A stretch of 64,000 nt of DNA, from assembly GCF_007992435.1 (NCBI RefSeq), contig NZ_BKAG01000003.1, positions 124,001 through 188,000 of the forward strand. Direction: 5' to 3'. This stretch comes from Prosthecobacter gellanilyticus. Lineage in GTDB: Bacteria; Verrucomicrobiota; Verrucomicrobiia; Verrucomicrobiales; Verrucomicrobiaceae. Position 1 is the first letter of the stretch. Each line of letters opens with the position of its first letter. The position numbers were made by a program, and so were the translations under genes. Below, in pieces: positions 1 through 64,000 of the stretch. A model generated the notes under the pieces. It had not been told where the DNA came from and ran no database searches. It saw only the letters and a program-made list of their open reading frames with translations.

Positions 1-1
1 A

Positions 2-1846
2 CGGATCGGAAGCCATTCGTTGCGCGGGAAATCTACTCGCGGTGGAGTCGGCTGCTCCGCCGGAGGTGTCGCTTTCGTCACGCTCGGGGCTTTGAGTCTG
101 GGGGCGGATGCCGCATCCGCTTCCGTCGTGTCGCCAATTCACATCATTGATGCCATCGGGCCGTTCTTCCGCGGCTACGACCGGCGTGTGATCAACTGGT
201 CCAAGATCCCCTGGGATCATGTGGGCCGGCAGGGCGCGGCGTGGTGGGAGCAGGTGTGCCGGGACCTGAACGTGCTGGCACGGCAGGCAGCGAGCTGGGG
301 ATTTAACACAGTCTCCATCGATGACGTGGCGCATCTGGCGCTGCATGACATGGTCGAACCGGATGTGCGGCACCGGATCGAGCGCTATCGCGCGGAGATG
401 CGGCGCTGCTTTGCGGTGCTGAAGAAGGCAGGTCTGAACATCCACGTGACCATGGATGTCTTCTCGGCCACGCCATGGCTGAAGAAGAGCCTTCGCATCG
501 CCCGCAAGCCGGTGAACGTCTATCTCGCGGAGCTGATGGACCGCTTCCTCACGGACTTCCCGGAGGTGTCAGGCATCATCGTCCGCATCGGTGAATCCGA
601 CGGCAAAGACGTGAAGGATGACTTTCACAGCCAGCTCGTCATTCAAACCCCGGAGCAGGCCCGTGAGTTCCTGCTCGCGCTGCTGCCCACGTTTGAAAAG
701 CATCAGCGCCTCATGGTCTTCCGCACCTGGACGGTGGGTGCCTATCCCATCGGCGATCTCATGTGGCATCGCGATACTTTCTCACGCGTGTTTGATAGCA
801 TCGTTAGTTCGGCGCTGGTGGTCTCGATGAAGTATGGCGAGAGTGATTTCTTCCGTTACCTGCCGCTGAACCGGAACTTCTTCCGCACCTCATTGCCGAA
901 GATCGTGGAGCTGCAGACCCGTCGCGAGTATGAAGGCTGCGGCGAGTATCCCAGCCCCACCGGCTGGATGTATGAGGAGTATGCGCGCGAGCTGCGGCAG
1001 GCGGAGAATGTGATCGGCTGCATGGTGTGGTGCCAGACCGGTGGATGGGTGCCCTTTCGCAGGCTGGCTTTTCTGGATGCGGAGGCGGTGTGGACGGACC
1101 TCAACACCTTCGTCACCATCCGTGTGATGAAGGATGGCGCGCTGGTGGAGGATGCCGTGCGCGCCTTTGCGAAGGAGCGCCGGCTAGGCGATGCGGACGC
1201 CTTGCTTGAGCTTCTGCGCCTCGCGGACGAATGCATCCGCGAGCTGCTCTACATCGAGGAATATGCACGGCAGAAGCTCTTCTTCCGTCGTGTGCGCATT
1301 CCACCGATGCTGCAGGTCTATTGGGGGAACATTTTTGTCTCTCACAGCCTGCGCCGCCTGCTGCGCTACTTCGTGCGTGATGCAGATGCAGCGCTGCGCA
1401 GTGCGCGGAGATGTCTCGACAATCTGGACCGCATGATGGAGCTGGCGGAGCGCGCTCATGTACCGGTGAAGGACATCGAGTACATGCGTGACACCTTCCG
1501 CCTGCTGGCACTTTCGCGGGAGTACTACTTTGCCGAGGACTCGGCGGATATTGAACCGCGCATCCTCGCGGCGAAGGTCGAGTACAAGACCAAGTATGCG
1601 AAGCGGGGTCTGCGGCCTCGCTATCGCATCAAGACGGACTTCAAGCCGCTGCTGCTGAACCCGCGCTACCTTGCGTGGGCCGTGCAGTTCCTCATGCGCC
1701 GTCAGCGCGGCTATCGAGTCGTGGATCGCATTGTCGTGCTCGATGGCCTCTCGCTGATCTACCGTTTCATCGCGGCGCGCAAACCGCACTGGATCCCTGG
1801 CTTCGCCTCCAAAAGCGCGATGGGCGTGGATGTGGTGTTCAAGTAG
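2..1846 (+). CDS. Putative TIM-barrel glycoside hydrolase (5' end outside window)
   Basis: The reading frame is open to the left edge, so the true start is probably upstream; a TTG at 20 is the first candidate start inside. The visible 614 or so residues have alternating beta/alpha segments such as GFNTVSIDDV and GLNIHVTMDVF, then IIVRIGESDG, MVFRTWTVGAYPIGDL and VVSMKYGESDF. This is the pattern of a TIM barrel with acidic residues at strand ends. The ELQTRREYEG stretch followed by an aromatic-rich MVWCQTGGW segment recalls alpha-glucuronidase-like (GH67-type) enzymes, but I cannot assign the family firmly. The last third is helical and Arg-rich. An Ala/Gly-rich hydrophobic stretch sits near the visible N-terminus. 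The gene converges on the PepSY gene with only 5 bp between them. Substrate is unknown; a role in plant-type polysaccharide use would fit the pectinolytic genes further along. Confidence 0.5.
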   Translation, partial: RIGSHSLRGKSTRGGVGCSAGGVAFVTLGALSLGADAASASVVSPIHIIDAIGPFFRGYDRRVINWSKIPWDHVGRQGAAWWEQVCRDLNVLARQAASWGFNTVSIDDVAHLALHDMVEPDVRHRIERYRAEMRRCFAVLKKAGLNIHVTMDVFSATPWLKKSLRIARKPVNVYLAELMDRFLTDFPEVSGIIVRIGESDGKDVKDDFHSQLVIQTPEQAREFLLALLPTFEKHQRLMVFRTWTVGAYPIGDLMWHRDTFSRVFDSIVSSALVVSMKYGESDFFRYLPLNRNFFRTSLPKIVELQTRREYEGCGEYPSPTGWMYEEYARELRQAENVIGCMVWCQTGGWVPFRRLAFLDAEAVWTDLNTFVTIRVMKDGALVEDAVRAFAKERRLGDADALLELLRLADECIRELLYIEEYARQKLFFRRVRIPPMLQVYWGNIFVSHSLRRLLRYFVRDADAALRSARRCLDNLDRMMELAERAHVPVKDIEYMRDTFRLLALSREYYFAEDSADIEPRILAAKVEYKTKYAKRGLRPRYRIKTDFKPLLLNPRYLAWAVQFLMRRQRGYRVVDRIVVLDGLSLIYRFIAARKPHWIPGFASKSAMGVDVVFK

Positions 1847-1851
1847 CGGAG

Positions 1852-2559
1852 CTAGCTCGATGAGCGCTTCGGCCTGGTGAGAAAGAAGAGCAGCACGCCG
1901 AGCAGCGCGACGAAGCAAGTGGCGGCGGTCAGCACCGTGAGCACGAGATCACGCAGATCCTTGTTGGGGATGAAGCCCAGCTTGTGGAAGTTCGTGAAGA
2001 TGCGCGCCTCGAACTGGCGCTCATCATCCGTGTGCCGCGTGACGCTGCCGGTGGTGGTGGACACGTAGACACGCGTGTGCAGCGCATCATCGATGTCATA
2101 ACGATACACCGGCAGAATGCGGAAGATGTTGATGTACTCCGTGTTGAAGCTGGTGAGGAAGTCCGTCTTCTTCACTGGCACACCCGCGAGGAAGGCGCTG
2201 GCGATCTGCGCGGCATAGGCCTCGTCCTGCGCCGGGTCCACACGGCCGTCCACCGCGCTCACGTATTGCGCGGCGCGGCTGCTGGCGGTGTAGATCTGAT
2301 ACCAGGGCTGCATGCCGATGCTGCGCACATTGATCGCGGCGATGCCCTGCGCCGCATCAGGCAGACGTGCCGCGGCATCCGCCGGGCTGATCTTGATCAA
2401 CGACGGGTCCAGCGTACCCGTGGGCCGCGCCGGAGGCGGCGGGAGCTGGGTGCGGGTCATCACGTTATGGATGACGCCGCTGCCCGCAGACATGAGGATG
2501 GTGAGACTGAAGGCAAGGCCCAACCAGCGGTGGGCCTTGCGAACGAAATGTTTGTTCAT
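1852..2559 (-). CDS. PepSY-associated transmembrane protein
   Basis: The 235-residue protein opens with HRWLGLAFSLTILMSAGSG, the N-terminal helix typical of PepSY_TM/PiuB-type inner-membrane proteins. A periplasmic middle follows, and it ends with a second hydrophobic segment (about residues 205-230) and a basic tail RPKRSSS. Family members sit beside TonB-dependent receptors and are thought to help reduce or release siderophore-bound iron or another metal at the inner membrane. It starts 21 bp after the TonB receptor stop on the same strand, so the two are probably co-transcribed. At 235 residues it is shorter than the four-helix PiuB form and has only one PepSY-like periplasmic region. The function is inferred from family and neighbour, not from a catalytic motif. 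Confidence 0.75.
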   Translation of the reverse strand: MNKHFVRKAHRWLGLAFSLTILMSAGSGVIHNVMTRTQLPPPPARPTGTLDPSLIKISPADAAARLPDAAQGIAAINVRSIGMQPWYQIYTASSRAAQYVSAVDGRVDPAQDEAYAAQIASAFLAGVPVKKTDFLTSFNTEYINIFRILPVYRYDIDDALHTRVYVSTTTGSVTRHTDDERQFEARIFTNFHKLGFIPNKDLRDLVLTVLTAATCFVALLGVLLFFLTRPKRSSS

Positions 2560-2580
2560 GCTATTTTGAGAGATGAGAGG

Positions 2581-4656
2581 TCACCACTTCCATTCCACGC
2601 CCGCGTAGACGGCACGGCCATCACCCGGGAAGTAAGCGGCGGTGGCCGGGGTTGCCGTTTTGAACACGCCGGTGGTGGCCACATAGTCCTGGTCCAGCAG
2701 GTTGCGCACTTCGACGAAGAAGGAAGGGCCTTTTGGGCGGCGGACGCCTAACTTGAAGCCCAACAAGGCATAGCCGCCAGCGCTCTGGGTGTTGTCCAGG
2801 TCCACGAAGTAAGACTGTGGTGCCCACTCCACATTCGGACCTGCATAGAAACCGCAGGGATGCTCATAGACCAGCTCCGCACGGTAGTAGTGGCGCGGCA
2901 CGCCGGGCAGGTCGTTGTCGCCAAACGCACCATCACCATCGAAGCGGAAGTCATTGAGGAGATAGGTCTGGCGGAGCAGCACGCGGTCGCCCTTCTTGTC
3001 GCCGTCCGCCTGGGCGAAGAGGCCGCGGGCGAGATCCACATCCAGCGCGGCTTCAATGCCCTGGTGGATGGTGCGTCCGGCATTCACGGTCTGCGTGGCG
3101 CTCACGCCAGGAATGCCGAGGGCGAGAAGCTCGTCATCGATCCAGGAGTAGTACCAGACGAGGTCCCAGCGCATGCGGTCCGTGCGGCCACGTGTGCCGA
3201 CCTCCACCGTGGTGCCCCATTGAGCGCTGAGGTCCACCAGGCCCGGTGCGGCACCGGCGGCGGTGAGCTCGCCAAAGGAAGGCGGCTCAAAGCTGCGGCT
3301 CACATTCACAAACACCTGCTTGTCCTTCTGCGGCTCCCAGATCACGCCGGCCTTCGGGCTGAAGCCCCAGTAGTCACGGGAGGCGGTGTTGTCCGCGCCG
3401 AAGATCGTCTCCTCATCAAACTCACGGCTGGCAAAGGTGCCCTGCGCGCCGAGAACGAGCGAGAAGGTGTCGGTGAGATGGAAGGTGTCCTGCAAATACA
3501 GGTCCACGTTGGAGGAGGTCAGCTCGTTGTCCGCTGTGCGCGCACCGCGTCTGCCGCCGATGTTGAGGAAGCGATTGTCCTGAGTGACGCCATACACCGC
3601 GCCGAGACCGAGGGTGAAGTGGTTGTCATGACCGAAGAGTGTGGCCGTGTTGTCATAGCGCACATCGATGCCGAGGTCGTTGCTGAGCTGGTCGATGACC
3701 TGGAAGATCGGATGATCGAGATCCTTCCACGACCAGAAGCTGCTGACGGTGAGTGTCTGCGTGTCGCCATCCGTGATCGTGGTTTTGTTCGCGATGCGGA
3801 AGAGGCGGAAGTCACGCTTCTGCCTGCCGGCCACGTTGCCTGCATTCGCCTGCTGCGGATTGCGCTGGAACTGATCCTTGGTGATGGAGCCCGGCAGCTC
3901 TGAGTCCGTGTTCACATAGGTGAAGTAGAAGCGTGTCTCGATGGCATCGCTGATGCGGTGGCCGATGTTCGCAAACAAGCGCTGGCTGGACTGCTGGCTG
4001 TAATCGCGGAAGCCGTTGCTGAAACTTGTGGTTAGGCTGACATAGTAGTCGTTGTCGCCATAAACACCACCGGAGCTGAGCTGGGTGCGGAGCGTGTCAA
4101 AGCTGCCCACCTCCACGCGCGCCTGGGCGGCAGGGGCATCATGGCCGGTCATGGAGACGAAGTTGATCGCGCCGCCCAGCGTGGTGGAGCCGTATTGCAG
4201 GCCGTTGGCACCACGATAGACCTCCACATAGCTGGCTGCCATGGGCTCCACGGCCTGCATGTCAAAACCACCATCCGCGAGGTTCAGCGGCGAGCCATCC
4301 TGCAGCAGCTTGATGCCGCGACCATGGAAGGTGCGCTGCACGCCGGAGCCTCGGATGGACAGCCGGCTTTCCTCCGCACCGAAGCGCGGCTGGATGAACA
4401 CACCGGGAGCGAAGTCGAGCGCATCCTTCAAAGTGGAGGCGCGGCCGCGTTTGTAGTCCTCCGCATCCACGACGGCCACACCGCCGGGGATGGTGGCATT
4501 CATCAGCTCGCGCTTGGTCTCGAGCGTCGGTGTGGTAAGGGATTCTCGATCCGCTGTGACGGTGATGGTCGGCAGGGTTTCGACGTTCTGCGGCTCCTGG
4601 GCCGCCAAGGTGAGAGGTGCGCTGACAAGCGCGAAAAGAGGTAGGAAAGATTTCAT
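2581..4656 (-). CDS. TonB-dependent outer-membrane receptor
   Basis: A 691-residue receptor. Residues 1-18 are a signal peptide ending LTLAA. A TonB-box-like LPTITVTA follows near residue 30. The plug domain (about 50-170) contains ALDFAPGVFIQPRF, ESRLSIRGSG and the plug-closing YGSTTLGGAINFVS. The rest is a 22-strand-type barrel ending in the outer-membrane signature aromatic residue (EWKW). The family imports metal chelates, haem, cobalamin or oligosaccharides using TonB/ExbBD energy. The PepSY protein immediately downstream favours an iron or copper ligand; RGSGVQRTFHGRGIKLLQDG resembles FecA/OprC-type plugs. Upstream, 4657-4906 holds palindromes that could be operators. The substrate cannot be read from sequence. 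Confidence 0.92.
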   Translation of the reverse strand: MKSFLPLFALVSAPLTLAAQEPQNVETLPTITVTADRESLTTPTLETKRELMNATIPGGVAVVDAEDYKRGRASTLKDALDFAPGVFIQPRFGAEESRLSIRGSGVQRTFHGRGIKLLQDGSPLNLADGGFDMQAVEPMAASYVEVYRGANGLQYGSTTLGGAINFVSMTGHDAPAAQARVEVGSFDTLRTQLSSGGVYGDNDYYVSLTTSFSNGFRDYSQQSSQRLFANIGHRISDAIETRFYFTYVNTDSELPGSITKDQFQRNPQQANAGNVAGRQKRDFRLFRIANKTTITDGDTQTLTVSSFWSWKDLDHPIFQVIDQLSNDLGIDVRYDNTATLFGHDNHFTLGLGAVYGVTQDNRFLNIGGRRGARTADNELTSSNVDLYLQDTFHLTDTFSLVLGAQGTFASREFDEETIFGADNTASRDYWGFSPKAGVIWEPQKDKQVFVNVSRSFEPPSFGELTAAGAAPGLVDLSAQWGTTVEVGTRGRTDRMRWDLVWYYSWIDDELLALGIPGVSATQTVNAGRTIHQGIEAALDVDLARGLFAQADGDKKGDRVLLRQTYLLNDFRFDGDGAFGDNDLPGVPRHYYRAELVYEHPCGFYAGPNVEWAPQSYFVDLDNTQSAGGYALLGFKLGVRRPKGPSFFVEVRNLLDQDYVATTGVFKTATPATAAYFPGDGRAVYAGVEWKW

Positions 4657-4906
4657 GAAGACAGGTCAGGTGACGGGAGGGCTGGAAGCACGGCACGTGG
4701 GCGCCAACGGGCGCAATGCATGTGCGATGACACCGCCAAAGCAGCGGCGTGCCGGATGGATTGATGGATCTCTGGGAGCCCCCGGCTTCAGCCGGAACGG
4801 GCAGGTCAGTGATGATGTCTCCACTGGGCCCACGACTGCCGGGACATGTCCCGGAAACGTGATGGCAGGGAAACTCAGTCGATGCCTGAACGCAGTGCTC
4901 CAGGGA
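4657..4906. promoter_or_regulatory. Palindrome-bearing spacer upstream of the TonB receptor
   Basis: This 250-bp spacer separates the small Cys-motif gene from the TonB receptor, both on the minus strand. It holds a perfect 16-bp palindrome CCGGGACATGTCCCGG at 4839-4854. A short hairpin, CCGGCT-tc-AGCCGG, lies at 4782-4795. Either could be an operator or a terminator/attenuator for the gene upstream. I looked for a cobalamin riboswitch, common before TonB receptors, and did not find its conserved boxes. No convincing Fur box was seen. Confidence 0.4.
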
Positions 4907-5329
4907 TCAGCAGCCTGCCTCAGGCGGTGGAGTCACCGGACGTTCATGACGTGCCGCAGCGATGCTGGAGACCGTGCTCCAGGCCTGCGGTGTCTCAGAA
5001 GGAAAAACAAACGTTGGAACAGAAACCAGGGCCAGCGTGAGTTTCAGCTCTTTCACCTTGGCAGGTGGTGTCTGGCCATCCGCAGGTGTCTGCTCGCTCT
5101 TCACACCCTTGTTCACCAGCTTACACATGGGGCAGGGGTGCTCGCCGTCAAAGGTCTCGCTGAGGCCCGTGACCACACCTTTCTCCACGGAATAAGTCAC
5201 GGCCATGCCCACCCAGGCGGCGGATTGCAAGACCACCCAGTGCAGCCCGATGGAGACACACAGCGCCAGCACGACCAGTCCGCGCGCGAAGCGGGCAAGG
5301 CAGTGATGCTGGTTCAGTCGGGAGGACAT
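4907..5329 (-). CDS. Small membrane-anchored protein with HPCPMCK motif (DUF2946-like)
   Basis: The 140-residue protein has one N-terminal hydrophobic helix (about residues 14-45, ending in a VTYSVEKG stretch). It then has the motif GEHPCPMCKLVNKG, a short Pro/Lys-rich linker and a weakly conserved tail. Paired Cys with nearby His suggests metal (copper or iron) contact or a redox role. Small proteins with an H-x-CPxC motif of this kind are often found beside metal-type TonB receptors; DUF2946 is the closest family I know, but the match is by pattern only. It lies upstream of the TonB receptor on the same strand with a 250-bp spacer, so it may form the first gene of the uptake group or be separately transcribed. 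Function unknown. Confidence 0.6.
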   Translation of the reverse strand: MSSRLNQHHCLARFARGLVVLALCVSIGLHWVVLQSAAWVGMAVTYSVEKGVVTGLSETFDGEHPCPMCKLVNKGVKSEQTPADGQTPPAKVKELKLTLALVSVPTFVFPSETPQAWSTVSSIAAARHERPVTPPPEAGC

Positions 5330-5504
5330 GCGGGAGAAATAAAAGAGACCAGTCGCGGACGAATGTCAAAACTCGTTTCGTGCCGGGTTCATAAGAGATG
5401 GGGAAATGTGGTCAAGGTGGATGACCTGCCGACGATGGCCCTGGTCGTATTTCACATAGACTTTGACGCGGGAATCTGGTAGGCGGAATCGTTTAGGATC
5501 AACC

Positions 5505-7127
5505 ATGAACCTTCGTGCTCTCTTCCTCCTGCCTGTTCTCCTCGGCCTGAGTCATGCGGATGATTCCGCGCGCTTGTGCAAGCTGCTAGCGAAAGGCGGT
5601 ACGGTGACGATTCCGGCTGGAGACTATCATCTCGAGGGAGTGAAGCCTCTGCCACTGGCTTCAAACATGACCGTGTTTGCGCATGGGGCGCGCTTCATTT
5701 TGCCGGAGACACTGCCAGACAAGGCACGCCTGGTTTTGTTTGCTGGAGAGAACATCACGCACTTCACATGGCAGGGCGGCGAGTTCATCGGGCATGTGTT
5801 TGATCCGGCGAAGAAGGACAATGTGTGGGAGCCGAATGCGAACACGAAGGGCATCGAGATCACGACCACGAAAGAAGGCGGCACGCATGACATCTTCTTC
5901 CGCGATGTGAGATCCAACGGCATGGCTGGAGCCGTGGTGGGTGTACATGGCCTGTATGGAAAAAAGGAGAACGAGGTGACCTCCTATGCCGAGCGCGTGG
6001 CGGTGGAGAGCTGCACGCTGCTGCGCAGCGGCAAGTTCATGTGGGACTACGGCTACCTCTGGCAGATCATGACCTTCCCGGAGGCTTATGAACCCTGGGA
6101 AGTGGAGCGTGCCAAGAAGTACTTCCGCATGGATCTGGTGCGCGAGATCACGATCACTGCGGGTGATGACCGCGTGAAGCTGGACAACACCGTGCGGCCC
6201 ATCGCTGTGAGTGTGAATGACGAGCCGAAGGAAGCACTGACCTTCATGGGTGAAAAATTGCCTAACAACATCATTCGCGGCCGCCAGTATTTCGTGGTCG
6301 ATTCAGGGAAGGATTTCATCAAGATCGCCGACAAGCCGCAAGGAGAGGCGATCCGATTTAAAGATGCTGGCGGAGGCCAGCTGGCCTTCAACATCAGCGG
6401 CACCTATCTCGGGGCTTATGCGCCCACGGGCAGCGGCCCGGGGAAAGGTGCGTTTGATATCGTTGGCGCACGCGATGTGCGGGTCACGGGCTGCCAGCTT
6501 AGTGCCATTGGCGACACGATGCATATCCAGCGCTGCCGCAATGTGGTGTTTGCGAACAACCACATCATCGGCAGCCGCATGGGCGCCTTCTTCCTGGCGG
6601 AGTATTGCCAGAACGCCACCATCACCGGCAACCTCGTGGATGGCACGAACGGCAGCCGCGTGATCAGCGTGGAGAAAAGCTGCACGGACGTGACCATGAC
6701 CGGCAACACCTTCCGCAATGGCGGTCGTGGTGCCTGGATCAACCAGCCTGTGAATTTCGTCATGACGGGGAATGTCTTCATTAACAACACCACGAAGAAC
6801 GAGACGGATATGCGCCGCGGAAGGATCGCCTATCAAACCGCGAAACCCGGCACGTTCCCCGAGCTCTACTTCACGCTCTATGAACCCGGTGCCACCTATG
6901 GCCCCGCCATTGTGCGTGATAACATTTTCATCCTCGGCGAATCCGCCCCCGATGAAGCCGTGACCTTTGCCCCCAACGGCAAAGACATCCTCTTCACCGG
7001 CAACATCTTCCGAACCAAAAGCGCGACCATCGTCGTCGACCCGACCTGCACGAACACCCTCGTCGACCAAAATCCCGGCGCGAAGACCGTGATCAAGGCG
7101 GTGGATTTTAATCACGGGCGGAGATAG
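5505..7127 (+). CDS. Secreted right-handed beta-helix protein
   Basis: The start is taken at ATG 5505, with AGGA at 5495-5498 as ribosome site; an upstream in-frame GTG at 5463 would add non-signal residues. The 540-residue protein begins MNLRALFLLPVLLGLSHA, a signal peptide. It then has GGTVTIPAGDYHLEGVKPLPLASNM, the typical opening of pectate-lyase/polygalacturonase-like beta-helices. Later coils show the repeated pattern NxxxxNxxxG: CRNVVFANNHIIG, CQNATITGNLVDG, CTDVTMTGNTFRN, PVNFVMTGNVFIN. The fold serves polysaccharide lyases, GH28 hydrolases and epimerases. I see no decisive catalytic set, so the activity is left open; the pectate lyase operon at 24.7-27.1 kb makes a pectin-type substrate plausible. 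Confidence 0.75.
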   Translation: MNLRALFLLPVLLGLSHADDSARLCKLLAKGGTVTIPAGDYHLEGVKPLPLASNMTVFAHGARFILPETLPDKARLVLFAGENITHFTWQGGEFIGHVFDPAKKDNVWEPNANTKGIEITTTKEGGTHDIFFRDVRSNGMAGAVVGVHGLYGKKENEVTSYAERVAVESCTLLRSGKFMWDYGYLWQIMTFPEAYEPWEVERAKKYFRMDLVREITITAGDDRVKLDNTVRPIAVSVNDEPKEALTFMGEKLPNNIIRGRQYFVVDSGKDFIKIADKPQGEAIRFKDAGGGQLAFNISGTYLGAYAPTGSGPGKGAFDIVGARDVRVTGCQLSAIGDTMHIQRCRNVVFANNHIIGSRMGAFFLAEYCQNATITGNLVDGTNGSRVISVEKSCTDVTMTGNTFRNGGRGAWINQPVNFVMTGNVFINNTTKNETDMRRGRIAYQTAKPGTFPELYFTLYEPGATYGPAIVRDNIFILGESAPDEAVTFAPNGKDILFTGNIFRTKSATIVVDPTCTNTLVDQNPGAKTVIKAVDFNHGRR

Positions 7128-7207
7128 TCACATCCATACCACCATTGGAGAAGGTGATCCCGCGCGAGTTCTTTGCTTCGCGTGAGATTGTCTGCATAGT
7201 CAGACGA

Positions 7208-7627
7208 ATGCTCCTCACTCGCGACGATCTCATTCTCACGGACGAACAGAACCGTTTTGATGTGCCTGCCATCGCGGCATTGATTCAAAACACGTACTGG
7301 GCTTCTCATCGCGGTGTGGAGCAGATCGCGGCGTCGCTGAGGAGCTCGACCTGCCTCGCTTTGATGCGAGGTGAGAAGACGCTGGGTTTTGTGCGGGCGA
7401 TCACGGATCATTCAGTGAACTCCTACATCTGTGACTTCGTCATCGCGGAGGAGTGTCGCGGGCAGAAACTCGGCACGTGGATGCTGGAGGTGCTGATGGC
7501 GCATCCGGACCTGGTGCGGACGAGCCAATTGTTGATCACGAAAGACGCGGCGGCCTTTTATGAGCAGCACGGCTTTGCCGAGCATCCCTATGTCTGCATG
7601 AAGCGGCCCACCCAAGCATGGTCATGA
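7208..7627 (+). CDS. GNAT-family N-acetyltransferase
   Basis: A 139-residue single-domain GNAT enzyme. The start is chosen at ATG 7208 (MLLTRDDLILTDEQ), because residues before it from 7145 do not fit the fold. LGFVRAITD and SYICDFVIAEECRGQKLGTWML show beta4, beta5 and the acetyl-CoA pyrophosphate loop (RGQKLG, a Q/RxxGxG/A variant). AAAFYEQHGFAEHPYVCMKRP is the C-terminal signature with the usual Y-x-x-x-GF. It resembles small housekeeping GNATs of unknown acceptor. The next gene starts 7 bp after its stop and also carries a GNAT domain, so the two are probably co-transcribed. Confidence 0.88.
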   Translation: MLLTRDDLILTDEQNRFDVPAIAALIQNTYWASHRGVEQIAASLRSSTCLALMRGEKTLGFVRAITDHSVNSYICDFVIAEECRGQKLGTWMLEVLMAHPDLVRTSQLLITKDAAAFYEQHGFAEHPYVCMKRPTQAWS

Positions 7628-7634
7628 TTTTGAT

Positions 7635-8594
7635 ATGAACCCTCGACTGACAGCCATTCACATCTCTCCTGCAGCCACCGTGCTGCCTCACAGCGTTAGC
7701 GAAGTGGAGGCGCGGGCGAATCGCGGGCTGGTGGGAGATCGCTATTATGAAAACGCTGGCACCTTCTCTGGGGCGGATCCGAAGGGTCCCGGAAGAGAGG
7801 TCACGCTGATCGAGGCCGAAGTGTTGGCGGAGTTGCAGCTTTCTGCCGAAGAAGCGCGGCGGAATCTGGTGACCTCCGGGATTCGTCTGAACGAACTTGT
7901 GGGCAGGCAGTTTCGCGTGGGTGAGGTGCTCGTTGAGGGCATCCGCCTTTGTCCGCCGTGCACGCATCTGGATCGTGTGACGGGCAAGGAACTCCTCAAG
8001 CCGCTGGCGGACAAGGGCGGCCTGCGTGCGAACCTTCTCAGTGATGGTGTGATCCGCGTGGGAGATGCCGTGGAGCCTTTGCCTCTTCGTCTTCGTCGTT
8101 TGAATGCGGTGGATGAAACCCAGATCGCGCAGCTAGCCGATGTGCTGATGGACTGCGTGGAAGGTGGTGCCTCGGTGAGCTTCATGCAGCCACTCACCCG
8201 GGAGCGTGCACTGGCCTTCTGGCAAAAGGTGTCTGCGGATGTCTCGGCAGGCAAGCGGGCACTGATGGTGGCGGAGGATGCGGAAGGGATCTGCGGCACT
8301 GTGCAGCTCATCTTTGACCTACCGGAGAATCAGCCGCACCGCGCGGATCTGGCGAAGATGCTGGTGCGTCGTCGGGCCAGGCGACAGGGTCTGGGTGAGT
8401 TGCTGATGCGTACGGCGGAGGTTGCGGCACGGGAAAGCGGGAAGACGCTGCTGGTGCTCGATTGCGTGACCGGCGGGGATGCGGAGCGGCTGTACCAGCG
8501 CCTGGGCTGGGTGCGGGTGGGAGATATCCCGGACTTCGCTTTGTTCCCAGAGGGCGGGCTTTGCAGCACGACGTATTATTACCGGCGGGTTTGA
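7635..8594 (+). CDS. MOSC-GNAT fusion protein
   Basis: A 319-residue two-domain protein. Residues 1-150 are a MOSC domain: EARANRGLVGDRYYENAG, REVTLIEAEVL, RRNLVTSGIRLNELVGRQFRVGEVLVEGIRLCPPCTHL (with the conserved Cys) and GGLRANLLSDGVIRVGD. MOSC domains handle sulfur for molybdenum cofactor or reduce N-hydroxylated compounds. Residues 158-319 are a GNAT domain: MVAEDAEGICGTVQL, ADLAKMLVRRRARRQGLGELLM (acetyl-CoA loop RRQGLG) and AERLYQRLGWVRVGDIPDF. The reading frame is continuous with no stop or frame change at the joint near residue 150. Joint function is unknown. It follows a stand-alone GNAT gene by 7 bp; palindromic repeats lie just downstream. Confidence 0.88.
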   Translation: MNPRLTAIHISPAATVLPHSVSEVEARANRGLVGDRYYENAGTFSGADPKGPGREVTLIEAEVLAELQLSAEEARRNLVTSGIRLNELVGRQFRVGEVLVEGIRLCPPCTHLDRVTGKELLKPLADKGGLRANLLSDGVIRVGDAVEPLPLRLRRLNAVDETQIAQLADVLMDCVEGGASVSFMQPLTRERALAFWQKVSADVSAGKRALMVAEDAEGICGTVQLIFDLPENQPHRADLAKMLVRRRARRQGLGELLMRTAEVAARESGKTLLVLDCVTGGDAERLYQRLGWVRVGDIPDFALFPEGGLCSTTYYYRRV

Positions 8595-8623
8595 GGGAGG
8601 ATTCAAGATCCCTTGGACTCCGT

Positions 8624-8685
8624 CCACCCCATTGGAATGGGGTGGTACGACGGGGCCGGACGTAGAACCCCATTCCAATGGGGTT
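8624..8685. repeat. Paired CCCCATT/AATGGGG palindromes (copies 1 and 2)
   Basis: Copy 1 (8624-8645) has perfect 10-bp arms, CCACCCCATT and AATGGGGTGG, around a central gg. Copy 2 (8666-8685) has 9-bp arms, AACCCCATT and AATGGGGTT, around a central cc. Each can fold alone, and copy 2 is also the reverse complement of copy 1, so the two can pair over a 20-bp loop. A third copy lies at 10255-10274. They sit in the 216-bp gap between the MOSC-GNAT gene and lysA. This is the arrangement of REP/BIME-type extragenic palindromes, and it could also end upstream transcription. Confidence 0.75.
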
Positions 8686-8810
8686 TCATCTGCGATTCAT
8701 GGGTGAGTTTGAGCACGCGCCGGAGTGCCGAATCCCGGTCTGGCCTGATGGCTTGGGCCATGCGCGCCCTTGCGCATGAACGCTTTCCGCCTATCTAGCG
8801 CGCCCTTCGT

Positions 8811-10103
8811 ATGCACCGCTTCCATTACAACCAGGGTCAGCTCTTCTGTGAAAACGTCAGCCTTCAGTCGCTGGCGGAGAAACACGGCACCCCTCTTTAC
8901 GTCTATTCCAAAGGCACGATCACCGACCACTTCACGCGTCTCGACGCGGCGCTCGGTGAGCTGGACCATCTGATCTGCTACGCGGTGAAGGCGAACTCGA
9001 ACCTCTCCGTACTCTCCACCATCGCGAAGCTGGGCGGCGGTTTCGACATTGTCTCCGCAGGCGAGCTTTACCGCGTGATCAAGGCCGGTGGTGACGCCAG
9101 CAAGTGCACCTTCGCCGGTGTGGGCAAGACGCGTGACGAGATCGAGTATGCGCTGAGCCAGGGCATCTACTGTTTCAATGCGGAGTCCGAGGCTGAACTC
9201 GAGTTCATCAATGAAGTCGCGGGCAAGCTGGGCAAGAAGGCCCCGGTGGCCGTGCGCGTGAACCCGAACGTGGACGCGAAGACTCACGCCAAGATCACGA
9301 CAGGCAAGAGCGAGAACAAATTCGGCATCGATTTCGACCGCATCGGCGCGGTGTATGCGCGCATCGCCAATGAGATGCCGAATCTCATCATCAAGGGCCT
9401 GCAGATGCACATCGGCTCCCAGCTCACCAGCGTGGATCCCTTTGTGGAAGCCGTGAAGAAGGTGAGCCCGCTCGTGGCTGAGATGAAGGAGAAGTATAAC
9501 CTGCAGTTCTTCAGCATCGGTGGCGGCATCGGCATCAACTACCGCCAGAGCCTCGACTCCGGTGACGCTGGCTGGTGGGAGAAAAACAGCGCCGAGCAGC
9601 ATCCGCTGACGATCCAGAAGTATGCCGATTCCGTGGTTCCGCTGCTGAAGCCGCTGGGCATCCGCATCCTCTGCGAGCCAGGCCGCTTTATGGTGGGTAA
9701 TGCAGGAGCGCTCCTCACGCAGGTGCTGTTTGAGAAGCGCGGCGGTGCCAAGATCTTCAAGATCGTGGACGCCGGCATGAACGACCTCATCCGCCCGACG
9801 CTGTATGAAGGCTGGCACCAGATCGTGCCGCTGAAGCAGGTTGAAGGCGAAGTGGAGAAAGTCGACATCGTCGGCCCGATCTGTGAGACGGGTGACTACC
9901 TGGCGCAGGATCGTGAAGTGGCTCCGGTGAAGGCCGGGGACTACATCGCCGCGATGAGCGCTGGCGCCTATGGCTTCAGCATGGCCTCCAACTACAACAC
10001 CCGCCCGATGCCTGCCGAGATCCTCGTGGATGACAGCCAGGCCCACGTGGTGCGTGACCGCCAGACTCTGGATGATGTGCTCAAGGGCGAGCATGTGGTC
10101 TGA
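8811..10103 (+). CDS. lysA: Diaminopimelate decarboxylase
   Basis: A 430-residue fold-type III PLP enzyme that decarboxylates meso-diaminopimelate to L-lysine, the last step of lysine synthesis. The PLP lysine is K60 in CYAVKANSN. GGGIGINY binds the PLP phosphate. CEPGRFMVGNAG and CETGDYLAQDR carry the active-site Cys/Glu residues from the partner subunit, and SAGAYGFSMASNYN is the C-terminal signature. Length is as usual for LysA. The start ATG at 8811 lies beyond the palindrome pair; no clear operon partner is seen upstream. A 12-bp perfect hairpin downstream (10135-10170) probably ends its transcript. Confidence 0.96.
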   Translation: MHRFHYNQGQLFCENVSLQSLAEKHGTPLYVYSKGTITDHFTRLDAALGELDHLICYAVKANSNLSVLSTIAKLGGGFDIVSAGELYRVIKAGGDASKCTFAGVGKTRDEIEYALSQGIYCFNAESEAELEFINEVAGKLGKKAPVAVRVNPNVDAKTHAKITTGKSENKFGIDFDRIGAVYARIANEMPNLIIKGLQMHIGSQLTSVDPFVEAVKKVSPLVAEMKEKYNLQFFSIGGGIGINYRQSLDSGDAGWWEKNSAEQHPLTIQKYADSVVPLLKPLGIRILCEPGRFMVGNAGALLTQVLFEKRGGAKIFKIVDAGMNDLIRPTLYEGWHQIVPLKQVEGEVEKVDIVGPICETGDYLAQDREVAPVKAGDYIAAMSAGAYGFSMASNYNTRPMPAEILVDDSQAHVVRDRQTLDDVLKGEHVV

Positions 10104-10134
10104 GTCTAGGTAGATTGGTCTAACGAAAACTGTT

Positions 10135-10170
10135 TTCACCCGCTCATGGCTTTGGCTGTGAGCGGGTGAA
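10135..10170 (+). terminator. Hairpin terminator after lysA
   Basis: The arms TTCACCCGCTCA (10135-10146) and TGAGCGGGTGAA (10159-10170) pair perfectly over a 12-nt loop, 31 bp after the lysA stop. There is no following T-tract, so it may need Rho or act by structure and RNA stabilisation. Confidence 0.6.
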
Positions 10171-10198
10171 CTGCGTTTGAGAGTGGTGGAGTGGTGGA

Positions 10199-10225
10199 GA
10201 GTCCTTCGCCGGAGGCTACGGACTC
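10199..10225. repeat. Nested hairpin GAGTCC...GGACTC
   Basis: Arms GAGTCCTTCGCC and GGCTACGGACTC match at 10 of 12 positions around a gga loop, giving a compact hairpin. It is preceded by two GTGGTGGAG direct repeats (from 10183). It lies between the lysA terminator and palindrome copy 3, so this 260-bp gap is packed with small structured repeats rather than being plain promoter DNA. Confidence 0.5.
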
Positions 10226-10254
10226 CAGGGTCGTGGAGTGAGATGGCGGGGAAA

Positions 10255-10274
10255 CACCCCATTGGAATGGGGTG
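10255..10274. repeat. CCCCATT/AATGGGG palindrome (copy 3)
   Basis: Arms CACCCCATT and AATGGGGTG surround a central gg. The sequence AATGGGGTGGTACG continuing to its right is shared with copy 1 (8636-8649), so the repeated unit is longer than the palindrome itself. It lies 90 bp upstream of the tdh start. Confidence 0.7.
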
Positions 10275-10322
10275 GTACGTTGGGGACGCTTCGCGACTGC
10301 GGTGTCCGGGATAAAATACTTC

Positions 10323-10353
10323 TTGCCAATTTACCGGATGTGCGTCCAATATA
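10323..10353 (+). promoter_or_regulatory. Possible tdh promoter
   Basis: TTGCCA at 10323-10328 and CAATAT at 10347-10352 are separated by 18 bp, a sigma70-like arrangement. Transcription would begin only a few bases before the tdh ATG at 10364, implying a very short leader. The match is modest and not proven. Confidence 0.3.
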
Positions 10354-10363
10354 CCACACAACC

Positions 10364-11392
10364 ATGAAAGCACTCGTCAAAGCCAGAGCAGAGCGCGGAT
10401 TGTGGCTCCAGGATGTCCCGGAGCCCGAAGTCGGCATCAATGATGTCCTCATCAAGGTGCGCAAGACCGGCATCTGCGGCACGGACCTGCACATCTACAA
10501 GTGGGACGCCTGGGCGCAGAAGACCATCCCGGTGCCGATGGTGGTGGGGCATGAGTTTGTGGGCGAGGTCATCGCCGTCGGCTCCAACGTGAATGACTTC
10601 CATGCGGGTGAGATCGTGAGCGCGGAAGGACATGTGGTCTGCGGGCGCTGTCGTAACTGCCTCGCGGGCCGCCGTCACCTTTGCAAAGACACGGTGGGCA
10701 TCGGGGTCAATCGCACGGGAGCTTTTGCGGAATACATCAGCGTGCCGATGACGAATGTCTGGCATCATCGCGATGGAGTGGATGAGGAGGTGGCGAGCAT
10801 CTTTGATCCCTTTGGCAATGCAGTGCACACCGCGCTGGCCTTTGAATGTCTTGGCGAGGATGTGCTCATCACTGGCGCAGGCCCGATCGGCATCATGGCG
10901 ATTCCGGTCGTGAAGCACGCAGGCGCGCGGCACGTGGTGATCACGGATGTGAATGACTATCGGCTCGATCTTGCACGCCAGATGGGCGCGACGCGGGCGG
11001 TGAATGTAAAGAACGAGAGCATCACCGAGGTGCAGAAGCAGCTCGGCATGAAAGAAGGCTTCGATGTGGGCCTGGAGATGAGCGGCAATGCGACGGCCTT
11101 CCGCGACATGATTGATAACATGTGCCACGGCGGGAAGATCGCCATGCTCGGGATTCCGAGCGAGCAGATCGCCATCGACTGGAATAAGGTGATCTTCAAC
11201 ATGCTGACCGTAAAGGGTATCTACGGCCGCCAGATGTATGAGACGTGGTACTACATGAGCGTGATGCTGGAGAGCGGGCTGAACATCAAGCCGGTGATCA
11301 CACATCGCTTCCACTACACCGACTTTGAAAAGGGCTTCGCCGCCATGGAGTCCGGAAACTGCGGCAAGGTGGTGCTCGACTGGGCCTCATAG
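10364..11392 (+). CDS. tdh: L-threonine 3-dehydrogenase
   Basis: A 342-residue zinc-dependent medium-chain dehydrogenase that oxidises L-threonine to 2-amino-3-ketobutyrate with NAD+. The start ATG 10364 gives [18 protein letters not shown]; longer upstream readings run into the palindrome repeat. [17 protein letters not shown] and VGHEFVGEV carry the catalytic zinc ligands, and [15 protein letters not shown] is the structural zinc lobe. [14 protein letters not shown] is the Rossmann NAD site. [33 protein letters not shown] is the typical Tdh C-terminus. Length matches the enterobacterial enzyme. No kbl (2-amino-3-ketobutyrate ligase) gene is adjacent, which is usual in operons of this pathway, so the partner must lie elsewhere. 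Confidence 0.92.
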
Positions 11393-11436
11393 ATTCATCT
11401 CATTTTCGAACCCGCCTATCATCTCAGGCTGAAATC

Positions 11437-13200
11437 ATGCGCTCTCTAGCTTTCCATTCCGTCGTCATCTTGGGCGCGCTGCTGCTCGCACTCACGCCGT
11501 CCGCCAAGGCCGCAGACTTCCGTGCGCTGCTGGATCGCGAGTGGGAGTGGATGATGGAGCAATCACCGACCTGGGCATCCTCGTTGGGTGACCGGCGCTG
11601 GAATGACCGCTGGGAAGACATCAGCGCCACGGCCATCGAGGCTCGTAACGAGCACCAACGGCAGCTCTTGAACGAACTGGAGGCGATGAATCGTGCCGCG
11701 TTGAGCGAGGCGGACCAGCTTAATTACGATCTGTTAGTTAGGCAGCTCCGCGATGAACTGGAGGGGGTGCCGTTCCGGCTCCATCTGATGCCCATCAACC
11801 GCCGTGGCGGCATCCAGACCAGTGACGAGCTCGCGGATGCACTGCGCTTTGACACCGTGAAGGACTATGAAGACTGGATCGCCAGGATGCGGGCTTTTCC
11901 AGCCTACATGGATCAAACCATCGCCCTCATGCGCGAGGGAATCCGCCTGCGCATCCTGCAGCCGAAGGTGGTGATCGAGCCCGTGCTCGAGCAGGTGGAT
12001 GGGCAGATCGCGGGAGAGGTGGCGAAGCATCCGTTTCTGGCCCGATTTGAAAGAATGCCATCCGCCATCTCGGGGGCGGATCAGAGCCGTCTGAGAGCTG
12101 AAGGCGCGAAAGCAGCCATTGAGCAGGTCATTCCAGCCTTTGAGCGTTTGAAGATTTTTTTGAAGCAGGAGTATCTGCCTGCTTGTTATGACGAAGTGGG
12201 TCTATGGCAGCATCCGCAAGGCGCGGCGTGCTATGCGCATCTGGCGAGGCACTTTACCACCACGGCTCTCACGCCGCGTGAGATTCACGAGATTGGGCTG
12301 CGTGAGGTGGAGCGCATCACCGCAGCCATGGAGAAGGTGAAGGCGCAGGTGAAGTTCCCCGGTACGCTGGCGCAGTTCTTTGAGCATCTCCGCACCGACA
12401 AGCGCTTCTTTTATGCTTCATCCGGAGACCTCATGCTCGGCTATGAGGCCATGTCGAAGCGCATTGATCCCACGTTGGTGAAGCTCTTCCGTGCCATGCC
12501 GCGCATGCCTTACGGGGTGAAGTCCATCCCTGATAAAATCGCGCCGCACACCACCACCGCTTACTATCGCGAACCGGCGCCTGACGGATCACGTGCAGGC
12601 ACTTTCTTTGTGAATCTGTTCAAGCCGGAGACGAGGCCGAAGTGGGAGATGATGGCGCTTTCTCTCCACGAGTCCGTTCCCGGTCATCATTTTCAGATCG
12701 CGCTGGCACAGGAGCAGGGAGAGCTGCCAAAGTTTCGCCGCCAGCTGCAGTTCACTGCCTATGTCGAGGGCTGGGCGCTCTACTGCGAAAGCCTGGGTGA
12801 TGAACTGGGCCTCTACGACGACCCCTATGACAAGTTTGGCCAGCTCACTTATGACATGTGGCGCGCGGTGCGTCTGGTGGTGGACACGGGCATTCATGAG
12901 CTGCGCTGGAGCCGCGAAAAGGCCATCGCCTTTTTCCGGGATCATGCGCCGAAATCCGAGCAGGACATCGTCAACGAGATCGACCGCTACATCGGCTGGC
13001 CAGGCCAGGCCTTGGCCTACAAGATCGGCCAGCTCAAGATCCGCGAGCTGCGGACTGAGGCGGAGTTGGCTCTAGGCGATCGCTTCGACTTGCGCGCCTT
13101 TCATGATGTGGTGCTGCTGAGCGGTGCTGTGCCGCTGGAGGTGCTGCAACTGCGGGTGCGCGAGCACATCCAGAAGGTGAAGCTCGAAAGCGCCCAGTGA
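11437..13200 (+). CDS. DUF885-family secreted peptidase-like protein
   Basis: A 587-residue protein with a signal peptide (MRSLAFHSVVILGALLLALTPSAKAA). Near residue 411 is LHESVPGHHFQ, the HESxPGHH motif that marks the DUF885 family. Further on are YVEGWALYCESLGDELGLYDDP, a Glu-containing segment that would supply another metal ligand, and IGWPGQALAYKIGQLKIRELR. Members of this family are probable zinc metallopeptidases related to the M2/M3 gluzincins, but substrates are mostly unknown. Residues 20-400 are the helical region typical of the family. It follows tdh by 44 bp on the same strand and may be read through from it. It is expected to act in the periplasm. Confidence 0.85.
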   Translation: MRSLAFHSVVILGALLLALTPSAKAADFRALLDREWEWMMEQSPTWASSLGDRRWNDRWEDISATAIEARNEHQRQLLNELEAMNRAALSEADQLNYDLLVRQLRDELEGVPFRLHLMPINRRGGIQTSDELADALRFDTVKDYEDWIARMRAFPAYMDQTIALMREGIRLRILQPKVVIEPVLEQVDGQIAGEVAKHPFLARFERMPSAISGADQSRLRAEGAKAAIEQVIPAFERLKIFLKQEYLPACYDEVGLWQHPQGAACYAHLARHFTTTALTPREIHEIGLREVERITAAMEKVKAQVKFPGTLAQFFEHLRTDKRFFYASSGDLMLGYEAMSKRIDPTLVKLFRAMPRMPYGVKSIPDKIAPHTTTAYYREPAPDGSRAGTFFVNLFKPETRPKWEMMALSLHESVPGHHFQIALAQEQGELPKFRRQLQFTAYVEGWALYCESLGDELGLYDDPYDKFGQLTYDMWRAVRLVVDTGIHELRWSREKAIAFFRDHAPKSEQDIVNEIDRYIGWPGQALAYKIGQLKIRELRTEAELALGDRFDLRAFHDVVLLSGAVPLEVLQLRVREHIQKVKLESAQ

Positions 13201-13293
13201 GCCGATGAAGCCGCCCCATATTTCCTCTCTGCCGCCCCCATGACGTCTCTTCACCCCTTGCTTCCATCCAAGCCTGCCGTTAGTCTTGGCCAA

Positions 13294-14283
13294 ATGAGCA
13301 AAGCCAAGCGCAACGCATCCGCCGGCACCGAAGCTGCCGTTGAGTCTCCCGCACGCCGCTATTTCAAAGAGGTGCGCTTCCGGCAGATCCGCTCGCTGGT
13401 GGAGCTGTCACGCCGTGGCAGTTTTGCGGCAACCGCAGCGGCCATGGACCTCGCGGTGCCGTCAGTGTGGCAGCAGATTCGTTCGCTGGAGGATGAGTAT
13501 GGTGTGCAGCTGGTGGTGGCAGAGGGCTCCAAGATGGCTCTGACGGAAGATGGCCGTGCGCTGGTGGATCTGGCGGCGCCGTTGGTGGAGTCCTTTGATG
13601 GTCTTCGCGCCATGTTTGAGGATCGGCGGAACAACGCCGCACGCACTCTAACTCTCGCGGCTACTCCTGCCATGCTCTCTGGCGCGCTGCGGAAGCCCAT
13701 CATCCTGTATCGGAAGAATCATCCGAATGTGAAGATCGTGCTGCTGGACCGGCCTTCCTACCTGACCCGAGAGATCATCGAGCAGGACGGGGCTGACCTG
13801 GCCATCATGGGCATGGCGCCAGGAGATGAGCCGATGCCGCAGTTTCAATGCCTCCCACTGACGCGACACACCTTCCATCTCATGTGTCCGGCGGATCATG
13901 CGCTGGCACGTGCACGGCAGGTGACCCTGGCGAACATCGCCAGCCACCCGCTCGTGCTGGCCCCTGAGGAGAGCAGCTCGCACCGTCAGATCCGCCAGGT
14001 CTTCAGGAAGGCCGGGCTGGAGGATAAGATGAATGTGACGATGACCTCCACAAGCCGTGCGCTGCTGCTGAACTATGTGTCCATCGGCTTCGGCATTGCC
14101 ATCGGCACCAGCGCGGCCAGCTTGAAGCCACCGAAGCCTGCCGCTGGCGAGACCGAGATCGTCTTCCGTGATGTGGCCTCGCTCTTTGGCTACGAAGAAG
14201 CATTTTTGGTTCAGCGCAAAGGGCGCTTTGAGCCGCCGCATGTGCGGGCCTTCCGCGAGCTGGTGATGAAGACCTTTCAGTAA
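13294..14283 (+). CDS. LysR-family transcriptional regulator
   Basis: A 329-residue regulator. The ATG at 13294 (MSKAKRNA) is preferred because the longer form from ATG 13240 adds a Pro-rich segment unlike the family; neither has a strong ribosome site. FRQIRSLVELSRRGSFAATAAAMDLAVPSVWQQIRSLEDEYGVQLV is the winged helix-turn-helix. Residues from about 105 form the ligand-binding domain: TLTLAATPAMLSGAL, GADLAIMGMAPGDEP, HPLVLAPEESSSHRQIRQVF and VSIGFGIAIGT. LysR proteins usually control a neighbouring or divergent gene. Here the downstream Gfo/Idh/MocA gene is a same-strand candidate target, 155 bp away. The effector is unknown. Confidence 0.88.
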   Translation: MSKAKRNASAGTEAAVESPARRYFKEVRFRQIRSLVELSRRGSFAATAAAMDLAVPSVWQQIRSLEDEYGVQLVVAEGSKMALTEDGRALVDLAAPLVESFDGLRAMFEDRRNNAARTLTLAATPAMLSGALRKPIILYRKNHPNVKIVLLDRPSYLTREIIEQDGADLAIMGMAPGDEPMPQFQCLPLTRHTFHLMCPADHALARARQVTLANIASHPLVLAPEESSSHRQIRQVFRKAGLEDKMNVTMTSTSRALLLNYVSIGFGIAIGTSAASLKPPKPAAGETEIVFRDVASLFGYEEAFLVQRKGRFEPPHVRAFRELVMKTFQ

Positions 14284-14438
14284 GAGTGACCATGTCATGG
14301 ACCCCTCATCCATGGTGCCGATCTGCCATTAGGCGTAGACGAATGACAGCGTGATTGATTCATTATTTATTAACCCACAGCCAAAGGCATCCCCTCCACC
14401 TGGCGTTGATGCTAACCCTAACAAACGAAACCCATATC

Positions 14439-15653
14439 ATGAACCGCCGCTCCTTTTTCCAAGCCACAGGCATTGCCTCTCTTGCCAGTCAGTTTGCCGC
14501 GCAGGCGGCCGACAAGGCTGCTGATCCCGCCAAGCTCCCCTATGACGGTCCCGTCTTCAAAATCGGCAATATTGGTTGCGGCGGTCGCGGCACCTTTGTC
14601 TCGGGCATCATCGCGGAAAACCCTGGTTTCAAGCTCACGGCGGCCTGTGACTACTTTGAGGATCGCGTGAAGACTTTTGGCGAAAAATTTGGTGTGGCGG
14701 CGGACCAGCAGTTCACGGGTCTCGATGGCTACAAGAAGATGCTGGAGCATGTGGACGCGGTGGCGATTCACAGCCCTCCAGGTTTTCATGTGCAGCAGGC
14801 CATCGATGCCGTGGCGGCAGGCAAGCATGTGCTCATCGCGAAGCCAGTGGCCATCGATGTGGCGGGTTGTGAGGTGATCCGCCAGCTCGCGAAGGATGCG
14901 GCGAAGAAGGGCATTGTGGTGCTCGCAGATGTGCAGTGCCGTGGCGATGAGTTTTTCCAGGAAGGTATGAAGCGCATCCATGAAGGCGCGATTGGTGACC
15001 TCATGTTTGGCGAGTGCCACTATGAGGCGGATCTCATTCCGCTACAGTCCGAGGAGGACAACACGCCTGAGGGCCGCTTGAAGAACTGGATCCGTCACCG
15101 CGATCTCGCGGGTGACATCATCACCGAGCAGAACATTCATGCGCTCGATATCGTGAGCTGGGCCTTTGGGCGTCCGACACGCATCAGCGGCACCTGTGGT
15201 CGCGGTGGTCGTCCGGACAATGTGGGCGATGTGTCTGACCACTTCGCGCTGCTGTTTGAGTTCCAGAAGGGCACGGTCACCTTTGCCTCCCGCCAGTATG
15301 CGGCCTGGGGCTCGCCCTTCCTTTGCGACAACCGCTTCGTCGGCAACAAAGGTGCTTTCACCAGCAAGTTCGGCGGTCGTGTGATGATTCGCGGCGGCAA
15401 GGAAAATTTTTGGGCCGGTGGTGAGTCGAAGAACCTCTATCGCAGCGGCTCCGTGAACAATGTGGAGTCCTTCCGTGCGGCCATCGCGGCCAAGGATCCG
15501 AAGGGCAATCCGACGATTGAAGGTGCGGTGGAGACGACCTTGCTCACACTGTTCGGCGAGTTTGCCGCGAAGGCCGGACATAGCGTGACCTGGGATGAAT
15601 TCATCCGTGACGCGAAGCCGGTGAAGATGAATCTGGATGGTCTGAAGGCGTGA
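14439..15653 (+). CDS. Gfo/Idh/MocA-family oxidoreductase with Tat-like signal
   Basis: A 404-residue protein starting at ATG 14439 with MNRRSFFQATGIASLASQFAAQA, a twin-arginine-type leader. FKIGNIGCGGRGTFVSGIIAENPGFKLTAACDYFEDR is the NAD(P)-binding Rossmann fold. HVLIAKPVAIDVAGCEVIRQLA is the variant of the EKPxA motif, with AKPVA instead of EKPLA. DIITEQNIHALDIVSWAFGRP is the catalytic-face segment with the conserved His. These exported Gfo/Idh/MocA proteins are numerous in Verrucomicrobia and Planctomycetes and are thought to oxidise or epimerise sugars, with mostly unknown substrates. The spacer 14284-14438 contains an AT-rich stretch that probably holds the promoter. Confidence 0.88.
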   Translation: MNRRSFFQATGIASLASQFAAQAADKAADPAKLPYDGPVFKIGNIGCGGRGTFVSGIIAENPGFKLTAACDYFEDRVKTFGEKFGVAADQQFTGLDGYKKMLEHVDAVAIHSPPGFHVQQAIDAVAAGKHVLIAKPVAIDVAGCEVIRQLAKDAAKKGIVVLADVQCRGDEFFQEGMKRIHEGAIGDLMFGECHYEADLIPLQSEEDNTPEGRLKNWIRHRDLAGDIITEQNIHALDIVSWAFGRPTRISGTCGRGGRPDNVGDVSDHFALLFEFQKGTVTFASRQYAAWGSPFLCDNRFVGNKGAFTSKFGGRVMIRGGKENFWAGGESKNLYRSGSVNNVESFRAAIAAKDPKGNPTIEGAVETTLLTLFGEFAAKAGHSVTWDEFIRDAKPVKMNLDGLKA

Positions 15654-15728
15654 GCCCAATGAGCCCGGCAGGTGCAAGCTGATGCTTTTCATGCTTGCAC
15701 CTGCGGGAGGCCGCCTCTTCATGCAGGC

Positions 15729-18647
15729 ATGGCTCAGGATCTCATCCGCGTGCGTGGCGCGCGGCAGCACAACCTCAAAAACATTGATGTCGACATTCCT
15801 CGGCATCAGTTGGTCGTGCTCACGGGGGTGAGTGGCAGCGGGAAGTCATCGTTGGCCTTTGACACGCTGTATGCGGAAGGGCAGCGGCGCTATGTACAGA
15901 GCCTGTCTGCGTATGCGCGGCAGTTCCTGGACCAGCTGGAGAAGCCGGATGTGGACTTCATTGAAGGGCTGTCACCGGCGGTCGCGATCGAGCAGGTGCA
16001 CAGCACGCCGAATCCGCGCAGCACCATCGCCACGGTCACGGAGATCTATGACTATCTGCGCGTGCTGTATGCCGTGGCCGGGCAGCCGCATGATCCGGAA
16101 ACCGGCGAGGCGCTGGTGAAGAACACACCGGCGGAGATTGGCTCACGTGTGCTGGAGTTGCCGGAAGGCACGCGCTGCGTGGTGCTGGCGCCTCTGGAGC
16201 CGCAGGAGACGGATGCGCTGAAGGCCACGTTTGAAAAACTGAGGCGGCAGGGCTTTGTGCGTGTGCGTCTGGATGGTGTGATCGTGGAGCTGGATGATGC
16301 GCTGAAACCTGAGCGTGGTGTGGAGCATCAGATCGAGATCGTGGTGGATCGCCTCGTCATTCGCGAGGGTGTGCGCCAGCGGCTCATGGAGAGCATCGAG
16401 GCGGCGCTGAAGTGGAATGAGCGCGAGGTGCAGTTCCTCATCGGCGGTGAAGGCAAGGAAGAGGTGATGGCCTTCACGACATCGTATGCGAATCCGCGCA
16501 CGGGCTATTTGATGGAGAAGCTGACGCCGCAGCATTTTTCCTTCAACACGCACGTGGGTGCCTGCCCGACCTGTGAAGGTGTGGGCTCGCTCATGGCTCC
16601 GGATCCTGGCTTGATCGTGCCGGATGTGGAGGCCTCTCTTAAAGATGGCGCGGTGAAGAGCTGGTGGGCGCGGAATCCGAAGCTGAAACTGATTCACCAG
16701 CGCGGTGTCGAGGCACTCGCGAAGCATTTTGGCGTTTCGATGGAGGCTCCTTTCAAAGCGCTGCCGAAGGCCTTTAAAGACGCGCTGTTTCATGGCAGTG
16801 GCAAAGAGGCCATTTCCACCGGCTGGGCCACCAGCGGCACGAAGCGCAGCCTGGCCAAACCGTATGAAGGTCTGCTGAACGAGGCGAAGCGACTGCATGA
16901 AAATGCGGAGAGTGATGTGCTACGCACGCAGCTCTCACGCTTCATGAATCCGCTGCCCTGTCCGACGTGTGAGGGGCGCAGACTCCGAAAGGAATCTTTG
17001 GCGGTGAAGCTTAGTTCACAGTTCGCAGTTCGCGGTTCACGGTTGTCTGAAACTGAGAACCGAGAACTGAGAACCGAGAACGGTTTGAGTATCCACGACT
17101 TCTGCTCGCTGCCAATCAAGGATGCGCTGGTGTGGATGCAGGCACTCGAGATGACGGAGCATCAGCGCGCGTATGTGGGTGAGCTGCAGAAGGAGATCGT
17201 GAAGCGGCTGGAGTTTTTGGAGCAGGTGGGGCTGGGGTATCTTGGCTTGAATCGCGAGAGTGGCACGCTGTCCGGGGGCGAGATGCAGCGCATCCGCCTG
17301 GCCACGCAGATCGGCGCGGGTTTGGCAGGCGTGTTGTATGTGCTGGATGAGCCGAGCATCGGCCTGCATCCGGCAGACACGGAGAGACTCATCCGCACGC
17401 TGCTGAGGTTGCGTGATCTCGGGAACACCGTGCTTGTGGTGGAGCATGATGAGGCGATGATGCGCGCGGCGGATCATGTGATCGAGCTCGGGCCTGCGGC
17501 CGGTGTGCATGGTGGCAAGATCACGGCACAGGGAACACCGGCGGAGGTCATGGCGCTGAAGGAAAGCATCACCGGGGCTTACTTGAGCGAGACGCTGAAG
17601 ATCAAGGCGCCGTCGCGCCGTATCTCGCCAGAGCGCAGCTTGTTTGAGGGTGGTGCGCATGCACTGACCATTCATGGCGCGACGGAGCATAACCTACAGT
17701 TTGTCACGACGACCTTCCCGATCGGCTGCTTCACCTGTGTTACAGGGCCTTCGGGTAGTGGCAAGTCCACGCTGGTGAACAAGGTGCTCATGCGCGCACT
17801 GCAGCGGCATTTTTACAGCGCGAAGGATGAGCCGGGCAAGCATGAGCGCATCACGGGCCTGGAGAATTTCGACAAGGTGGTGGTCATCGATCAATCGCCG
17901 ATCGGTCGCAGTCCACGCAGCAATCCGGCGACTTACACAGGTGCCTTCACGGCCATTCGCGAGCTGTTTTCGCAACTGCCGCTGGCGCGTGTGCGTGGGT
18001 ATGACTCGGGTCGCTTCAGTTTCAACACAGCAGGTGGTCGCTGTGAGAAGTGCCAAGGTGATGGACAGATCAAGATCGACATGCACTTCCTTGCGGATGT
18101 GTATGTGACCTGTGATCACTGCCAGGGAAAGCGATACAATGCCGAGACGCTAGAGATCACTTTCAAGGGGCGCAACATCGCTGAAGTCCTGGAGATGACG
18201 GTGACGGAGGCGGCGCGCTTCTTTGGCAAGGCGAGTGCGATCGCCGCGAAGCTCAACACACTGGAAGAGTGCGGTCTCGGCTACATCCGGCTCGGGCAGG
18301 CGGGCAACACACTTTCGGGTGGTGAGGCGCAGCGCATCAAGCTTTCCGCGGAGCTGGCGCGACGCGCCACGGGCCGCACGCTGTATGTGCTGGATGAGCC
18401 GACGACGGGTCTGCACTTTGCGGATATTCAAACCTTGCTCGGTGTGCTCTTCCGTCTGCGTGATGCAGGGAACACGCTGATCGTGATCGAACATCATCTG
18501 GATGTGATCCGCTGCGCGGACTGGGTCATTGATCTCGGCCCGGGTGGTGGCAATGAAGGCGGACGTCTGGTGGCCAGCGGCACGCCGGAGGATCTGATGC
18601 GCGTGCCGGAGAGCCCGACGGGACGCTTTTTGAAACAACATTCCTGA
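15729..18647 (+). CDS. uvrA: Excinuclease ABC subunit A with an in-frame palindromic insert
   Basis: A 972-residue UvrA, the damage-recognition ATPase of nucleotide excision repair. The ATG at 15729 begins MAQDLIRVRGARQHNLKNIDVDIPR. The first Walker A is at residues 33-40 (GVSGSGKS) and the second is GPSGSGKSTLVNKV near 680. Signatures LSGGEMQRIRLA and LSGGEAQRIKLSAEL and both Walker B boxes (YVLDEPSIGLH, YVLDEPTTGLH) are intact. Zinc modules show CPTCEGVG/CPTCEGRR and CEKCQGDG/CDHCQGKR. Just after the first module, residues about 429-452 (nt 17013-17084) are encoded by an inverted heptamer array absent from the family consensus. The frame stays open and all motifs remain, so the gene looks functional. 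A yggS-type gene follows after 25 bp. Confidence 0.95.
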   Translation: MAQDLIRVRGARQHNLKNIDVDIPRHQLVVLTGVSGSGKSSLAFDTLYAEGQRRYVQSLSAYARQFLDQLEKPDVDFIEGLSPAVAIEQVHSTPNPRSTIATVTEIYDYLRVLYAVAGQPHDPETGEALVKNTPAEIGSRVLELPEGTRCVVLAPLEPQETDALKATFEKLRRQGFVRVRLDGVIVELDDALKPERGVEHQIEIVVDRLVIREGVRQRLMESIEAALKWNEREVQFLIGGEGKEEVMAFTTSYANPRTGYLMEKLTPQHFSFNTHVGACPTCEGVGSLMAPDPGLIVPDVEASLKDGAVKSWWARNPKLKLIHQRGVEALAKHFGVSMEAPFKALPKAFKDALFHGSGKEAISTGWATSGTKRSLAKPYEGLLNEAKRLHENAESDVLRTQLSRFMNPLPCPTCEGRRLRKESLAVKLSSQFAVRGSRLSETENRELRTENGLSIHDFCSLPIKDALVWMQALEMTEHQRAYVGELQKEIVKRLEFLEQVGLGYLGLNRESGTLSGGEMQRIRLATQIGAGLAGVLYVLDEPSIGLHPADTERLIRTLLRLRDLGNTVLVVEHDEAMMRAADHVIELGPAAGVHGGKITAQGTPAEVMALKESITGAYLSETLKIKAPSRRISPERSLFEGGAHALTIHGATEHNLQFVTTTFPIGCFTCVTGPSGSGKSTLVNKVLMRALQRHFYSAKDEPGKHERITGLENFDKVVVIDQSPIGRSPRSNPATYTGAFTAIRELFSQLPLARVRGYDSGRFSFNTAGGRCEKCQGDGQIKIDMHFLADVYVTCDHCQGKRYNAETLEITFKGRNIAEVLEMTVTEAARFFGKASAIAAKLNTLEECGLGYIRLGQAGNTLSGGEAQRIKLSAELARRATGRTLYVLDEPTTGLHFADIQTLLGVLFRLRDAGNTLIVIEHHLDVIRCADWVIDLGPGGGNEGGRLVASGTPEDLMRVPESPTGRFLKQHS
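17013..17084. repeat. Palindromic heptamer array inserted within uvrA
   Basis: The left half is built of heptamers of the form NGTTCNC (AGTTCAC, AGTTCGC, AGTTCGC, GGTTCAC). After a short GTCTG centre, the right half is the inverted set (GAGAACC, GAGAACT, GAGAACC, GAGAACG). Together they form a long imperfect hairpin of about 70 bp. It is in frame and encodes a hydrophilic stretch of about 24 residues containing SRLSETENRELRTENG. Such an array is typical of intergenic repeat DNA, so its presence inside an essential-type gene is unusual. Confidence 0.8.
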
Positions 18648-18672
18648 ACCCCTTTATTTCCCTTTCATTTTC

Positions 18673-19353
18673 ATGTCTGACATCGCCGAACGCCTGAACC
18701 AGATTCGTGAACGCATCTCCACTGCCTGCACGCGGGCGGGCAGGGATGCGAGCAGTGTGGAGCTGGTGGCGGTTTCGAAGACGAAGCCTGTGGAGGTCAT
18801 TCAAGAGGCGGTGGATGCCGGGCAGCTTCTGTTTGGTGAAAATCGTGTGCAGGAAGTGCTGCTGAAGAGACCGCTGCTGCCGTCGAAGCTGCGCTGGCAT
18901 CTCATCGGGCCGCTGCAGTCTAACAAAGTGCGTAAAATTCTGCCACAGGTGGAGATGATCGAGGCAGTGGATTCTCTGGACATCGCCAAGGACATCAACC
19001 GTATTGGCGCGGAGCTGGGGCTGCATCCGAAGGTGCTGCTGGAGATCAATGTGGCGGTGGAGTCGTCCAAGCATGGGTTTGGAGCGACGCAGATCCGGGA
19101 ACAGCTTGAGGAGCTTTACGGGCTGGACCGCTTGTATATCCAAGGACTGATGTGCATTCCGCCATTTGATCTGACCCCGGAGCAGTCACGGAAGTATTTC
19201 GTGCAGTTGCGGACGCTGCGGGATGAGCTGGAGAAGATTGGTGGTGCGCCGCTGCCGGTGCTTTCGATGGGCATGAGCCATGACTTCGAGGTCGCGATTG
19301 AAGAAGGTGCGACGCTGGTGAGGGTGGGGACGGCGATTTTTGGGGGGCGGTGA
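18673..19353 (+). CDS. yggS: YggS-family PLP-binding protein
   Basis: A 226-residue protein of the PLP homeostasis family (YggS/PROSC/PLPBP). VELVAVSKTKPVEVIQEAVDAGQLLFGENRVQE carries the PLP lysine in SKTK. LRWHLIGPLQSNKVRKIL, VLLEINVAVESSKHGFG, IQGLMCIPP and LSMGMSHDFEVAIEEGATLVRVGTAIFGGR are all family signatures; the last binds the PLP phosphate. It has a single fold-type III barrel and no known catalytic activity, and buffers cellular PLP. The start ATG 18673 follows uvrA by 25 bp, suggesting read-through. Downstream is a palindromic element and then the convergent yicC gene. Confidence 0.93.
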   Translation: MSDIAERLNQIRERISTACTRAGRDASSVELVAVSKTKPVEVIQEAVDAGQLLFGENRVQEVLLKRPLLPSKLRWHLIGPLQSNKVRKILPQVEMIEAVDSLDIAKDINRIGAELGLHPKVLLEINVAVESSKHGFGATQIREQLEELYGLDRLYIQGLMCIPPFDLTPEQSRKYFVQLRTLRDELEKIGGAPLPVLSMGMSHDFEVAIEEGATLVRVGTAIFGGR

Positions 19354-19355
19354 GG

Positions 19356-19534
19356 CTGCGAGTGTCGCGGAGCGTCCCGGAGTGCGGTGGCAGAGATGCA
19401 AGGGCACCCTTGCATCGTCGACACCGCTCTCGTGCGCACGCAACGCGTTCGAGCTCACAGAACGTCTCTGCGCACACAGCGGTGTCGCGCTTGAGCGCTT
19501 CCCACCGCACTCCACGACGCTGCCGCGACTTCGG
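19356..19534. mobile_element. Nested-palindrome MITE/REP-like element
   Basis: The stretch between the convergent yggS and yicC genes is one nested inverted repeat. The outer arms, about 19357-19390 and 19502-19533, both contain GGAGTGCGGTGG or its complement plus GTCGCGG/CCGCGAC. A middle pair, CGACACCGCT (19419-19428) and AGCGGTGTCG (19478-19487), is perfect. Inside it GTGCGCA (19432-19438) pairs with TGCGCAC (19469-19475). A separate hairpin with perfect 10-bp arms GATGCAAGGG/CCCTTGCATC is at 19395-19416. No protein is encoded. Size (about 180 bp) and terminal inverted repeats suit a non-autonomous mobile palindrome; it may also act as a two-way terminator. Confidence 0.6.
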
Positions 19535-19538
19535 GGCT

Positions 19539-20420
19539 TTACTCGACGTTCTGGATCTGCTCGCGGATCTTTTCGAGCTCGGTCTTGGCGGCGACGACGT
19601 TGTGGGCGATGGCGGCGTGGTTGCACTTCGAGCCCATGGTGTTGAACTCGCGGAAGAACTCCTGCACGAGGAAGTCGAGGCTGCGGCCCACGGGTTCGTC
19701 GGAGGCGAGGTAGGCGCGGAACTGCTTCACGTGGCTGGCGGCGCGTGAGAGCTCTTCCGAGATGTCAGTGCGGTCGGCGAAGAGGGCGATCTCTTTGACG
19801 ATGCGCTCGTCATCGAGAGGCAGAGGCAGGCCGGCTTTCTCGAGACGCTGGAGGAGGACCTCGCGCTGATTCGCAGGCACGCTGGGGGCGAGTTCGGCGA
19901 TCTTCGCCGCGAGGGATTCGATGGTGGCAAGACGGGTTTCCATCTCCTCACGCAGATGACCGCCTTCAGCAGCGCGCATTTCGAGGAACTGCTTCAAGGC
20001 GGCCTCCAGTGCGGGCTGGAGCACGGGCCAGACTTCTTCGGCCACAGTCTCGCGGGCTTCGGAAACGAGCACGCCGGGGAGACGCACGATCTCGCTCAAG
20101 GAGATGTCCTGGGAGATGCCGAGGTGCTTCGCCATGGCCTTGAGCTCCTGCACGTACTTCGCGGCGACGATCTGGTCGAGGCGGGGCATGTTGTCTCCGG
20201 ACGAAGGTTGGTCCGAACGGATCTGCACGCTCACACGGCCGCGTGAGCAGACGGCAGCGACTTGATTGCGGATCTGCGGTTCGAGATCGTTCAGATCACG
20301 CGGAAGGCTCACGCCGACCTCGAGCTGTTTACGGTTCACGCTGCTGCACTCCACCACCCAGGTGGTGCTGGTGCTTTCCTGCCGTGCTTCGCCACGGCCA
20401 AATCCGGTCATGCTTTTCAT
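19539..20420 (-). CDS. yicC: YicC-family endoribonuclease
   Basis: A 293-residue YicC-type protein. The N-terminal half opens MKSMTGFGRGEARQ and continues VECSSVNRKQLEVGVSLPRDLNDLEPQIRNQVAAVCSRGRVSVQI, the YicC_N signature. The C-terminal half has EMRAAEGGHLREEMETRL, ALFADRTDISEELSRAASHVKQF and GRSLDFLVQEFFREFNTMGSKCNHAAIAHNVVAAKTELEKIREQIQNVE, the DUF1732 signature ending in the usual REQIQNVE. YicC is an RNase implicated in small-RNA turnover in E. coli. Often gmk lies beside it; here it does not. Its 3' end abuts the nested palindrome element. Confidence 0.93.
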   Translation of the reverse strand: MKSMTGFGRGEARQESTSTTWVVECSSVNRKQLEVGVSLPRDLNDLEPQIRNQVAAVCSRGRVSVQIRSDQPSSGDNMPRLDQIVAAKYVQELKAMAKHLGISQDISLSEIVRLPGVLVSEARETVAEEVWPVLQPALEAALKQFLEMRAAEGGHLREEMETRLATIESLAAKIAELAPSVPANQREVLLQRLEKAGLPLPLDDERIVKEIALFADRTDISEELSRAASHVKQFRAYLASDEPVGRSLDFLVQEFFREFNTMGSKCNHAAIAHNVVAAKTELEKIREQIQNVE

Positions 20421-20486
20421 GTTCTGACCAATGCCGCGTGTGGTGCGGCAGGCAAGGCATGCTTGTCCTAAAATGAGGGAAGCAGC

Positions 20487-21422
20487 TTAGGGCGCATCAT
20501 CCAGCGGGAAGGCGGAGGCGGCGAGGCGCGTCTGGGCTTCCTCACGCATGATCACGGCATGCGGCCGGCCCAGCCAGGCGCAGCCGAGGGTGATGGAGAC
20601 GAGCGCAAGGAGACTGGCGATGGCCAGCCAGCGGCTGCGTCTACGCCAGGTCGGCCTAACGAAAAGAAGGGCAATGCGGTCCCCGAGCCGGGAACTGGTG
20701 AAGGCGGGCAGGGGAGCGGGAGCGGACATCCTGCCGGAAGCGAAGGCGAGGAGGTCATCCGCATAGGCAACGGGATCCGCATCGGCCACCGCAGCGCGGT
20801 CAGCCTCATGTTCGCAGGCGGCGGACCAGGCGGAGACGAGTCTCCAGGCCAGGGGATTAAACCAGAAGAGCACGGCAAAGACGCGCATGAGACAGGCCAG
20901 CGAGGCATCGTGCTGAAGCACATGATGCCATTCATGGCGCAGCGCGGTCTTTTGCAGGCGGGCGGGCCAGGTCATCCAGTCTTCCGGCAGCAAGACACCG
21001 CCCTGGCGACCAGGAAGAGCGAGTGGGGTTTCGACAAGCGATGAGACGCGGAAGCGCTTCAGGTCGCGATCGTTTTGAAGCAACAGTAGTTCGGCGACGC
21101 GGGTGCGCTCTTCATTGAGGAGTTCGCGTGCGTGCAGGCACATGCGGCGTACTTGGCGCCATTGTCTCCAACTGCGGACGAGCGTGAAGGTGATACCGAG
21201 GAGCCATAGTGAGAGCCAGAGATTTGAAGATGAGATGGTTTCCGCCGAAGTCTGCGATGCGGAGGCTTCTGTATTCTCCGGCATTATCTGGCTCAGCAGA
21301 GGCAGGAAGAGCACGGCAAGCGCGGCGATCTCCAGCGCGCGTCTTCTCAGGCCGATGGCGCTCGCGGGCACGAGTAGGGCGACTGCCATGAGCAGGCTGG
21401 AGGAGAGCAGGAACCAGATCAT
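20487..21422 (-). CDS. BlaR1-type M56 membrane metallopeptidase lacking a sensor domain
   Basis: A 311-residue membrane protein with N-terminal hydrophobic segments at about 5-25, 30-45 and 67-82. The catalytic helix has H163-E164-W165-H166-H167 (HEXXH). FWFNPLAWRLVSAW follows, then EHEADRAAV supplying the third zinc ligand. These are M56 signatures of BlaR1/MecR1. After a final hydrophobic segment (WLAIASLLALVSITLGCAWLG) only about 30 residues remain, so the extracytoplasmic penicillin-binding sensor of true BlaR1 is absent. It follows the BlaI-type repressor gene by 18 bp on the same strand, so it presumably cleaves or inactivates that repressor on an unknown signal. Confidence 0.85.
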   Translation of the reverse strand: MIWFLLSSSLLMAVALLVPASAIGLRRRALEIAALAVLFLPLLSQIMPENTEASASQTSAETISSSNLWLSLWLLGITFTLVRSWRQWRQVRRMCLHARELLNEERTRVAELLLLQNDRDLKRFRVSSLVETPLALPGRQGGVLLPEDWMTWPARLQKTALRHEWHHVLQHDASLACLMRVFAVLFWFNPLAWRLVSAWSAACEHEADRAAVADADPVAYADDLLAFASGRMSAPAPLPAFTSSRLGDRIALLFVRPTWRRRSRWLAIASLLALVSITLGCAWLGRPHAVIMREEAQTRLAASAFPLDDAP

Positions 21423-21440
21423 GGTGGTGACAAGGTGTCG

Positions 21441-21830
21441 TCAGGGTTTCCGATGCGCATCGATCAAGGCCTGGAGCTGGTCGACTTCCGAGGGCTTCAG
21501 GCGGCGCTCGGAGGGATCCAGCAGATTCGCCACGAGAGCGGCGGGCGAGTCATCGAAGAAGGTGGCCATCAGGCGTTTCAGTGCGCCTTTGCCAGCTTTT
21601 TGCGCGGGCTCTTTGGGCACGTAGAGATAGTGGCGCGCGCCTTCGGCCTTGGTCACGCTGGCGTGGCCTTTGTCCACCAGCACGCCGAGCAAGGCGCGAA
21701 CGGCAGAGTAGTTCGGCGCATCGGTCATGCTGGACTGCACCTGCGCGGCGGTGGCCTCACCGAGACGGTAGAGGATATCCATCGCCTGGCGTTCTTTTTT
21801 GGAGAGGGGGTCTAGCTGTGCGCGTGCCAC
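21441..21830 (-). CDS. BlaI/MecI-family repressor
   Basis: A repressor of about 129 residues when started at GTG 21830 (MARAQLDPLSKKERQAMDILY). A longer form from GTG 21869 would begin almost inside the operator, so the shorter one is preferred. LSKKERQAMDILYRLGEATAAQVQSSMTDAPNYSAVRALLGVLVDKGHASVTKAEGARHYLYVP is the winged-helix region with the S-A-V-R-x-L-L recognition helix of BlaI. The C-terminal part, ALKRLMATFFDDSPAALVANLLD, is the dimer and cleavage region. It is upstream of the M56 peptidase gene in an operon. Two operator-like palindromes lie in the divergent promoter region it shares with the lipoprotein gene. Confidence 0.88.
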   Translation of the reverse strand: MARAQLDPLSKKERQAMDILYRLGEATAAQVQSSMTDAPNYSAVRALLGVLVDKGHASVTKAEGARHYLYVPKEPAQKAGKGALKRLMATFFDDSPAALVANLLDPSERRLKPSEVDQLQALIDAHRKP

Positions 21831-21871
21831 AAGAGAATGATGATGCACAAAACGGTGCTGGCAAGACACAA

Positions 21872-21931
21872 GTGCAGAAAAAACTGCATTTAGAAATTGA
21901 CGGGGCTAATAAAGTGCAGAAAAATCTGCAC
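21872..21931. promoter_or_regulatory. Twin BlaI-type operators in divergent promoter
   Basis: Operator 1 (21872-21889) reads GTGCAG-aaaaaa-CTGCAT. Operator 2 (21914-21931) reads GTGCAGA-aaaa-TCTGCAC with perfect 7-bp arms. Their centres are 42 bp apart, four helical turns, so bound dimers would face the same side. Between them, TTGACG (21897-21902) could be a -35 box for the lipoprotein gene; the region 17 bp on overlaps operator 2. This layout predicts that the BlaI-type protein represses both its own operon and the lipoprotein gene. Confidence 0.75.
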
Positions 21932-22777
21932 ATGGACCAAACACCTGCATCCACCCTCTCTCTGTCTCGAATTCTCAAAGCCTTTCTCCTCGCGACGAGC
22001 CTGGGGTTGCTGCTCAGCCAGTGCATGAGCGTGGCGCCTGCCCCTGCTCCGGCATCTGAGACCGCTAGCAGGAGCTCCTACTCCGAAGGTGGGAAGCCCG
22101 CCTCAAGCCCTACCAATGACGTCCTTGCGAAGCGTCCGGGGCTTGGCACACAACTGGGGCATGAGATCGACGATCGATCCACGAACACGCACTTCTATCG
22201 GAAGTCTGGCAGTCAGCCTGATGCTGTGGCCACCTTCCACTACAATGACCAGGAAGGCGCGAAGCTGATGGCCGAGATGATGGGCAAGGCGGTGAAGCGC
22301 GGCGGCGAGTTTGTGCTGATCCCTGGCAAGCTGGAGGTGAGCGTGAACAGCGGCTGGGGCTATGGCAGTGCCTATGAGCACTATCATGCCGGCGGGAAAG
22401 TCTTTGTCATCGGAGATGCTGGCAGCCGCTATGGTCTGGACCTGAAGAACCTGACCGACCGTCGCCTGGAAGTAGTGGTGAGCATCGACGGGCTGGACAT
22501 TCTCGACGGGCAACCGGCCTCGACCCGCAAGCGCGGCTATGTGGTGCCTGCGAAGTCCTCCGTCTCCATCCGTGGCATGAAGGTGGGCGGCAAGCTGCGG
22601 ACACTAGAGTTTGGCACGGTGGCGAAGTCACGTGCTGCCACGGCCTTTGGCGAGCGTGGTGCGCGCAATGTGGGGGTGATCGGCATGGCCTGCTATGAGG
22701 AGGACGAGTCGGCACGCCGTCGCGACCGTGTGGCGGAGACGTATCTGCGGGATGATGCGCGTGCCTTTGGCAACTGA
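21932..22777 (+). CDS. Lipoprotein of unknown function, divergent from blaI
   Basis: A 281-residue protein beginning MDQTPASTLSLSRILKAFLLATSLGLLLSQCMSV, with a lipobox-like LLSQC. A Pro/Ala/Ser linker follows. The mature part contains GTQLGHEIDDRSTNTHFYRKSGSQPDAVATFHYNDQEGAKLMAEMM, SGWGYGSAYEHYHAGGKVFVIGDAGSRYGLDLKNLTDRRLEVVVSIDGLDILDGQPAS and RGYVVPAKSSVSIRGMKVGGKLRTLEFGTVAKSRAA. The beta-rich region suggests a folded periplasmic or surface domain; I do not recognise the family. The ATG at 21932 touches operator 2, so expression should be tightly linked to the BlaI-type repressor, possibly from a near-leaderless transcript. It is a candidate effector or sensor of that system. Confidence 0.8.
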   Translation: MDQTPASTLSLSRILKAFLLATSLGLLLSQCMSVAPAPAPASETASRSSYSEGGKPASSPTNDVLAKRPGLGTQLGHEIDDRSTNTHFYRKSGSQPDAVATFHYNDQEGAKLMAEMMGKAVKRGGEFVLIPGKLEVSVNSGWGYGSAYEHYHAGGKVFVIGDAGSRYGLDLKNLTDRRLEVVVSIDGLDILDGQPASTRKRGYVVPAKSSVSIRGMKVGGKLRTLEFGTVAKSRAATAFGERGARNVGVIGMACYEEDESARRRDRVAETYLRDDARAFGN

Positions 22778-22817
22778 GGTTTGACGGTGGCGTGGGGCTG
22801 CGGAAAGTCGCGGCCCC

Positions 22818-23573
22818 ATGAAACTCTCTACCTGGAACGTCAACGGCATCCGTGCCTCGCTGAACAAAGGTCTGCGCGAATACCTGCTGGAAGGCGATGC
22901 GGATGTGATCTGCCTGCAAGAGACGAAGGCGATGAAGGAGCAGGTGGACCTCGGCTTCTTCGCTGGTTACCAGGCGGTGTGGAACAGCGCGGAGAAGAAG
23001 GGCTATTCCGGCACGTGCATCCTCAGCCGCGTGCCATGGAAGTCGGAGACGGTGGGCATGGGCATTGCGGATCATGACAAGGAAGGACGCGTCATTACCA
23101 CGGAGTTTCCAGACTTCTATTTGGTGACGGTGTACACGCCGAACTCGCAGGCAGCGCTGGTGCGGCTGCCGTATCGCCTGGACTGGGATGCGGCGTTTCG
23201 TGCGTATCTGAAGAAGCTGGAGAAGAAGAAGCCGGTGCTTTGCTGTGGTGACCTGAACTGCGCGCATCAGGAGATCGACCTGGCGAATCCGAAGTCCAAC
23301 CGGATGAACCCAGGCTTCAGTGATGCGGAGCGCGCGAGCTTCACTGAGCACCTGGATGCTGGTTTCCTGGATGTGTTCCGTGAGTTCGACAAGAGTCCGG
23401 GCCGCTATACGTGGTGGACGCAGCGCACGCCGGATGCCCGCGCGAAGAACATCGGATGGCGGTTGGATTATTGGTTAGCCTCGGAGAAGCTGAAGCCGGC
23501 GCTGAAGGCGTGCAAGATCCGTGATGACATTCACGGGTCGGATCATTGCCCGGTGGAGTTGGTGGTGGGATGA
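22818..23573 (+). CDS. xth: Exodeoxyribonuclease III
   Basis: A 251-residue AP endonuclease/3'-5' exonuclease of base-excision repair. MKLSTWNVNGIRASL carries the metal-binding Asn. VICLQETKAM has the catalytic Glu. YLVTVYTPNSQ, VLCCGDLNCAHQEIDLANPKSN (catalytic Asp/Asn), RYTWWTQRTPDARAKNIGWRLDYWLAS and DDIHGSDHCPVELVV (Asp-His) complete the ExoIII set. Length is as expected. It starts 40 bp after the lipoprotein gene; a very strong hairpin follows its stop. Confidence 0.95.
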   Translation: MKLSTWNVNGIRASLNKGLREYLLEGDADVICLQETKAMKEQVDLGFFAGYQAVWNSAEKKGYSGTCILSRVPWKSETVGMGIADHDKEGRVITTEFPDFYLVTVYTPNSQAALVRLPYRLDWDAAFRAYLKKLEKKKPVLCCGDLNCAHQEIDLANPKSNRMNPGFSDAERASFTEHLDAGFLDVFREFDKSPGRYTWWTQRTPDARAKNIGWRLDYWLASEKLKPALKACKIRDDIHGSDHCPVELVVG

Positions 23574-23582
23574 GGCCGGAGA

Positions 23583-23646
23583 TTTTTTACAGGAGATTGG
23601 GAGTTTTGGAGTTCTGTTCCAAACCCTCCCAATCTCCTGTTAAAAA
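23583..23646. terminator. Long bidirectional hairpin between xth and the FAD oxidoreductase
   Basis: The arms ACAGGAGATTGGGAG (23589-23603) and CTCCCAATCTCCTGT (23626-23640) pair perfectly and are flanked by T and A runs. Further inner pairing (TTGGA with TCCAA) lengthens the stem. With T-tracts on either strand it can terminate both convergent genes. The stop codon of the minus-strand oxidoreductase (23640-23642) lies within the hairpin. Confidence 0.8.
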
Positions 23647-24668
23647 TTCCCCGCGAGATCCATGTCGGGCTCGATGGGTTTGGCATCAAGGAGGTGCTCG
23701 ACGAACTGGCGGCCGACCCAGGGGGCGCGGAGGACGCCTTTGGAGCCGAGGCCGTTGATGAATCCAATGTTAGGCTTGCCGGGGTGGAAGCCGATGAGCG
23801 CGTGCTTGCGCGGGATGATGGGGCGGACGGCGGTTTGTGAGTCCAGGATCTCATAGGGCTGCTTCAGCAGGCTTTGCAGCTTGGTCTCCAAGTCCTCGAT
23901 GGCGGCGGGGGACGGTGTGGAGGCATCATCGAAGCTGAGTTCGTAGGTGGGGCCTGCGCGCAGGGTGCCATCGGCACGGGGCAGGAGCCAGCAGCCGCGG
24001 TTGATGATGCGTGTCTCGCCACCTGTGTCTGCTTTTACCTGCAGCACGGTGCCGCGTGCGGAGCCGAAGGGAACCCAGTCGAACCAGGCGTGTCTTGCTG
24101 CTTCCCAGCCAATGCAGAAGACGGCATGCGTGAAGGTCTCGCCACGCCAAACCAATGATCCGTCAGACTCTCCGGTCTGCCAGCAGCCTCTCTCAATGAA
24201 GTAGGCACGGCTAGCTGCCAGGAAAGTGGCGCTGTCCAGCCAGCCGCTGTGCTGCATCTCAAAGCCGCCGAAGGGTGCGGAGAAGATGTTTTCGTCGACC
24301 AGAGGGTTTTGCGTGTCTTTGAAGTAGGGTTTGAAGTCCGGTTGCTCGCGGCGCTTCTGCCAGCGATCGGCGGACCACTGGTCACGCAGGAGTTTCACAA
24401 TCGGCAGGTCGTGGTAGAAGCTGCTGCCAAGCACGCTCTCAAGGTGACGATAAAAGACCACGGCTTCTGGATGAAGCGTGTCATAGCGCCAGCTGAGGTT
24501 CATGCGCATGCCGGTGATGGGTGTCACCAGTCCTGCGGCGATTTTCGAGGATGTGCCCGGCTCGTCACGGTCCACAATCATGAAGGGCACGCCGCGCTCA
24601 TGCAGGCGCCAGGCCAGGCAGGTGCCGGCGAGACCGCCACCAATGATGAGGATGCGTGGCGCTGTCAT
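23640..24668 (-). CDS. FAD-dependent oxidoreductase (DAO family)
   Basis: A 342-residue flavoprotein. RILIIGGGLAGTCLAWRLHERGVPFMIVDRDEPGTSSKIAAGLVTPITGMR is the FAD-binding Rossmann start with GxGxxG and the DAO-type second motif. A middle substrate-binding part follows, then AVRPIIPRKHALIGFHPGKPNIGFINGLGSKGVLRAPWVGRQFVEHL, the C-terminal FAD contact typical of glycine/D-amino-acid oxidases and the MnmC oxidase domain. The substrate is unknown. Its start overlaps the esterase stop by 4 bp, showing translational coupling with the pectin-type operon, an unexpected partnership. Its end lies in the bidirectional hairpin. Confidence 0.85.
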   Translation of the reverse strand: MTAPRILIIGGGLAGTCLAWRLHERGVPFMIVDRDEPGTSSKIAAGLVTPITGMRMNLSWRYDTLHPEAVVFYRHLESVLGSSFYHDLPIVKLLRDQWSADRWQKRREQPDFKPYFKDTQNPLVDENIFSAPFGGFEMQHSGWLDSATFLAASRAYFIERGCWQTGESDGSLVWRGETFTHAVFCIGWEAARHAWFDWVPFGSARGTVLQVKADTGGETRIINRGCWLLPRADGTLRAGPTYELSFDDASTPSPAAIEDLETKLQSLLKQPYEILDSQTAVRPIIPRKHALIGFHPGKPNIGFINGLGSKGVLRAPWVGRQFVEHLLDAKPIEPDMDLAGNF

Positions 24669-25594
24669 TTCGCGGCCACCGGACCCTGCTTCACGTCGCC
24701 AGGCTTGCCCTGGAGATGCTTGTCAAAGAAGGTCTGCATCTTGTCGATCAAGTCCTTGGAGAAGAAGACATGCGGTGCGTCCTTGCCGGTGAGCAGCGTG
24801 CTGGAGACACCGGCTTTGTCGAGCGCTGCATCAAACTCCTCCGCCTGGGCATAGGGCACCAGAGTGTCTGCGGTGCCGTGCATGTGCAGGAAGGGCGGAT
24901 CATCCTTGGTCACATAGGTCACGGGGGAGGCGGCGCGGGCTTCCTCCAGGTGCTTGCTCATCGGTCCGCCGAAGAGCTTGGCGATGGCGCTGTTGGGCTT
25001 GTCAGCATCAATGACGCTGCCTTTGCCGTAGAAGGTGAGGAAGTTCGCCGGGCCGCAGAAGTTCGCGATGCAGACCGGACGGACGCTATCGCCAGCCTTG
25101 CCGACATCGCCCTCGAGTTCCTTCACGCCGTAGCTGGTGCCGAGCAGGCTGACGAGATGCCCCCCTGCAGAGATGCCGAAGAGGGCGATGCGGTCAGGAT
25201 CGATGCCGTGATCCTTCGCGTGACTTTTCAACCAGCGGAGCGCGGCTTTGACATCGTAGACCTGCGATGGCCAATGAGCTTCGTTGGTTAGGCGATAGCC
25301 GATGGAGGCGCCGGCGTAGCCGCCCTGCTTGATGAAGTGCAGCGTGACTCCCGCGTCATCCTTCGTGCCGCCTTCCCAGCCACCGCCATGGATATAGGCG
25401 ATGAGCGGCAGCAGCTTGCCGGGAGGCTTCTCCGGCAGGTAGAGATCCAGCTTTTGCCGTGGATTGTCCTGCCCGGCGTAGTCGAGATTTCGCACGGCGA
25501 TGTATCCCTCCGGAGCCGGGGAGGGATCAGCCTGTGCGATGAGGCAGGTGCCGAGAGTGACGAGACAGACGCCAAGGGCGGTCGGAAGGTGCAT
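24665..25594 (-). CDS. Secreted alpha/beta-hydrolase esterase
   Basis: A 309-residue protein with signal peptide MHLPTALGVCLVTLGTCLIAQA. PLIAYIHGGGWEGGTKDD is the oxyanion-hole motif of the hormone-sensitive-lipase/BD-FAE-type hydrolases, and IALFGISAGGHLVSLLGTS carries the nucleophile (GISAG). An Asp near MHGTADTLVPYAQ and the His in KDAPHVFF complete the triad. It starts 13 bp after the pectate lyase gene and overlaps the downstream oxidoreductase gene. Such enzymes remove acetyl or feruloyl groups from plant polysaccharides, which would clear the way for the lyase; the true substrate is inferred only. Confidence 0.87.
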   Translation of the reverse strand: MHLPTALGVCLVTLGTCLIAQADPSPAPEGYIAVRNLDYAGQDNPRQKLDLYLPEKPPGKLLPLIAYIHGGGWEGGTKDDAGVTLHFIKQGGYAGASIGYRLTNEAHWPSQVYDVKAALRWLKSHAKDHGIDPDRIALFGISAGGHLVSLLGTSYGVKELEGDVGKAGDSVRPVCIANFCGPANFLTFYGKGSVIDADKPNSAIAKLFGGPMSKHLEEARAASPVTYVTKDDPPFLHMHGTADTLVPYAQAEEFDAALDKAGVSSTLLTGKDAPHVFFSKDLIDKMQTFFDKHLQGKPGDVKQGPVAAK

Positions 25595-25607
25595 AGTGGA
25601 GAGGAGA

Positions 25608-27056
25608 CTATTTCAGCAGCTTAGCAAACTCAGCCCCGCCTTTTTTCGCGGCCTCGAGGTAGTAGGCGATGGCCATGAGATGTTTGGTGGTCTCGCTGCC
25701 ATCGATCTTCTCGCCATTGACCCAGCTTCCATCTGGCTGCTGAGCTTTCAAAGCCGCGTTCACCTTGCCGGCGGAGCCTTTGGCCTTGCTGACCCAGCTC
25801 TTCTCACTGGCGGAGTCTCCACGCTTCTCGAGCAGTTTTTCGCGCGGCTGCTGCAGGAGTTCCTTCAGCTTCGCGACATCGCGGCCGATGTGGTCCATCT
25901 TGAAGCCGTAGTGCGTGGGCATGTTTGAGTCGTCGTAAGTGAGCATATAGGTGTCCTTCACGAAGTAGAGAGGCTTGTTGGTCTGCAACTCGTAGAAGCG
26001 TGCATACTGGCCGTCTGGCAGAGCGGAGCGCTCATACCAGGCCATGGCTGCGGGGATGGGTTTGAGGTATTTTTCATCGCCCGTGACGACGTATAGCTCA
26101 TGCAGGGTCTCCATGGCGCCGAGGCTCTCGCCGCCGGTGACGCAGGGTGGCTCAAACTTACGCGCCCACACGGGCTCCATGTCTTGATTGTACTGCTGGG
26201 CCCAGCCTGGCTGCGGATCGGGCATCTGCGCCATGATGAGGAAGTCGCCCACCTTCTTCGCGCTGTTCAGGTAGCGCTCATCCTTGGTCAGTTCATAAGC
26301 GCGCAGCATGAGCTGTGTGGCCTTTTGCAGGTTGCCATCATTCAGCGTGTAGAAGCTGGTGTAGTTGATCTTTGGGAACTCACGTGACCATGAAGTTGGA
26401 TAGGCCGCCTTCTTCACTGGGGTGGCTGGATCTGCGGGGCCATTGAACTGCTGGCCCCAGGCACCGTTCGGGTATTGAGCGGCGAGCAGGCTGTCGAAAG
26501 CGAACTTCACGCATTCCTGAAGCGCGGCATCGTCTTTGCATTCCGGAAGATGGGAGAGCTCCAGAAGGAAGAGCATGGCGGACTGGGTCTTGTTGTCATC
26601 CAGCGTGCTCATGTTGTTGCGCTTGCCCTGCTCCTTGTCGCCCGCGAGCACCTGCTGGTGCAGCCAGTATTTCTTGGCCTTGTCCTCGGCGAAATCGAAG
26701 TCACTGCTCCAGCCACCACTGGCGAGCTGGCACTCGACGAGCGCCTTGCCGGCAGCCTTCGCGGCTTCGAGGATCTGGGCATCACCGGTGGCTTTGTAGG
26801 CACGGACAAAGGCCAGGCCCAGGGTGGTGGTGCCGGGAGGCTGGATGGAGATCACCGTCTTGGATTCGCTGTGCTCCGTCATGCCGGCACTGAGGTCCTT
26901 TTTCCAGCTGGAGGCATAGCCGCCATGCACGGCCAGCTTCGTGGTGCAGAAGGTCACGGCCTTCTTCAGCGCTTCCGTGGTCGCGGCAGGATCAGGCAGG
27001 GGATCGGCGGCAGAAAGCGCGAGTGGAAGGAGCAGGAAGGCTGGGAGGAGTTTCAT
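25608..27056 (-). CDS. Pectate lyase-like protein (PL10-type)
   Basis: A 482-residue secreted protein started at the ATG ending at 27056 (MKLLPAFLLLPLALSAADP, a signal peptide). NNMSTLDDNKTQSAMLFLLEL matches the PL10 pectic acid lyase core motif. ALVECQLASGGWSSDFDF, AAQYPNGAWGQQFNGP, PQPGWAQQYNQDMEPVWARKFEPPCVTGGESLGAMETLHELY and MTYDDSNMPTHYGFKMD add the repeated GGW/WAQQY pattern of its (alpha/alpha) barrel. PL10 enzymes cleave polygalacturonate by beta-elimination. A second region (residues about 440-480, KVNAALKAQQPDGSWVNGEKIDGSETTKHLMAIAYYLEAAK) resembles a terpenoid-cyclase/alpha-toroid repeat. It is the first gene of a three-gene operon with the esterase and FAD oxidoreductase. Confidence 0.85.
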   Translation of the reverse strand: MKLLPAFLLLPLALSAADPLPDPAATTEALKKAVTFCTTKLAVHGGYASSWKKDLSAGMTEHSESKTVISIQPPGTTTLGLAFVRAYKATGDAQILEAAKAAGKALVECQLASGGWSSDFDFAEDKAKKYWLHQQVLAGDKEQGKRNNMSTLDDNKTQSAMLFLLELSHLPECKDDAALQECVKFAFDSLLAAQYPNGAWGQQFNGPADPATPVKKAAYPTSWSREFPKINYTSFYTLNDGNLQKATQLMLRAYELTKDERYLNSAKKVGDFLIMAQMPDPQPGWAQQYNQDMEPVWARKFEPPCVTGGESLGAMETLHELYVVTGDEKYLKPIPAAMAWYERSALPDGQYARFYELQTNKPLYFVKDTYMLTYDDSNMPTHYGFKMDHIGRDVAKLKELLQQPREKLLEKRGDSASEKSWVSKAKGSAGKVNAALKAQQPDGSWVNGEKIDGSETTKHLMAIAYYLEAAKKGGAEFAKLLK

Positions 27057-27479
27057 GGTCGTGGTTGGCGAACAGCACACGGAACGTCGGCGCTGCTTTG
27101 TCCTTTCGCCGGGGAATGGGGGAAAGCTCTGGGAGACAAGCCGGATGGAGCTTTAGACCATTTTCCGGGGTGGGTGGGGTGGAGTGGGCACCCTCGCCGA
27201 TGTGGTTGGGTGGAGGCTGCTGCTGGTGAGGCGACACCCGTTGTGAAAGGGACTGCCCATTCGCCCTGGAGAAGGTTTGACCAAACCCTGGAAGTCGATG
27301 CCTGCCGTGATCTGAGGCTGGATCATGGATTCTGGGTCGAAAATCACTCGCACTCGGGATGCGGTGCCGTGATTCTGGGTTGAAAACCAATCGTCCAGCG
27401 GGAAGGGATGCAGGCTCATGTCGGAGGGGTGCTGCTTCCTGCCTCGACGTCTCGTTCATTCTGAATTTCTCATCTCTCC
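27057..27479. promoter_or_regulatory. Divergent intergenic region between pectate lyase and tyrS
   Basis: This 423-bp gap must hold the promoters of the pectate lyase operon (leftward) and tyrS (rightward). It contains a 15-bp direct repeat, ATTCTGGGTYGAAAA, at 27331-27345 and 27374-27388, 43 bp apart (four helical turns), which could be paired regulator sites. A G-rich run (GGGGTGGGTGGGGTGG) lies near 27167-27182. I see no coding region, RNA gene or T-box-type leader. Confidence 0.35.
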
Positions 27480-28652
27480 ATGCTCTCTGTCCCTGAACAA
27501 CTCGAAATCCTCAAGCGCGGCACTGTCACGATCCACAGCGAGAAAGAGCTGGCGGAGAAGCTGGCCCGCGGAAAACCGCTGCGCATCAAGCTGGGGGTGG
27601 ACCCGACCTCGCCGGACATCCATCTGGGGCATGCGGTGGCTCTGCGGAAGCTGCGCCAGTTCCAGGATCTGGGGCATCAGATCGTGCTGATCATCGGTGA
27701 CTTCACGGCGATGATTGGCGACCCCTCGGGCCGATCCACCACGCGGCCGCCTTTGACCTATGACGAGGTGCTGAAGAATGCGAAGACCTACACGGACCAG
27801 GCTTTCCTGGTGCTGGACAAGGACAAAACCGAGGTCGTCTTCAACGGCTCCTGGTTCAAGGAGATGCCCTTCATGGAGGTGATCAAGCTGAACGCCCGAG
27901 TCACTCTCCAGCAGATGCTGCAGCGCGAGGACTTCAAAAATCGCGTGGCAAACGGCACCGAGGTGCGCCTGCACGAGATCCAGTACCCGATCATGCAGGG
28001 CTGGGACAGCGTGGTGGTGAGGTCGGATGTGGAGATTGGCGGCAGCGACCAGTTGTTTAACATTTTGGTAGGCCGTGACCTGCAGAAGGAAGAGGGCATG
28101 GAGCCGCAGATCTGCATGACGCTGCCGCTGCTGGAAGGTCTGGACGGTGTGAAGAAGATGTCCAAGAGCCTGGGCAACTACGTGGGTCTCACCGATGAGC
28201 CGAAGGACATGTTCGGCAAGCTGATGAGCATTCCGGATGAGTTGATGGCGAAGTACTATCTGCTTGTGCTGGGCGAGGTGCTGGACACGGCGATGCATCC
28301 GATGGAGGCGAAGAAGCAGCTCGCCGCGAAGTGCGTGGCGACCTATCACAACGCTGAGGCGGCGCAGGGCTGCCGTGACGACTGGGACACGCGTTTCAGC
28401 AAGCGTGACATGGCCAGCGCCGAGCTGCCGAGCTACACGCTGGGCGAGCGCAAGGACGTGCTCGGTGTGGTGCAGCATGCTTACCTGACGGTGTTTGAGC
28501 AGACTGTCTCCGGTGGCGATGCGCGTCGCTTGATTCAAGGCGGAAGCATTCAGCTCAATGGCGAGAAGCTGGCTGATCCGAAGGCGGAGCCTGCCTGGGA
28601 AAGCGGCGCGGTGCTGAAGCTGGACAAGAAGCGCAGCGTGAGGCTGGCGTGA
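27480..28652 (+). CDS. tyrS: Tyrosyl-tRNA synthetase
   Basis: A 390-residue class I synthetase that charges tRNA-Tyr. HLGH at residues 48-51 is the HIGH motif, within DPTSPDIHLGHAVALRKLRQFQDLGHQIVLIIGDFTAMIGDPSGRS. KMSKS is at 226-230 in LEGLDGVKKMSKSLGNYVGL. The C-terminal part (TVSGGDARRLIQGGSIQLNGEKLADPKAEP) is the S4 RNA-binding domain. The form with exact KMSKS and the GDPSGRS loop is the TyrS type related to TyrZ. The start ATG 27480 fits the family. A hairpin region separates it from the convergent CHASE2-like gene. Confidence 0.95.
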   Translation: MLSVPEQLEILKRGTVTIHSEKELAEKLARGKPLRIKLGVDPTSPDIHLGHAVALRKLRQFQDLGHQIVLIIGDFTAMIGDPSGRSTTRPPLTYDEVLKNAKTYTDQAFLVLDKDKTEVVFNGSWFKEMPFMEVIKLNARVTLQQMLQREDFKNRVANGTEVRLHEIQYPIMQGWDSVVVRSDVEIGGSDQLFNILVGRDLQKEEGMEPQICMTLPLLEGLDGVKKMSKSLGNYVGLTDEPKDMFGKLMSIPDELMAKYYLLVLGEVLDTAMHPMEAKKQLAAKCVATYHNAEAAQGCRDDWDTRFSKRDMASAELPSYTLGERKDVLGVVQHAYLTVFEQTVSGGDARRLIQGGSIQLNGEKLADPKAEPAWESGAVLKLDKKRSVRLA

Positions 28653-28659
28653 GGTTCCC

Positions 28660-28729
28660 GGGAGTACGTTATTCACGCTTCAGCGTGTTCGATGAACTCC
28701 CAAGCAGATGCTAAAGCGTGAACAACGTA
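28660..28729. terminator. Inverted repeat between tyrS and the CHASE2-like gene
   Basis: TACGTTATTCACGCTT (28665-28680) is complementary at 15 of 16 positions to AAGCGTGAACAACGTA (28714-28729). A short hairpin CACGCT-tc-AGCGTG (28674-28687) and GGGAGT/ACTCCC (28660-28665/28696-28701) compete with it. It lies between two convergent genes and probably ends both transcripts; alternatively it is a dispersed repeat. Confidence 0.5.
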
Positions 28730-28739
28730 TCTGTACTGC

Positions 28740-30038
28740 CTAACCAATAGGAGCAACAGGATCCGGAGTTGGCTCGGGAGTGGGTGCCGCAGCGGGTGCG
28801 GGAGCTTCTTTGGGCTTGCCGCGTCCGGCGATCCTGCCCACCAGGGCACCGACGGCGATGAGGGCCACGGGCATGGTGGGCGGGCACCAGAGGAGCTTGA
28901 AGTGGAAGGCGAGGAAACTGGCCACAAGGGCGATGAAGATGAAGCCGATGCCGCGCCAGAGGGCGCTCCAGCGCGGGGTACGCAGGGCGATCCAGGCGGC
29001 CGCCAACGCGGCGATGCCCCAGGCGATCCACTGCTGGATCTCGGTGAGCTTTTGCAGATGCGGCAGCCGCAGAGTGTCCGCGATGGCCTGCGCATGCAGA
29101 TAGGCAAGGCGCGGTATTTCATTCGCCTCATGATCGAGCCCGATGACGATGACCTTGCTCTGCTTCAAAGCGGCTTTGTCGGCAGGACTCAGCGCATCCG
29201 CCAAGGTGCCTGTCATGAGGTCGAGCGCATTGATGACGGGGACATTGGTGCGCTGAGTGACAGCCAAGCTGCCATCGCTTTGCAAAGGCACGAAGGTGCC
29301 TTCGGCCAAGTAGGCTCCGCCGCCAGGGCCAAGGCGCAGACGGTGCAGAGCATAGGGGCTGTTCGTGAGGCGAGCAAAAGTTTGGGCAAGCGCTCCTGGC
29401 AGCAGGGTGTTCTCCGCACGCAAGGCATAGGGCAGGGATGACGTGCCTGCTTTCGATATGACGGAGAGCAGGCCGAGTTCGCCAGAAGCACGCAAGGAAG
29501 CCTCCGGCGCAGCGATGAGCGCGGAAAGAGCCTGGGCATCTTTGACTTCACCATCCACGCGCTGGAAGTGCGGCAGGGCATCTGCCAAATCGCCCATGAA
29601 CGGCGGCGTGGATGCAGCGGTCTTGTTTTCGACCAGCCTTGTCTCTACCCCGAAAACCACGCTGGTGAAGGGCAGGAGAGCGTCATTCACGGCGGGGACA
29701 AACTCAGGTGCGGGAGTGCCCCAGCCCAGTGGCATGGCGATGAGCAACACACTAGGGTCATAGGGTTGCAGCCCTCTCAGCAGCGTCTGCCAGTCCAGCG
29801 GGGGAGGTGGCCAGCTCGCATACTCGCCGCGCTGCTCCTCTTTGATGGCGATGAAGGCCACGCCGCCGTCCCTTTCATCCTTCACGGGCTGGCTCAGGCG
29901 CTCGCGAGCATTGGCCACGAGCACGTCGAGGAAGAGATCGTCCACATGCTGGAAGCGGCCGGCGCGCTGCTCGCGATCGACATACCACGCGGCCGAACCC
30001 AGGCAGGCGAGGAGAAGAAGCAGACGGAGGAACAGCAT
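28740..30038 (-). CDS. CHASE2-like membrane protein
   Basis: A 432-residue protein with an N-terminal membrane anchor (MLFLRLLLLLACLGSAAWYV). A long extracytoplasmic region (about 25-340) contains VDDLFLDVLVANARERLSQ, VAFIAIKEEQRGEYASWPPPPLDWQTLLRGLQPYDPSVLLIAMPLG, VINALDLMTGTLADAL and KQSKVIVIGLDHEANEIPRL, the order of CHASE2 sensor domains. Two or three transmembrane helices follow (about 345-410), then a Pro/Ala/Lys-rich tail. CHASE2 domains usually sit on kinases or adenylyl/diguanylate cyclases; here no effector domain is attached, which is unusual. It may be a stand-alone sensor or partner of another protein. The ligand is unknown. Confidence 0.65.
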   Translation of the reverse strand: MLFLRLLLLLACLGSAAWYVDREQRAGRFQHVDDLFLDVLVANARERLSQPVKDERDGGVAFIAIKEEQRGEYASWPPPPLDWQTLLRGLQPYDPSVLLIAMPLGWGTPAPEFVPAVNDALLPFTSVVFGVETRLVENKTAASTPPFMGDLADALPHFQRVDGEVKDAQALSALIAAPEASLRASGELGLLSVISKAGTSSLPYALRAENTLLPGALAQTFARLTNSPYALHRLRLGPGGGAYLAEGTFVPLQSDGSLAVTQRTNVPVINALDLMTGTLADALSPADKAALKQSKVIVIGLDHEANEIPRLAYLHAQAIADTLRLPHLQKLTEIQQWIAWGIAALAAAWIALRTPRWSALWRGIGFIFIALVASFLAFHFKLLWCPPTMPVALIAVGALVGRIAGRGKPKEAPAPAAAPTPEPTPDPVAPIG

Positions 30039-30143
30039 GCAGGCAGAATGCAGGTCAAAGGGTCAACGATCAAAAAGTCAGGACTCTGACAGTTTGAGAG
30101 CAATGCAGGGCGGATGCCAAGCCTGGAATGATTAGTTTGAGAC

Positions 30144-31376
30144 CTATTCTTTGAGGACTTTTCTCGCCAACGACATGAACTTGTCCGTGGCGGTGGCCCA
30201 ACTAAAGTTTTGGCGAACCCAGGTGAGCGCGGTGCTGGCGATGCGCTGACGCTTGGCCGGATCTTCAATCAAGGAGATCACGGCATTCGCAAAGTCAGCA
30301 TCTTCATCGGCCAGCAAGGCATGCTCGCCATGCACTACGGGAAGGCCTTCGGTGCCGATGTGGGTGGAGACGAGCGCGAGGCCGGCGGCCATGCCTTCAA
30401 AGACTTTGATGCGGGTGCCGCCGCCGACACGCAGGGGCAGGATCATGATGCTGGCACGCTCGAGATAGGGGCGCACGTCATCGACGGTGCCAGTGACTTC
30501 GATACTGGAATCTTCCGCAGCCAGAGCACGCACAGCAGGCGTGGGATTACGACCGATGAGAATGACTTTTACCTCTGGACAGCGGGCCTTGATGAGCGGG
30601 TAACTGTGCCGAACGAAATGTTCGACCGCATCTACATTCGCATGCCAGTCCATGCTGCCGAGAAAGGCCAGCACAGGCGCGGTGGCGGTGCTGGGAGTGA
30701 AGTAGTCACAATCCACACCGGTGGGCACCCAGCCGAGGACGTTTTTCATGCCCCGCTCATCACGGAAGGTGCGCTCCTCATCTTCTGAAACGGCGATTTG
30801 ACCCGTGGCATGCTGCGCGGCGTGATCCTCAAAGTCACGAGTGAGCTGCCACTCGCGCTGGCAGATCCAGCGGCGCAGCGGATTTGCGGTGTTCTTCACA
30901 TGGCGCTGCCAGATGAGGGACTCGACATTGTGCTGGAAGACGATGGTCGGGACTGCGGAAGCCAGCTTCAACTCCGCGAAGTGGATCCAGGACATGAGGT
31001 AGTCCGCGATGACGAGGTCATGCCTGCCGCTGGCGAGCTGCTGGGTGATCAGATCGCGCGCTTGTTTGGAAGAGTACTTCTGTGAGGCAAAGGGGCGGCT
31101 GCTGGTGAGGCAGTTCCACAGCACGGCCGGGTAGAAGCGCGCAGTGCCGCCGCGCGGTGGATCGAGATCGAAGGTGATGACCTCATCACAGTACTCGGAG
31201 GCTTTTTGCACGGCCTCGTCCGTGTCCTGGGGAACTCGCGGGCAGAGATAAGTGATGCGCGCATGACGGCGCATTTGCCGCAGCATGTGGTAGGTGCGCA
31301 GGCGGTCGCCTCCATTCAGGGGATGCAGCAGGCGGACATTGACCCAGAGAATACTCGGACGTTCGGTCTCCATCAT
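30144..31376 (-). CDS. GT4-family glycosyltransferase
   Basis: A 410-residue GT-B enzyme. The acceptor domain starts SILWVNVRLLHPLNGGDRLRTYHMLRQMRRH, resembling the sugar transferases associated with EpsH/PEP-CTERM loci. VPTIVFQHNVESLIW and VPTGVDCDYF lie before the donor domain. In that domain VLAFLGSMDWHANVDAVEHFV, VKVILIGRNPTP, and ILPLRVGGGTRIKVFEGMAAGLALVSTHIGTEGL (the E-x7-E region) bind the nucleotide sugar. Its start overlaps the stop of the endonuclease/exonuclease/phosphatase gene (4 bp), so they are coupled. The sugar is unknown; the neighbouring export operon indicates exopolysaccharide synthesis. Confidence 0.88.
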   Translation of the reverse strand: MMETERPSILWVNVRLLHPLNGGDRLRTYHMLRQMRRHARITYLCPRVPQDTDEAVQKASEYCDEVITFDLDPPRGGTARFYPAVLWNCLTSSRPFASQKYSSKQARDLITQQLASGRHDLVIADYLMSWIHFAELKLASAVPTIVFQHNVESLIWQRHVKNTANPLRRWICQREWQLTRDFEDHAAQHATGQIAVSEDEERTFRDERGMKNVLGWVPTGVDCDYFTPSTATAPVLAFLGSMDWHANVDAVEHFVRHSYPLIKARCPEVKVILIGRNPTPAVRALAAEDSSIEVTGTVDDVRPYLERASIMILPLRVGGGTRIKVFEGMAAGLALVSTHIGTEGLPVVHGEHALLADEDADFANAVISLIEDPAKRQRIASTALTWVRQNFSWATATDKFMSLARKVLKE

Positions 31377-32728
31377 GGCGGATTGGGCGGCAGAGCCTCG
31401 GTCGGTGCTGGCGGTGGTGTGAGGGCAGAGGCTGGAATGTCACCGCCCATGATCCGGTGTTCAGGCAGAAGATGAAAATCAGCCACGACCGGCAAATGCT
31501 GGGCCTTTGCCTCGATAACTTCGCTGCGACGGATCTCCCAATGACTGGAGGCAAACATCTGGTCCAGCCTCAGCCAGGGCTGGAAGAGTGCCAGAGGATT
31601 GCCGGTGTCTCCGGGGAAGGTGTAACCCACACCGCTTCCCTTGACCAGGTGGGCGTCTTGAAGCTGGCCGGCAAACTCATCATAAATGGGGCCGAACGTG
31701 GGAGTATTGAAGTCGCCGCAAACCAGGACCGGGATGGTCTCGGCCCGGATGCGCTCGCCAATTTCCCGTGCCACGGTCATCTGGCTGTCCCAGAAGGCTT
31801 GATAGCTCTTCCTTTTCTCCGCCCACGGAGTCCCCGGCAGACCGATGATGCCATAGAGGAAAGCGCCGCGCTTGTAGGATTCCAATGCGCCGCGCGGTGT
31901 CTGGAGGTGAATATTGTAGATGGCGATGCGCGCACCGGCTGCCATCACCACGAAGCGGGCGGCCCGTCCGGAGCTGAGCGCACCCTTCTGCGTCCGGTCG
32001 ATGCCGAGGAGTTCCACGCTCACGATCGGCCAGCGGCTGAGCATCACAAACTCGCCCGCACCGTTCACGTCCTTGAATTCCGAGTATTCTGGCGTGCTCT
32101 TATAGTAGGTGGCTTTTCCCACCTGGTCTTGCAAAACGACAATATCCGGGTGTAGCGCATTCTTGACTACCTGGAGTGAGGCGCCTTTTCCCTGCCCGCG
32201 GTTCCAGGTCACCACTCGCAGAGTATTGAGATCCTTCACGCCTGCGGAGGGAGGAGTCACCGGGCCGCCGAAGCGGAAGTCCAGATGCGAGTGGCCAAAA
32301 TAGGCGCAGGCCAGCAGCAGGAAGGGCAGGCTTTTCCAGTCAAACAGCAAGACCGGCAGCAAAAGCAGCAAACCAGGTAGAATGATGATCCACTGGGGAG
32401 TGTACATCAGGGCGGCTGTGGTCAGGTTTGCCTGCCCCCAGAAATGGAAACCCACCATGAGGCCAAAAAAGCCCAGGAGGTAGAGCCATGTCACGGCCCG
32501 GGTCATAAGCCTCAAGACTCGGTAGCAGCCCCATGCCGAAGCGGCGGGAGGGTAGGGCTCATGGTGCTCTGGAGTCCGGGGGGCAAATTCCTCTGCATCG
32601 CCATTTCCTGGGGAAATGGAATTGGGAGGGGCAGGTTTCTCCTCAAGCCTCTTGAGCAGCAGCAGCTCGTCCTGGGAGTAGCGTCGCCGCTGGGAGCGCC
32701 GGGAGCCTGACTCTGGGCTGTCTGCCAT
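31373..32728 (-). CDS. Membrane-anchored endonuclease/exonuclease/phosphatase-family protein
   Basis: A 451-residue protein. The first 90 residues are hydrophilic, including RRSQRRRYSQDELLLLKRLEEK. Three hydrophobic segments follow (about 78-95, 105-122, 125-140), then an EEP domain: LNTLRVVTWNRGQGKGASLQVVKNALHPDIVVLQDQ, RIAIYNIHLQTPRG, VLVCGDFNTPTFGPIYDEF and WLRLDQMFASSHWEIRRSEVIEAKAQHLPVVADFHL. The catalytic pattern (Asn, Gln for the usual Glu in VLQDQ, GDFN, and D-Q-M/H at the end) fits the Mg-dependent phosphodiesterase superfamily. The Gln at the usual Glu position is odd. Targets could be lipid- or nucleotide-linked phosphates; this is a guess from its place in a glycan locus. Confidence 0.8.
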   Translation of the reverse strand: MADSPESGSRRSQRRRYSQDELLLLKRLEEKPAPPNSISPGNGDAEEFAPRTPEHHEPYPPAASAWGCYRVLRLMTRAVTWLYLLGFFGLMVGFHFWGQANLTTAALMYTPQWIIILPGLLLLLPVLLFDWKSLPFLLLACAYFGHSHLDFRFGGPVTPPSAGVKDLNTLRVVTWNRGQGKGASLQVVKNALHPDIVVLQDQVGKATYYKSTPEYSEFKDVNGAGEFVMLSRWPIVSVELLGIDRTQKGALSSGRAARFVVMAAGARIAIYNIHLQTPRGALESYKRGAFLYGIIGLPGTPWAEKRKSYQAFWDSQMTVAREIGERIRAETIPVLVCGDFNTPTFGPIYDEFAGQLQDAHLVKGSGVGYTFPGDTGNPLALFQPWLRLDQMFASSHWEIRRSEVIEAKAQHLPVVADFHLLPEHRIMGGDIPASALTPPPAPTEALPPNPP

Positions 32729-32767
32729 GGCGAATTTAAGAAAAAACGAAGGAGCGGTGTATAAAAG

Positions 32768-33046
32768 CTACTGGTTCAGCGACTCCGCTGGAGGCGGAAG
32801 TTTCGGTGTTTCAGGGAGCTCTGCTTGGGGAGAAGATGCTGCTTTTGACCCAGCAGGCTGCACAGCAGCGGGAGGCTGCGTGAGGATGGGCTCGTTGCCT
32901 TCTCCCTTCAAATAGCCGTACTTTACCAGCAGGACCGGCACGGCCACGACAGCGATAAGAATGGCGGTGACCAGCAGGACCAACGATTCCAGGATCGTCA
33001 GCCCGCTCTTGGAGTGCCTGGTGGATGGCAAGGGGGGCGGAAACAT
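32768..33046 (-). CDS. Prepilin-like membrane protein
   Basis: A 92-residue protein. RHSKSGLTILESLVLLVTAILIAVVAVPVLLVKYGYL has the form of a type IV prepilin leader: a basic leader, cleavage after Gly, then a hydrophobic helix with Glu at +5 (G|LTILE). After the helix there is only a short Pro/Ala-rich tail, so it lacks the globular domain of true pilins. It may be a pseudopilin-like anchor or a false match. It is 39 bp upstream of the phosphodiesterase-like gene on the same strand and probably begins that operon. Function unknown. Confidence 0.6.
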   Translation of the reverse strand: MFPPPLPSTRHSKSGLTILESLVLLVTAILIAVVAVPVLLVKYGYLKGEGNEPILTQPPAAVQPAGSKAASSPQAELPETPKLPPPAESLNQ

Positions 33047-33314
33047 CGGCCCATTTCTAATTCAGGATTCCACACCCGCAAGACAAGGATTCCGGCATCT
33101 TGAGGCGGGCAAAAATTCAAAAAAAATACCGACTATGGCACTAGGGGAGTATTGCGAAGCGTCAAAAGGTCTCAAAACTTGCAATGTAGCTGTTTCCTCC
33201 GGGGTATTATGTGAATAACTCTTCGGAAAAAAAACAGTGTTTCTGTTAACGTTAGCTTTACGATTTTACCCAAGCAGTCTATTGTCCTACTCCTAGCGCT
33301 CCAAATATTCTCCC
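33047..33314. promoter_or_regulatory. AT-richer divergent intergenic region at the start of the glycan locus
   Basis: This 268-bp gap separates the leftward prepilin-like operon from the rightward PLDc_N-like gene. It is clearly richer in A and T than its surroundings. A direct repeat AGGATTCC is at 33064-33071 and 33086-33093, 22 bp apart. I looked for a sigma54 promoter because TGGCAC occurs near 33136, but the spacing to the following TTGC is wrong. No RNA gene was seen. Confidence 0.35.
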
Positions 33315-33614
33315 GTGCGTACGATTTTCGAAAACATTCTTCGATTCGCTCCCCAAAACACCTCAGACTTGGTGTTGATGGTGGCAGCGATGATTTGGGT
33401 GGCGTTGTGGATCGTTTGTCTGGTCGACGTAAAAGGGAGTCATCGAGGTACGTTCGGCAAAATCTTTTGGATGCTTGTTTTGACCGTCCCGCTGGCAGGC
33501 CTGCTGCTGTACGCGCTATCTGAATTTGTGTTTGCTGACTGGCGCAAAGCATTGGCTTGGCGCAAGAACGATGCAGTCAAGAAACCTGGCGGCTCACTCC
33601 AGGCCTCTTCTTGA
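33315..33614 (+). CDS. PLDc_N-domain small membrane protein
   Basis: A 99-residue protein starting at GTG 33315. Two hydrophobic helices (MVAAMIWVALWIVCLVDV and FWMLVLTVPLAGLLLYALSEFVF) flank a KGSHRGTFGK loop, the pattern of the phospholipase D N-terminal-like domain found alone in many small bacterial membrane proteins. Known members have no established catalytic role. It lies 55 bp before the outer-membrane protein gene, so it may lead the export operon. AT-rich DNA precedes it. Confidence 0.65.
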   Translation: MRTIFENILRFAPQNTSDLVLMVAAMIWVALWIVCLVDVKGSHRGTFGKIFWMLVLTVPLAGLLLYALSEFVFADWRKALAWRKNDAVKKPGGSLQASS

Positions 33615-33669
33615 CGGGATCTCCCGATCCTGACTCCCCGGCAAAGTTTCCATCAACTCCATCTCTCCC

Positions 33670-35385
33670 ATGAACTCCACAAGCAACTTCCCACTGCTTA
33701 GAATCGCCGGTTTGTGTTCTCTCCTCGCCGGGTCGGTCCTCGGGCAAGGTCAGGACTCCGTTAGCCAAGGCCAGGAGTACTATTATGGCGGCGGGCGCTA
33801 CCAGGGGCTCTCCTCGGATGTCCTGATTAACGGCGCCCTGGATGCTCCAGCTGCCGGCGTCGGTGCCATTTCCGGAGCCAGCGCCTTCCTGACGCAGATC
33901 ACAACCTTCGGTGCCTGGCAGGGCTTGCAGCAGCCTGAGGGTTATGTGGGCTTGAGCGGGGCCATGGGTCTGGCGCTGCCAAACCTCTTCACCAACCAGA
34001 CGAGCATCAACCACATGCAGAAGCAAAATCCGTATTTTGCTTACCGTATGGGTCCTTTCTATGTCGATCAGGTCTATGGCGGCATTGCCACCATTTATTC
34101 GGACGTGCAGGGAAATCCCCCGGGCATCACCGCTGCGGGGCTTGCGGATGACAATTGGGCCGCCATGACATGGTTGAGCGCCCGCTTCACCGCCTACATC
34201 ACTGACCGCTTCGCCATCACGATCAATCCTTGGATCTACTGGCTCCCTCTCAAGGGTGAGGTGGGTTGGGCCGCAGGTGGTGGTCTTTTCGGCCTGAACA
34301 GCTACCTGAATCCCCAGACCTCCGCCACGATCGGCTTCCACATTCCGGTCGGTCGCTGGGACTTCTCCTTCTATGATCAGTTCCAGGCGTTCATGCTGCA
34401 GGACAGCATTTTGAGCGAGAACTTCTTCGTCAATGCGCAGGCCTGGGACATGAGCCCGGTGGATCCAGCGGGTCGCTTCCAGTTCGGTGGCTTCGGCCCC
34501 TCCTATGTTGACATGACCGGGGACACCCGCCTCTCCACGAATGACCAGCTGTTCCGCAGCGATCGTCTCTTCTACCGCAACAACTCTTACTTCAACGCCA
34601 CCACGACCATCGGCACCGGTATGTCCTTCTCGACCTACTATGGTCGCTACGACTTCTGGGATGATGACATGGATCATCTGGGTTCCTGGGATACCGCAGG
34701 TGCGGTTCTGGCCGGGACCAAAGGAAACTTCCGCCCCTACGTGGCCTATCAAGGCACCACCTACGATGCCTGGAGCAGCAGCTACCACTGGCTCCTCGCA
34801 GGTGCCGCAGCCCGTGTGAATCCCCAGCTGCTCCTTTACGGAAATGCAGGCTATCTCTGGTCCTCCAGCGCCGATCAGACTCGCGATCAGGACAGCTGGC
34901 TCGGCACCTTCGGCGCCCGCCACCAGATCGGGCCTTGGACTTCCCACTCTCTTGAAGGTGGCCGCTCCGTCACCGATCCGGAGTTCAATCAGCGCACTCG
35001 TTCCGACTACGTCAGCTACATGCTGACCCACATCCTCGGGCCCCGCCTCTCCACCTCCGTTTTCCTCATGTATGCTGACCGCCAATACCTGAACGAAAAC
35101 CGCATCGGTCGCGATCACAAGATCGCCGCCGCAGGTGCTGTGGCACGCATCATCCTGGACGAAAAATCCACTCTCAGCCTGTTCACCTCCTTCGAGCGTC
35201 TCCGCATGGAAGACATCGACCGCGGCTGGGACGTCTGGACCTACCGCGCCAACTACTTCCGCCGCATCGGCATGAGCACCAGCTTCCACATGATGTATCA
35301 ATATCAGGATGCCGGTGCTGGCAGCCAGAAGACAGACAACTTCTCCGAGCATCTGATCTACGCTGGATTGATGAAACAATTCTGA
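33670..35385 (+). CDS. Outer-membrane beta-barrel protein of the export operon
   Basis: A 571-residue protein with signal peptide (about 1-26, ending VLGQG). The body alternates short aromatic strands such as RFTAYITDRFAITINPWIYWLPL, TSATIGFHIPVGRWDFSFYDQFQAF, FNATTTIGTGMSFSTYYGRYDFWDDD and RVNPQLLLYGNAGYLWSSSADQ. It ends GLMKQF with a terminal Phe. These are marks of an outer-membrane barrel. Position directly before the Wza-like and Wzc-like genes suggests a role in export or surface anchoring of the polymer, similar in idea to AlgE or the EpsH-locus OMPs; I do not recognise the family. A palindrome overlaps its stop codon (35382-35400). Confidence 0.75.
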   Translation: MNSTSNFPLLRIAGLCSLLAGSVLGQGQDSVSQGQEYYYGGGRYQGLSSDVLINGALDAPAAGVGAISGASAFLTQITTFGAWQGLQQPEGYVGLSGAMGLALPNLFTNQTSINHMQKQNPYFAYRMGPFYVDQVYGGIATIYSDVQGNPPGITAAGLADDNWAAMTWLSARFTAYITDRFAITINPWIYWLPLKGEVGWAAGGGLFGLNSYLNPQTSATIGFHIPVGRWDFSFYDQFQAFMLQDSILSENFFVNAQAWDMSPVDPAGRFQFGGFGPSYVDMTGDTRLSTNDQLFRSDRLFYRNNSYFNATTTIGTGMSFSTYYGRYDFWDDDMDHLGSWDTAGAVLAGTKGNFRPYVAYQGTTYDAWSSSYHWLLAGAAARVNPQLLLYGNAGYLWSSSADQTRDQDSWLGTFGARHQIGPWTSHSLEGGRSVTDPEFNQRTRSDYVSYMLTHILGPRLSTSVFLMYADRQYLNENRIGRDHKIAAAGAVARIILDEKSTLSLFTSFERLRMEDIDRGWDVWTYRANYFRRIGMSTSFHMMYQYQDAGAGSQKTDNFSEHLIYAGLMKQF

Positions 35386-35400
35386 TCCAGCCTGGATCAG
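35382..35400. repeat. Perfect palindrome over the stop codon
   Basis: The sequence CTGATCCAGcCTGGATCAG has perfect 9-bp arms around one central C, and the TGA stop of the outer-membrane protein gene (35383-35385) lies in the left arm. A further TTGATCCAGCG follows at 35413. It could slow ribosomes, protect the transcript or act as an operator. Confidence 0.5.
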
Positions 35401-35440
35401 GCGGAATCAAGCTTGATCCAGCGATCGTCTGAAAAGCGCC

Positions 35441-35477
35441 TTGGGCGGCCCGTTTCATCATTTGACGAGCCGCCCAA
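35441..35477 (+). terminator. Hairpin after the outer-membrane protein gene
   Basis: TTGGGCGGC (35441-35449) pairs perfectly with GCCGCCCAA (35469-35477) over a 19-nt loop; a short T-rich stretch follows. It separates the outer-membrane protein gene from the Wza-like gene, so it may attenuate rather than fully end transcription. Confidence 0.6.
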
Positions 35478-35526
35478 TCTCATTTGAACTGCGTTCCCAA
35501 CCCCTTCGTTTCCCATCTCCTCTCGT

Positions 35527-36237
35527 ATGTCAGCCCAAGGTCCATTCAAAGCCTCTGTCCGCCGTCGTGTTCTTGTCTCCTTGATGATGGTCCTGCCAAT
35601 GCTGGTTTCTAGCTGCAAAACCAAAGCACCTGTTGATATCGAAGGGCCTGAAGCGCCTACACCTCCGGTTAGGCGTGCGGATGACATCGGAACCGCCGGC
35701 TATCAAACAGCTGTCGGTGACGCGCTCGATATCTTCGTGCTGGAGGATGCCTCGTTCAACAGCCAGTACATCGTGCGTCCCAGTGGTGACATCATCATCC
35801 CCAAAGCAGGACGTGTGCAGGTGCTGGGCATGACACTGGCGCAGGTGGAGGGCACCGTGAAAGCCGTGTTGGAGCAGAACCAGCTTCGCCAGGCCACGGT
35901 TGTCGCCGACCCTGTCCGCCGTGGTGCCAGCAGCGCAGAAGGCCAGGTCTCCGCCGGCCTAACCATCTATCTTTCAGGCAATGTGACCCGCACAGGTCGT
36001 GTGCTGGTGCCCTTCGTCGGCGGTGGTCAGGTCACCGCATACCAGGCCATCATGGACGCGGGTGGCTTCACCCCCTTTGCGAACAAGCGTAAGAGCTATG
36101 TGCTGCGCCGCAATGCAGGCACCAACACCCAGCGCATCCCCGTCAACTTCGACAAAATTGAAAAAAGCGAGGAACCCGATCTCGCACTGCAGGATGGTGA
36201 CATGCTGGTCGTGCCTCAGAAGCTGATCGGCCTGTGA
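35527..36237 (+). CDS. Wza-like polysaccharide export lipoprotein
   Basis: A 236-residue lipoprotein with lipobox LVSSC (Cys30). TAVGDALDIFVLEDASFNSQYIVRPSGDIIIPKAGRVQVLGMTLAQVEGTVKAVL is the Poly_export (BexD/Wza) domain. GLTIYLSGNVTRTGRVLVPFVGGGQVTAYQAIMDAGGFTPFANKRKSYVLRR is one SLBB domain, and LQDGDMLVVPQKLIGL closes it. The family forms the octameric outer-membrane channel for capsule or exopolysaccharide. This one is short: one SLBB domain and no C-terminal amphipathic pore helix visible, so the barrel protein upstream may supply the outer-membrane pore. The Wzc-like gene follows 44 bp later. Confidence 0.88.
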   Translation: MSAQGPFKASVRRRVLVSLMMVLPMLVSSCKTKAPVDIEGPEAPTPPVRRADDIGTAGYQTAVGDALDIFVLEDASFNSQYIVRPSGDIIIPKAGRVQVLGMTLAQVEGTVKAVLEQNQLRQATVVADPVRRGASSAEGQVSAGLTIYLSGNVTRTGRVLVPFVGGGQVTAYQAIMDAGGFTPFANKRKSYVLRRNAGTNTQRIPVNFDKIEKSEEPDLALQDGDMLVVPQKLIGL

Positions 36238-36281
36238 CCTTACATGCCCGCTGACTCGGGCTTTCGACTCTCCAACTTGGC

Positions 36282-38588
36282 ATGCAAAAAGGAAAAAAAC
36301 TCATCATCACCTTCCAGGATGTCTTCCTCTTCCTGACCAGGTTCGTCAAACATTGGAAAATTGCATCGCTGCTGTTCTCCCTGGGGCTCGCCGCGTCCCT
36401 GCTCTACTACACTTACGGGCGGCCCACCTATTACTCACGCTCCCTCGTCGCTTATGACAGCGTGAACCTGCCCATCAAGTCGGAAACCAGTGATGGTTCT
36501 GACGGTCGCGGCAAATGGGCTCACATCTCCAACGTTCTCACCTCGGCGCTGAATTCCCGCTGGTTGGTGGAGCACACGGCCAAGACCCTCGGCCTTGTGG
36601 AAACTCCCGGTGAGTATGAGATGATCCGCAATCGTTACGTCTCCTCCATCCGTGTGACCCTGGTTCCAGGAAACATCCTCCAGATCGAGATTTACGCCTA
36701 CCAGCCCTGGCTGGTGGAGAAGTGGCCCCAGGCGATGCTCGATACCTACAAGACTTACACGCAGCAGCAGCGGTCCCGCTTCAAGGACAATGCAGTCGAG
36801 GAGTACACGAAGGACCTGGACCGTCTGAAGACGCGCATCGCGAGCGAGCAGAATGCGACCGCCAAGTTTGAAGAAGACAATCACCTGATCGAACAGTACA
36901 TCGCCAACAACGGCCTTGAGTCAGTGCCAGGTGAGATGCTGACCACCAAGAACCGCATGGATTCCATGCAGCAGGTGATTGAAATGATCGAGAGCGGCAA
37001 GCTTCCCGCCGTCGAGCAGCTTTCCCTCCTCAAAAAATTCCGTGGGACCCCGGTGCCGGTGGGCACCATCATGCGCAACTCTCGTCCTGATGAAGTCGTC
37101 AGCATCGCTGCGCCTATCGCCGGTTCCACGGTCGCCGGACTGTCCTCAGACTCTCCTTCCGCCCCGATCCCTGCGGTGCCGGCTGGCGCATCGGCGGGCG
37201 CCATGATGATTGCCGCCATGTCCCAGCCCAAGATCGTGGTTCCCTCCATGGTGGAGGAACTGGAACCCTGGGAACGCACCGAGCGTGACCTTCGCGTCGC
37301 CCGCCAGAAGCGCGAGCAGGCGGCCCAGACTTATCTCCCTGGTCATGAGATCATGAGGAACCTGGACCGTGAGATCACGGATCTGGAGGCCAGCCTGAGT
37401 TCTGAGGTCAACACCGCCATCACCTCTTTCCGTCTGCAGAAGGAGCAGATGGCTGCCCGCATGCAGGAGCTGAGCAAAAAGATGCCGGATTACCGCCGCG
37501 TCCTCAACGACTTCGATCACTACAAGCGTGAGTACAGCCTCATGTCGAGCGGCAAGCTGCTCTGGGAGTCCGCCTATGCGGATCTGAGCAAGCGCCTCAC
37601 CGCCATGGACTACACAGGCATTGATGTGCGCGTGGAGTTTGAGTGGCAGGGCTTCACCTACCTCCGCAATGACGTGCCGATCAGCCCGAACAAGCAGAAG
37701 CTGCTGCTCTACGGCGTGATGCTCGGCGTGGGTTGCGCCGCCGGCGGTTGCTTCGGTCTGGAGAAACTCCGCTCCACCACCTCTCTGGTGACGGAGACAG
37801 AAAAGCTGACCGGCCTGAATGCCGTCGGGGTGGTGCCGCTGCTCGCCAACTCCGCCCAGGTGGAGACGCTCGCCATCAACGAGCATGGCCTCGCCAATGC
37901 GGACGTGAACATCGGTGAGACCTTCCGTATCATCCGCTCCTCCATCCCGCTCTACGTGCCGGGTGAGAACAAGTGCCAGGTCATCATGGTCACCTCCTCC
38001 CGTCCGAGCGAAGGCAAGACCATGGTCAGCAGCCTGCTCGCGCGTTCCTTTGCTGATGCAGATCAGAAGACTCTCCTCATCGACGCCGACATGCGCCGCG
38101 GTCGTGTCCATCGTGTCTTTGACATGGAGCCAGGCATCGGCCTTAGCGGCTTCCTGGCTGGCGAGGTCAGCCAGCTCACGGATGCCGTGATCAAGACGGA
38201 CTCGCCGAAGCTCGAAGTTCTCAGCCGTGGTAAAAACTCGGCACCACGTTTCGAGATTCTCAGCGCTGCCCGCTTCGTCAATACCATCAACGACCTGCGC
38301 AAGCAGTATGACCGCATCATCATCGATACTCCGCCGCTGCTCGGTCTCGCGGATTCCATCATGGTGAGCAAGTGCGTGGACGGTGCCATCTTCGTGATCC
38401 GTGCAGAGCAGACGACCCAGCGTGACATCGCCACCGCGATGGAGGTGCTGGTCGGCACGCGCACGCCGATCTATGGCTTCGTTCTCAACGGCGTCGATCT
38501 CTCGCGCATGGAGAACTACTATTACTACTCCTCGTATTATCCCAAGTACTACGACCCGAGTTATGTGCTTCAGCACGCTGATGCCTGA
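36282..38588 (+). CDS. Wzc-like chain-length/tyrosine autokinase fusion
   Basis: A 768-residue protein with an N-terminal Wzz-type domain: a membrane helix at about 29-46, and a periplasmic coiled-coil region rich in Glu/Lys/Gln to about 460. A second membrane helix lies near 475-490. The cytoplasmic BY-kinase has Walker A around K579 (SSRPSEGKTMVSS), Walker A' LLIDADMRRGR and Walker B IIIDTPPLLGLAD. The tail YYYYSSYYPKYYDPSY is the tyrosine cluster that is autophosphorylated to control polymer length. An odd Ala/Pro/Ser-rich stretch (about residues 281-321) interrupts the coiled coil. It works with the Wza-like protein upstream and the polymerase downstream. Confidence 0.92.
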   Translation: MQKGKKLIITFQDVFLFLTRFVKHWKIASLLFSLGLAASLLYYTYGRPTYYSRSLVAYDSVNLPIKSETSDGSDGRGKWAHISNVLTSALNSRWLVEHTAKTLGLVETPGEYEMIRNRYVSSIRVTLVPGNILQIEIYAYQPWLVEKWPQAMLDTYKTYTQQQRSRFKDNAVEEYTKDLDRLKTRIASEQNATAKFEEDNHLIEQYIANNGLESVPGEMLTTKNRMDSMQQVIEMIESGKLPAVEQLSLLKKFRGTPVPVGTIMRNSRPDEVVSIAAPIAGSTVAGLSSDSPSAPIPAVPAGASAGAMMIAAMSQPKIVVPSMVEELEPWERTERDLRVARQKREQAAQTYLPGHEIMRNLDREITDLEASLSSEVNTAITSFRLQKEQMAARMQELSKKMPDYRRVLNDFDHYKREYSLMSSGKLLWESAYADLSKRLTAMDYTGIDVRVEFEWQGFTYLRNDVPISPNKQKLLLYGVMLGVGCAAGGCFGLEKLRSTTSLVTETEKLTGLNAVGVVPLLANSAQVETLAINEHGLANADVNIGETFRIIRSSIPLYVPGENKCQVIMVTSSRPSEGKTMVSSLLARSFADADQKTLLIDADMRRGRVHRVFDMEPGIGLSGFLAGEVSQLTDAVIKTDSPKLEVLSRGKNSAPRFEILSAARFVNTINDLRKQYDRIIIDTPPLLGLADSIMVSKCVDGAIFVIRAEQTTQRDIATAMEVLVGTRTPIYGFVLNGVDLSRMENYYYYSSYYPKYYDPSYVLQHADA

Positions 38589-38649
38589 GTGCACGGCGTG
38601 ATTCAGGGCGGGCTCTCCCGCCTCTGAACGCCCACCCCCTGCCGTCACC

Positions 38650-40224
38650 GTGGACTACTTTGCCATTCGCGTCGCCATCCTCCTCTGGCTTGTCAGGCCG
38701 CAGGACTGGATGAGTGGTTTCGGAGGCTTCCAGTTCATGCAGTACGCCATGCTGCTGGCCATCATCGGCGTTTACCGGCGTCCGGAGGGCTTCAGCTTCA
38801 AGATGCTCTTCTACTCCCCGGCGGACTGGCTGGCCCTGACCTATCTCGGCTGGATCGTTTATACCACAGGAGACTGGATCGGCACGGCGCGCGCGCTGCT
38901 GCCCTTCGCGGCCTTCTATTACTGCACGGCCCTCACCTTGAATTCGGTCGAGAGGATGAAGGGGTTCATCAATTATTGGGTGGCTGGCCTGGGTATCGTC
39001 GGGATCTTCGCGGTCTCCACCAACTTTGGTTTTGATCTGGCGCCTGGCTCCGCAGACCTCACCAGCTCCTTTGGTGGACGACTGGCGCTGAACACCTGGA
39101 TCTTCAACAATCCCAACGGCCTCGGCCACGGTCTTGTGGCCCTGATTCCACTCGCCTACGTGTGGCTGATCTGGAGGCGCCCGGGCAATATGAAGTTGCT
39201 CGGCTTCGGGTTGATCGCCATCGCCGCGTACACCGCCTATCTCACGCAGTCCAAAGGTGCCTACCTCTGCGGCGCGGCCGCTCTCACCGTGGTCTGGCTC
39301 TTCAGAAAACCGAAATTCCTGCAGCTGACCATCATCTTTGTGGTGCTCACGGCAGGGGTCGCGGCCATCAAGCTCCTGCCGCGTATGGAAACCCTCAGTG
39401 ACAAGGAGGACGGCATCGCGGGTCGTCTCATGATCTGGCAGATGGCCTACAATGCCATGGCTAACACAAGGACCGGAGAGGGCTGGAAGAAGTTCGAAGC
39501 GTGGGTGCAGAGCGAGGAATATGGCCTCTTCAGAAAAGCCACTCACGGGTCCTACGCCAATGTCGGCGCTGACCTCGGCTATCCTGGTTTGTTCCTTTTC
39601 GTCGGCCTCATGTATGCCGGTGCCCGCACGCTCTACCAGACACGGCTGGACCCGGATGAGTCGGATGAAACGACGGAATCGGTCCGATGTCAGCGCGCGC
39701 TTCTCTCGCTGCTCAGTTCATTCGCCATTTCTGCCTGGATCCTGGACCGCGCCTATCACACGGACTACTTTATTCTGGCCGGTGCCATCGCTGCCTTCCA
39801 CAGGATCATGAGCCAGAGGAAGGTGCCTGAAGCTGAAGCGCAGACCGTTCCCGTGGAAGACGCGCCGCAGTCATCACTCGCGCTCGCCTGGGGTCCTCAG
39901 TCGGCTCTGGTTCCTCCGCTGGCTCCCAGCCCGTTGATCGCTTTCGAGCGCCAGCCCGCGCTGGATGTCTCCGCCGGACTTCTCCCCTCCGTCACCCAAC
40001 CCATGGTGGCCTTTGAGCGGCAGCCCGGCTTGGAGATGACCCCTGCTTTCCCTGGAAATCCCTCTCACGTGGTCGTCTTGGAGGGAGGTCCGGAGGATGA
40101 GTCTTTGCAGGCTCCGCTGGTCTGGCCGCGGCTGACGCTGATGGACTTCATCCTCATGACCGCCGCCCTTTTCGCTGTCATCTTCGTTTGGGAGAGAATG
40201 ATGACGAACTTCATCTCTCTCTGA
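38650..40224 (+). CDS. Wzy-like O-antigen/exopolysaccharide polymerase
   Basis: A 524-residue membrane protein starting at GTG 38650. About ten hydrophobic helices run through residues 1-380. The large loop has FNNPNGLGHGLVALIPL, AYLTQSKGAYLC, LMIWQMAYNAM and ATHGSYANVGADLGYPGL, features of the O-antigen ligase/Wzy family (Wzy_C). The C-terminal part is unusual: a Pro-rich soluble stretch with a 23-residue direct repeat, VAFERQPxL-type at residues 430-437 and 453-460, before a last helix (ILMTAALFAVIFVW). The stop overlaps the next start (TGATG), so the methyltransferase is translationally coupled. It probably joins repeat units before export by the Wza/Wzc pair. Confidence 0.8.
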   Translation: MDYFAIRVAILLWLVRPQDWMSGFGGFQFMQYAMLLAIIGVYRRPEGFSFKMLFYSPADWLALTYLGWIVYTTGDWIGTARALLPFAAFYYCTALTLNSVERMKGFINYWVAGLGIVGIFAVSTNFGFDLAPGSADLTSSFGGRLALNTWIFNNPNGLGHGLVALIPLAYVWLIWRRPGNMKLLGFGLIAIAAYTAYLTQSKGAYLCGAAALTVVWLFRKPKFLQLTIIFVVLTAGVAAIKLLPRMETLSDKEDGIAGRLMIWQMAYNAMANTRTGEGWKKFEAWVQSEEYGLFRKATHGSYANVGADLGYPGLFLFVGLMYAGARTLYQTRLDPDESDETTESVRCQRALLSLLSSFAISAWILDRAYHTDYFILAGAIAAFHRIMSQRKVPEAEAQTVPVEDAPQSSLALAWGPQSALVPPLAPSPLIAFERQPALDVSAGLLPSVTQPMVAFERQPGLEMTPAFPGNPSHVVVLEGGPEDESLQAPLVWPRLTLMDFILMTAALFAVIFVWERMMTNFISL

Positions 40225-41108
40225 TGCCCTTCATGTCAGCTCCTGTGGATACTCCTGCCCCTCCTGCCTCGGCCTTACGTCCCATCACAGGCACGGGCCG
40301 GACTCTGCAGCAGCTCTGGAATCACTTTCAGGTCGAGAAATCCCTGGGTGATCAGATCCGTGCCAGCCGCCGTGAAGACCGTGCCGCGCTCTTTGCCCGT
40401 CTCTATGACGAGCTCTTTGCCAAGGTGCCGGATCATCCGCGTCTGCATCGCCGTGAGAGCGAGGCCGAAAGCCAGCGCAGCGTGCAGGCACGTCTCGGCA
40501 TTTTAAAAGGATTGCTCAGCAAGGACACCGTCTTCATGGAGATCGCTCCCGGTGACTGCCGTCTCGCCTGTGCCGTTGCAGCCCAGGTCAAAGACGCATA
40601 CGCCGCAGACATCTCAGACCAGCGTGCGCCTGGCCTCGTCTGTCCGCCGAACTTCCACATGACGGTCTTTGATGGCTTCCATCTCGATCTTCCGCCCGCG
40701 AGTGTGGATGTGGCTTTCAGCTACCAGTTCCTCGAGCACCTGCATCCAGATGATGTCGCACCGCACATGGAGCTCGTGGCCCGTGCTCTGAAACCCGGCG
40801 GCGTGTATGTGCTGGATACCCCGCACTCTTTTTCGGGTCCGCACGATATCTCCCGCTACTTCACGCACACCGCGCAGGGCTTTCACATGCATGAGTGGAC
40901 GTATCGTGAGCTCGCGCAGTTAGGCCGTGCGCATGGTTTTGATCGTATGAGCGTCTTCCGCTTTGGTCAGCGCTGGGACACACCTCTGGCATCAGTGGTG
41001 ACCCAGGGCATTGAGGCCGTCCTCGGTCTGCTGCCCGCGAACCTGCGCTGGCGCCTGAGCCAGCGTCCGTTTGGCGGAGTCACCGTCGGGCTTTGGCGCA
41101 GTCGCTAA
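40224..41108 (+). CDS. Class I SAM-dependent methyltransferase
   Basis: A 294-residue protein; the start ATG 40224 overlaps the polymerase stop. VFMEIAPGDCRLACAVAAQVKDAYAADIS is a variant SAM-binding motif I (EIAPGDC). PASVDVAFSYQFLEHLHPDDVAPHMELVARALKPGGVYVLDTPHSFSGPHDISRYF is the motif IV-V region. It looks like a sugar or glycan methyltransferase rather than an RNA or protein enzyme. It ends the plus-strand export operon and overlaps the convergent glycosyltransferase gene by 29 bp. Confidence 0.82.
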   Translation: MPFMSAPVDTPAPPASALRPITGTGRTLQQLWNHFQVEKSLGDQIRASRREDRAALFARLYDELFAKVPDHPRLHRRESEAESQRSVQARLGILKGLLSKDTVFMEIAPGDCRLACAVAAQVKDAYAADISDQRAPGLVCPPNFHMTVFDGFHLDLPPASVDVAFSYQFLEHLHPDDVAPHMELVARALKPGGVYVLDTPHSFSGPHDISRYFTHTAQGFHMHEWTYRELAQLGRAHGFDRMSVFRFGQRWDTPLASVVTQGIEAVLGLLPANLRWRLSQRPFGGVTVGLWRSR

Positions 41109-42195
41109 AAGCCTGCGCGTAGGCCCTGGCCATGCCATCCCAGGAGAAGATTCTCTCCGCTCGCGCCCGGCCGCGCTTCCCTTGCTCCTGCCAGCGATCC
41201 AGCGGCATCATGAGCAGCGTCCGCAATTCAGCGCTCAGCTTTTCGACCGTGCTCAGATCACGGATCCAGCCGCCTTCATCCGCGCCGAAAAGCTCACGGG
41301 CTCCGCAGATATCATTGGTTAGGACCGGCACACCCGAAGCCATCGCCTCCAGGGTCGCGTTGGAAAGCCCTTCATTGCTGGATGGAACGATCAAGGCGTC
41401 CATGGACTGATACCACGGCACGGGATCTGTCTGATAGCCCGCCATTGTGATCCGTGAGGCAAAGAGGCTCGTCGCCACCTGCTTCGTCACTGCCTCTTTT
41501 TCAGGCCCGCCTTCACCGACCATGAGCAGATGCAGATCGGGATGATCCGCCGCCACCTTCTCGAAAGCTTCCACCAGCGCCGCATGACGTTTAAAGCCGC
41601 CGAAGCGTGCCACGATGCCCAGGATGCGCGCCTTGGCAGGCAACCGAGTCCTTTGCCGGACCTCCTCATGAGGCGCAGGACGGAAGCGTTCTGTATCCAC
41701 GCCATTGATCAAGGCTAACAAACGATGATGTTTGAGGCCAAGGGCTGATAACTCTTCCTTCTGTCCGACGGAGACCGTGTGCACACCAGCACAGGCACGA
41801 TACAGCAGCCTGCGCGGCCAGAGCTTCTTCCAGGCACGCTCGGAAGCGTTGAGCTGTGCGTGCTCTCCATGCAGGATCGGCACAGTCCTGCCGCCATGCG
41901 TGGCCAGCGCCGCATACACCAGAGGACCCCAGTTGTGTGTGTGGACCAGATCATAGGCGCCTTCGTTCAAAAGAGCCTGGATCTGCCTCACGGCGCTCCA
42001 TTGAAAGCCCTCAGCCTTCTTCAGCGCGGTCACGGGAATGCCGTCACGCAGACGAGCGGCATGCACACCCTCATGCCTCAGGCAGACGACATGAAACCGA
42101 TACGCCTCCGGATCCATCCGGTTCATCAGAGACACCAGCTGCGCCTCCATGCCTCCCGCATCCAGAGAGTCCACCACTTGCAGAATGTTCAGCAT
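41080..42195 (-). CDS. GT4-family glycosyltransferase
   Basis: A 371-residue enzyme started at the ATG ending at 42195 (MLNILQVVDSLDAGGMEAQLVSLM), with an AAAGGA ribosome site just upstream. The acceptor domain has YDLVHTHNWGPLVYAAL, and donor-side motifs follow: VHTVSVGQKEELSALGL, INGVDTERFRPAP, ILGIVARFGGFKRHAALVEAF, HLLMVGEGGPEKEAV and DALIVPSSNEGLSNATLEAMASGVPVLTNDICG (E-x7-E). This is a retaining hexosyltransferase of the GT4 type. It follows another glycosyltransferase gene by 17 bp on the same strand; the pair likely adds adjacent sugars. Confidence 0.92.
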   Translation of the reverse strand: MLNILQVVDSLDAGGMEAQLVSLMNRMDPEAYRFHVVCLRHEGVHAARLRDGIPVTALKKAEGFQWSAVRQIQALLNEGAYDLVHTHNWGPLVYAALATHGGRTVPILHGEHAQLNASERAWKKLWPRRLLYRACAGVHTVSVGQKEELSALGLKHHRLLALINGVDTERFRPAPHEEVRQRTRLPAKARILGIVARFGGFKRHAALVEAFEKVAADHPDLHLLMVGEGGPEKEAVTKQVATSLFASRITMAGYQTDPVPWYQSMDALIVPSSNEGLSNATLEAMASGVPVLTNDICGARELFGADEGGWIRDLSTVEKLSAELRTLLMMPLDRWQEQGKRGRARAERIFSWDGMARAYAQAFSDCAKARR

Positions 42196-42212
42196 CTCGT
42201 TTCCTTTAAAAA

Positions 42213-43541
42213 TCATTTGGTTACGCGAGGCGCGCCAATCATCACGCCAAAGCGCTGTGTGATGGCTGCATGCTCTTTCTCCGCCCACGCCTCATCCGCT
42301 TCATCGAGCCGCTTCGGATTCGGGCACCACTGCATCCGCGCCAGATCCCGTGTCCAGTTTTGTCCAGCCGCCAGGGCATGCTTCTTCAGATGCTCGTTGA
42401 GGATCTCGCTGCTGCGGCGCGTGCCGATGCCATCACTCAAAGCCCGTGCACGCGGCTGCAAGGTCGCGGCTGAGTTGATCAAGGCCATGATGTCCTGGGC
42501 CAAATGGCTTTCACGCAGGAACCTGCCCGTCTGCTCATTGATGAACCTCGAAGAGCCAATGTGAGCACTTTCCATCAAACCCACCGGAGTATCAGCAAAC
42601 AACGACTCCGCCACCGCCACGCATGAGCCTTCCCGCAAAGACAGGACAATGCTCGCTTTCGCACGTGCGAGTGACTCCAGCACCTGCGGATGCGGCATGC
42701 TGACACGCAGCTCAAACCGATCCCGCACGCCAAAGGCCTCGGCCTCTCGCAGCACATCTTTCTGATCACGATTCCCGTCCTTCTGCCCGATCAGCAGCAC
42801 GCGCAGATCACTTGGCATTTCACGCAGCGCCTGGAAGAAGCGCACATGCCGTTTGAAGCGCGCGAAGTTGGCCACCATCACCAGATCCAGATCACGTTCA
42901 CTCTTCGCCCGTGGTGAGAAGACCTCCTCGTTCACCCAGCTTGAGGCCAGCAGGGAGATCATCTGGTAGTTGCTGCTCAGGCGCGGCAGCGTGGTCATGT
43001 CATCATCATGACTGATCAGGCAGTGCACTGGCTTCGGCCAGAGCGTGGGGAAGATCACATTCAGCGGTGAATGCGGCGGGCTCCAGGTCGGTGAGACCAC
43101 CAGTGTGTAGTCCTTCGCCAGTTGATCCACTTCCGGCAGCCTCAGCAGCTGCGCCCACTGATGCTCGAAGGAGATGAAGAGCACTCCCGGTTCATCATCG
43201 GAGACCTTGGGTTTCAAGATCACGCCCTTTTGCAGTAGCATCGGCCCTGGCTGCGGCTCACGGGTCAGCGCTGCTGTCCACTCGGACCGTGAGAAGCTCG
43301 CATCATCACGCACCTTTAGCAGCTCGAGCTCCACGGCGCGGTGTTTATCGCCTTGCTCGATCAAGCGCAGCGCGCTGCATAGATGACGGATCTTCAGCAC
43401 AGCCTGCGCAGCCGTTTGCACTTTCACACGGCGTGCCTTGATCAGGTAGACAGAGGCCACCGCGCGCCGGACCAAGGTAGAGCCGAGCAGGGAGCTGGTG
43501 CAGCCTAGCCAAAAACGTTGAAACACATTCAGCGCGCTCAT
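42213..43541 (-). CDS. GT-B glycosyltransferase
   Basis: A 442-residue protein. The donor domain is recognisable: DLDLVMVANFARFKRHVRFFQALREMPSDLRVLLIGQKDGNRDQ, FELRVSMPHPQVLESLARAKASIVLSLREGSCVAVAESLFADTPVGLMESAHIGS (E-x7-E). This resembles GT4 enzymes, though with an unusually long N-terminal part (residues 1-110: basic, helical, no signal) and a middle PGVLFISFEHQWAQLLRLPEV segment. It is divergent from the acyltransferase gene across 63 bp and precedes the next GT4 gene. The sugar is unknown. Confidence 0.78.
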   Translation of the reverse strand: MSALNVFQRFWLGCTSSLLGSTLVRRAVASVYLIKARRVKVQTAAQAVLKIRHLCSALRLIEQGDKHRAVELELLKVRDDASFSRSEWTAALTREPQPGPMLLQKGVILKPKVSDDEPGVLFISFEHQWAQLLRLPEVDQLAKDYTLVVSPTWSPPHSPLNVIFPTLWPKPVHCLISHDDDMTTLPRLSSNYQMISLLASSWVNEEVFSPRAKSERDLDLVMVANFARFKRHVRFFQALREMPSDLRVLLIGQKDGNRDQKDVLREAEAFGVRDRFELRVSMPHPQVLESLARAKASIVLSLREGSCVAVAESLFADTPVGLMESAHIGSSRFINEQTGRFLRESHLAQDIMALINSAATLQPRARALSDGIGTRRSSEILNEHLKKHALAAGQNWTRDLARMQWCPNPKRLDEADEAWAEKEHAAITQRFGVMIGAPRVTK

Positions 43542-43604
43542 TCAAAAAGACGATCGTGTTGCCAAGGTCCGAGGACTGGATATGAGGATGCTCCGCATGT
43601 CGTG

Positions 43605-44741
43605 ATGAGCTTGCCGAACCAGGAAATACCGCGAAAGCGCTTCGAAGCCCTTGATTCGCTACGATTCATGGCGGCGATGATTGCCCTCATCGCTCATGCG
43701 CGGGAGATGCATGATGCCCTGCCACAGGCGAGTCGTTTTTGGGGCTGTGTCTTTCATCGTGAATCTGCCATTGGCTTCTTCTTCGCTCTGAGCGGCTTTG
43801 TGCTGCATCTGAGCTGGTGTGGTGCATGGCCGGGCATCGCGACCTGGTCGGGCTTCATGGTTAGGCGCGTCTTCCGTCTGCATCCGCTCTATCTGGTGTC
43901 CCTTGTGCTGGCCCTGCTGGTGGTGACCCTGGTGCCTCTGGGCGGCACCTTCTGGTATCAGGAAAACCCGCCGTGGGCCACGACCTATGACATGAATCAT
44001 TTCAGTCTTCGTTCGTGGATGGATCATCTGCTGCTCATCACCCCCGGCATCGAGACCAATTTCCTGAACCCGCCCATCTGGACTCTTGCCGGAGAAATGA
44101 AGGTCGCGCTCATTTTCCCGTGGCTCTCGTGGTTGATCGCCAGACTGCCCATGGTCCTCAGCCTGATCTTCGTCACCCTCGGGATGCTGTTCGCCCCACA
44201 GATTGGCCATGCGACTCTGCCCACCGCCTCGCTGCTGCCTGTCTTCATGATCGGTGCCTGGGGTGCGCAGCATCACGAGAGACTCGCGGTATTGTTGAAG
44301 AGCCGTTTTGAATGGCGGAACACTTTGCTGTTATTGTTAGGCCTCACCATCTACGGCACCGCAGCTCTTTTGCGAAAGCGTCATGACCGCGATGCCGAGC
44401 TGCTGCAGTATCAGATGGCCGGCGCCGGCAGTGTCCTCATCATGCTGGCGGTGATCCATGTGCGGGCCTTCAACGACTTCCTGTGCGGCCGGGTTTTGCT
44501 GCTCGGAGGCAGGCTCTCCTACGGCATCTATGTCTTCCACTACCCGGTCTATCTGGGCCTGCTCTGCTACAGCACGCGCGATGCCTGGTCCGCCGCTGTC
44601 TTCTTCATCACCGGCCTCATGGTCACCTTCATCCTCGCCTGGGTGCTGAACCGATGGCTCGAAGTCCCCATGATCAAAGCGGGTCGATCCATCGCGAACC
44701 GCATAAGTCCCACCCGACCAAAGCTGGCTGCGCAAGGCTGA
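43605..44741 (+). CDS. Acyltransferase-3 membrane protein
   Basis: A 378-residue multi-spanning protein started at ATG 43605 (MSLPNQEIPRKRFEALDSLRFMAA). FEALDSLRFMAAMIALIAHAREMH carries the conserved R-x10-H (arginine and histidine) motif of the Acyl_transf_3/OafA family. SAIGFFFALSGFVLHLSW is the F-F-x-x-SGF signature, and PPIWTLAGEMKVALIFPWLSW and LLLGGRLSYGIYVFHYPVYLGL follow. These enzymes O-acetylate sugars of surface polysaccharides, taking the acyl group across the membrane. It is the only acyltransferase on the plus strand here and stands between leftward gene groups. Confidence 0.9.
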   Translation: MSLPNQEIPRKRFEALDSLRFMAAMIALIAHAREMHDALPQASRFWGCVFHRESAIGFFFALSGFVLHLSWCGAWPGIATWSGFMVRRVFRLHPLYLVSLVLALLVVTLVPLGGTFWYQENPPWATTYDMNHFSLRSWMDHLLLITPGIETNFLNPPIWTLAGEMKVALIFPWLSWLIARLPMVLSLIFVTLGMLFAPQIGHATLPTASLLPVFMIGAWGAQHHERLAVLLKSRFEWRNTLLLLLGLTIYGTAALLRKRHDRDAELLQYQMAGAGSVLIMLAVIHVRAFNDFLCGRVLLLGGRLSYGIYVFHYPVYLGLLCYSTRDAWSAAVFFITGLMVTFILAWVLNRWLEVPMIKAGRSIANRISPTRPKLAAQG

Positions 44742-44746
44742 GAAGG

Positions 44747-45484
44747 TCAGGCCTTCTTGCGCGCATGAAAGCACCAGCCCAGCGTGTTCCGCTGATCCGT
44801 GTCAAAGCGGTCCAGCCACATGAGCGGCAGCTTCAGGGCAAAGCCGAACAAAATGCGTGACACGAGCATCAGCGGCACGCGCAGAATCGCCGGCATGCTC
44901 GTGCGCTTCAGCATCGTGGCGGTGTAGTGCAGGTTCGTCGCCAGCATGCTGAAGTGACCACCCTGCGCCACACGGGCCTCCACCGTCAGTCCGTTTTGCT
45001 CCAGCAGCAGCTCGATGCCGAAACGCGTCGGATTGAAGTAATGCCAGGGCAGATTGTGCAGCCAAGCGGACTGCGGCGCGCTGATGAAGAGATGGCCACC
45101 CGGCCTCAGCACACGCGCCAGCTCGGCCACGGTCTTCGGAGGTGATTGCACATGCTCCAGCACCTGGGTGCAGATCACTGCGTCAAAGCTCGCGTCCTCA
45201 TAGGTCATGGCGGACACATCCATCACATCATCCACACCGGGACCGGCGTTGAAGTCATTCGTGCGCAGTGTGGCACCGGTGGCCAGCAGTTCAGGGCGCA
45301 TCACCTGCTCCGGCAGATGACCGGAGCCGGCATCCAGCAGCAGCATGCCCGGCTTCAGCGCAGGCACGGCATGATGACGGATGAACTCGGAGATGTGAAA
45401 GCGGTCGATCTGCATGCGCTCATGCCAGCGTGCGGGAAGGAGGCTGCGGCCGAGAGAGGTCTGGCCAGAGGTGGGAGTGCTCAT
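44747..45484 (-). CDS. Class I SAM-dependent methyltransferase
   Basis: A 245-residue methyltransferase. ALKPGMLLLDAGSGHLPEQ is motif I (LDAGSG); FDAVICTQVLEHVQSPPKTVAELARVLRPGGHLFISAPQ is the motif IV-post motif block typical of Methyltransf_11. A hydrophobic C-terminal stretch (AILRVPLMLVSRILFGFALKLPLMW) may touch the membrane. It lies 24 bp downstream of the sulfotransferase gene on the same strand, so both probably modify the same glycan. Its end nearly meets the acyltransferase gene. Confidence 0.85.
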   Translation of the reverse strand: MSTPTSGQTSLGRSLLPARWHERMQIDRFHISEFIRHHAVPALKPGMLLLDAGSGHLPEQVMRPELLATGATLRTNDFNAGPGVDDVMDVSAMTYEDASFDAVICTQVLEHVQSPPKTVAELARVLRPGGHLFISAPQSAWLHNLPWHYFNPTRFGIELLLEQNGLTVEARVAQGGHFSMLATNLHYTATMLKRTSMPAILRVPLMLVSRILFGFALKLPLMWLDRFDTDQRNTLGWCFHARKKA

Positions 45485-45508
45485 GGGAGAAGAGAGAGAA
45501 AAGAGTAA

Positions 45509-46357
45509 TCAGTCACGCATCGGAGAAGCTGCCTGCAGCAGACGGCTCATCATGGCCTCGCAGGCGGCAAGCAGCACCGGAGGAATCTCATCCGGCAAAG
45601 GCTTCTCACGATCCCGATGTTCGGGGAAGTCGGAGTAGCGCTCGTCAAAAGTCATGTCGAGATGCCTGCCCAGCACACGCAGGGCCTCACGCGGATGCTT
45701 GATGAGGTCCGCATAGTGCAGCGCGATCAAGTTGGGGTGCGCATTGTCAAAGAGCAGCGAATTTCGCGCTAACCAAAAGAGTGCAAAACCAGCCGTCGGA
45801 GTCGTGGCCAGATGCCGGTGCGTGCGGATGAACTCGCGCATCTCAGCGCCGAGGCTCTCCGCCTTCCAGGAAGCCTCGTTCAGCTCCAGCAGATCTTTCA
45901 GATAAGGCATCGGCTCATAGCGGCCACGGTAGTAGGTCAGATGAGACAGGATGACCTCGCGATAGTGCCGGAAGATGAACACACCCTTTGATTTTGGCCA
46001 CTTGTCCAGAAGCTCGGCCGCACGCTGGGTGTCATGCAGAGGCTTGATCAGCACGATGTCATTGCGCTCACTGCGGCGCAGCTTCTCCACCTCCTCATCA
46101 GGGATCAGGCGGATGTAGCGCGGATCCTCGGTCGGGGTTTGCCAGAAGTAAGGCGGATCTCCCTCGCCATAGTCGCTCACGCGCGGATCGAAGCCGATGA
46201 AGTTCCGCAGCATGGTGGTGCCACTGCGCTGGCAGCCGAAGATGAAAACCAGGCGCGGATCCTCACAAGGATGCATCACCGCATGGACGCGGGTGCGCAG
46301 CTTGTTGACCTTGTAGGAGGTCATCAGACGCCAGGAGGCACGTTGAAGCAGATTCAT
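45509..46357 (-). CDS. Sulfotransferase-family protein
   Basis: A 282-residue protein. LVFIFGCQRSGTTMLRNFIGF (about residues 37-57) is the PAPS 5'-phosphate-binding P-loop. KSKGVFIFRHYREVILSHLTYYRGRYEPMPYLKDLLELNEASW is the 3'-phosphate-binding block, with the R-x-x-x-x-x-x-S pattern. It has no membrane segment and should be cytoplasmic. If active, it would transfer sulfate from PAPS to a sugar or other metabolite, predicting a sulfated polymer. Some bacterial members with this P-loop act on unknown substrates. It is 24 bp from the downstream methyltransferase and divergent from a GT4 gene. Confidence 0.85.
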   Translation of the reverse strand: MNLLQRASWRLMTSYKVNKLRTRVHAVMHPCEDPRLVFIFGCQRSGTTMLRNFIGFDPRVSDYGEGDPPYFWQTPTEDPRYIRLIPDEEVEKLRRSERNDIVLIKPLHDTQRAAELLDKWPKSKGVFIFRHYREVILSHLTYYRGRYEPMPYLKDLLELNEASWKAESLGAEMREFIRTHRHLATTPTAGFALFWLARNSLLFDNAHPNLIALHYADLIKHPREALRVLGRHLDMTFDERYSDFPEHRDREKPLPDEIPPVLLAACEAMMSRLLQAASPMRD

Positions 46358-46415
46358 GAAGAGATGCAGGCAGGGCTCGCTTTAAAAGAGAAGGGCGCTA
46401 TGCTCGGCTAGAACC

Positions 46416-47666
46416 ATGGGAAGCCAAGGAGAAGCGAGTATCAGCAAGCACAAGGCCACGACAAATGTGTCCCTGGTGTTTCGTCACTTTCATCCCATCC
46501 TGGCGGGTGCTGCGGAGCGCTTTCGCCGCTACAGCATCCCGCTCGCCAAGGAGGGCCTGACTTTTCAAACCTACACGCTGCGGGAAGGTGAGGAGCATCT
46601 CGAGGAAGAGACTCTGCATGCAGGGCTGCATGTCCGCCGCATCACGGTGAATGGCGGTGCGTGGCAGCGGGACGCGGTGCTTTTCCAAAAGGCTTACGAG
46701 ACTCTGGCTCGTCTTCCGGCGCATGGCCAGGTGCTGCAGACCTCGCTCGCGCATGGTCTCGCCCGTCCGTGGTTGAAACGTGCACGCGCTCATGGTGTCG
46801 GCTGCTTGTATGTCGGCACCATGGTCGGAGATGACGATGTTCCCGCGCCCCTGTGGCGTCGCATCCTGCAGCGCTGGCGCATGCGCCAGGACTACGCGCA
46901 CTTTCACACACTGGTGGCCAGCACCGGTGTCATGGCGCAGTGGTTTGAGCAGCGCGGCATTCGCAAGAACCGCATCGAAATCATTCCCAATGGAGTCGAC
47001 ACCACGCGCTTCCGTCCGGCGGCGGATGCCAGTGAGAAGGCCGCGCTTCGCACCGAGCTCGGCATTTCTCTGGAAGCAAAACTGGTTGTCTTTGTCGGCA
47101 GCATCGTGCCGCGAAAAGGTGTGGACCTCTTGCTGCGTTCCTGGCCGGAAACTCTCGCTCATCATCCGGACGCGAGACTTGCCCTGGTGGGCGGCTTTGA
47201 GCGTCCCACCTTCATGACGCAGGATCGCATCGCCGCTCTCACGGAGTATCAAAATGGTGTGCGCGCTCTCGCTGAATCCGCCGACGTGCGTGGCAGCGTG
47301 CAGTTCGTGCCGGAAACTCCGACGGTGGAAAAGTGGCTGCGTGCCGCGGATGTGTTTGTCTTTCCTTCCGAGCAGGAAGGCATGGGCAATGTGGTGCTCG
47401 AGGCCATGGCCTGTGGGCTGCCTTCGGTGATCACACGTTTCAAAGGCCTGCCCGAAGGCGAGTTCGGCGAGCCTGGATGCGAGTTTCATCTGGTGCCGCG
47501 CACGGAGGCAGATCTCACCGCTGGTCTGCGGACTGCTCTGGCTGATCCGAAGCACGGAGAGATCATGGGCAAGCATGCTCGTGATTGGATCCGGGACCGC
47601 ATGGACCTTCGTCTCACGCTGGCTCGATACGCGCAGCTTTATCATCGGCTGGGTCATCGTCATTGA
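46416..47666 (+). CDS. GT4-family glycosyltransferase
   Basis: A 416-residue GT-B enzyme. The acceptor half has SLVFRHFHPILAGAAERFRRYSIPLAKEGL and ARAHGVGCLYVGTMVGDDD. The donor half has IIPNGVDTTRFRPAADASEKAALRTELGI, LVVFVGSIVPRKGVDLLLRSW, ARLALVGGFERPT, and VFVFPSEQEGMGNVVLEAMACGLPSVITRFKGLPEGEFG (E-x7-E). The sugar is unknown. It is divergent from the sulfotransferase gene and converges on the AlgJ-like gene, overlapping it by 7 bp. Confidence 0.92.
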   Translation: MGSQGEASISKHKATTNVSLVFRHFHPILAGAAERFRRYSIPLAKEGLTFQTYTLREGEEHLEEETLHAGLHVRRITVNGGAWQRDAVLFQKAYETLARLPAHGQVLQTSLAHGLARPWLKRARAHGVGCLYVGTMVGDDDVPAPLWRRILQRWRMRQDYAHFHTLVASTGVMAQWFEQRGIRKNRIEIIPNGVDTTRFRPAADASEKAALRTELGISLEAKLVVFVGSIVPRKGVDLLLRSWPETLAHHPDARLALVGGFERPTFMTQDRIAALTEYQNGVRALAESADVRGSVQFVPETPTVEKWLRAADVFVFPSEQEGMGNVVLEAMACGLPSVITRFKGLPEGEFGEPGCEFHLVPRTEADLTAGLRTALADPKHGEIMGKHARDWIRDRMDLRLTLARYAQLYHRLGHRH

Positions 47667-48814
47667 GGCTGCGGTAGAGAGGCCAGTTCCTCGGCCCGCT
47701 CACGGTGGTAACGTTCGCGTGCTTCACGGATGGCCGTGAGATGCGCCTCCATCTGTGCGCTGCTCATGCGGAAACCAAAAGCTCCTGGCGTAGCAGGCGC
47801 CTCATCGCTGAAAAGCCGGTCCAGCAGCTTGTCACCCAGCGCTTGGGTGAAGTGGCTGGACTCCAGGTAGTAAGTCGCCAGTCCCTTCTCAGGCACAGGC
47901 TCGGTGGTGAACTCATTGTAGCCGCTGAAGTCGAGCAGGGGAAAGGCAGACTGCTTGGAATCCACGGCCTCTTTCTCGACCTCCGCAGTGATCCACTTCT
48001 TCCACTCCTCAAAGAGCGCAGCCTGGCCGCAGCGGTCCAGCATCTCTAGATAGCGTGCATGCACAGGAGCCACGGCCAGTCGCAGATCCACGGAGTGCCT
48101 TCTCGCCACGGCAAGGATGTCGCGAAAAACCTGCTGGGCTTCCTCATCCAGGTGCGTCGGAGCCGTGCCGGCGGTCATGAAGCGCTTCTCATAGGCCAGG
48201 AAGGCCCTCAGCGCGCCTCCCTTGGCTTTGACACGCGCATTCTCCACGGAGACGTCACGCGATCCATTCGCCAGATAGCTTTTCTCGCCCTGCCTACCTA
48301 AAAGTGTGTTCAGGCTGCCTGACGTTGCATCCCAGGAGCAGAGCCCGAGCAGGTAGTCTTCCGCGGAGAATCCTTGTAAACGCTCCTCGCTGAAGTCTGG
48401 TGAGTTCCGTCCGCCAGGAAGAAAGGCCGTGAAGTCCAGCAGCAGCATGGCCTGCTTCACCTGCGCTTGGGAGCAGGCGAACTCGAAGTAGCTTTTGATC
48501 TCGTAAAGCCGGGCATCAGAAAGGCCGAGGTTGTAGGCAGGCCTGGCCTTCCAGCCTGCATGCTCCGGACTGAGCCCCGTTTCAGCACGCGAGCTTCCCA
48601 GAATGACGGCCTGCGGCTTCACATGACGGACCTGCATGGCCTTCACCAGCCGAAGATGGGTGAACGTCTCCGGCTTCGATTTCGCCGGCAGCCAGTCCGT
48701 GGCAAAGAGGCAGTAGGGATTCGCGGCACGGTTCAGCAGCACGGCCAGCCCAAGCAGTGCGATCAACCCGAGCGCGAGCTGCAGGATGAATCTCCGGTGG
48801 AATGCCGCCTCCAT
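47660..48814 (-). CDS. AlgJ/DltD-like acyltransfer partner protein
   Basis: A 384-residue protein with an N-terminal anchor (FILQLALGLIALLGLAVLLN). KPQAVILGSSRAETGLSPEHAG has the GSSRxE/T motif of SGNH-type proteins paired with MBOAT enzymes. RLAVAPVHARYLEMLDRCG and YYLESSHFTQALGDKLLDRLFSD (a D/SxxH-like end, here S-S-H) complete a possible catalytic site. AlgJ/AlgX and DltD proteins receive an acyl group from their MBOAT partner and place it on the polymer. The MBOAT gene lies 11 bp upstream on the same strand. Family assignment is by pattern and neighbour. Confidence 0.75.
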   Translation of the reverse strand: MEAAFHRRFILQLALGLIALLGLAVLLNRAANPYCLFATDWLPAKSKPETFTHLRLVKAMQVRHVKPQAVILGSSRAETGLSPEHAGWKARPAYNLGLSDARLYEIKSYFEFACSQAQVKQAMLLLDFTAFLPGGRNSPDFSEERLQGFSAEDYLLGLCSWDATSGSLNTLLGRQGEKSYLANGSRDVSVENARVKAKGGALRAFLAYEKRFMTAGTAPTHLDEEAQQVFRDILAVARRHSVDLRLAVAPVHARYLEMLDRCGQAALFEEWKKWITAEVEKEAVDSKQSAFPLLDFSGYNEFTTEPVPEKGLATYYLESSHFTQALGDKLLDRLFSDEAPATPGAFGFRMSSAQMEAHLTAIREARERYHRERAEELASLPQPQ

Positions 48815-48825
48815 GTCAGGTCAGA

Positions 48826-50355
48826 TCAGAACTGGAAGTATAGGAACTCGCTGATGCGGCCGAGATGCAGCAAAGACAGCGTCAATGCCGCGGCGATGAC
48901 CACCGCCCAGCGTGGCGAGGGCATCCACTGCCAGCGGGTGGACTCTTCCGGCAGGCCTGCCTGGTTAGGCGGTGTGAAGAAGGCGCGCGTGATCTGCAGC
49001 GTGTTTGGCAATGCCACTGCCGCAACCAGCAGACCTGCCAGCACTGCCATTTGCACGGGACCGCCAAAGATCTGCCAGTCCGCATGCGCGGTGACCCCGA
49101 TCTTCGACAAGAAGGGCAGCTTCTCCAGCCAGCCGGGCGGCACCTGCATGCCGTTCAAGCCGAACAAACTTTGAATCAGTGACCCGGCCGTGGCAATGTT
49201 CGGCGAGCGGAAGAGCGTCCATCCCATGATCACCGCCAGGAAGGTCAGCGACCAGGACAAGACCGTTCCAGGCAGACGTGGCAGACGCTGCATCAGCCCT
49301 GCCTGTGTGGAGGCATGATTGATCAACAGGCAAACACCATGCCACAGTCCCCACAGCGCGAAGGTCCAGCCTGCGCCATGCCAGAGACCGCCGATGAACA
49401 TGACCAGCACCAGGTTCACACTGCGGCGCAGCGGTCCTTTGCGGCTGCCGCCGAGCGGAATGTAGAGATAGTCACGCAGGAATGACGACAGCGTGATGTG
49501 CCAGCGTCGCCAGAAGTCCACGATGCTTTGGGCCTTGTAGGGCGAGAAGAAGTTCGCCGGCAGATCCACGCCAAACATTCGCGCAAGGCCGAGTGCCATG
49601 TCCGAGTAGCCGGAGAAGTCAAAGTAGAGCTGCAACGTGTAAGCCAGCACCGCCACCCAGGCATCCAGCATGGCCACATGCGAAACGTCATGCACGTGAT
49701 CGAACACGGGCGAAACCCACACGGCCACGGAGTCCGCCACGACCATCTTCTTGAACAGACCCAGGCTCAGCAGCGTGAAACCCACGGAGAGATCCGACCA
49801 TGGAAACACGCGCTCACGTGGCCGCTTGAGCTGCGGCAGCATCTCATGTGGACGCACGATCGGCCCCGCGATGAGCTGCGGGAAGAAGGTCACGTATAAC
49901 AGATAATGCCGGAAGCTCGTGCCCTGGTCTTTGCCAGCGCGGCAGTGCAGCAGGTAGGTCAGTTGATGGAAGGTGAAGAAGGAGATGCCAAGTGGCAGCT
50001 CCAGCGGCTGGCCATGCCACTCCTGGCCAAACAGCGCCGCCACATTGCTGGCGAAGAAGTGCCAGTACTTGAACCAGCCTAACAATCCGAGGTTGATGAT
50101 GACACCCGCGACCAGCAGCCAGTTGGAGCTTTGCGCACCTTGATGTGAGAGCCGGCGTGCCAGCAGATAGTTCAGCGTCACTGAGCCCAGCAGCAGCGGC
50201 ACATGGGTAGGATTCCACCAGCCGTAAAAAACCACGGAAGCCGCGGCCAGCCATGTCCACGCAGCTTCCAGTCCACGCCAGCGGAAGGCGAGGCCAAAGC
50301 CCAGCATCGCCAGCGGAAGGAAGGCGAAGAGGAAGATGCCGGAATTGAAAAGCAT
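48826..50355 (-). CDS. MBOAT O-acyltransferase (AlgI family)
   Basis: A 509-residue membrane protein. MLFNSGIFLFAFLPLAMLGFGLAF is the standard AlgI N-terminus. FYGWWNPTHVPLLLGSVTLNYLLARRL, GISFFTFHQLTYLLHCRAG, FFPQLIAGPIVRPHEMLPQL, LQLYFDFSGYSDMALGLARMFGVDLPANFFSPYKAQSIVDFWRRWHITLSSFLRDYLYIPLGGSRKG and MFIGGLWHGAGWTFALWGLWHG (catalytic His near residue 322) follow in the usual order. It moves an acyl group across the membrane for O-acetylation of the polymer. It starts 4 bp after the GT4 gene stop and precedes the AlgJ-like partner gene. Confidence 0.95.
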   Translation of the reverse strand: MLFNSGIFLFAFLPLAMLGFGLAFRWRGLEAAWTWLAAASVVFYGWWNPTHVPLLLGSVTLNYLLARRLSHQGAQSSNWLLVAGVIINLGLLGWFKYWHFFASNVAALFGQEWHGQPLELPLGISFFTFHQLTYLLHCRAGKDQGTSFRHYLLYVTFFPQLIAGPIVRPHEMLPQLKRPRERVFPWSDLSVGFTLLSLGLFKKMVVADSVAVWVSPVFDHVHDVSHVAMLDAWVAVLAYTLQLYFDFSGYSDMALGLARMFGVDLPANFFSPYKAQSIVDFWRRWHITLSSFLRDYLYIPLGGSRKGPLRRSVNLVLVMFIGGLWHGAGWTFALWGLWHGVCLLINHASTQAGLMQRLPRLPGTVLSWSLTFLAVIMGWTLFRSPNIATAGSLIQSLFGLNGMQVPPGWLEKLPFLSKIGVTAHADWQIFGGPVQMAVLAGLLVAAVALPNTLQITRAFFTPPNQAGLPEESTRWQWMPSPRWAVVIAAALTLSLLHLGRISEFLYFQF

Positions 50356-50359
50356 GACG

Positions 50360-51484
50360 TCAGGTCAATGCCAGAAGCTGTTGCGCGAACTCAGCGATGG
50401 GATTCTCCGGGACATCACGGCGGATGCGATCATACGCCATGCGGCCCATGCTCTGCCACTGCCCGCGCTGGTTCCAGGCGCGCTCCAGAGCCTCGCCGAT
50501 ATGCCTTGCCGTCGGTGCCTCGGCGAGGAAGCCATTCTCACCCTCGGTGATCAGCTCTGCATGTCCCGCGATGTCGGTGGCCAGAGCCGGACGTCCGCAG
50601 AACAGTGCTTCCACCAGTGAGAGCGGCATGCCCTCGTTTCGTGAAGGCTGCGCGATGAGGTGATGATCAAGCCAGATGTCCTCCACCGAGTTCACGTGCC
50701 CTTTGAAGTGTACCCGTGAGGAGATGCCGAGCTTCTTCGCGAGTCGTTCCATGCCGTGACGATTCTCACCATCACCAAAGAACGAGAGATGCAGATCACG
50801 CTGGCCCCAAACCGGATCCGCGAACGCCTGAATCAAGAGATCATGCCCTTTGGGACGTGTCTGCATCCTCGCCACGCAGGCCATGCGCAGCGGTGAGTCA
50901 CTCGCAGGCCAGGTGAAAGGTGCCTCGCGGTTCACCTTGACCGGATTCCTAACCACAAGTGCGTTGTTCAGCACCGTGCCGATCTGGTCTTCGAAATCTG
51001 TTTGATTGCGCTCTGACACCCAGAAGGTCCGTGCAGCATTCGTGAAGACAGGTGCGAGACGCTCAGCGAGACCATCCTTCGGCCAGTCGCTCGAAATGAT
51101 GCCATGCGTCACCACGGAAGTGCTGATGCCCGCCTCTTGCAGCGCTTTCAGCCAGGGCAGGCAGGAGTGGTCATTGCCCTGCGAGACGAGGACCTGATCC
51201 GGCTTCCATGAGCCACCAGCAAGCTGCTGAGCCATGCCCGTCTCCGCCTTGCCGCCTTTCAAGAGCGGGCGCAGCCATCGGTTGAACCTCCAGCTTTGCG
51301 CGATGCGCATCACTGGCACACCGAGGCTCACCAGTTCCTGCACGCGTGCAGGCTCCCACTTCAGCCAGCAAACTGCAGCACGCACCTCATGTCCGGCGCG
51401 TGCCAGATGTGCTGCGGTTTCCAGCCAGAGATTCTCTGCCGCGCCGATGCCGTGATGGCTGCTCAGAAAGAGGATGCGCGCCAT
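50360..51484 (-). CDS. GT4-family glycosyltransferase
   Basis: A 374-residue GT-B enzyme. ARILFLSSHHGIGAAENLWLETAAHLARAGHEV opens the acceptor domain and NGG-type residues follow. The donor domain has LRMACVARMQTRPKGHDLLIQAF, LHLSFFGDGENRHGMERLAKKLGI, VHFKGHVNSVEDIWLDHHLIAQPSRNEGMPLSLVEALFCGRPALATDIAGH (E-x7-E). It is coupled to the MBOAT gene (4 bp gap), so this sugar transfer and acylation are probably linked. Upstream is a methyltransferase gene, 5 bp away. Confidence 0.9.
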   Translation of the reverse strand: MARILFLSSHHGIGAAENLWLETAAHLARAGHEVRAAVCWLKWEPARVQELVSLGVPVMRIAQSWRFNRWLRPLLKGGKAETGMAQQLAGGSWKPDQVLVSQGNDHSCLPWLKALQEAGISTSVVTHGIISSDWPKDGLAERLAPVFTNAARTFWVSERNQTDFEDQIGTVLNNALVVRNPVKVNREAPFTWPASDSPLRMACVARMQTRPKGHDLLIQAFADPVWGQRDLHLSFFGDGENRHGMERLAKKLGISSRVHFKGHVNSVEDIWLDHHLIAQPSRNEGMPLSLVEALFCGRPALATDIAGHAELITEGENGFLAEAPTARHIGEALERAWNQRGQWQSMGRMAYDRIRRDVPENPIAEFAQQLLALT

Positions 51485-51489
51485 GAGAC

Positions 51490-52389
51490 TCAGTTCTTGG
51501 TCGCCACATCCCAGGCCTCACTCATCGTGGCACAGCGGGTCATGCCGCGTGTGTTCTCACGCTGACGCCGCTGCTTGATCCGCCACTCGCTGAGCCGACG
51601 ACGAAACGGCGTCGGGATCAGCGCGGCGATGCTGGAAGACTTGCCCGCAGGCTTCTCCGTCTTTGCGGGCTGCTCATCTTCCCGACCTTGATCCCAGCGC
51701 ACCGAGTAGTCACTCTGCTGCACCTCGCCGATCTGCGCGCCTGCGCTCTTCTCAGCCACGAAGAGCAGGCTGAGCCTTTCTGTGGGATTGAACTGCAGCC
51801 GCTTGCCGGTATCCGCTGGATCCTGCAAGGCATGGTAGACAGGCGGATTGGTCAGCGAGACGAGCGCTGCAAAGCGCACACGGAAGCCATGATCTTTGGC
51901 AAAGGTGCGGTAAAACAGCTCCGGGCTGAACTGGTAGAAGCCGTGGCCCATCCAATTGTTCACCGGGCACTGCGTGATGAAGAGACCACCGGGCTTCAGC
52001 AACGCGGAGCAATTGCGGATGGCCGTTGGAAAATCAAAGATGTGCTCCAGCGAGCCGCCATCGAAGACCCAGTCCCACTTGCCATGATGCTCCGCCGGAA
52101 GCGGCGTGTTCATGTCATGCACCACGCCTGCGCCTTGATAGCGGGTGACATCGAGCGCCGCGACCTTTTGAAAACCCATGCGCTCAAAAAACGGCTCAGC
52201 GTAGGTCGTGTCGGTCATCTTCGCATCGGCCAGATCATCCAGCTTCAAGCGATGCTCCTGCCCGAGACGCGCGGCCTCGGCAGGTGAGATGCGCAGCCAT
52301 TGCCGGCCCAGCATGAGGAAGTCGGAAGCGTTCGGTTGCAGCTTGCGACAGTGCAAAAGAAGTTCGGCGCTGATCGAATTGAGAGCCAT
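51490..52389 (-). CDS. SAM-dependent methyltransferase-like protein
   Basis: A 299-residue protein. Motif I is degenerate: VAALDVTRYQGAGVVHDMNTPLP holds the Asp at the end of beta-2. WDWVFDGGSLEHIFDFPTAIRNCSALLKPGGLFITQCPVNNWMGHGFYQFSPELFYRTF is the clear Methyltransf_11-like central block. A C-terminal Lys/Arg-rich region (residues 240-285) is unlike simple methyltransferases. It may have lost catalytic activity or act on a lipid-linked glycan. It is packed between a GT2 and a GT4 gene with gaps of 9 and 5 bp. Confidence 0.7.
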   Translation of the reverse strand: MALNSISAELLLHCRKLQPNASDFLMLGRQWLRISPAEAARLGQEHRLKLDDLADAKMTDTTYAEPFFERMGFQKVAALDVTRYQGAGVVHDMNTPLPAEHHGKWDWVFDGGSLEHIFDFPTAIRNCSALLKPGGLFITQCPVNNWMGHGFYQFSPELFYRTFAKDHGFRVRFAALVSLTNPPVYHALQDPADTGKRLQFNPTERLSLLFVAEKSAGAQIGEVQQSDYSVRWDQGREDEQPAKTEKPAGKSSSIAALIPTPFRRRLSEWRIKQRRQRENTRGMTRCATMSEAWDVATKN

Positions 52390-52398
52390 GAAAGTTAG

Positions 52399-53151
52399 TT
52401 AGAATCGCTTCCGTGAAGCGCGCCAGGCGTAGCTGGCAAAGTAGTAGGCGGCACGAGGCAGCGAGAGCTTCTCGTAGTTGCGCAGGATGCGCCAGCGGGC
52501 CGTTGCGGCACGCTTTTTGTTGCCGGAGCGGCTGTGCGCCGCCATGCGATAGACCGCCAGCGGCTCCGGCAGGCCGAGAGCATCCTCATGCCGCAGCAGT
52601 TTCAGCCAGAGAATGTAGTCCTCATGCAGATGCTCCACGAAACGGATGTCCCCATGCTTGGAGCGGCGCAGCATGGCGGTGAGACAGCCGAGCAGGTTAT
52701 CATGCAGCAGCAGCGCATGAGTCAGGCGCGCTGGCGGCTGGATGATCTGGCCCGTGGGCTGGCCTTCCCAATCCATCTGCCGGTAACCGGTATAACTAAT
52801 GTTGCATCCCGTCTCGCGCATGTGCCGGACCTGCTTCTCCAGCTTGTCCGGCATCCACAGATCATCACTGTCCAGGAAGGCCAGGAACTCACCCGTGGCA
52901 CGGGCGATGGCCTCGTTGCGATTGTAGACACAACCACCCTGTGGAAGGTCCACGATCAGTCGGATGCGCGGCTCTTTCGCCGCAGCCTCCTCGGCCAAGG
53001 AGCGGGTGCTGTCCCTGGACTTGCTGTCCACGACGAGCAGCAGCTGCCAATCCGTCATCGTCTGGGCGAGCGCCGAATCAATCGAGGCATTCAACGTCTT
53101 CTCCGCGTTGTAGGCGGGCATGACGATGGAGACCGTCGGCGTCGTGCTCAT
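52399..53151 (-). CDS. GT2-family glycosyltransferase
   Basis: A 250-residue GT-A enzyme. TVSIVMPAYNAEKTLNASIDSALAQTMTDWQLLLVVDSKSRDSTRSLAEEAA is the nucleotide-sugar binding start. AIARATGEFLAFLDSDDLWMPDKLEKQVRHM has the DxD-type motif (DSDD). LHEDYILWLKLLRHEDALGLPEPLAVYRM holds the catalytic base region (ED-like). It resembles small capsule GT2 enzymes. It overlaps the next GT2 gene by 4 bp. Confidence 0.93.
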   Translation of the reverse strand: MSTTPTVSIVMPAYNAEKTLNASIDSALAQTMTDWQLLLVVDSKSRDSTRSLAEEAAAKEPRIRLIVDLPQGGCVYNRNEAIARATGEFLAFLDSDDLWMPDKLEKQVRHMRETGCNISYTGYRQMDWEGQPTGQIIQPPARLTHALLLHDNLLGCLTAMLRRSKHGDIRFVEHLHEDYILWLKLLRHEDALGLPEPLAVYRMAAHSRSGNKKRAATARWRILRNYEKLSLPRAAYYFASYAWRASRKRF

Positions 53152-54098
53152 GCGGAAGGAAGACGGGAGGCGAGCTTCAGCCAGACACGCGTGATGATGT
53201 CCGAACGGCGGGTGAAACCTGCCGCGGCCTTGCGGAAGGACTCCATGCGCCAGCGGCGCGCCGTGGAGATGCCGTCACGCTTCTCGAAATGCTTGGAGAT
53301 GCGGTTGAGCATCGGCAACGCGGAAGGCAATTGCTTCTCCCACAGGCGCATGGCTTCTGATTCATCCGTGATGCCGGCAAAGAGAGCGGCATTCGTCCTC
53401 CAGGCCTCACGTCGGGCTGTGGAGGCTCGGTTGAGCCTTGTTTCATTCGCTGTTAGGCTGGTCGCGTTGTAGCGATAGCGCAGCAGCGGTTCCTCCAGCG
53501 TGATGGCCTGATGATGGCTGAGGAAGCGCAGCCACAGGTCATAGTCTTCCGACCAGTAGGCGCACTCGGGCGTGGAGAGATCCCGATAGTTGCCCACCTG
53601 CATGAGGGCATCCCGCCGCATGATTACGGTGGGATGCACGATGCGCGGCGCGCGCAGCGTGGCATGCAGGATGTCCGCAGGCTTGTGCGGATAGGTGGTG
53701 CGTGCCGCCACCGGGCTGCCGGTGTGGTCGATGCAGTTCCGGTCCGAAGCGACGAGAGCGTACTCCGGATGCTCCTGCAGGTATTTTAACTGCACGGCCA
53801 GGCGGTGTGGCTCGCAGATGTCATCCGCGTCCATGCGTGCGATGACGGGAGAGGTGGCCGCTGCCGCGAGCGCGCGCAGCGAGTTCCCCAAAGACAGCGG
53901 TTCGCCGGTGAACACACGCCCAGGCAGGCGGTTGGGGATCCACTGCTTCAGCACTTCCACCGTGCCGTCCGTGGATCCATTGTCCCAGACCAGCACCTCA
54001 AAATCACGGCAGGTCTGCGCTTCCAGAGAGGCCAGCGCCTCCGGCAGGAAAGGCATCCCGTTGAGGATGGGAATGATCCAGGAGACGGTGGGGCTCAT
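53148..54098 (-). CDS. GT2-family glycosyltransferase
   Basis: A 316-residue GT-A enzyme. TVSWIIPILNGMPFLPEALASLEAQTCRDFEVLVWDNGSTDGTVEVLKQW opens the domain; AAAATSPVIARMDADDICEPHRLAVQLKYL has the MDADD metal site. ECAYWSEDYDLWLRFLSHHQAITLEEPLLRYRYNATSLT holds the SEDYD catalytic-base block. The C-terminal 80 residues form a helical extension. It overlaps the membrane-protein gene upstream (4 bp) and the GT2 gene downstream (4 bp). Confidence 0.93.
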   Translation of the reverse strand: MSPTVSWIIPILNGMPFLPEALASLEAQTCRDFEVLVWDNGSTDGTVEVLKQWIPNRLPGRVFTGEPLSLGNSLRALAAAATSPVIARMDADDICEPHRLAVQLKYLQEHPEYALVASDRNCIDHTGSPVAARTTYPHKPADILHATLRAPRIVHPTVIMRRDALMQVGNYRDLSTPECAYWSEDYDLWLRFLSHHQAITLEEPLLRYRYNATSLTANETRLNRASTARREAWRTNAALFAGITDESEAMRLWEKQLPSALPMLNRISKHFEKRDGISTARRWRMESFRKAAAGFTRRSDIITRVWLKLASRLPSA

Positions 54099-55489
54099 TC
54101 GCTGAGATGAATGGCCTTCTTGTGGAAGAAGTCTGCCATGCCCACATTCCGCCAGTCGGTCGGATCAGGCTTCAGATCATTGAAGAAAAGTGACACTGGC
54201 TTCACGCGCAGCGGTGGCACCGTGGCCTCCTCGGTGGTGGACTCACGAAGCAGGGCATAACGCCGCTCGTTCTCAGCAGAGAATTTTCGTGCATCTCCTT
54301 TCAGCAGGTCACGCCACGCGGACTGCACATTGTTAGGCGACTTCAGGCTCGCTCCGAGGGCCAGGACCACCAGGGCGAAGGTCACGGGTGTCAGCGCAGG
54401 CCGGGCCCATCCACAGGCACGCACCAGAGCCGCGACACAGAAGACGAGCGCCAGCCACTCCACGACGAAGAAAGCGGCCAGCAGATTGATCGCGCGCGGG
54501 GGAATGGAGTAGCCCATGCCCCAGGCGCCGATGAAGAAGCCGCCCCAGGTGGTGCCGATCATGATGAGCAGTACCAGCACCGTCCGTGTCCAGGCCTGCG
54601 TGCGCTCCCATGCGGGTGCCTGCCACACGCCGATGAGGAGCAGCGCCAGCAGGAAGAAAGGTGCGGAGGTCAGCCAGATCACTCCCTGCTTCACCGCCAG
54701 CTTCGCGGAAAGCAGCAGGCATGGGATGAGATGACCGTGCACGTCATTGTGATAGGTGCCCATGCGCACCGGGAGACCTGGTGAGAAGAAGATGACCAGT
54801 GAGGCCAGCAACGTGCCTGCAATCGCCACGACGAAGAGGCGATGCACCCGGCGGTGCTCGATCCATTGCGCTACCGCCAGCAGCAGCAGGGTCACCAATT
54901 GCAGGGCCATAGCCAGCTCCGTGCACCAGGAGGCCAGCATGGTCATGAGCAGCACGGCCATGCTGATGAGCGCGGAGGGCCGGTGCTCCGGCTCCTGCCA
55001 GGCCCTTGCCAGCCAGGCACCGAAGATCAACTGCAGGATGAAGCCCAGCACGTACGTGTTGCCGCCATTCACCCAATACAGACCCTGCGCGGGACTGCGC
55101 ATGCCCCACAGGAACAGGCAGAAGCCCAGCGCTGCCGCGAGCCAGCGCACGGCGACCTGCTGGCCGCGTAACCAACGATTGCTAAAATACACGCCCGCGC
55201 CAGCCAGGGACGCGAGCAGCACCAGGCACCAGACCTGGTAGGCCAGGCTGCCGATCAGGAAGGGATGCAGCGTGGTGCTGGCCTGCTGGATGATGCGGCC
55301 GGAGATCTCCGTGTACCATTTCCAGTTCGCGCCCCAGAATCCGAGATCGCGTCCGCCCACGGCCATGTACCAGTCATCGGCTGACGGATGCGCGTAGAAG
55401 CACAAGGCCACAAACGGCGTGACGATGAACAGGCACAGCGCGGTGAGCAGCAGTACCTGCCAGGGACGGATGGATTCAGACGCAGTCAT
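54095..55489 (-). CDS. Multi-spanning membrane protein (DUF6056/GtrII-like)
   Basis: A 464-residue protein with about eleven hydrophobic helices, started at the ATG ending at 55489 (MTASESIRPWQVLLLTALC); a GTG at 55519 would lengthen it but overlaps the previous stop. YAHPSADDWYMAVGGRDLGFWGANWKWYTEISGRIIQQASTTLHP resembles the first periplasmic loop of glycosyltransferases of the GT-C type (S-A-D-D-W-Y). ASWCTELAMALQL and SLFFNDLKPDPTDWRNVGMADFF follow. The acidic pair in the first loop may act on a polyprenyl-linked sugar. The substrate is unknown. It overlaps the GT2 gene downstream by 4 bp. Confidence 0.7.
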   Translation of the reverse strand: MTASESIRPWQVLLLTALCLFIVTPFVALCFYAHPSADDWYMAVGGRDLGFWGANWKWYTEISGRIIQQASTTLHPFLIGSLAYQVWCLVLLASLAGAGVYFSNRWLRGQQVAVRWLAAALGFCLFLWGMRSPAQGLYWVNGGNTYVLGFILQLIFGAWLARAWQEPEHRPSALISMAVLLMTMLASWCTELAMALQLVTLLLLAVAQWIEHRRVHRLFVVAIAGTLLASLVIFFSPGLPVRMGTYHNDVHGHLIPCLLLSAKLAVKQGVIWLTSAPFFLLALLLIGVWQAPAWERTQAWTRTVLVLLIMIGTTWGGFFIGAWGMGYSIPPRAINLLAAFFVVEWLALVFCVAALVRACGWARPALTPVTFALVVLALGASLKSPNNVQSAWRDLLKGDARKFSAENERRYALLRESTTEEATVPPLRVKPVSLFFNDLKPDPTDWRNVGMADFFHKKAIHLSE

Positions 55490-55515
55490 GTCAGGTCGTG
55501 GATCAGCAGCGGTGC

Positions 55516-56991
55516 TCACATCTGAGGCAGTTTCAGCTTCAGGAAGGCCGCCCAGCAGAAGCGGAGCATGATGAGACCGTTTTTAAAGACGCGTGTCATC
55601 TTGGTGGTGCCATACACGCGCTCCTGGTAGTGCACCGGCATGTCCACGATGCGCAGGTTCAGACGTGCCGCGCCGAAGAGCAGCTCATAGTCACCCCAGC
55701 GGTCCTCCGCGCCCCAGGTGTCGATCATCTTGCTGACCTTCTCCCAGTCACGACGCCACAGCACCTTGGTGCCGCAGAGCGTGTCACGCACCGGAGAGCC
55801 GAGCAGGTAGGAGAAGAGCGTGGCGAAGCCCTTGTTGCCCAGCATGTTCGTAAATTTCATCGCCTGGCCCTGCATGGGGTACACCAGACGGGAGCCATTG
55901 ATGAACTCGCCCTTGCCGGAGACGATGGCCTCAATGAAGCGCGGCAGTTCCTCAGGCATCACCGTGAGGTCGGCATCCAGGATGAGCTGGATGTCCCCCG
56001 TCGCGGCCGCGAAGCCTGCCCACACGTTGCGGGACTTAGAGATCGCCGGACCATCGACGAGGCGGATGTTCTTATGTGGAAACTCTTTCTGCATCAGGCG
56101 CACCTCATCCGGCGTGCCGTCCGTGGATTTGTCATCGCAGAAGATGATCTCGGTCTCACGCCCCAGCTCGGGCATGCGCTCCACCGCGCTGCGCACATTG
56201 CCCTTCTCATCCTTGCACGGGATGATGACGGAGATCTTGAAGTCGGAGGCCGGCCTCGGCTGTGGCGCGGGGCGGGCGATGATGAAGTGACAGAGGTTCA
56301 TCCGCTCCAGCCCTGGCATCCAGGCGATGAACTTGTTGATCAGCGTGGACAGCAGCGGAACTCCAAAGGGCATCAGCACACGGCGCGTGACCTTCAGCAT
56401 CTCAAGTCCGGAAAGGTTCAGCAGTCCCTCGTAGTCGCGAACAGACAACCAGTTAGGCTCCACCTTCGGTGTCTTGAGGTTGGCCTTCTCCGCCAGGCTG
56501 ACCAGCGGCTCCCAGAAGTGGTTGTAGGTGTAGATGATGATGCGTGTGTGCGGCAGGGACACGGCGCGCACGCGCTCCAGCATGGCCTGGATGTCCACCA
56601 TGTCCGTCGTGTCCTGGATGAGCACCGTGTCAAAGGGCCCTTCAGGCAGCTCCTTTTCAGGATCCATGACATGGAAGGCCGCCTCAGGATGCTGTTTCTT
56701 CGCCAGCTCGATGATCTTCGGGCTCACATCCACTCCGGTCACGGAAGAGGCCTGCACATACTCGATCAGCTTGCCGGTCTGGCAGCGGATGAAAAGCAGG
56801 CGTCCTGCATCGCCGACGAGGGTCTTCAGCTCGCGGCCCACCACGCTGTAGAAGTAGGAGTTGAGGTTGATGTGATAGTCACGGTTCTCCGCGTACTTTT
56901 CGACATTCTCGAGAATGCTGGCGCGCTTGTGCTCAATGGCGGCCATGCCCCACACGGGGATGGCGTTGGAATCATCGGGAGACTGGGACAT
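55516..56991 (-). CDS. Methyltransferase-GT2 fusion protein
   Basis: A 491-residue fusion. Residues 1-235 are a class I methyltransferase: LLFIRCQTGKLIEYVQASSVTGVDVSPKIIELAKKQHPEA (a weak motif I, RCQTG) and FDTVLIQDTTDMVDIQAMLERVRAVSLPHTRIIIYTYN. From residue 250 is a GT2 domain: FKISVIIPCKDEKGNVRSAVERMPELGRETEIIFCDDKSTDGT, GDIQLILDADLTVMPEELPRFIEAI (DAD metal site) and KVLWRRDWEKVSKMIDTWGAEDRWGDYELLFGAARLNLRIVDMPVHYQERVYGTTKM, like dolichyl-phosphate mannosyltransferase-type enzymes. The frame is continuous. It ends 27 bp from the membrane-protein start and probably feeds it a polyprenyl-linked sugar. Confidence 0.85.
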   Translation of the reverse strand: MSQSPDDSNAIPVWGMAAIEHKRASILENVEKYAENRDYHINLNSYFYSVVGRELKTLVGDAGRLLFIRCQTGKLIEYVQASSVTGVDVSPKIIELAKKQHPEAAFHVMDPEKELPEGPFDTVLIQDTTDMVDIQAMLERVRAVSLPHTRIIIYTYNHFWEPLVSLAEKANLKTPKVEPNWLSVRDYEGLLNLSGLEMLKVTRRVLMPFGVPLLSTLINKFIAWMPGLERMNLCHFIIARPAPQPRPASDFKISVIIPCKDEKGNVRSAVERMPELGRETEIIFCDDKSTDGTPDEVRLMQKEFPHKNIRLVDGPAISKSRNVWAGFAAATGDIQLILDADLTVMPEELPRFIEAIVSGKGEFINGSRLVYPMQGQAMKFTNMLGNKGFATLFSYLLGSPVRDTLCGTKVLWRRDWEKVSKMIDTWGAEDRWGDYELLFGAARLNLRIVDMPVHYQERVYGTTKMTRVFKNGLIMLRFCWAAFLKLKLPQM

Positions 56992-57024
56992 GGGAGATGA
57001 GCGGGGTGAAGATGCGGTGACGAA

Positions 57025-58236
57025 TCAGAAGAACCGGGAGCAGAGCGCCTTGGTCCGGCGGCCGATGTACTGCGCCAGCACGATGGCTGGACGATCCACA
57101 CAGCGGTCGATGATCAGGGCTCCGACGAAGGTGCCTGCGAGGAGAGAAACCAAGGTCAGCAAGGTGCTCGTGCCGCGACCCAGGGCTGGCGCCGCGAGTG
57201 TGTAGGTCCATGCGGCCAGCGAACCCAGGATGAGGAAATGCACGCCATACAGGGCATAGGAAACACGACCGAGAAACTGCACCCAGGCACGGTTCAAAAA
57301 GTGGCGTGGCAGCGGATGCCAGAGCACCACCAGCATCAGGCAGAGAGCGCCCAGCATGGACCAGCTCCCACCCAGCCAGGGCAGTCTTGGCATTTGAGCA
57401 AACATGGTTTGGGAGAGGCCGGCCTCATCCAGATACTTGGGGAAGGATCCGCAGACCGCGGCGACCACACCGAGCACCACAGCAAGCCAGTTCGGCATCA
57501 CCGGGTGGCGGCCGCGGACTGCGAGCAGCTGATGAATCTCCGCGAGGATCAAACCGATGAGAAAGCACTGCGTCAGATTGCGCGCATACCAGAGTGTGAA
57601 GGCGGCAATAAAGAACCAGCGGAGCGGAGCCGGGCGCAGCAGCAGAAGCGCGAAGACCAGCCAGGAGCCCCAGAGCTCGCGGTCGATGGTCCACATGGGC
57701 TGATTGAGCTTGCTGGCAGTGCCAAAGGGAGAGAGCAGCATGTCCTGCATCAGCTTCGACAGGGAGGGCACGCCGTCTGACCAGAAGTAATCAAACCAGC
57801 CGCTGCCCGACAAGGCCGCCGCTTCCACATTGCGATAGCCAGCAAAGCTCCAGATCACCCAGGAGACAAGCGTGGTGCCGAGGACCACACCCCCGAGACG
57901 GAACGGACGTTTCACAATGGCCGCCACCACATCCGCCAGCGGAGCTCTTCGCGCCAGCATGGGAGCCGCGAGGACGTAACCGCTCATGAGGAAAAACAAG
58001 CAGACCGCGAAGTGACCCGCGATCAGGATGCCGAGGGGAGTTTTGAGCAGCCAGGGCTCCCAGGAGTAGTGGGCCTTGGAGAGATCACCAAACGCGGCAT
58101 GGGGCAGAAAGGCGGAGACAAAATGGCAGAGCACCACCACAGAGGCCGCCAGTCCGCGAAGCCCGTCGAGATGGGTTTCGCGTGAAGATGGTGAAACTTC
58201 GCTCACGCGGAAGTGTGATCGATCAGCGCGGGACAC
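57025..58236 (-). CDS. Acyltransferase-3 membrane protein
   Basis: A 403-residue multi-spanning protein. ETHLDGLRGLAASVVVLCHFVSAFLPHAAFG carries the conserved R-x10-H motif. GHFAVCLFFLMSGYVLAAPML is the FF-x-x-SGY signature, PMWTIDRELWGSWLVFALLLL and FLGRVSYALYGVHFLILGSLA follow. It acylates sugars of surface glycans. The GTG at 58236 overlaps the upstream gene by 14 bp; a GTG at 58206 (MSEVSPSSR) is an equally possible start. It lies between two methyltransferase genes; together they probably modify one residue type. Confidence 0.9.
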   Translation of the reverse strand: MSRADRSHFRVSEVSPSSRETHLDGLRGLAASVVVLCHFVSAFLPHAAFGDLSKAHYSWEPWLLKTPLGILIAGHFAVCLFFLMSGYVLAAPMLARRAPLADVVAAIVKRPFRLGGVVLGTTLVSWVIWSFAGYRNVEAAALSGSGWFDYFWSDGVPSLSKLMQDMLLSPFGTASKLNQPMWTIDRELWGSWLVFALLLLRPAPLRWFFIAAFTLWYARNLTQCFLIGLILAEIHQLLAVRGRHPVMPNWLAVVLGVVAAVCGSFPKYLDEAGLSQTMFAQMPRLPWLGGSWSMLGALCLMLVVLWHPLPRHFLNRAWVQFLGRVSYALYGVHFLILGSLAAWTYTLAAPALGRGTSTLLTLVSLLAGTFVGALIIDRCVDRPAIVLAQYIGRRTKALCSRFF

Positions 58237-58984
58237 GCGCCAGGACCATCAGGCCGAGATAGAGGCGATGGGCGGGCGCATCAGCGCCGCCAGCCACGCG
58301 GTAATCGGCGAGCTGCCTGTCTGCCCAGGCATGAAAAGCGGGGCGTTTGCGGCGGGTGAACCAGCGCAGCGCCTTGAAGATGATGCCGAACAAACTATTG
58401 TCACAAGCGAGCTTCTCCATGGTCAGCTCCCAGAGCTGCAGCATGGCGCGCGGGCCGGAAGTAAGGCGCCAGGTGGTGTCGATCTCGAAACCGGCGTTGC
58501 GGACATCTCTTTCCAGTCCATGCGGTGTCCAGCGCTGGAAGTCCCAGGGCGCGCCGTGATCCGGGAAGGTGCCATGCGTGGAGAGGGCCAGCACGCCTCC
58601 TGGCTTCAGCATGCGGCGGCACTCACTCAGATAAAACATCGGGTCTTCCACATGCTCCAGCACCTGGGTGGAGAAGATGAGATCAAAGCTGGCATCGGGC
58701 GCGGCGAGCGGCTTGCCGGGATCAATGATGAAATCCAGATCACTCATGCCACCGAGATCCGCGCGCAGATACTCGGCCTTTGGGAAAAGACTGCGGTAGG
58801 GGCTGCCACCGCAGCCATAATCCAGGATGCGCAGCGGCTCGTCCGTGCGCACCTTGTCCAGCACCACGCGCAGGTCGGAGAGATGCAGGTAGAGCTTGGC
58901 TCCGGGCTGCGGGCTCAGACGATCATCCAGCGCCTGCTGGCGCAGCAGCGCGGAGGATTCTTCCTGGGAGAGGGATCGTGACAT
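58223..58984 (-). CDS. Class I SAM-dependent methyltransferase
   Basis: A 253-residue methyltransferase started at the ATG ending at 58984 (MSRSLSQEESSALL); the longer frame upstream encodes a basic non-homologous tail. LRILDYGCGGSPYRSLFPKAEYLRADLGGMSDLDFI is motif I (LDYGCGGS), and FDLIFSTQVLEHVEDPMFYLSECRRMLKPGGVLALSTHG is the central block. PWDFQRWTPHGLERDVRNAGFEI follows. It is 13 bp from the TylF-like methyltransferase gene upstream and overlaps the acyltransferase gene. Confidence 0.87.
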   Translation of the reverse strand: MSRSLSQEESSALLRQQALDDRLSPQPGAKLYLHLSDLRVVLDKVRTDEPLRILDYGCGGSPYRSLFPKAEYLRADLGGMSDLDFIIDPGKPLAAPDASFDLIFSTQVLEHVEDPMFYLSECRRMLKPGGVLALSTHGTFPDHGAPWDFQRWTPHGLERDVRNAGFEIDTTWRLTSGPRAMLQLWELTMEKLACDNSLFGIIFKALRWFTRRKRPAFHAWADRQLADYRVAGGADAPAHRLYLGLMVLARVPR

Positions 58985-58997
58985 GATGACGAGTGAA

Positions 58998-59921
58998 TCA
59001 GGAGGGCGGGAACTCGCCCTTGCTCTCGGCGGTTTCCAGGAAACGCAGCGCTTCTGCGAAGCCGCCATGGCGCTTGATGCCGGAGTTGAGATAACCATCC
59101 GCGATGCGGCGAGCACCGGCGGCATCTTTGACAAAGAGATGGTACATGATGTGGCAGCCGGCCATCCAGCCGCGACCGGGTTCGCCGAGCAGCTCCGCGG
59201 ACCAGTTCACCGCAGCTTCGATTTCCTCAGCGGTCACAGCGGTGAAGTCAGCGGCGGCATTGACGCGCTCAGGAGAGAGCTTTTCCTTCAGTTCAAAGGC
59301 CACGGTGCAGCCACGACGCACACCGTGCGTGAAATTGAAGAGATCCCGCAGACGATACTGGATGAGCGCGATCCAGGGTGTGTCATAGCACTTGTAGTCC
59401 TGATGCACGACCAGCGCGCCGGGGACAAGGGATGGAAAGAAGGAGCGCGTGATGCTGGAGCCCAGCACCCAGGTCTTCATCGCATCCACCAGCAGCAGTT
59501 TGATCGGGCCGTCCTTCCACGCATACGTGGTGAGATCCGCAGGCACGAGACGCACACGATGCCCATGTGCCTTCACGCGGCGGCGCACTTCAGGCAGGAA
59601 GCTTTCACCATGTGCGTATTCGCAGGCGACCACTGGCAGGTATTCATCCATCCAGTCATCCCAGATGAAGCGGTCGAAGCCATAGACGATCTCATCTTTG
59701 CATCCGGCCTCTTCCAGACCATGGACGAGCGAGAGCGTGGTGGAGCCCATCCAGCAGCCGAGATCCACCACTGCTCCTGGCAGGGAGCGAATCTTCTGGA
59801 TGGCTTCAGCGTAGTACAGGCGCTCCTCATTCGTGGTCATGCCAACGAGAGTGGTGAGCGCCGCAGGTGCCTGCTCGGCAGGCGCGCCCTGGATCAGGCG
59901 GCGGAGAAGGGAACGGATCAT
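58998..59921 (-). CDS. TylF-like class I methyltransferase
   Basis: A 307-residue protein. LPGAVVDLGCWMGSTTLSLVHGLEEAGCKDEIVYGFDRFIWDDWMDEYLP holds motif I (VVDLGCWMGSTT), and KLLLVDAMKTWVLGSSITRSFFPSLVPGALVVHQDYKCYDTPWIALIQ has the D-A-M-K type metal/substrate region of macrocin O-methyltransferase (TylF) relatives. Those enzymes methylate sugar hydroxyls. The C-terminal part is helical. It stands between a GT2 gene (22 bp) and another methyltransferase gene (13 bp), in the middle of a run of methyltransferases. Confidence 0.78.
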   Translation of the reverse strand: MIRSLLRRLIQGAPAEQAPAALTTLVGMTTNEERLYYAEAIQKIRSLPGAVVDLGCWMGSTTLSLVHGLEEAGCKDEIVYGFDRFIWDDWMDEYLPVVACEYAHGESFLPEVRRRVKAHGHRVRLVPADLTTYAWKDGPIKLLLVDAMKTWVLGSSITRSFFPSLVPGALVVHQDYKCYDTPWIALIQYRLRDLFNFTHGVRRGCTVAFELKEKLSPERVNAAADFTAVTAEEIEAAVNWSAELLGEPGRGWMAGCHIMYHLFVKDAAGARRIADGYLNSGIKRHGGFAEALRFLETAESKGEFPPS

Positions 59922-59942
59922 GAGAGTCTAATCAATGATGTG

Positions 59943-61733
59943 TCAGTAGGCGCTGCGGGTGAACACACTCACGCACCAGCCACTGTGCTGGCGGCGGGAG
60001 GTTTCGCCGCCCATGCGCGTGGCCAGATAACCGGCCAGCGGCTTCAAGCTGAGGTGCAGGAGTGTTTTCTTGCGCCCTTCAGGAAGGCGCTTCCACCAGC
60101 GTGCGAGAGCCAGGGCCACGCCTTCGGTGGCATCCAGCTTCAGAGGCAGGGTCACGTCATGGGTGAAGGCAGTACCGCAATCCGGCAACTGGTCTGCAAG
60201 GTGGATCACGACCAGACGTCCGTTCGATTTCAGGCTGGTCGCAGCAGCTTGCACACGATCTGCGGCCAGCAGCTCAGCAGAACGCGGAACCAGGATGAAC
60301 TCGAGATCCTTCTGCGCGCCGATCTTGTCAGAGCCTGAGACAAACTGCACATCACTGGCGAGGCTCGGTGCTTTGAGCAGACGATGCAGGAGCAGGTTTT
60401 GATTCTGGTTCGTGCACACAAGTCCTTTGCCGCAGAGGTAGGAGCCTGCGGTGGTGACACCCAGCCAAGTGAGAAGACCTTCTTCACCGACGGTCGCGAA
60501 ATCCATCGCCTGTTTTGGCAGCGCGGGAAGCTTGGCCTGCGCCTCGGCCTGCTGCTGGTGAAGCTGGCAGATGCGGCCGAGCTCCACACTGGCGGAAAAC
60601 ACACCCGTGGTGCGGAAGGGCCGCATGTCGAGATACTCATAGGCTTTCTCTTCTTCATTGAAGAAGGTGGGGTGGCGATCTCCCACACGCGGAACGAAGG
60701 GATGCTTCGCAATGAGATCCTCGCAGAGGCTCTGCATGCCATGAATGCGGGCAAGACCGCGAGCGATGGCCAGCGCGCCATCATACTGCTCACGCTGTCT
60801 CCAGCGTGGCGCACCTTCCACCGTGGCACGCAGCACCCGCTCAAAAGGAATGTCAGGCACAGGATAGCCCAGTTTCTTCACCTTCAGGTACTGGTCGGCG
60901 ATGAGGACGGGAAGAGAAAAGACGATGTTTGGATCCGCGGACTCTTCCACGAGCTGTGGATCATAGGGGAAGTCCACTTCAGCCCAGAAATGGCGGCCAT
61001 CGGCATTCGTCAGATGACCGCGCAGGAACTGCGCCACGGCATTGCTGCTGCCTGACATGGCGTTCATGGTGGTCGGCACGCCCATGAAGAGATAGCGCTC
61101 GGTCAGTGCCGCGCAGAGCGTGGCGGTGAACATGTCCGGCATTTTTGAGACGATGATGTCGCCATGCTTGGCCTTCACCTCGCGCAGGAGTGAGAGGTCG
61201 ATGCAGCTATTGTAGAGAGACGGCAGACGGCGAAAGAAGCGCTGATGATGGCTGATGCGCTCTGCGCAGAGCCTAAGCTCTTCCTGCGAGTCCACCCACC
61301 ACCAGGGCTGCTGCCCCACGGGCAGGTTCAGCGTCATGCTCTCGTACTCAGGCTCGGGATAGTTGTCCCAGTAGTAGTGCAGCAGTGGCGTGCGGATCAC
61401 GCGCGCGCCGGTTTCTGCAATGGCTTTGCGCAGCATGCTGACAGCGCCGGGCATGAGTCCGTCATCCGAACCCACGATGCTGACATAACCATCTTTGACA
61501 TGCGTCAGCGCATATTCCCAGTTTCTCTCCATGCCCAGCAGATTGGGCGTGCGGATGTAGGTCACGCGTGAGTCGGCGAGACCGCGCACGACCTCTTCCG
61601 TGTTGTCTTCACTGACGTTGTCGCAGACAAGGATTTGGAAATCATCCGGCTGCTGCAGGCAGGTACGCAGGGTATCACCGATGGTGTGCCCGCGGTTGCG
61701 TGTGGGGATGACGATGGTCAGGGGGATGCTCAT
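59943..61733 (-). CDS. GT2 glycosyltransferase with C-terminal extension
   Basis: A 596-residue protein. Residues 1-290 are GT2: PLTIVIPTRNRGHTIGDTLRTCLQQPDDFQILVCDNVSEDNTEEVVRGLADSRVTYIRTPNLLGMERNWEYALTHVKDGYVSIVGSDDGLMPGAVSMLRKAI (DDG metal site). The middle has YNSCIDLSLLREVKAKHGDIIVSKMPDMFTATLCAAL. The last 200 residues contain LTWLGVTTAGSYLCGKGLVC, DLEFILVPRSAELLAADRVQAAATSLKSNGRLVVIHLAD, a Rossmann-like stretch that looks like a degenerate methyltransferase domain without a clear GxGxG. The acceptor is unknown. Gene spacing is 12 bp to the methyltransferase upstream and 21 bp to the one downstream. Confidence 0.85.
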   Translation of the reverse strand: MSIPLTIVIPTRNRGHTIGDTLRTCLQQPDDFQILVCDNVSEDNTEEVVRGLADSRVTYIRTPNLLGMERNWEYALTHVKDGYVSIVGSDDGLMPGAVSMLRKAIAETGARVIRTPLLHYYWDNYPEPEYESMTLNLPVGQQPWWWVDSQEELRLCAERISHHQRFFRRLPSLYNSCIDLSLLREVKAKHGDIIVSKMPDMFTATLCAALTERYLFMGVPTTMNAMSGSSNAVAQFLRGHLTNADGRHFWAEVDFPYDPQLVEESADPNIVFSLPVLIADQYLKVKKLGYPVPDIPFERVLRATVEGAPRWRQREQYDGALAIARGLARIHGMQSLCEDLIAKHPFVPRVGDRHPTFFNEEEKAYEYLDMRPFRTTGVFSASVELGRICQLHQQQAEAQAKLPALPKQAMDFATVGEEGLLTWLGVTTAGSYLCGKGLVCTNQNQNLLLHRLLKAPSLASDVQFVSGSDKIGAQKDLEFILVPRSAELLAADRVQAAATSLKSNGRLVVIHLADQLPDCGTAFTHDVTLPLKLDATEGVALALARWWKRLPEGRKKTLLHLSLKPLAGYLATRMGGETSRRQHSGWCVSVFTRSAY

Positions 61734-61745
61734 GGACGGTATCTA

Positions 61746-62933
61746 TCAGGCAGCGGCCAGCGGATTCAGGCTGGCATCGAAAAACAAAGGCTCCAGGCCG
61801 AGCTCGCGGCAGCTCTGCGCGATCTCGGAGGTGTAGGCTGGATTCATGATCACAATGGCAGGCGCGTGACCGGCGCGGGCAGGAATCTGCTCGGGTGGAA
61901 TCACCTCATGACCGCTGCCTGCCACGAAGCTGCCATGACGGCGTGGATTGATGTCCGCGGCGAGGTCGATCAGCGTGGCATCAGGATCGACATTGGTGAT
62001 GTAGTTCACGCCCTTGGTGGCTGCGCCCCAGACGAGCACGCTGCGGCCTTCGGCGCGGAGTTTGGACAAACCTTCACGCACCTGGGTGATCGTGGTCTTC
62101 TCACGCTGACCATACTCAGCGACCTGGGTTGTGAGCGCGGAGATGCCTTCCGGACTCATGAGGGTGGGCTTCGGACCCAGTCTGCCGCCTAACCAAAGAT
62201 ACTGGCCACCCAGACCGCGACCGGAAGCGGTCACTTCAAAGCCGGCCATGTTGAGTAGATGCCCAAGGCTGCCCTCGGTGAAGTAGCAATGGTTCTCGTA
62301 GCAGATATCCCAGAAGGAGCCGGTGGCCAGCATGGCATCCAGCTCACGCACCTCGATGAAGACGCCGCAGCCGGGAGACTGCTCCGCCAGACGCGCGACC
62401 TCGCGCAGGAAGGCCAGCGGGTCGGTCATCTGATCCATCACATGACGGCACACGACGAGCGCGGCTCCCGGTGGGACGAGGTCCGAGCGGAAGTAGTCCG
62501 GAATGAGATGCACCTGGCCGTCATCACTTTCAGCGGGGCAACTCGGGTCCATGCCAAGGCCGCGAACACCTGGAAGAGCGTTGGTCAGCATCTTCAGGAA
62601 CTCACCTTTGCCACAGCCTGCCTCGATGACGATGCCGCCGGGCTTCAGCTCAAAGTGCTGGCTCAAAAAGCGGATGAGATCGTGGCAATAAGCCTCGCTG
62701 GCCGCGGAGGGCACGGTGCTATCATAGCTGGCATCATAGGAGACCAGCGCGGGATCAAACTCCGCATTGTACGCCAGCCCGGACTCCGGGCACAGGCGCA
62801 GGTCCAGGCGGCCCCACTCGATGCCACGCGCCTCCTCACGTGTGGAGTGGAGACGGTTGTGCATGGCCACGACACGCTCACGCTCGACGAGCGGAGCGCT
62901 GCCGTGAAGACCGGTGGCAGGGCAGGGGACCAT
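61746..62933 (-). CDS. Three-part SAM-dependent C-methyltransferase-like protein
   Basis: A 395-residue protein. The N-terminal 60 residues have CPATGLHGSAPL and LCPESGLAYN, a Cys-containing region like the Methyltransf_13 putative zinc-binding domain, though with few Cys. The middle is a methyltransferase: GGIVIEAGCGKGEFLKMLTNALPGVRGLGMDPS (motif I) and ALVVCRHVMDQMTDPLAFLREVARL, and EVRELDAMLATGSFWDICYENHCYFTEGSLGHLLNMAGFEV. The C-terminal part, SVLVWGAATKGVNYITNVDPDATLIDLAADINPRRHGSFVAGSGHEVIPPEQIPARAG, is the Methyltransf_14 domain. This domain order is that of sugar C-methyltransferases such as TylCIII/NovU, acting on NDP-keto-sugars. It fits the nearby DegT aminotransferase. Confidence 0.83.
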   Translation of the reverse strand: MVPCPATGLHGSAPLVERERVVAMHNRLHSTREEARGIEWGRLDLRLCPESGLAYNAEFDPALVSYDASYDSTVPSAASEAYCHDLIRFLSQHFELKPGGIVIEAGCGKGEFLKMLTNALPGVRGLGMDPSCPAESDDGQVHLIPDYFRSDLVPPGAALVVCRHVMDQMTDPLAFLREVARLAEQSPGCGVFIEVRELDAMLATGSFWDICYENHCYFTEGSLGHLLNMAGFEVTASGRGLGGQYLWLGGRLGPKPTLMSPEGISALTTQVAEYGQREKTTITQVREGLSKLRAEGRSVLVWGAATKGVNYITNVDPDATLIDLAADINPRRHGSFVAGSGHEVIPPEQIPARAGHAPAIVIMNPAYTSEIAQSCRELGLEPLFFDASLNPLAAA

Positions 62934-62958
62934 GGCGGCGGTATAACGAAATGTCAGA

Positions 62959-63738
62959 TTAGCTAACGCGGCGGAGGTAACCTTCGGCGAAATAAGTGAC
63001 GGGTTTCGCCACGGTGCCTTCGTTGAACGGGAAGGAAGGATACTCGATCACGAAATTCGGGTTCTCCTCGGCGAACTGCTTCGCGGCGGCCTTTGGGTGG
63101 TTCCAGCTCCAGTCTTCACGGGTGCGCGGGCCATTGGAGACTTCTTCCATGATGCCGTCACAGGCCACGATGTAGGAACCCACAGGCACGAGATCCTGAT
63201 AGGCGCGCATCTCGCTCAGCACGTGCTCCTTGTAGTGGTTGGAGTCGAGGATGAGCAGCACCTTCTCACCTGGCTTGATGAGGGAGTGCACATGGTCGAT
63301 CGTCTCCTGGGCGATGGAGCTGCCTTCGACGAGAGTGATGAGCGGGAACATCTCATGCTCCTCGATGGCCTTGCGGTTGTGCGGGCGGATCTCTACATCC
63401 ACACCGATCACGCGGCCATGGCCCATGGCTTTCATCACACTGGCGTAAAGCACCAGCGAGCCGCCGTGGGCCACACCGCACTCAAGCACCACGTCTGGCT
63501 TCAGCGTGTAGATCAGCTCCTGCATGCGCACGATGTCTTCAGGAAGCTGGATGATGGGGCGGCCCATCCACGCGAAGGAATAGACGTGCTTCACATCCCA
63601 GCCGCAGCGCAGCCAGGCATGGGAGGCCATTTCAAAGGAACGCGGATGATTGATCGGCAGGGACTCGGTCTTGCCTTCGTGGGTCCAGGTCACGGTGCCG
63701 TTTTCGACGTCGATGGTGAGATTGGTAAGCGGGGTCAT
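62959..63738 (-). CDS. CmcI-family methyltransferase/hydroxylase
   Basis: A 259-residue protein. VVLECGVAHGGSLVLYASVMKAMGHGRVIGVDVEIRPHNRKAIEEHEMF is the SAM site of the CmcI (cephalosporin hydroxylase/rhamnosyl O-methyltransferase) family. KVLLILDSNHYKEHVLSEMRAYQDLVPVGSYIVACDGIMEE carries the metal-binding D-S-N-H. SWNHPKAAAKQFAEENPNFVIEYP and TYFAEGYLRRV are family ends. Members methylate sugar residues, and are common in capsule loci. The start ATG is at 63738. It is 39 bp downstream of the DegT-type gene and 25 bp before the C-methyltransferase gene. Confidence 0.9.
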   Translation of the reverse strand: MTPLTNLTIDVENGTVTWTHEGKTESLPINHPRSFEMASHAWLRCGWDVKHVYSFAWMGRPIIQLPEDIVRMQELIYTLKPDVVLECGVAHGGSLVLYASVMKAMGHGRVIGVDVEIRPHNRKAIEEHEMFPLITLVEGSSIAQETIDHVHSLIKPGEKVLLILDSNHYKEHVLSEMRAYQDLVPVGSYIVACDGIMEEVSNGPRTREDWSWNHPKAAAKQFAEENPNFVIEYPSFPFNEGTVAKPVTYFAEGYLRRVS

Positions 63739-63777
63739 GGCGGGTTCGGGAGTGAGTAGAGGGATGGGTAAGTTAAA

Positions 63778-64000
63778 TCAGAGAGCAGGCTGGCCGTAGA
63801 AAGAGCGGATGGCATTCGCCACGGTGTGAATGACCTCGTCATTCATGTAGGACCAGAGCGGCAGGGTGAGGATCTCATCGCCAATGCGATCCGTGACAGG
63901 CACGTCATTCGCACCACGGCAGTCCTGCAGCCAGGTGAAGCGGTTGCCCGGCATCCAGTGAATGCCGCTGTCCACTCCATTGGCACACATGTGGGCCTGC
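63778..64000 (-). CDS. DegT/DnrJ/EryC1-family aminotransferase, C-terminal part
   Basis: Only the last 73 or so residues are inside the window; the gene continues beyond 64000. VDSGIHWMPGNRFTWLQDCRGANDVPVTDRIGDEILTLPLWSYMNDEVIHTVANAIRSFY matches the C-terminus of PLP-dependent NDP-sugar aminotransferases (GIHW-x-P, LPVT, ILTLPL). These make aminosugars from keto-sugars. This places NDP-aminosugar synthesis upstream of the C- and O-methyltransferases in the same operon direction. The PLP lysine lies outside the window. Confidence 0.85.
   Translation of the reverse strand, partial: QAHMCANGVDSGIHWMPGNRFTWLQDCRGANDVPVTDRIGDEILTLPLWSYMNDEVIHTVANAIRSFYGQPAL

Follow-up and report, generated by a model that had tools for sequence, protein, structure and literature searches.

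Three short palindromes built on one sequence lie around lysA in the window analysed here, a stretch of 64,000 nucleotides (G000:C3:124001-188000) from the 7.65-Mb draft genome of Prosthecobacter gellanilyticus, which is assembled in 137 contigs. An earlier, sequence-only reading had described them as a three-copy family that a RAYT-type transposase may mobilise or a protein may bind, and we found all three in place and exact (Table 1). A search of the window alone at up to three mismatches returned these three matches, all exact, against 2.6 expected, which is thin evidence for a family; the genome-wide count settled the matter.

Table 1. Features of the palindromes near lysA (positions in the window)
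Feature	Positions	Strand	Sequence or basis
Repeated unit, comprising two inverted REPs with inward tags and the tails on either side	8599-8712	.	Genomic matches
REP copy 1, class B	8624-8645	-	CCACCCCATTGGAATGGGGTGG; minus-strand reading GTAC-CACCCCATTCCAATGGGGTGG
GTAC guide tetranucleotide, copy 1	8645-8648	-	Sequence; GTAC in 52/68 copies
Dimer spacer	8649-8661	.	Resembles GGGGCCGG and can be recognised in most of the other dimers (13 dimers aligned); 24-26 bp core to core
GTAG guide tetranucleotide, copy 2	8662-8665	+	Sequence; class C guides are GTAG/GTTG/GTGG
REP copy 2, class C	8666-8685	+	GTAG-AACCCCATTCCAATGGGGTT
lysA (diaminopimelate decarboxylase)	8811-10103	+	ORF and hexamer gene call; neighbour, outside the element
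REP copy 3, class B, single	10255-10274 (core 10257-10272)	-	
GTAC guide tetranucleotide, copy 3	10275-10278	-	Sequence

A directional family of palindromes across the genome

The 16-bp core CCCCATT-CC-AATGGGG was present at 69 genomic places at no more than one mismatch, three of them in the window, and 56 copies were exact genome-wide, the commonest variant being CCCCATTCCGATGGGG. The core pattern read backwards, also a perfect palindrome and used as the control, gave no genomic match. The genome-wide count that the sequence-only reading had called for therefore disposed of the outcome it had named as fatal, namely that only three copies exist, and many copies of one short palindrome in a single genome are characteristic of REPs. 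An Rfam search gave no match above the gathering score, and no family copies were found in the viral contigs searched.

Anatomy was read from 68 distinct copies with their flanks. In 65 copies the GT tag preceded the stem on the strand with CC in its loop, and in three on the strand with GG, so the palindrome is directional, and the gg and cc centres, which had been taken for a free 2-bp position, are one element seen on opposite strands. Pairwise identity reached 0.98 for the core and 0.77 for the guide/tag region, and was 0.27-0.33 for the flanks. The outer stem varies with base pairing retained, giving class A (CAA-core-TTG, n = 22), class B (CCA-core-TGG, n = 32) and class C (GAA-core-TT(T/C), n = 10); the compensating outer pairs were C:G (33/68) or A:T (32/68) at position -2/+2, and C:G (50), G:T (6) or G:C (4 of 68) at position -3/+3. 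Conserved tails specific to each class were also observed up to ~30 nt past the stem, with GGAGTCC at +6 to +10 in class B and GGTGAGTTTGAA near +20 in class C.

Thirteen inverted dimers carried their tags inside, with the cores 24-26 bp apart; 10 of them joined class B to class C and three joined A-type to B-type, most dimers consisting of a GTAC half and a GTAG/GTTG half, and a further dimer, located in mutS, had its tags outside. Copies 1 and 2 of the window had been described as head to head and able to pair with each other. Their orientation is indeed inverted, and together they can fold into a single long hairpin (-25.4 kcal/mol in a DNA fold, z -6.2), although the published term for an arrangement with tags inside is 'tail to tail', and the extension reported as shared by copies 1 and 3 is real, TGGTACG adjoining the stem in both. 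The dimer with its surroundings (window 8592/8599-8712) aligned with five dimers elsewhere in the genome (83-91% identity, 90-125 bp). This inverted pair, whose spacer is defined and which recurs as a ~114-bp unit at those five sites, corresponds to a REPIN/BIME dimer. In the window, the unit lies between a MOSC/GNAT-like ORF (stop 8592-8594) and the start of lysA.

Placement relative to genes

Consistent with a mainly extragenic family, which had been proposed as a check, 64 of the 68 copies lay outside genes called with a simple hexamer caller made for this analysis, which called ~94% of the window coding. The four in-gene exceptions include window copy 3, solely on account of a doubtful start that the caller placed at 10262; the ATG at 10364 is more likely. 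Merged into 44 sites, the copies lay between same-direction genes at 23, in convergent gaps at 15 and in divergent gaps at 6, with convergent gaps enriched relative to the gene pairs of the window (Fisher P = 0.03), and in 11 copies the tag stood 1-7 nt past the stop of an ORF that was at least 100 codons long.

Within mutS (L056, G000:C26:41312-41372), the inverted REP pair lies in frame in a linker of variable length, and the same linker in congeners contains unrelated palindromes, some with outward-facing GTGG or GTAG tags (L150 and L152; also L155). These sequences suggest that different REP families may have landed repeatedly and independently at one spot of mutS. Elsewhere, a REP directly follows tRNA-Leu(tag) within a tRNA cluster (L013:1402-1520, G000:C4); relatives keep the neighbouring tRNAs, and both tRNA-Leu(tag) and the REP are apparently missing there.

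One RAYT gene is bracketed by the family

The genome contains 19 Y1-transposase genes, 11 short IS200-like and 8 RAYT-like. A RAYT gene had been named as something to look for, and one, at G000:C45:25912-26694, was found with family members at both gene ends, as in a REPtron. Copies lie at C45:22644, 22747, 25773, 25878 and 26665, and a sixth, with one inserted base, lies ~100 bp beyond the 26665 copy; six copies in the 4.2 kb around the gene compare with 0.04 expected (P ~4e-12). The copy at 25878 ends just ahead of the RAYT ATG, and that at 26665 overlaps the stop, so that the last residues of the RAYT are REP-encoded (L031:1815-1851). The remaining 18 Y1 genes had no copy within 1.5 kb, and this is the sole intact RAYT associated with the family.

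The C45 protein has the HUH motif, WQ region and downstream Tyr of a RAYT, its PNHVH, WQ (FWQKESFD) and catalytic Tyr (KYIADN) aligning with homologues. It matched Y1_Tnp above the cut-off and scored 46 bits against NF047646 REP_Tyr_transpos, below the NCBIfam cut-off of 80, and a profile of the protein with seven homologues had TnpArep 4er8 as its best PDB match (E = 4.5e-6). The signature of the RAYT class is Y---NP (PMC6006769); the C45 RAYT has YIADNG, with NG for NP, whereas the orthologues L085, L086 and L088 have NP. Judged by sequence, the C45 RAYT is divergent.

Four other RAYTs of this genome have palindromes of their own, namely L029, L030, L032 (tag GTGG) and L034 (tag GTAG), and two of these private families have ~13 and ~44 genomic copies. 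The larger belongs to L034 (G000:C4:195446-196758), whose GTAG family CATCACACTCCGTGTGATG includes many inverted pairs ~210-240 bp apart.

Hairpins of one plan at orthologous RAYTs in relatives

Of 96 genomes searched, 73 had RAYT homologues, while the motif itself (23-base form, at most two mismatches) was absent from all of the 95 other genomes, which included 47 congeners. The closest orthologues of the C45 RAYT, from four species (L085-L088), were 50-56% identical to it, and they are flanked by GTAG followed by an 8-9-bp stem and a short loop, with sequences that differ from the window family (for example GTAG-CTCGACTTTCCAAAGTCGAG and GTAG-CTCGATTTTCCAAAATCGAG, compared with GTAC-CACCCCATTCCAATGGGGTG for the window element in the same reading). 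Different hairpins of one plan at orthologous RAYTs thus indicate that the recognition unit changes between species and the plan stays constant. In one L088 copy GTAC replaces GTAG, so the tag change is also present within a sister family.

The lysA flanks of relatives, a comparison that had likewise been recommended, contained no copy at any of 29 congeneric loci and almost no hairpins of any kind near the gene. Copies at identical places in relatives, which had been set down in advance as evidence against the proposal, were therefore not encountered, the motif being absent. Gene neighbours of lysA differ in relatives, and at lysA, at mutS and in the tRNA cluster alike the REP is clearly absent from relatives and the insertion borders are inexact; none of these three places yielded a clean empty site in which both flanks could be aligned.

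The GTAC tag

Among the 68 copies, the tag was GTAC in 52, GTTG in 6, GTAG in 4 and GTGG in 1, and the 11 copies with GTAG, GTTG or GTGG were nearly confined to class C. Members of the GTAG superfamily carry an unpaired GTAG/GTRG tag at one stem end; with its GTAC majority, the family is classed as a variant and not as a plain GTAG family. Di Nocera et al. (2013, PMC3733652) describe REP tags as degenerate in positions two and three. In the assays of Corneloup et al. (2021, PMC8266576), mutation to GTAC abolished cleavage by the S. maltophilia RAYT, and for the Marinomonas enzyme it shifted the cleavage site from CT/CA to GA/GT.

In a heuristic survey, 70 RAYT loci at which palindromes recur in the flanks gave GTAG at 27, GTGG at 17 and GTAC at 7, the GTAC tags being consistent across all copies at the GTAC loci, which comprised the window family (one locus read twice), L102 and the group L232/L282/L289/L295. 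The GTAC palindromes at L102 and at this group flank other RAYT groups in this order and have stems that bear no relation to those of the window family, and their tags suggest that guide shifts may recur in the order. No RAYT residue that tracks the GTAC tag was obvious by eye among the 70 loci.

Downstream of class B copies, a GAGT motif was observed in 19 of 32, compared with 3 of 32 in the control stretch, and it was enriched in all classes. GAGT contains both GA and GT, the sites predicted for a GTAC guide; as a sign specific to GTAC it was rejected, since the GTAG/GTTG class is enriched too and the motif was noticed post hoc.

It is conceivable, with the balance somewhat on the side of doubt, that this is a guide-shifted REPtron, in which the RAYT and its REPs switched from GTAG to GTAC. 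The GTAC tag would then direct cutting to GA/GT dinucleotides and not to CT, and, given GA/GT cutting with GTAC, the heterodimers of a GTAC and a GTAG/GTTG half would act as mini-transposons with two unequal ends, comparable, if so, to the left and right ends of IS200/IS605 elements.

Explanations of the family

We consider it very probable that the palindromes constitute a species-specific REPtron, in which the C45 RAYT recognises the REPs and spreads them between genes as single units and inverted dimers. The suggestion of a RAYT-mobilised family is thus supported by copy number, extragenic placement, the bracketed RAYT and absence in relatives, from which mobilisation itself is inferred. 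The C45 RAYT (TnpA-REP, HUH/Y1) would read each REP as a single-stranded hairpin made of a 5' tag, the stem and the CC loop, and its association with the family suggests that it binds, cuts and moves these elements. The REPs by lysA are most likely passengers that settled in gene-free gaps, and an effect on mRNAs, if any, would be secondary. Counting against the REPtron reading are the majority tag GTAC, which abolished cleavage by the S. maltophilia enzyme (PMC8266576), the divergence of the RAYT in its profile score and its Y---NP signature, the want of a clean empty site, and the draft state of the assembly.

Perfect palindromes of fixed length in intergenic positions, including a dimer upstream of lysA, would also be expected of operators for a dimeric DNA-binding regulator with lysA in its regulon, but we hold this to be very improbable. 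Operators would explain neither the one-sided tag (65 versus 3) nor the repetition of tails past the palindrome, and the location of copies at 3' ends and between convergent genes (15 of 44 sites, compared with 6 between divergent genes), the tags placed just past 11 stop codons, the pair within mutS, the lack of a copy at lysA in any congener examined and the RAYT bracketed by the motif all speak against them. As a REP family explains the window palindromes, they should not be taken for a lysA operator. The frequent position right after stop codons and between convergent genes is also what bidirectional terminators or stabilisers of mRNA 3' ends would show, were the copies immobile and kept by selection, and in other bacteria REP hairpins have been suggested to act in these ways (PMC3733652). 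This origin has very little chance of being correct, as the copies have no T-run, a terminator scan was negative at those in the window, tag and tails are conserved outside the stem, and the family is restricted to one species and to one exclusive RAYT; termination or stabilisation is possible as a secondary effect. Least probable of all, to the point of being barely credible, are ends of a defunct IS200/IS605-type or other miniature element moved by an IS200-like transposase: the genome does have 11 IS200-like genes, yet none has the motif within 1.5 kb, and it is a RAYT that the motif brackets, with similar hairpins at the orthologues of that RAYT.

Comparison with known systems

The REPtron proposed here is a system of a known kind, a species-specific REP family with its own RAYT, and its new part is the natural variant of the guide. 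To our knowledge, no RAYT of this phylum has been studied biochemically. In this genome the REP population is small and clearly delimited and has a single identifiable transposase, and sister systems carry other tags; with these natural variants at hand the control of the cleavage site by the tag and the co-evolution of RAYT and REP become testable.

GTAG-tagged REPs and REPtrons (Di Nocera et al. 2013, PMC3733652; Nunvar et al. 2010, PMC2817692), in which the verrucomicrobium Opitutus terrae is reported to be rich, resemble the window family in their tagged stem-loop and tens of copies, their mostly intergenic position near gene 3' ends, their inverted dimers, their occasional in-frame copies in DNA-repair genes and the single RAYT bracketed by its own REPs, whereas GTAC in 52 of 68 copies is a change at the fourth tag position, and the degeneracy described in 2013 concerns the second and third. 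The TnpAREP/REP duos of E. coli, S. maltophilia and Marinomonas (PMC8266576) share the HUH and Y motifs and the 5' tetranucleotide guide, and the S. maltophilia REP, with an 8-bp palindrome and a 3-nt loop, is matched here by an equally perfect palindrome with a short loop; GTAC, a laboratory mutation there, is the natural majority guide here. As in REPINs (Bertels and Rainey 2011, PMC3116915), an inverted REP pair with a recognisable spacer repeats as a unit, of ~114 bp in this genome, but the tags of the window family face inward, the dimers join unlike halves, in 10 cases out of 13 one of class B and one of class C, and many copies are single.
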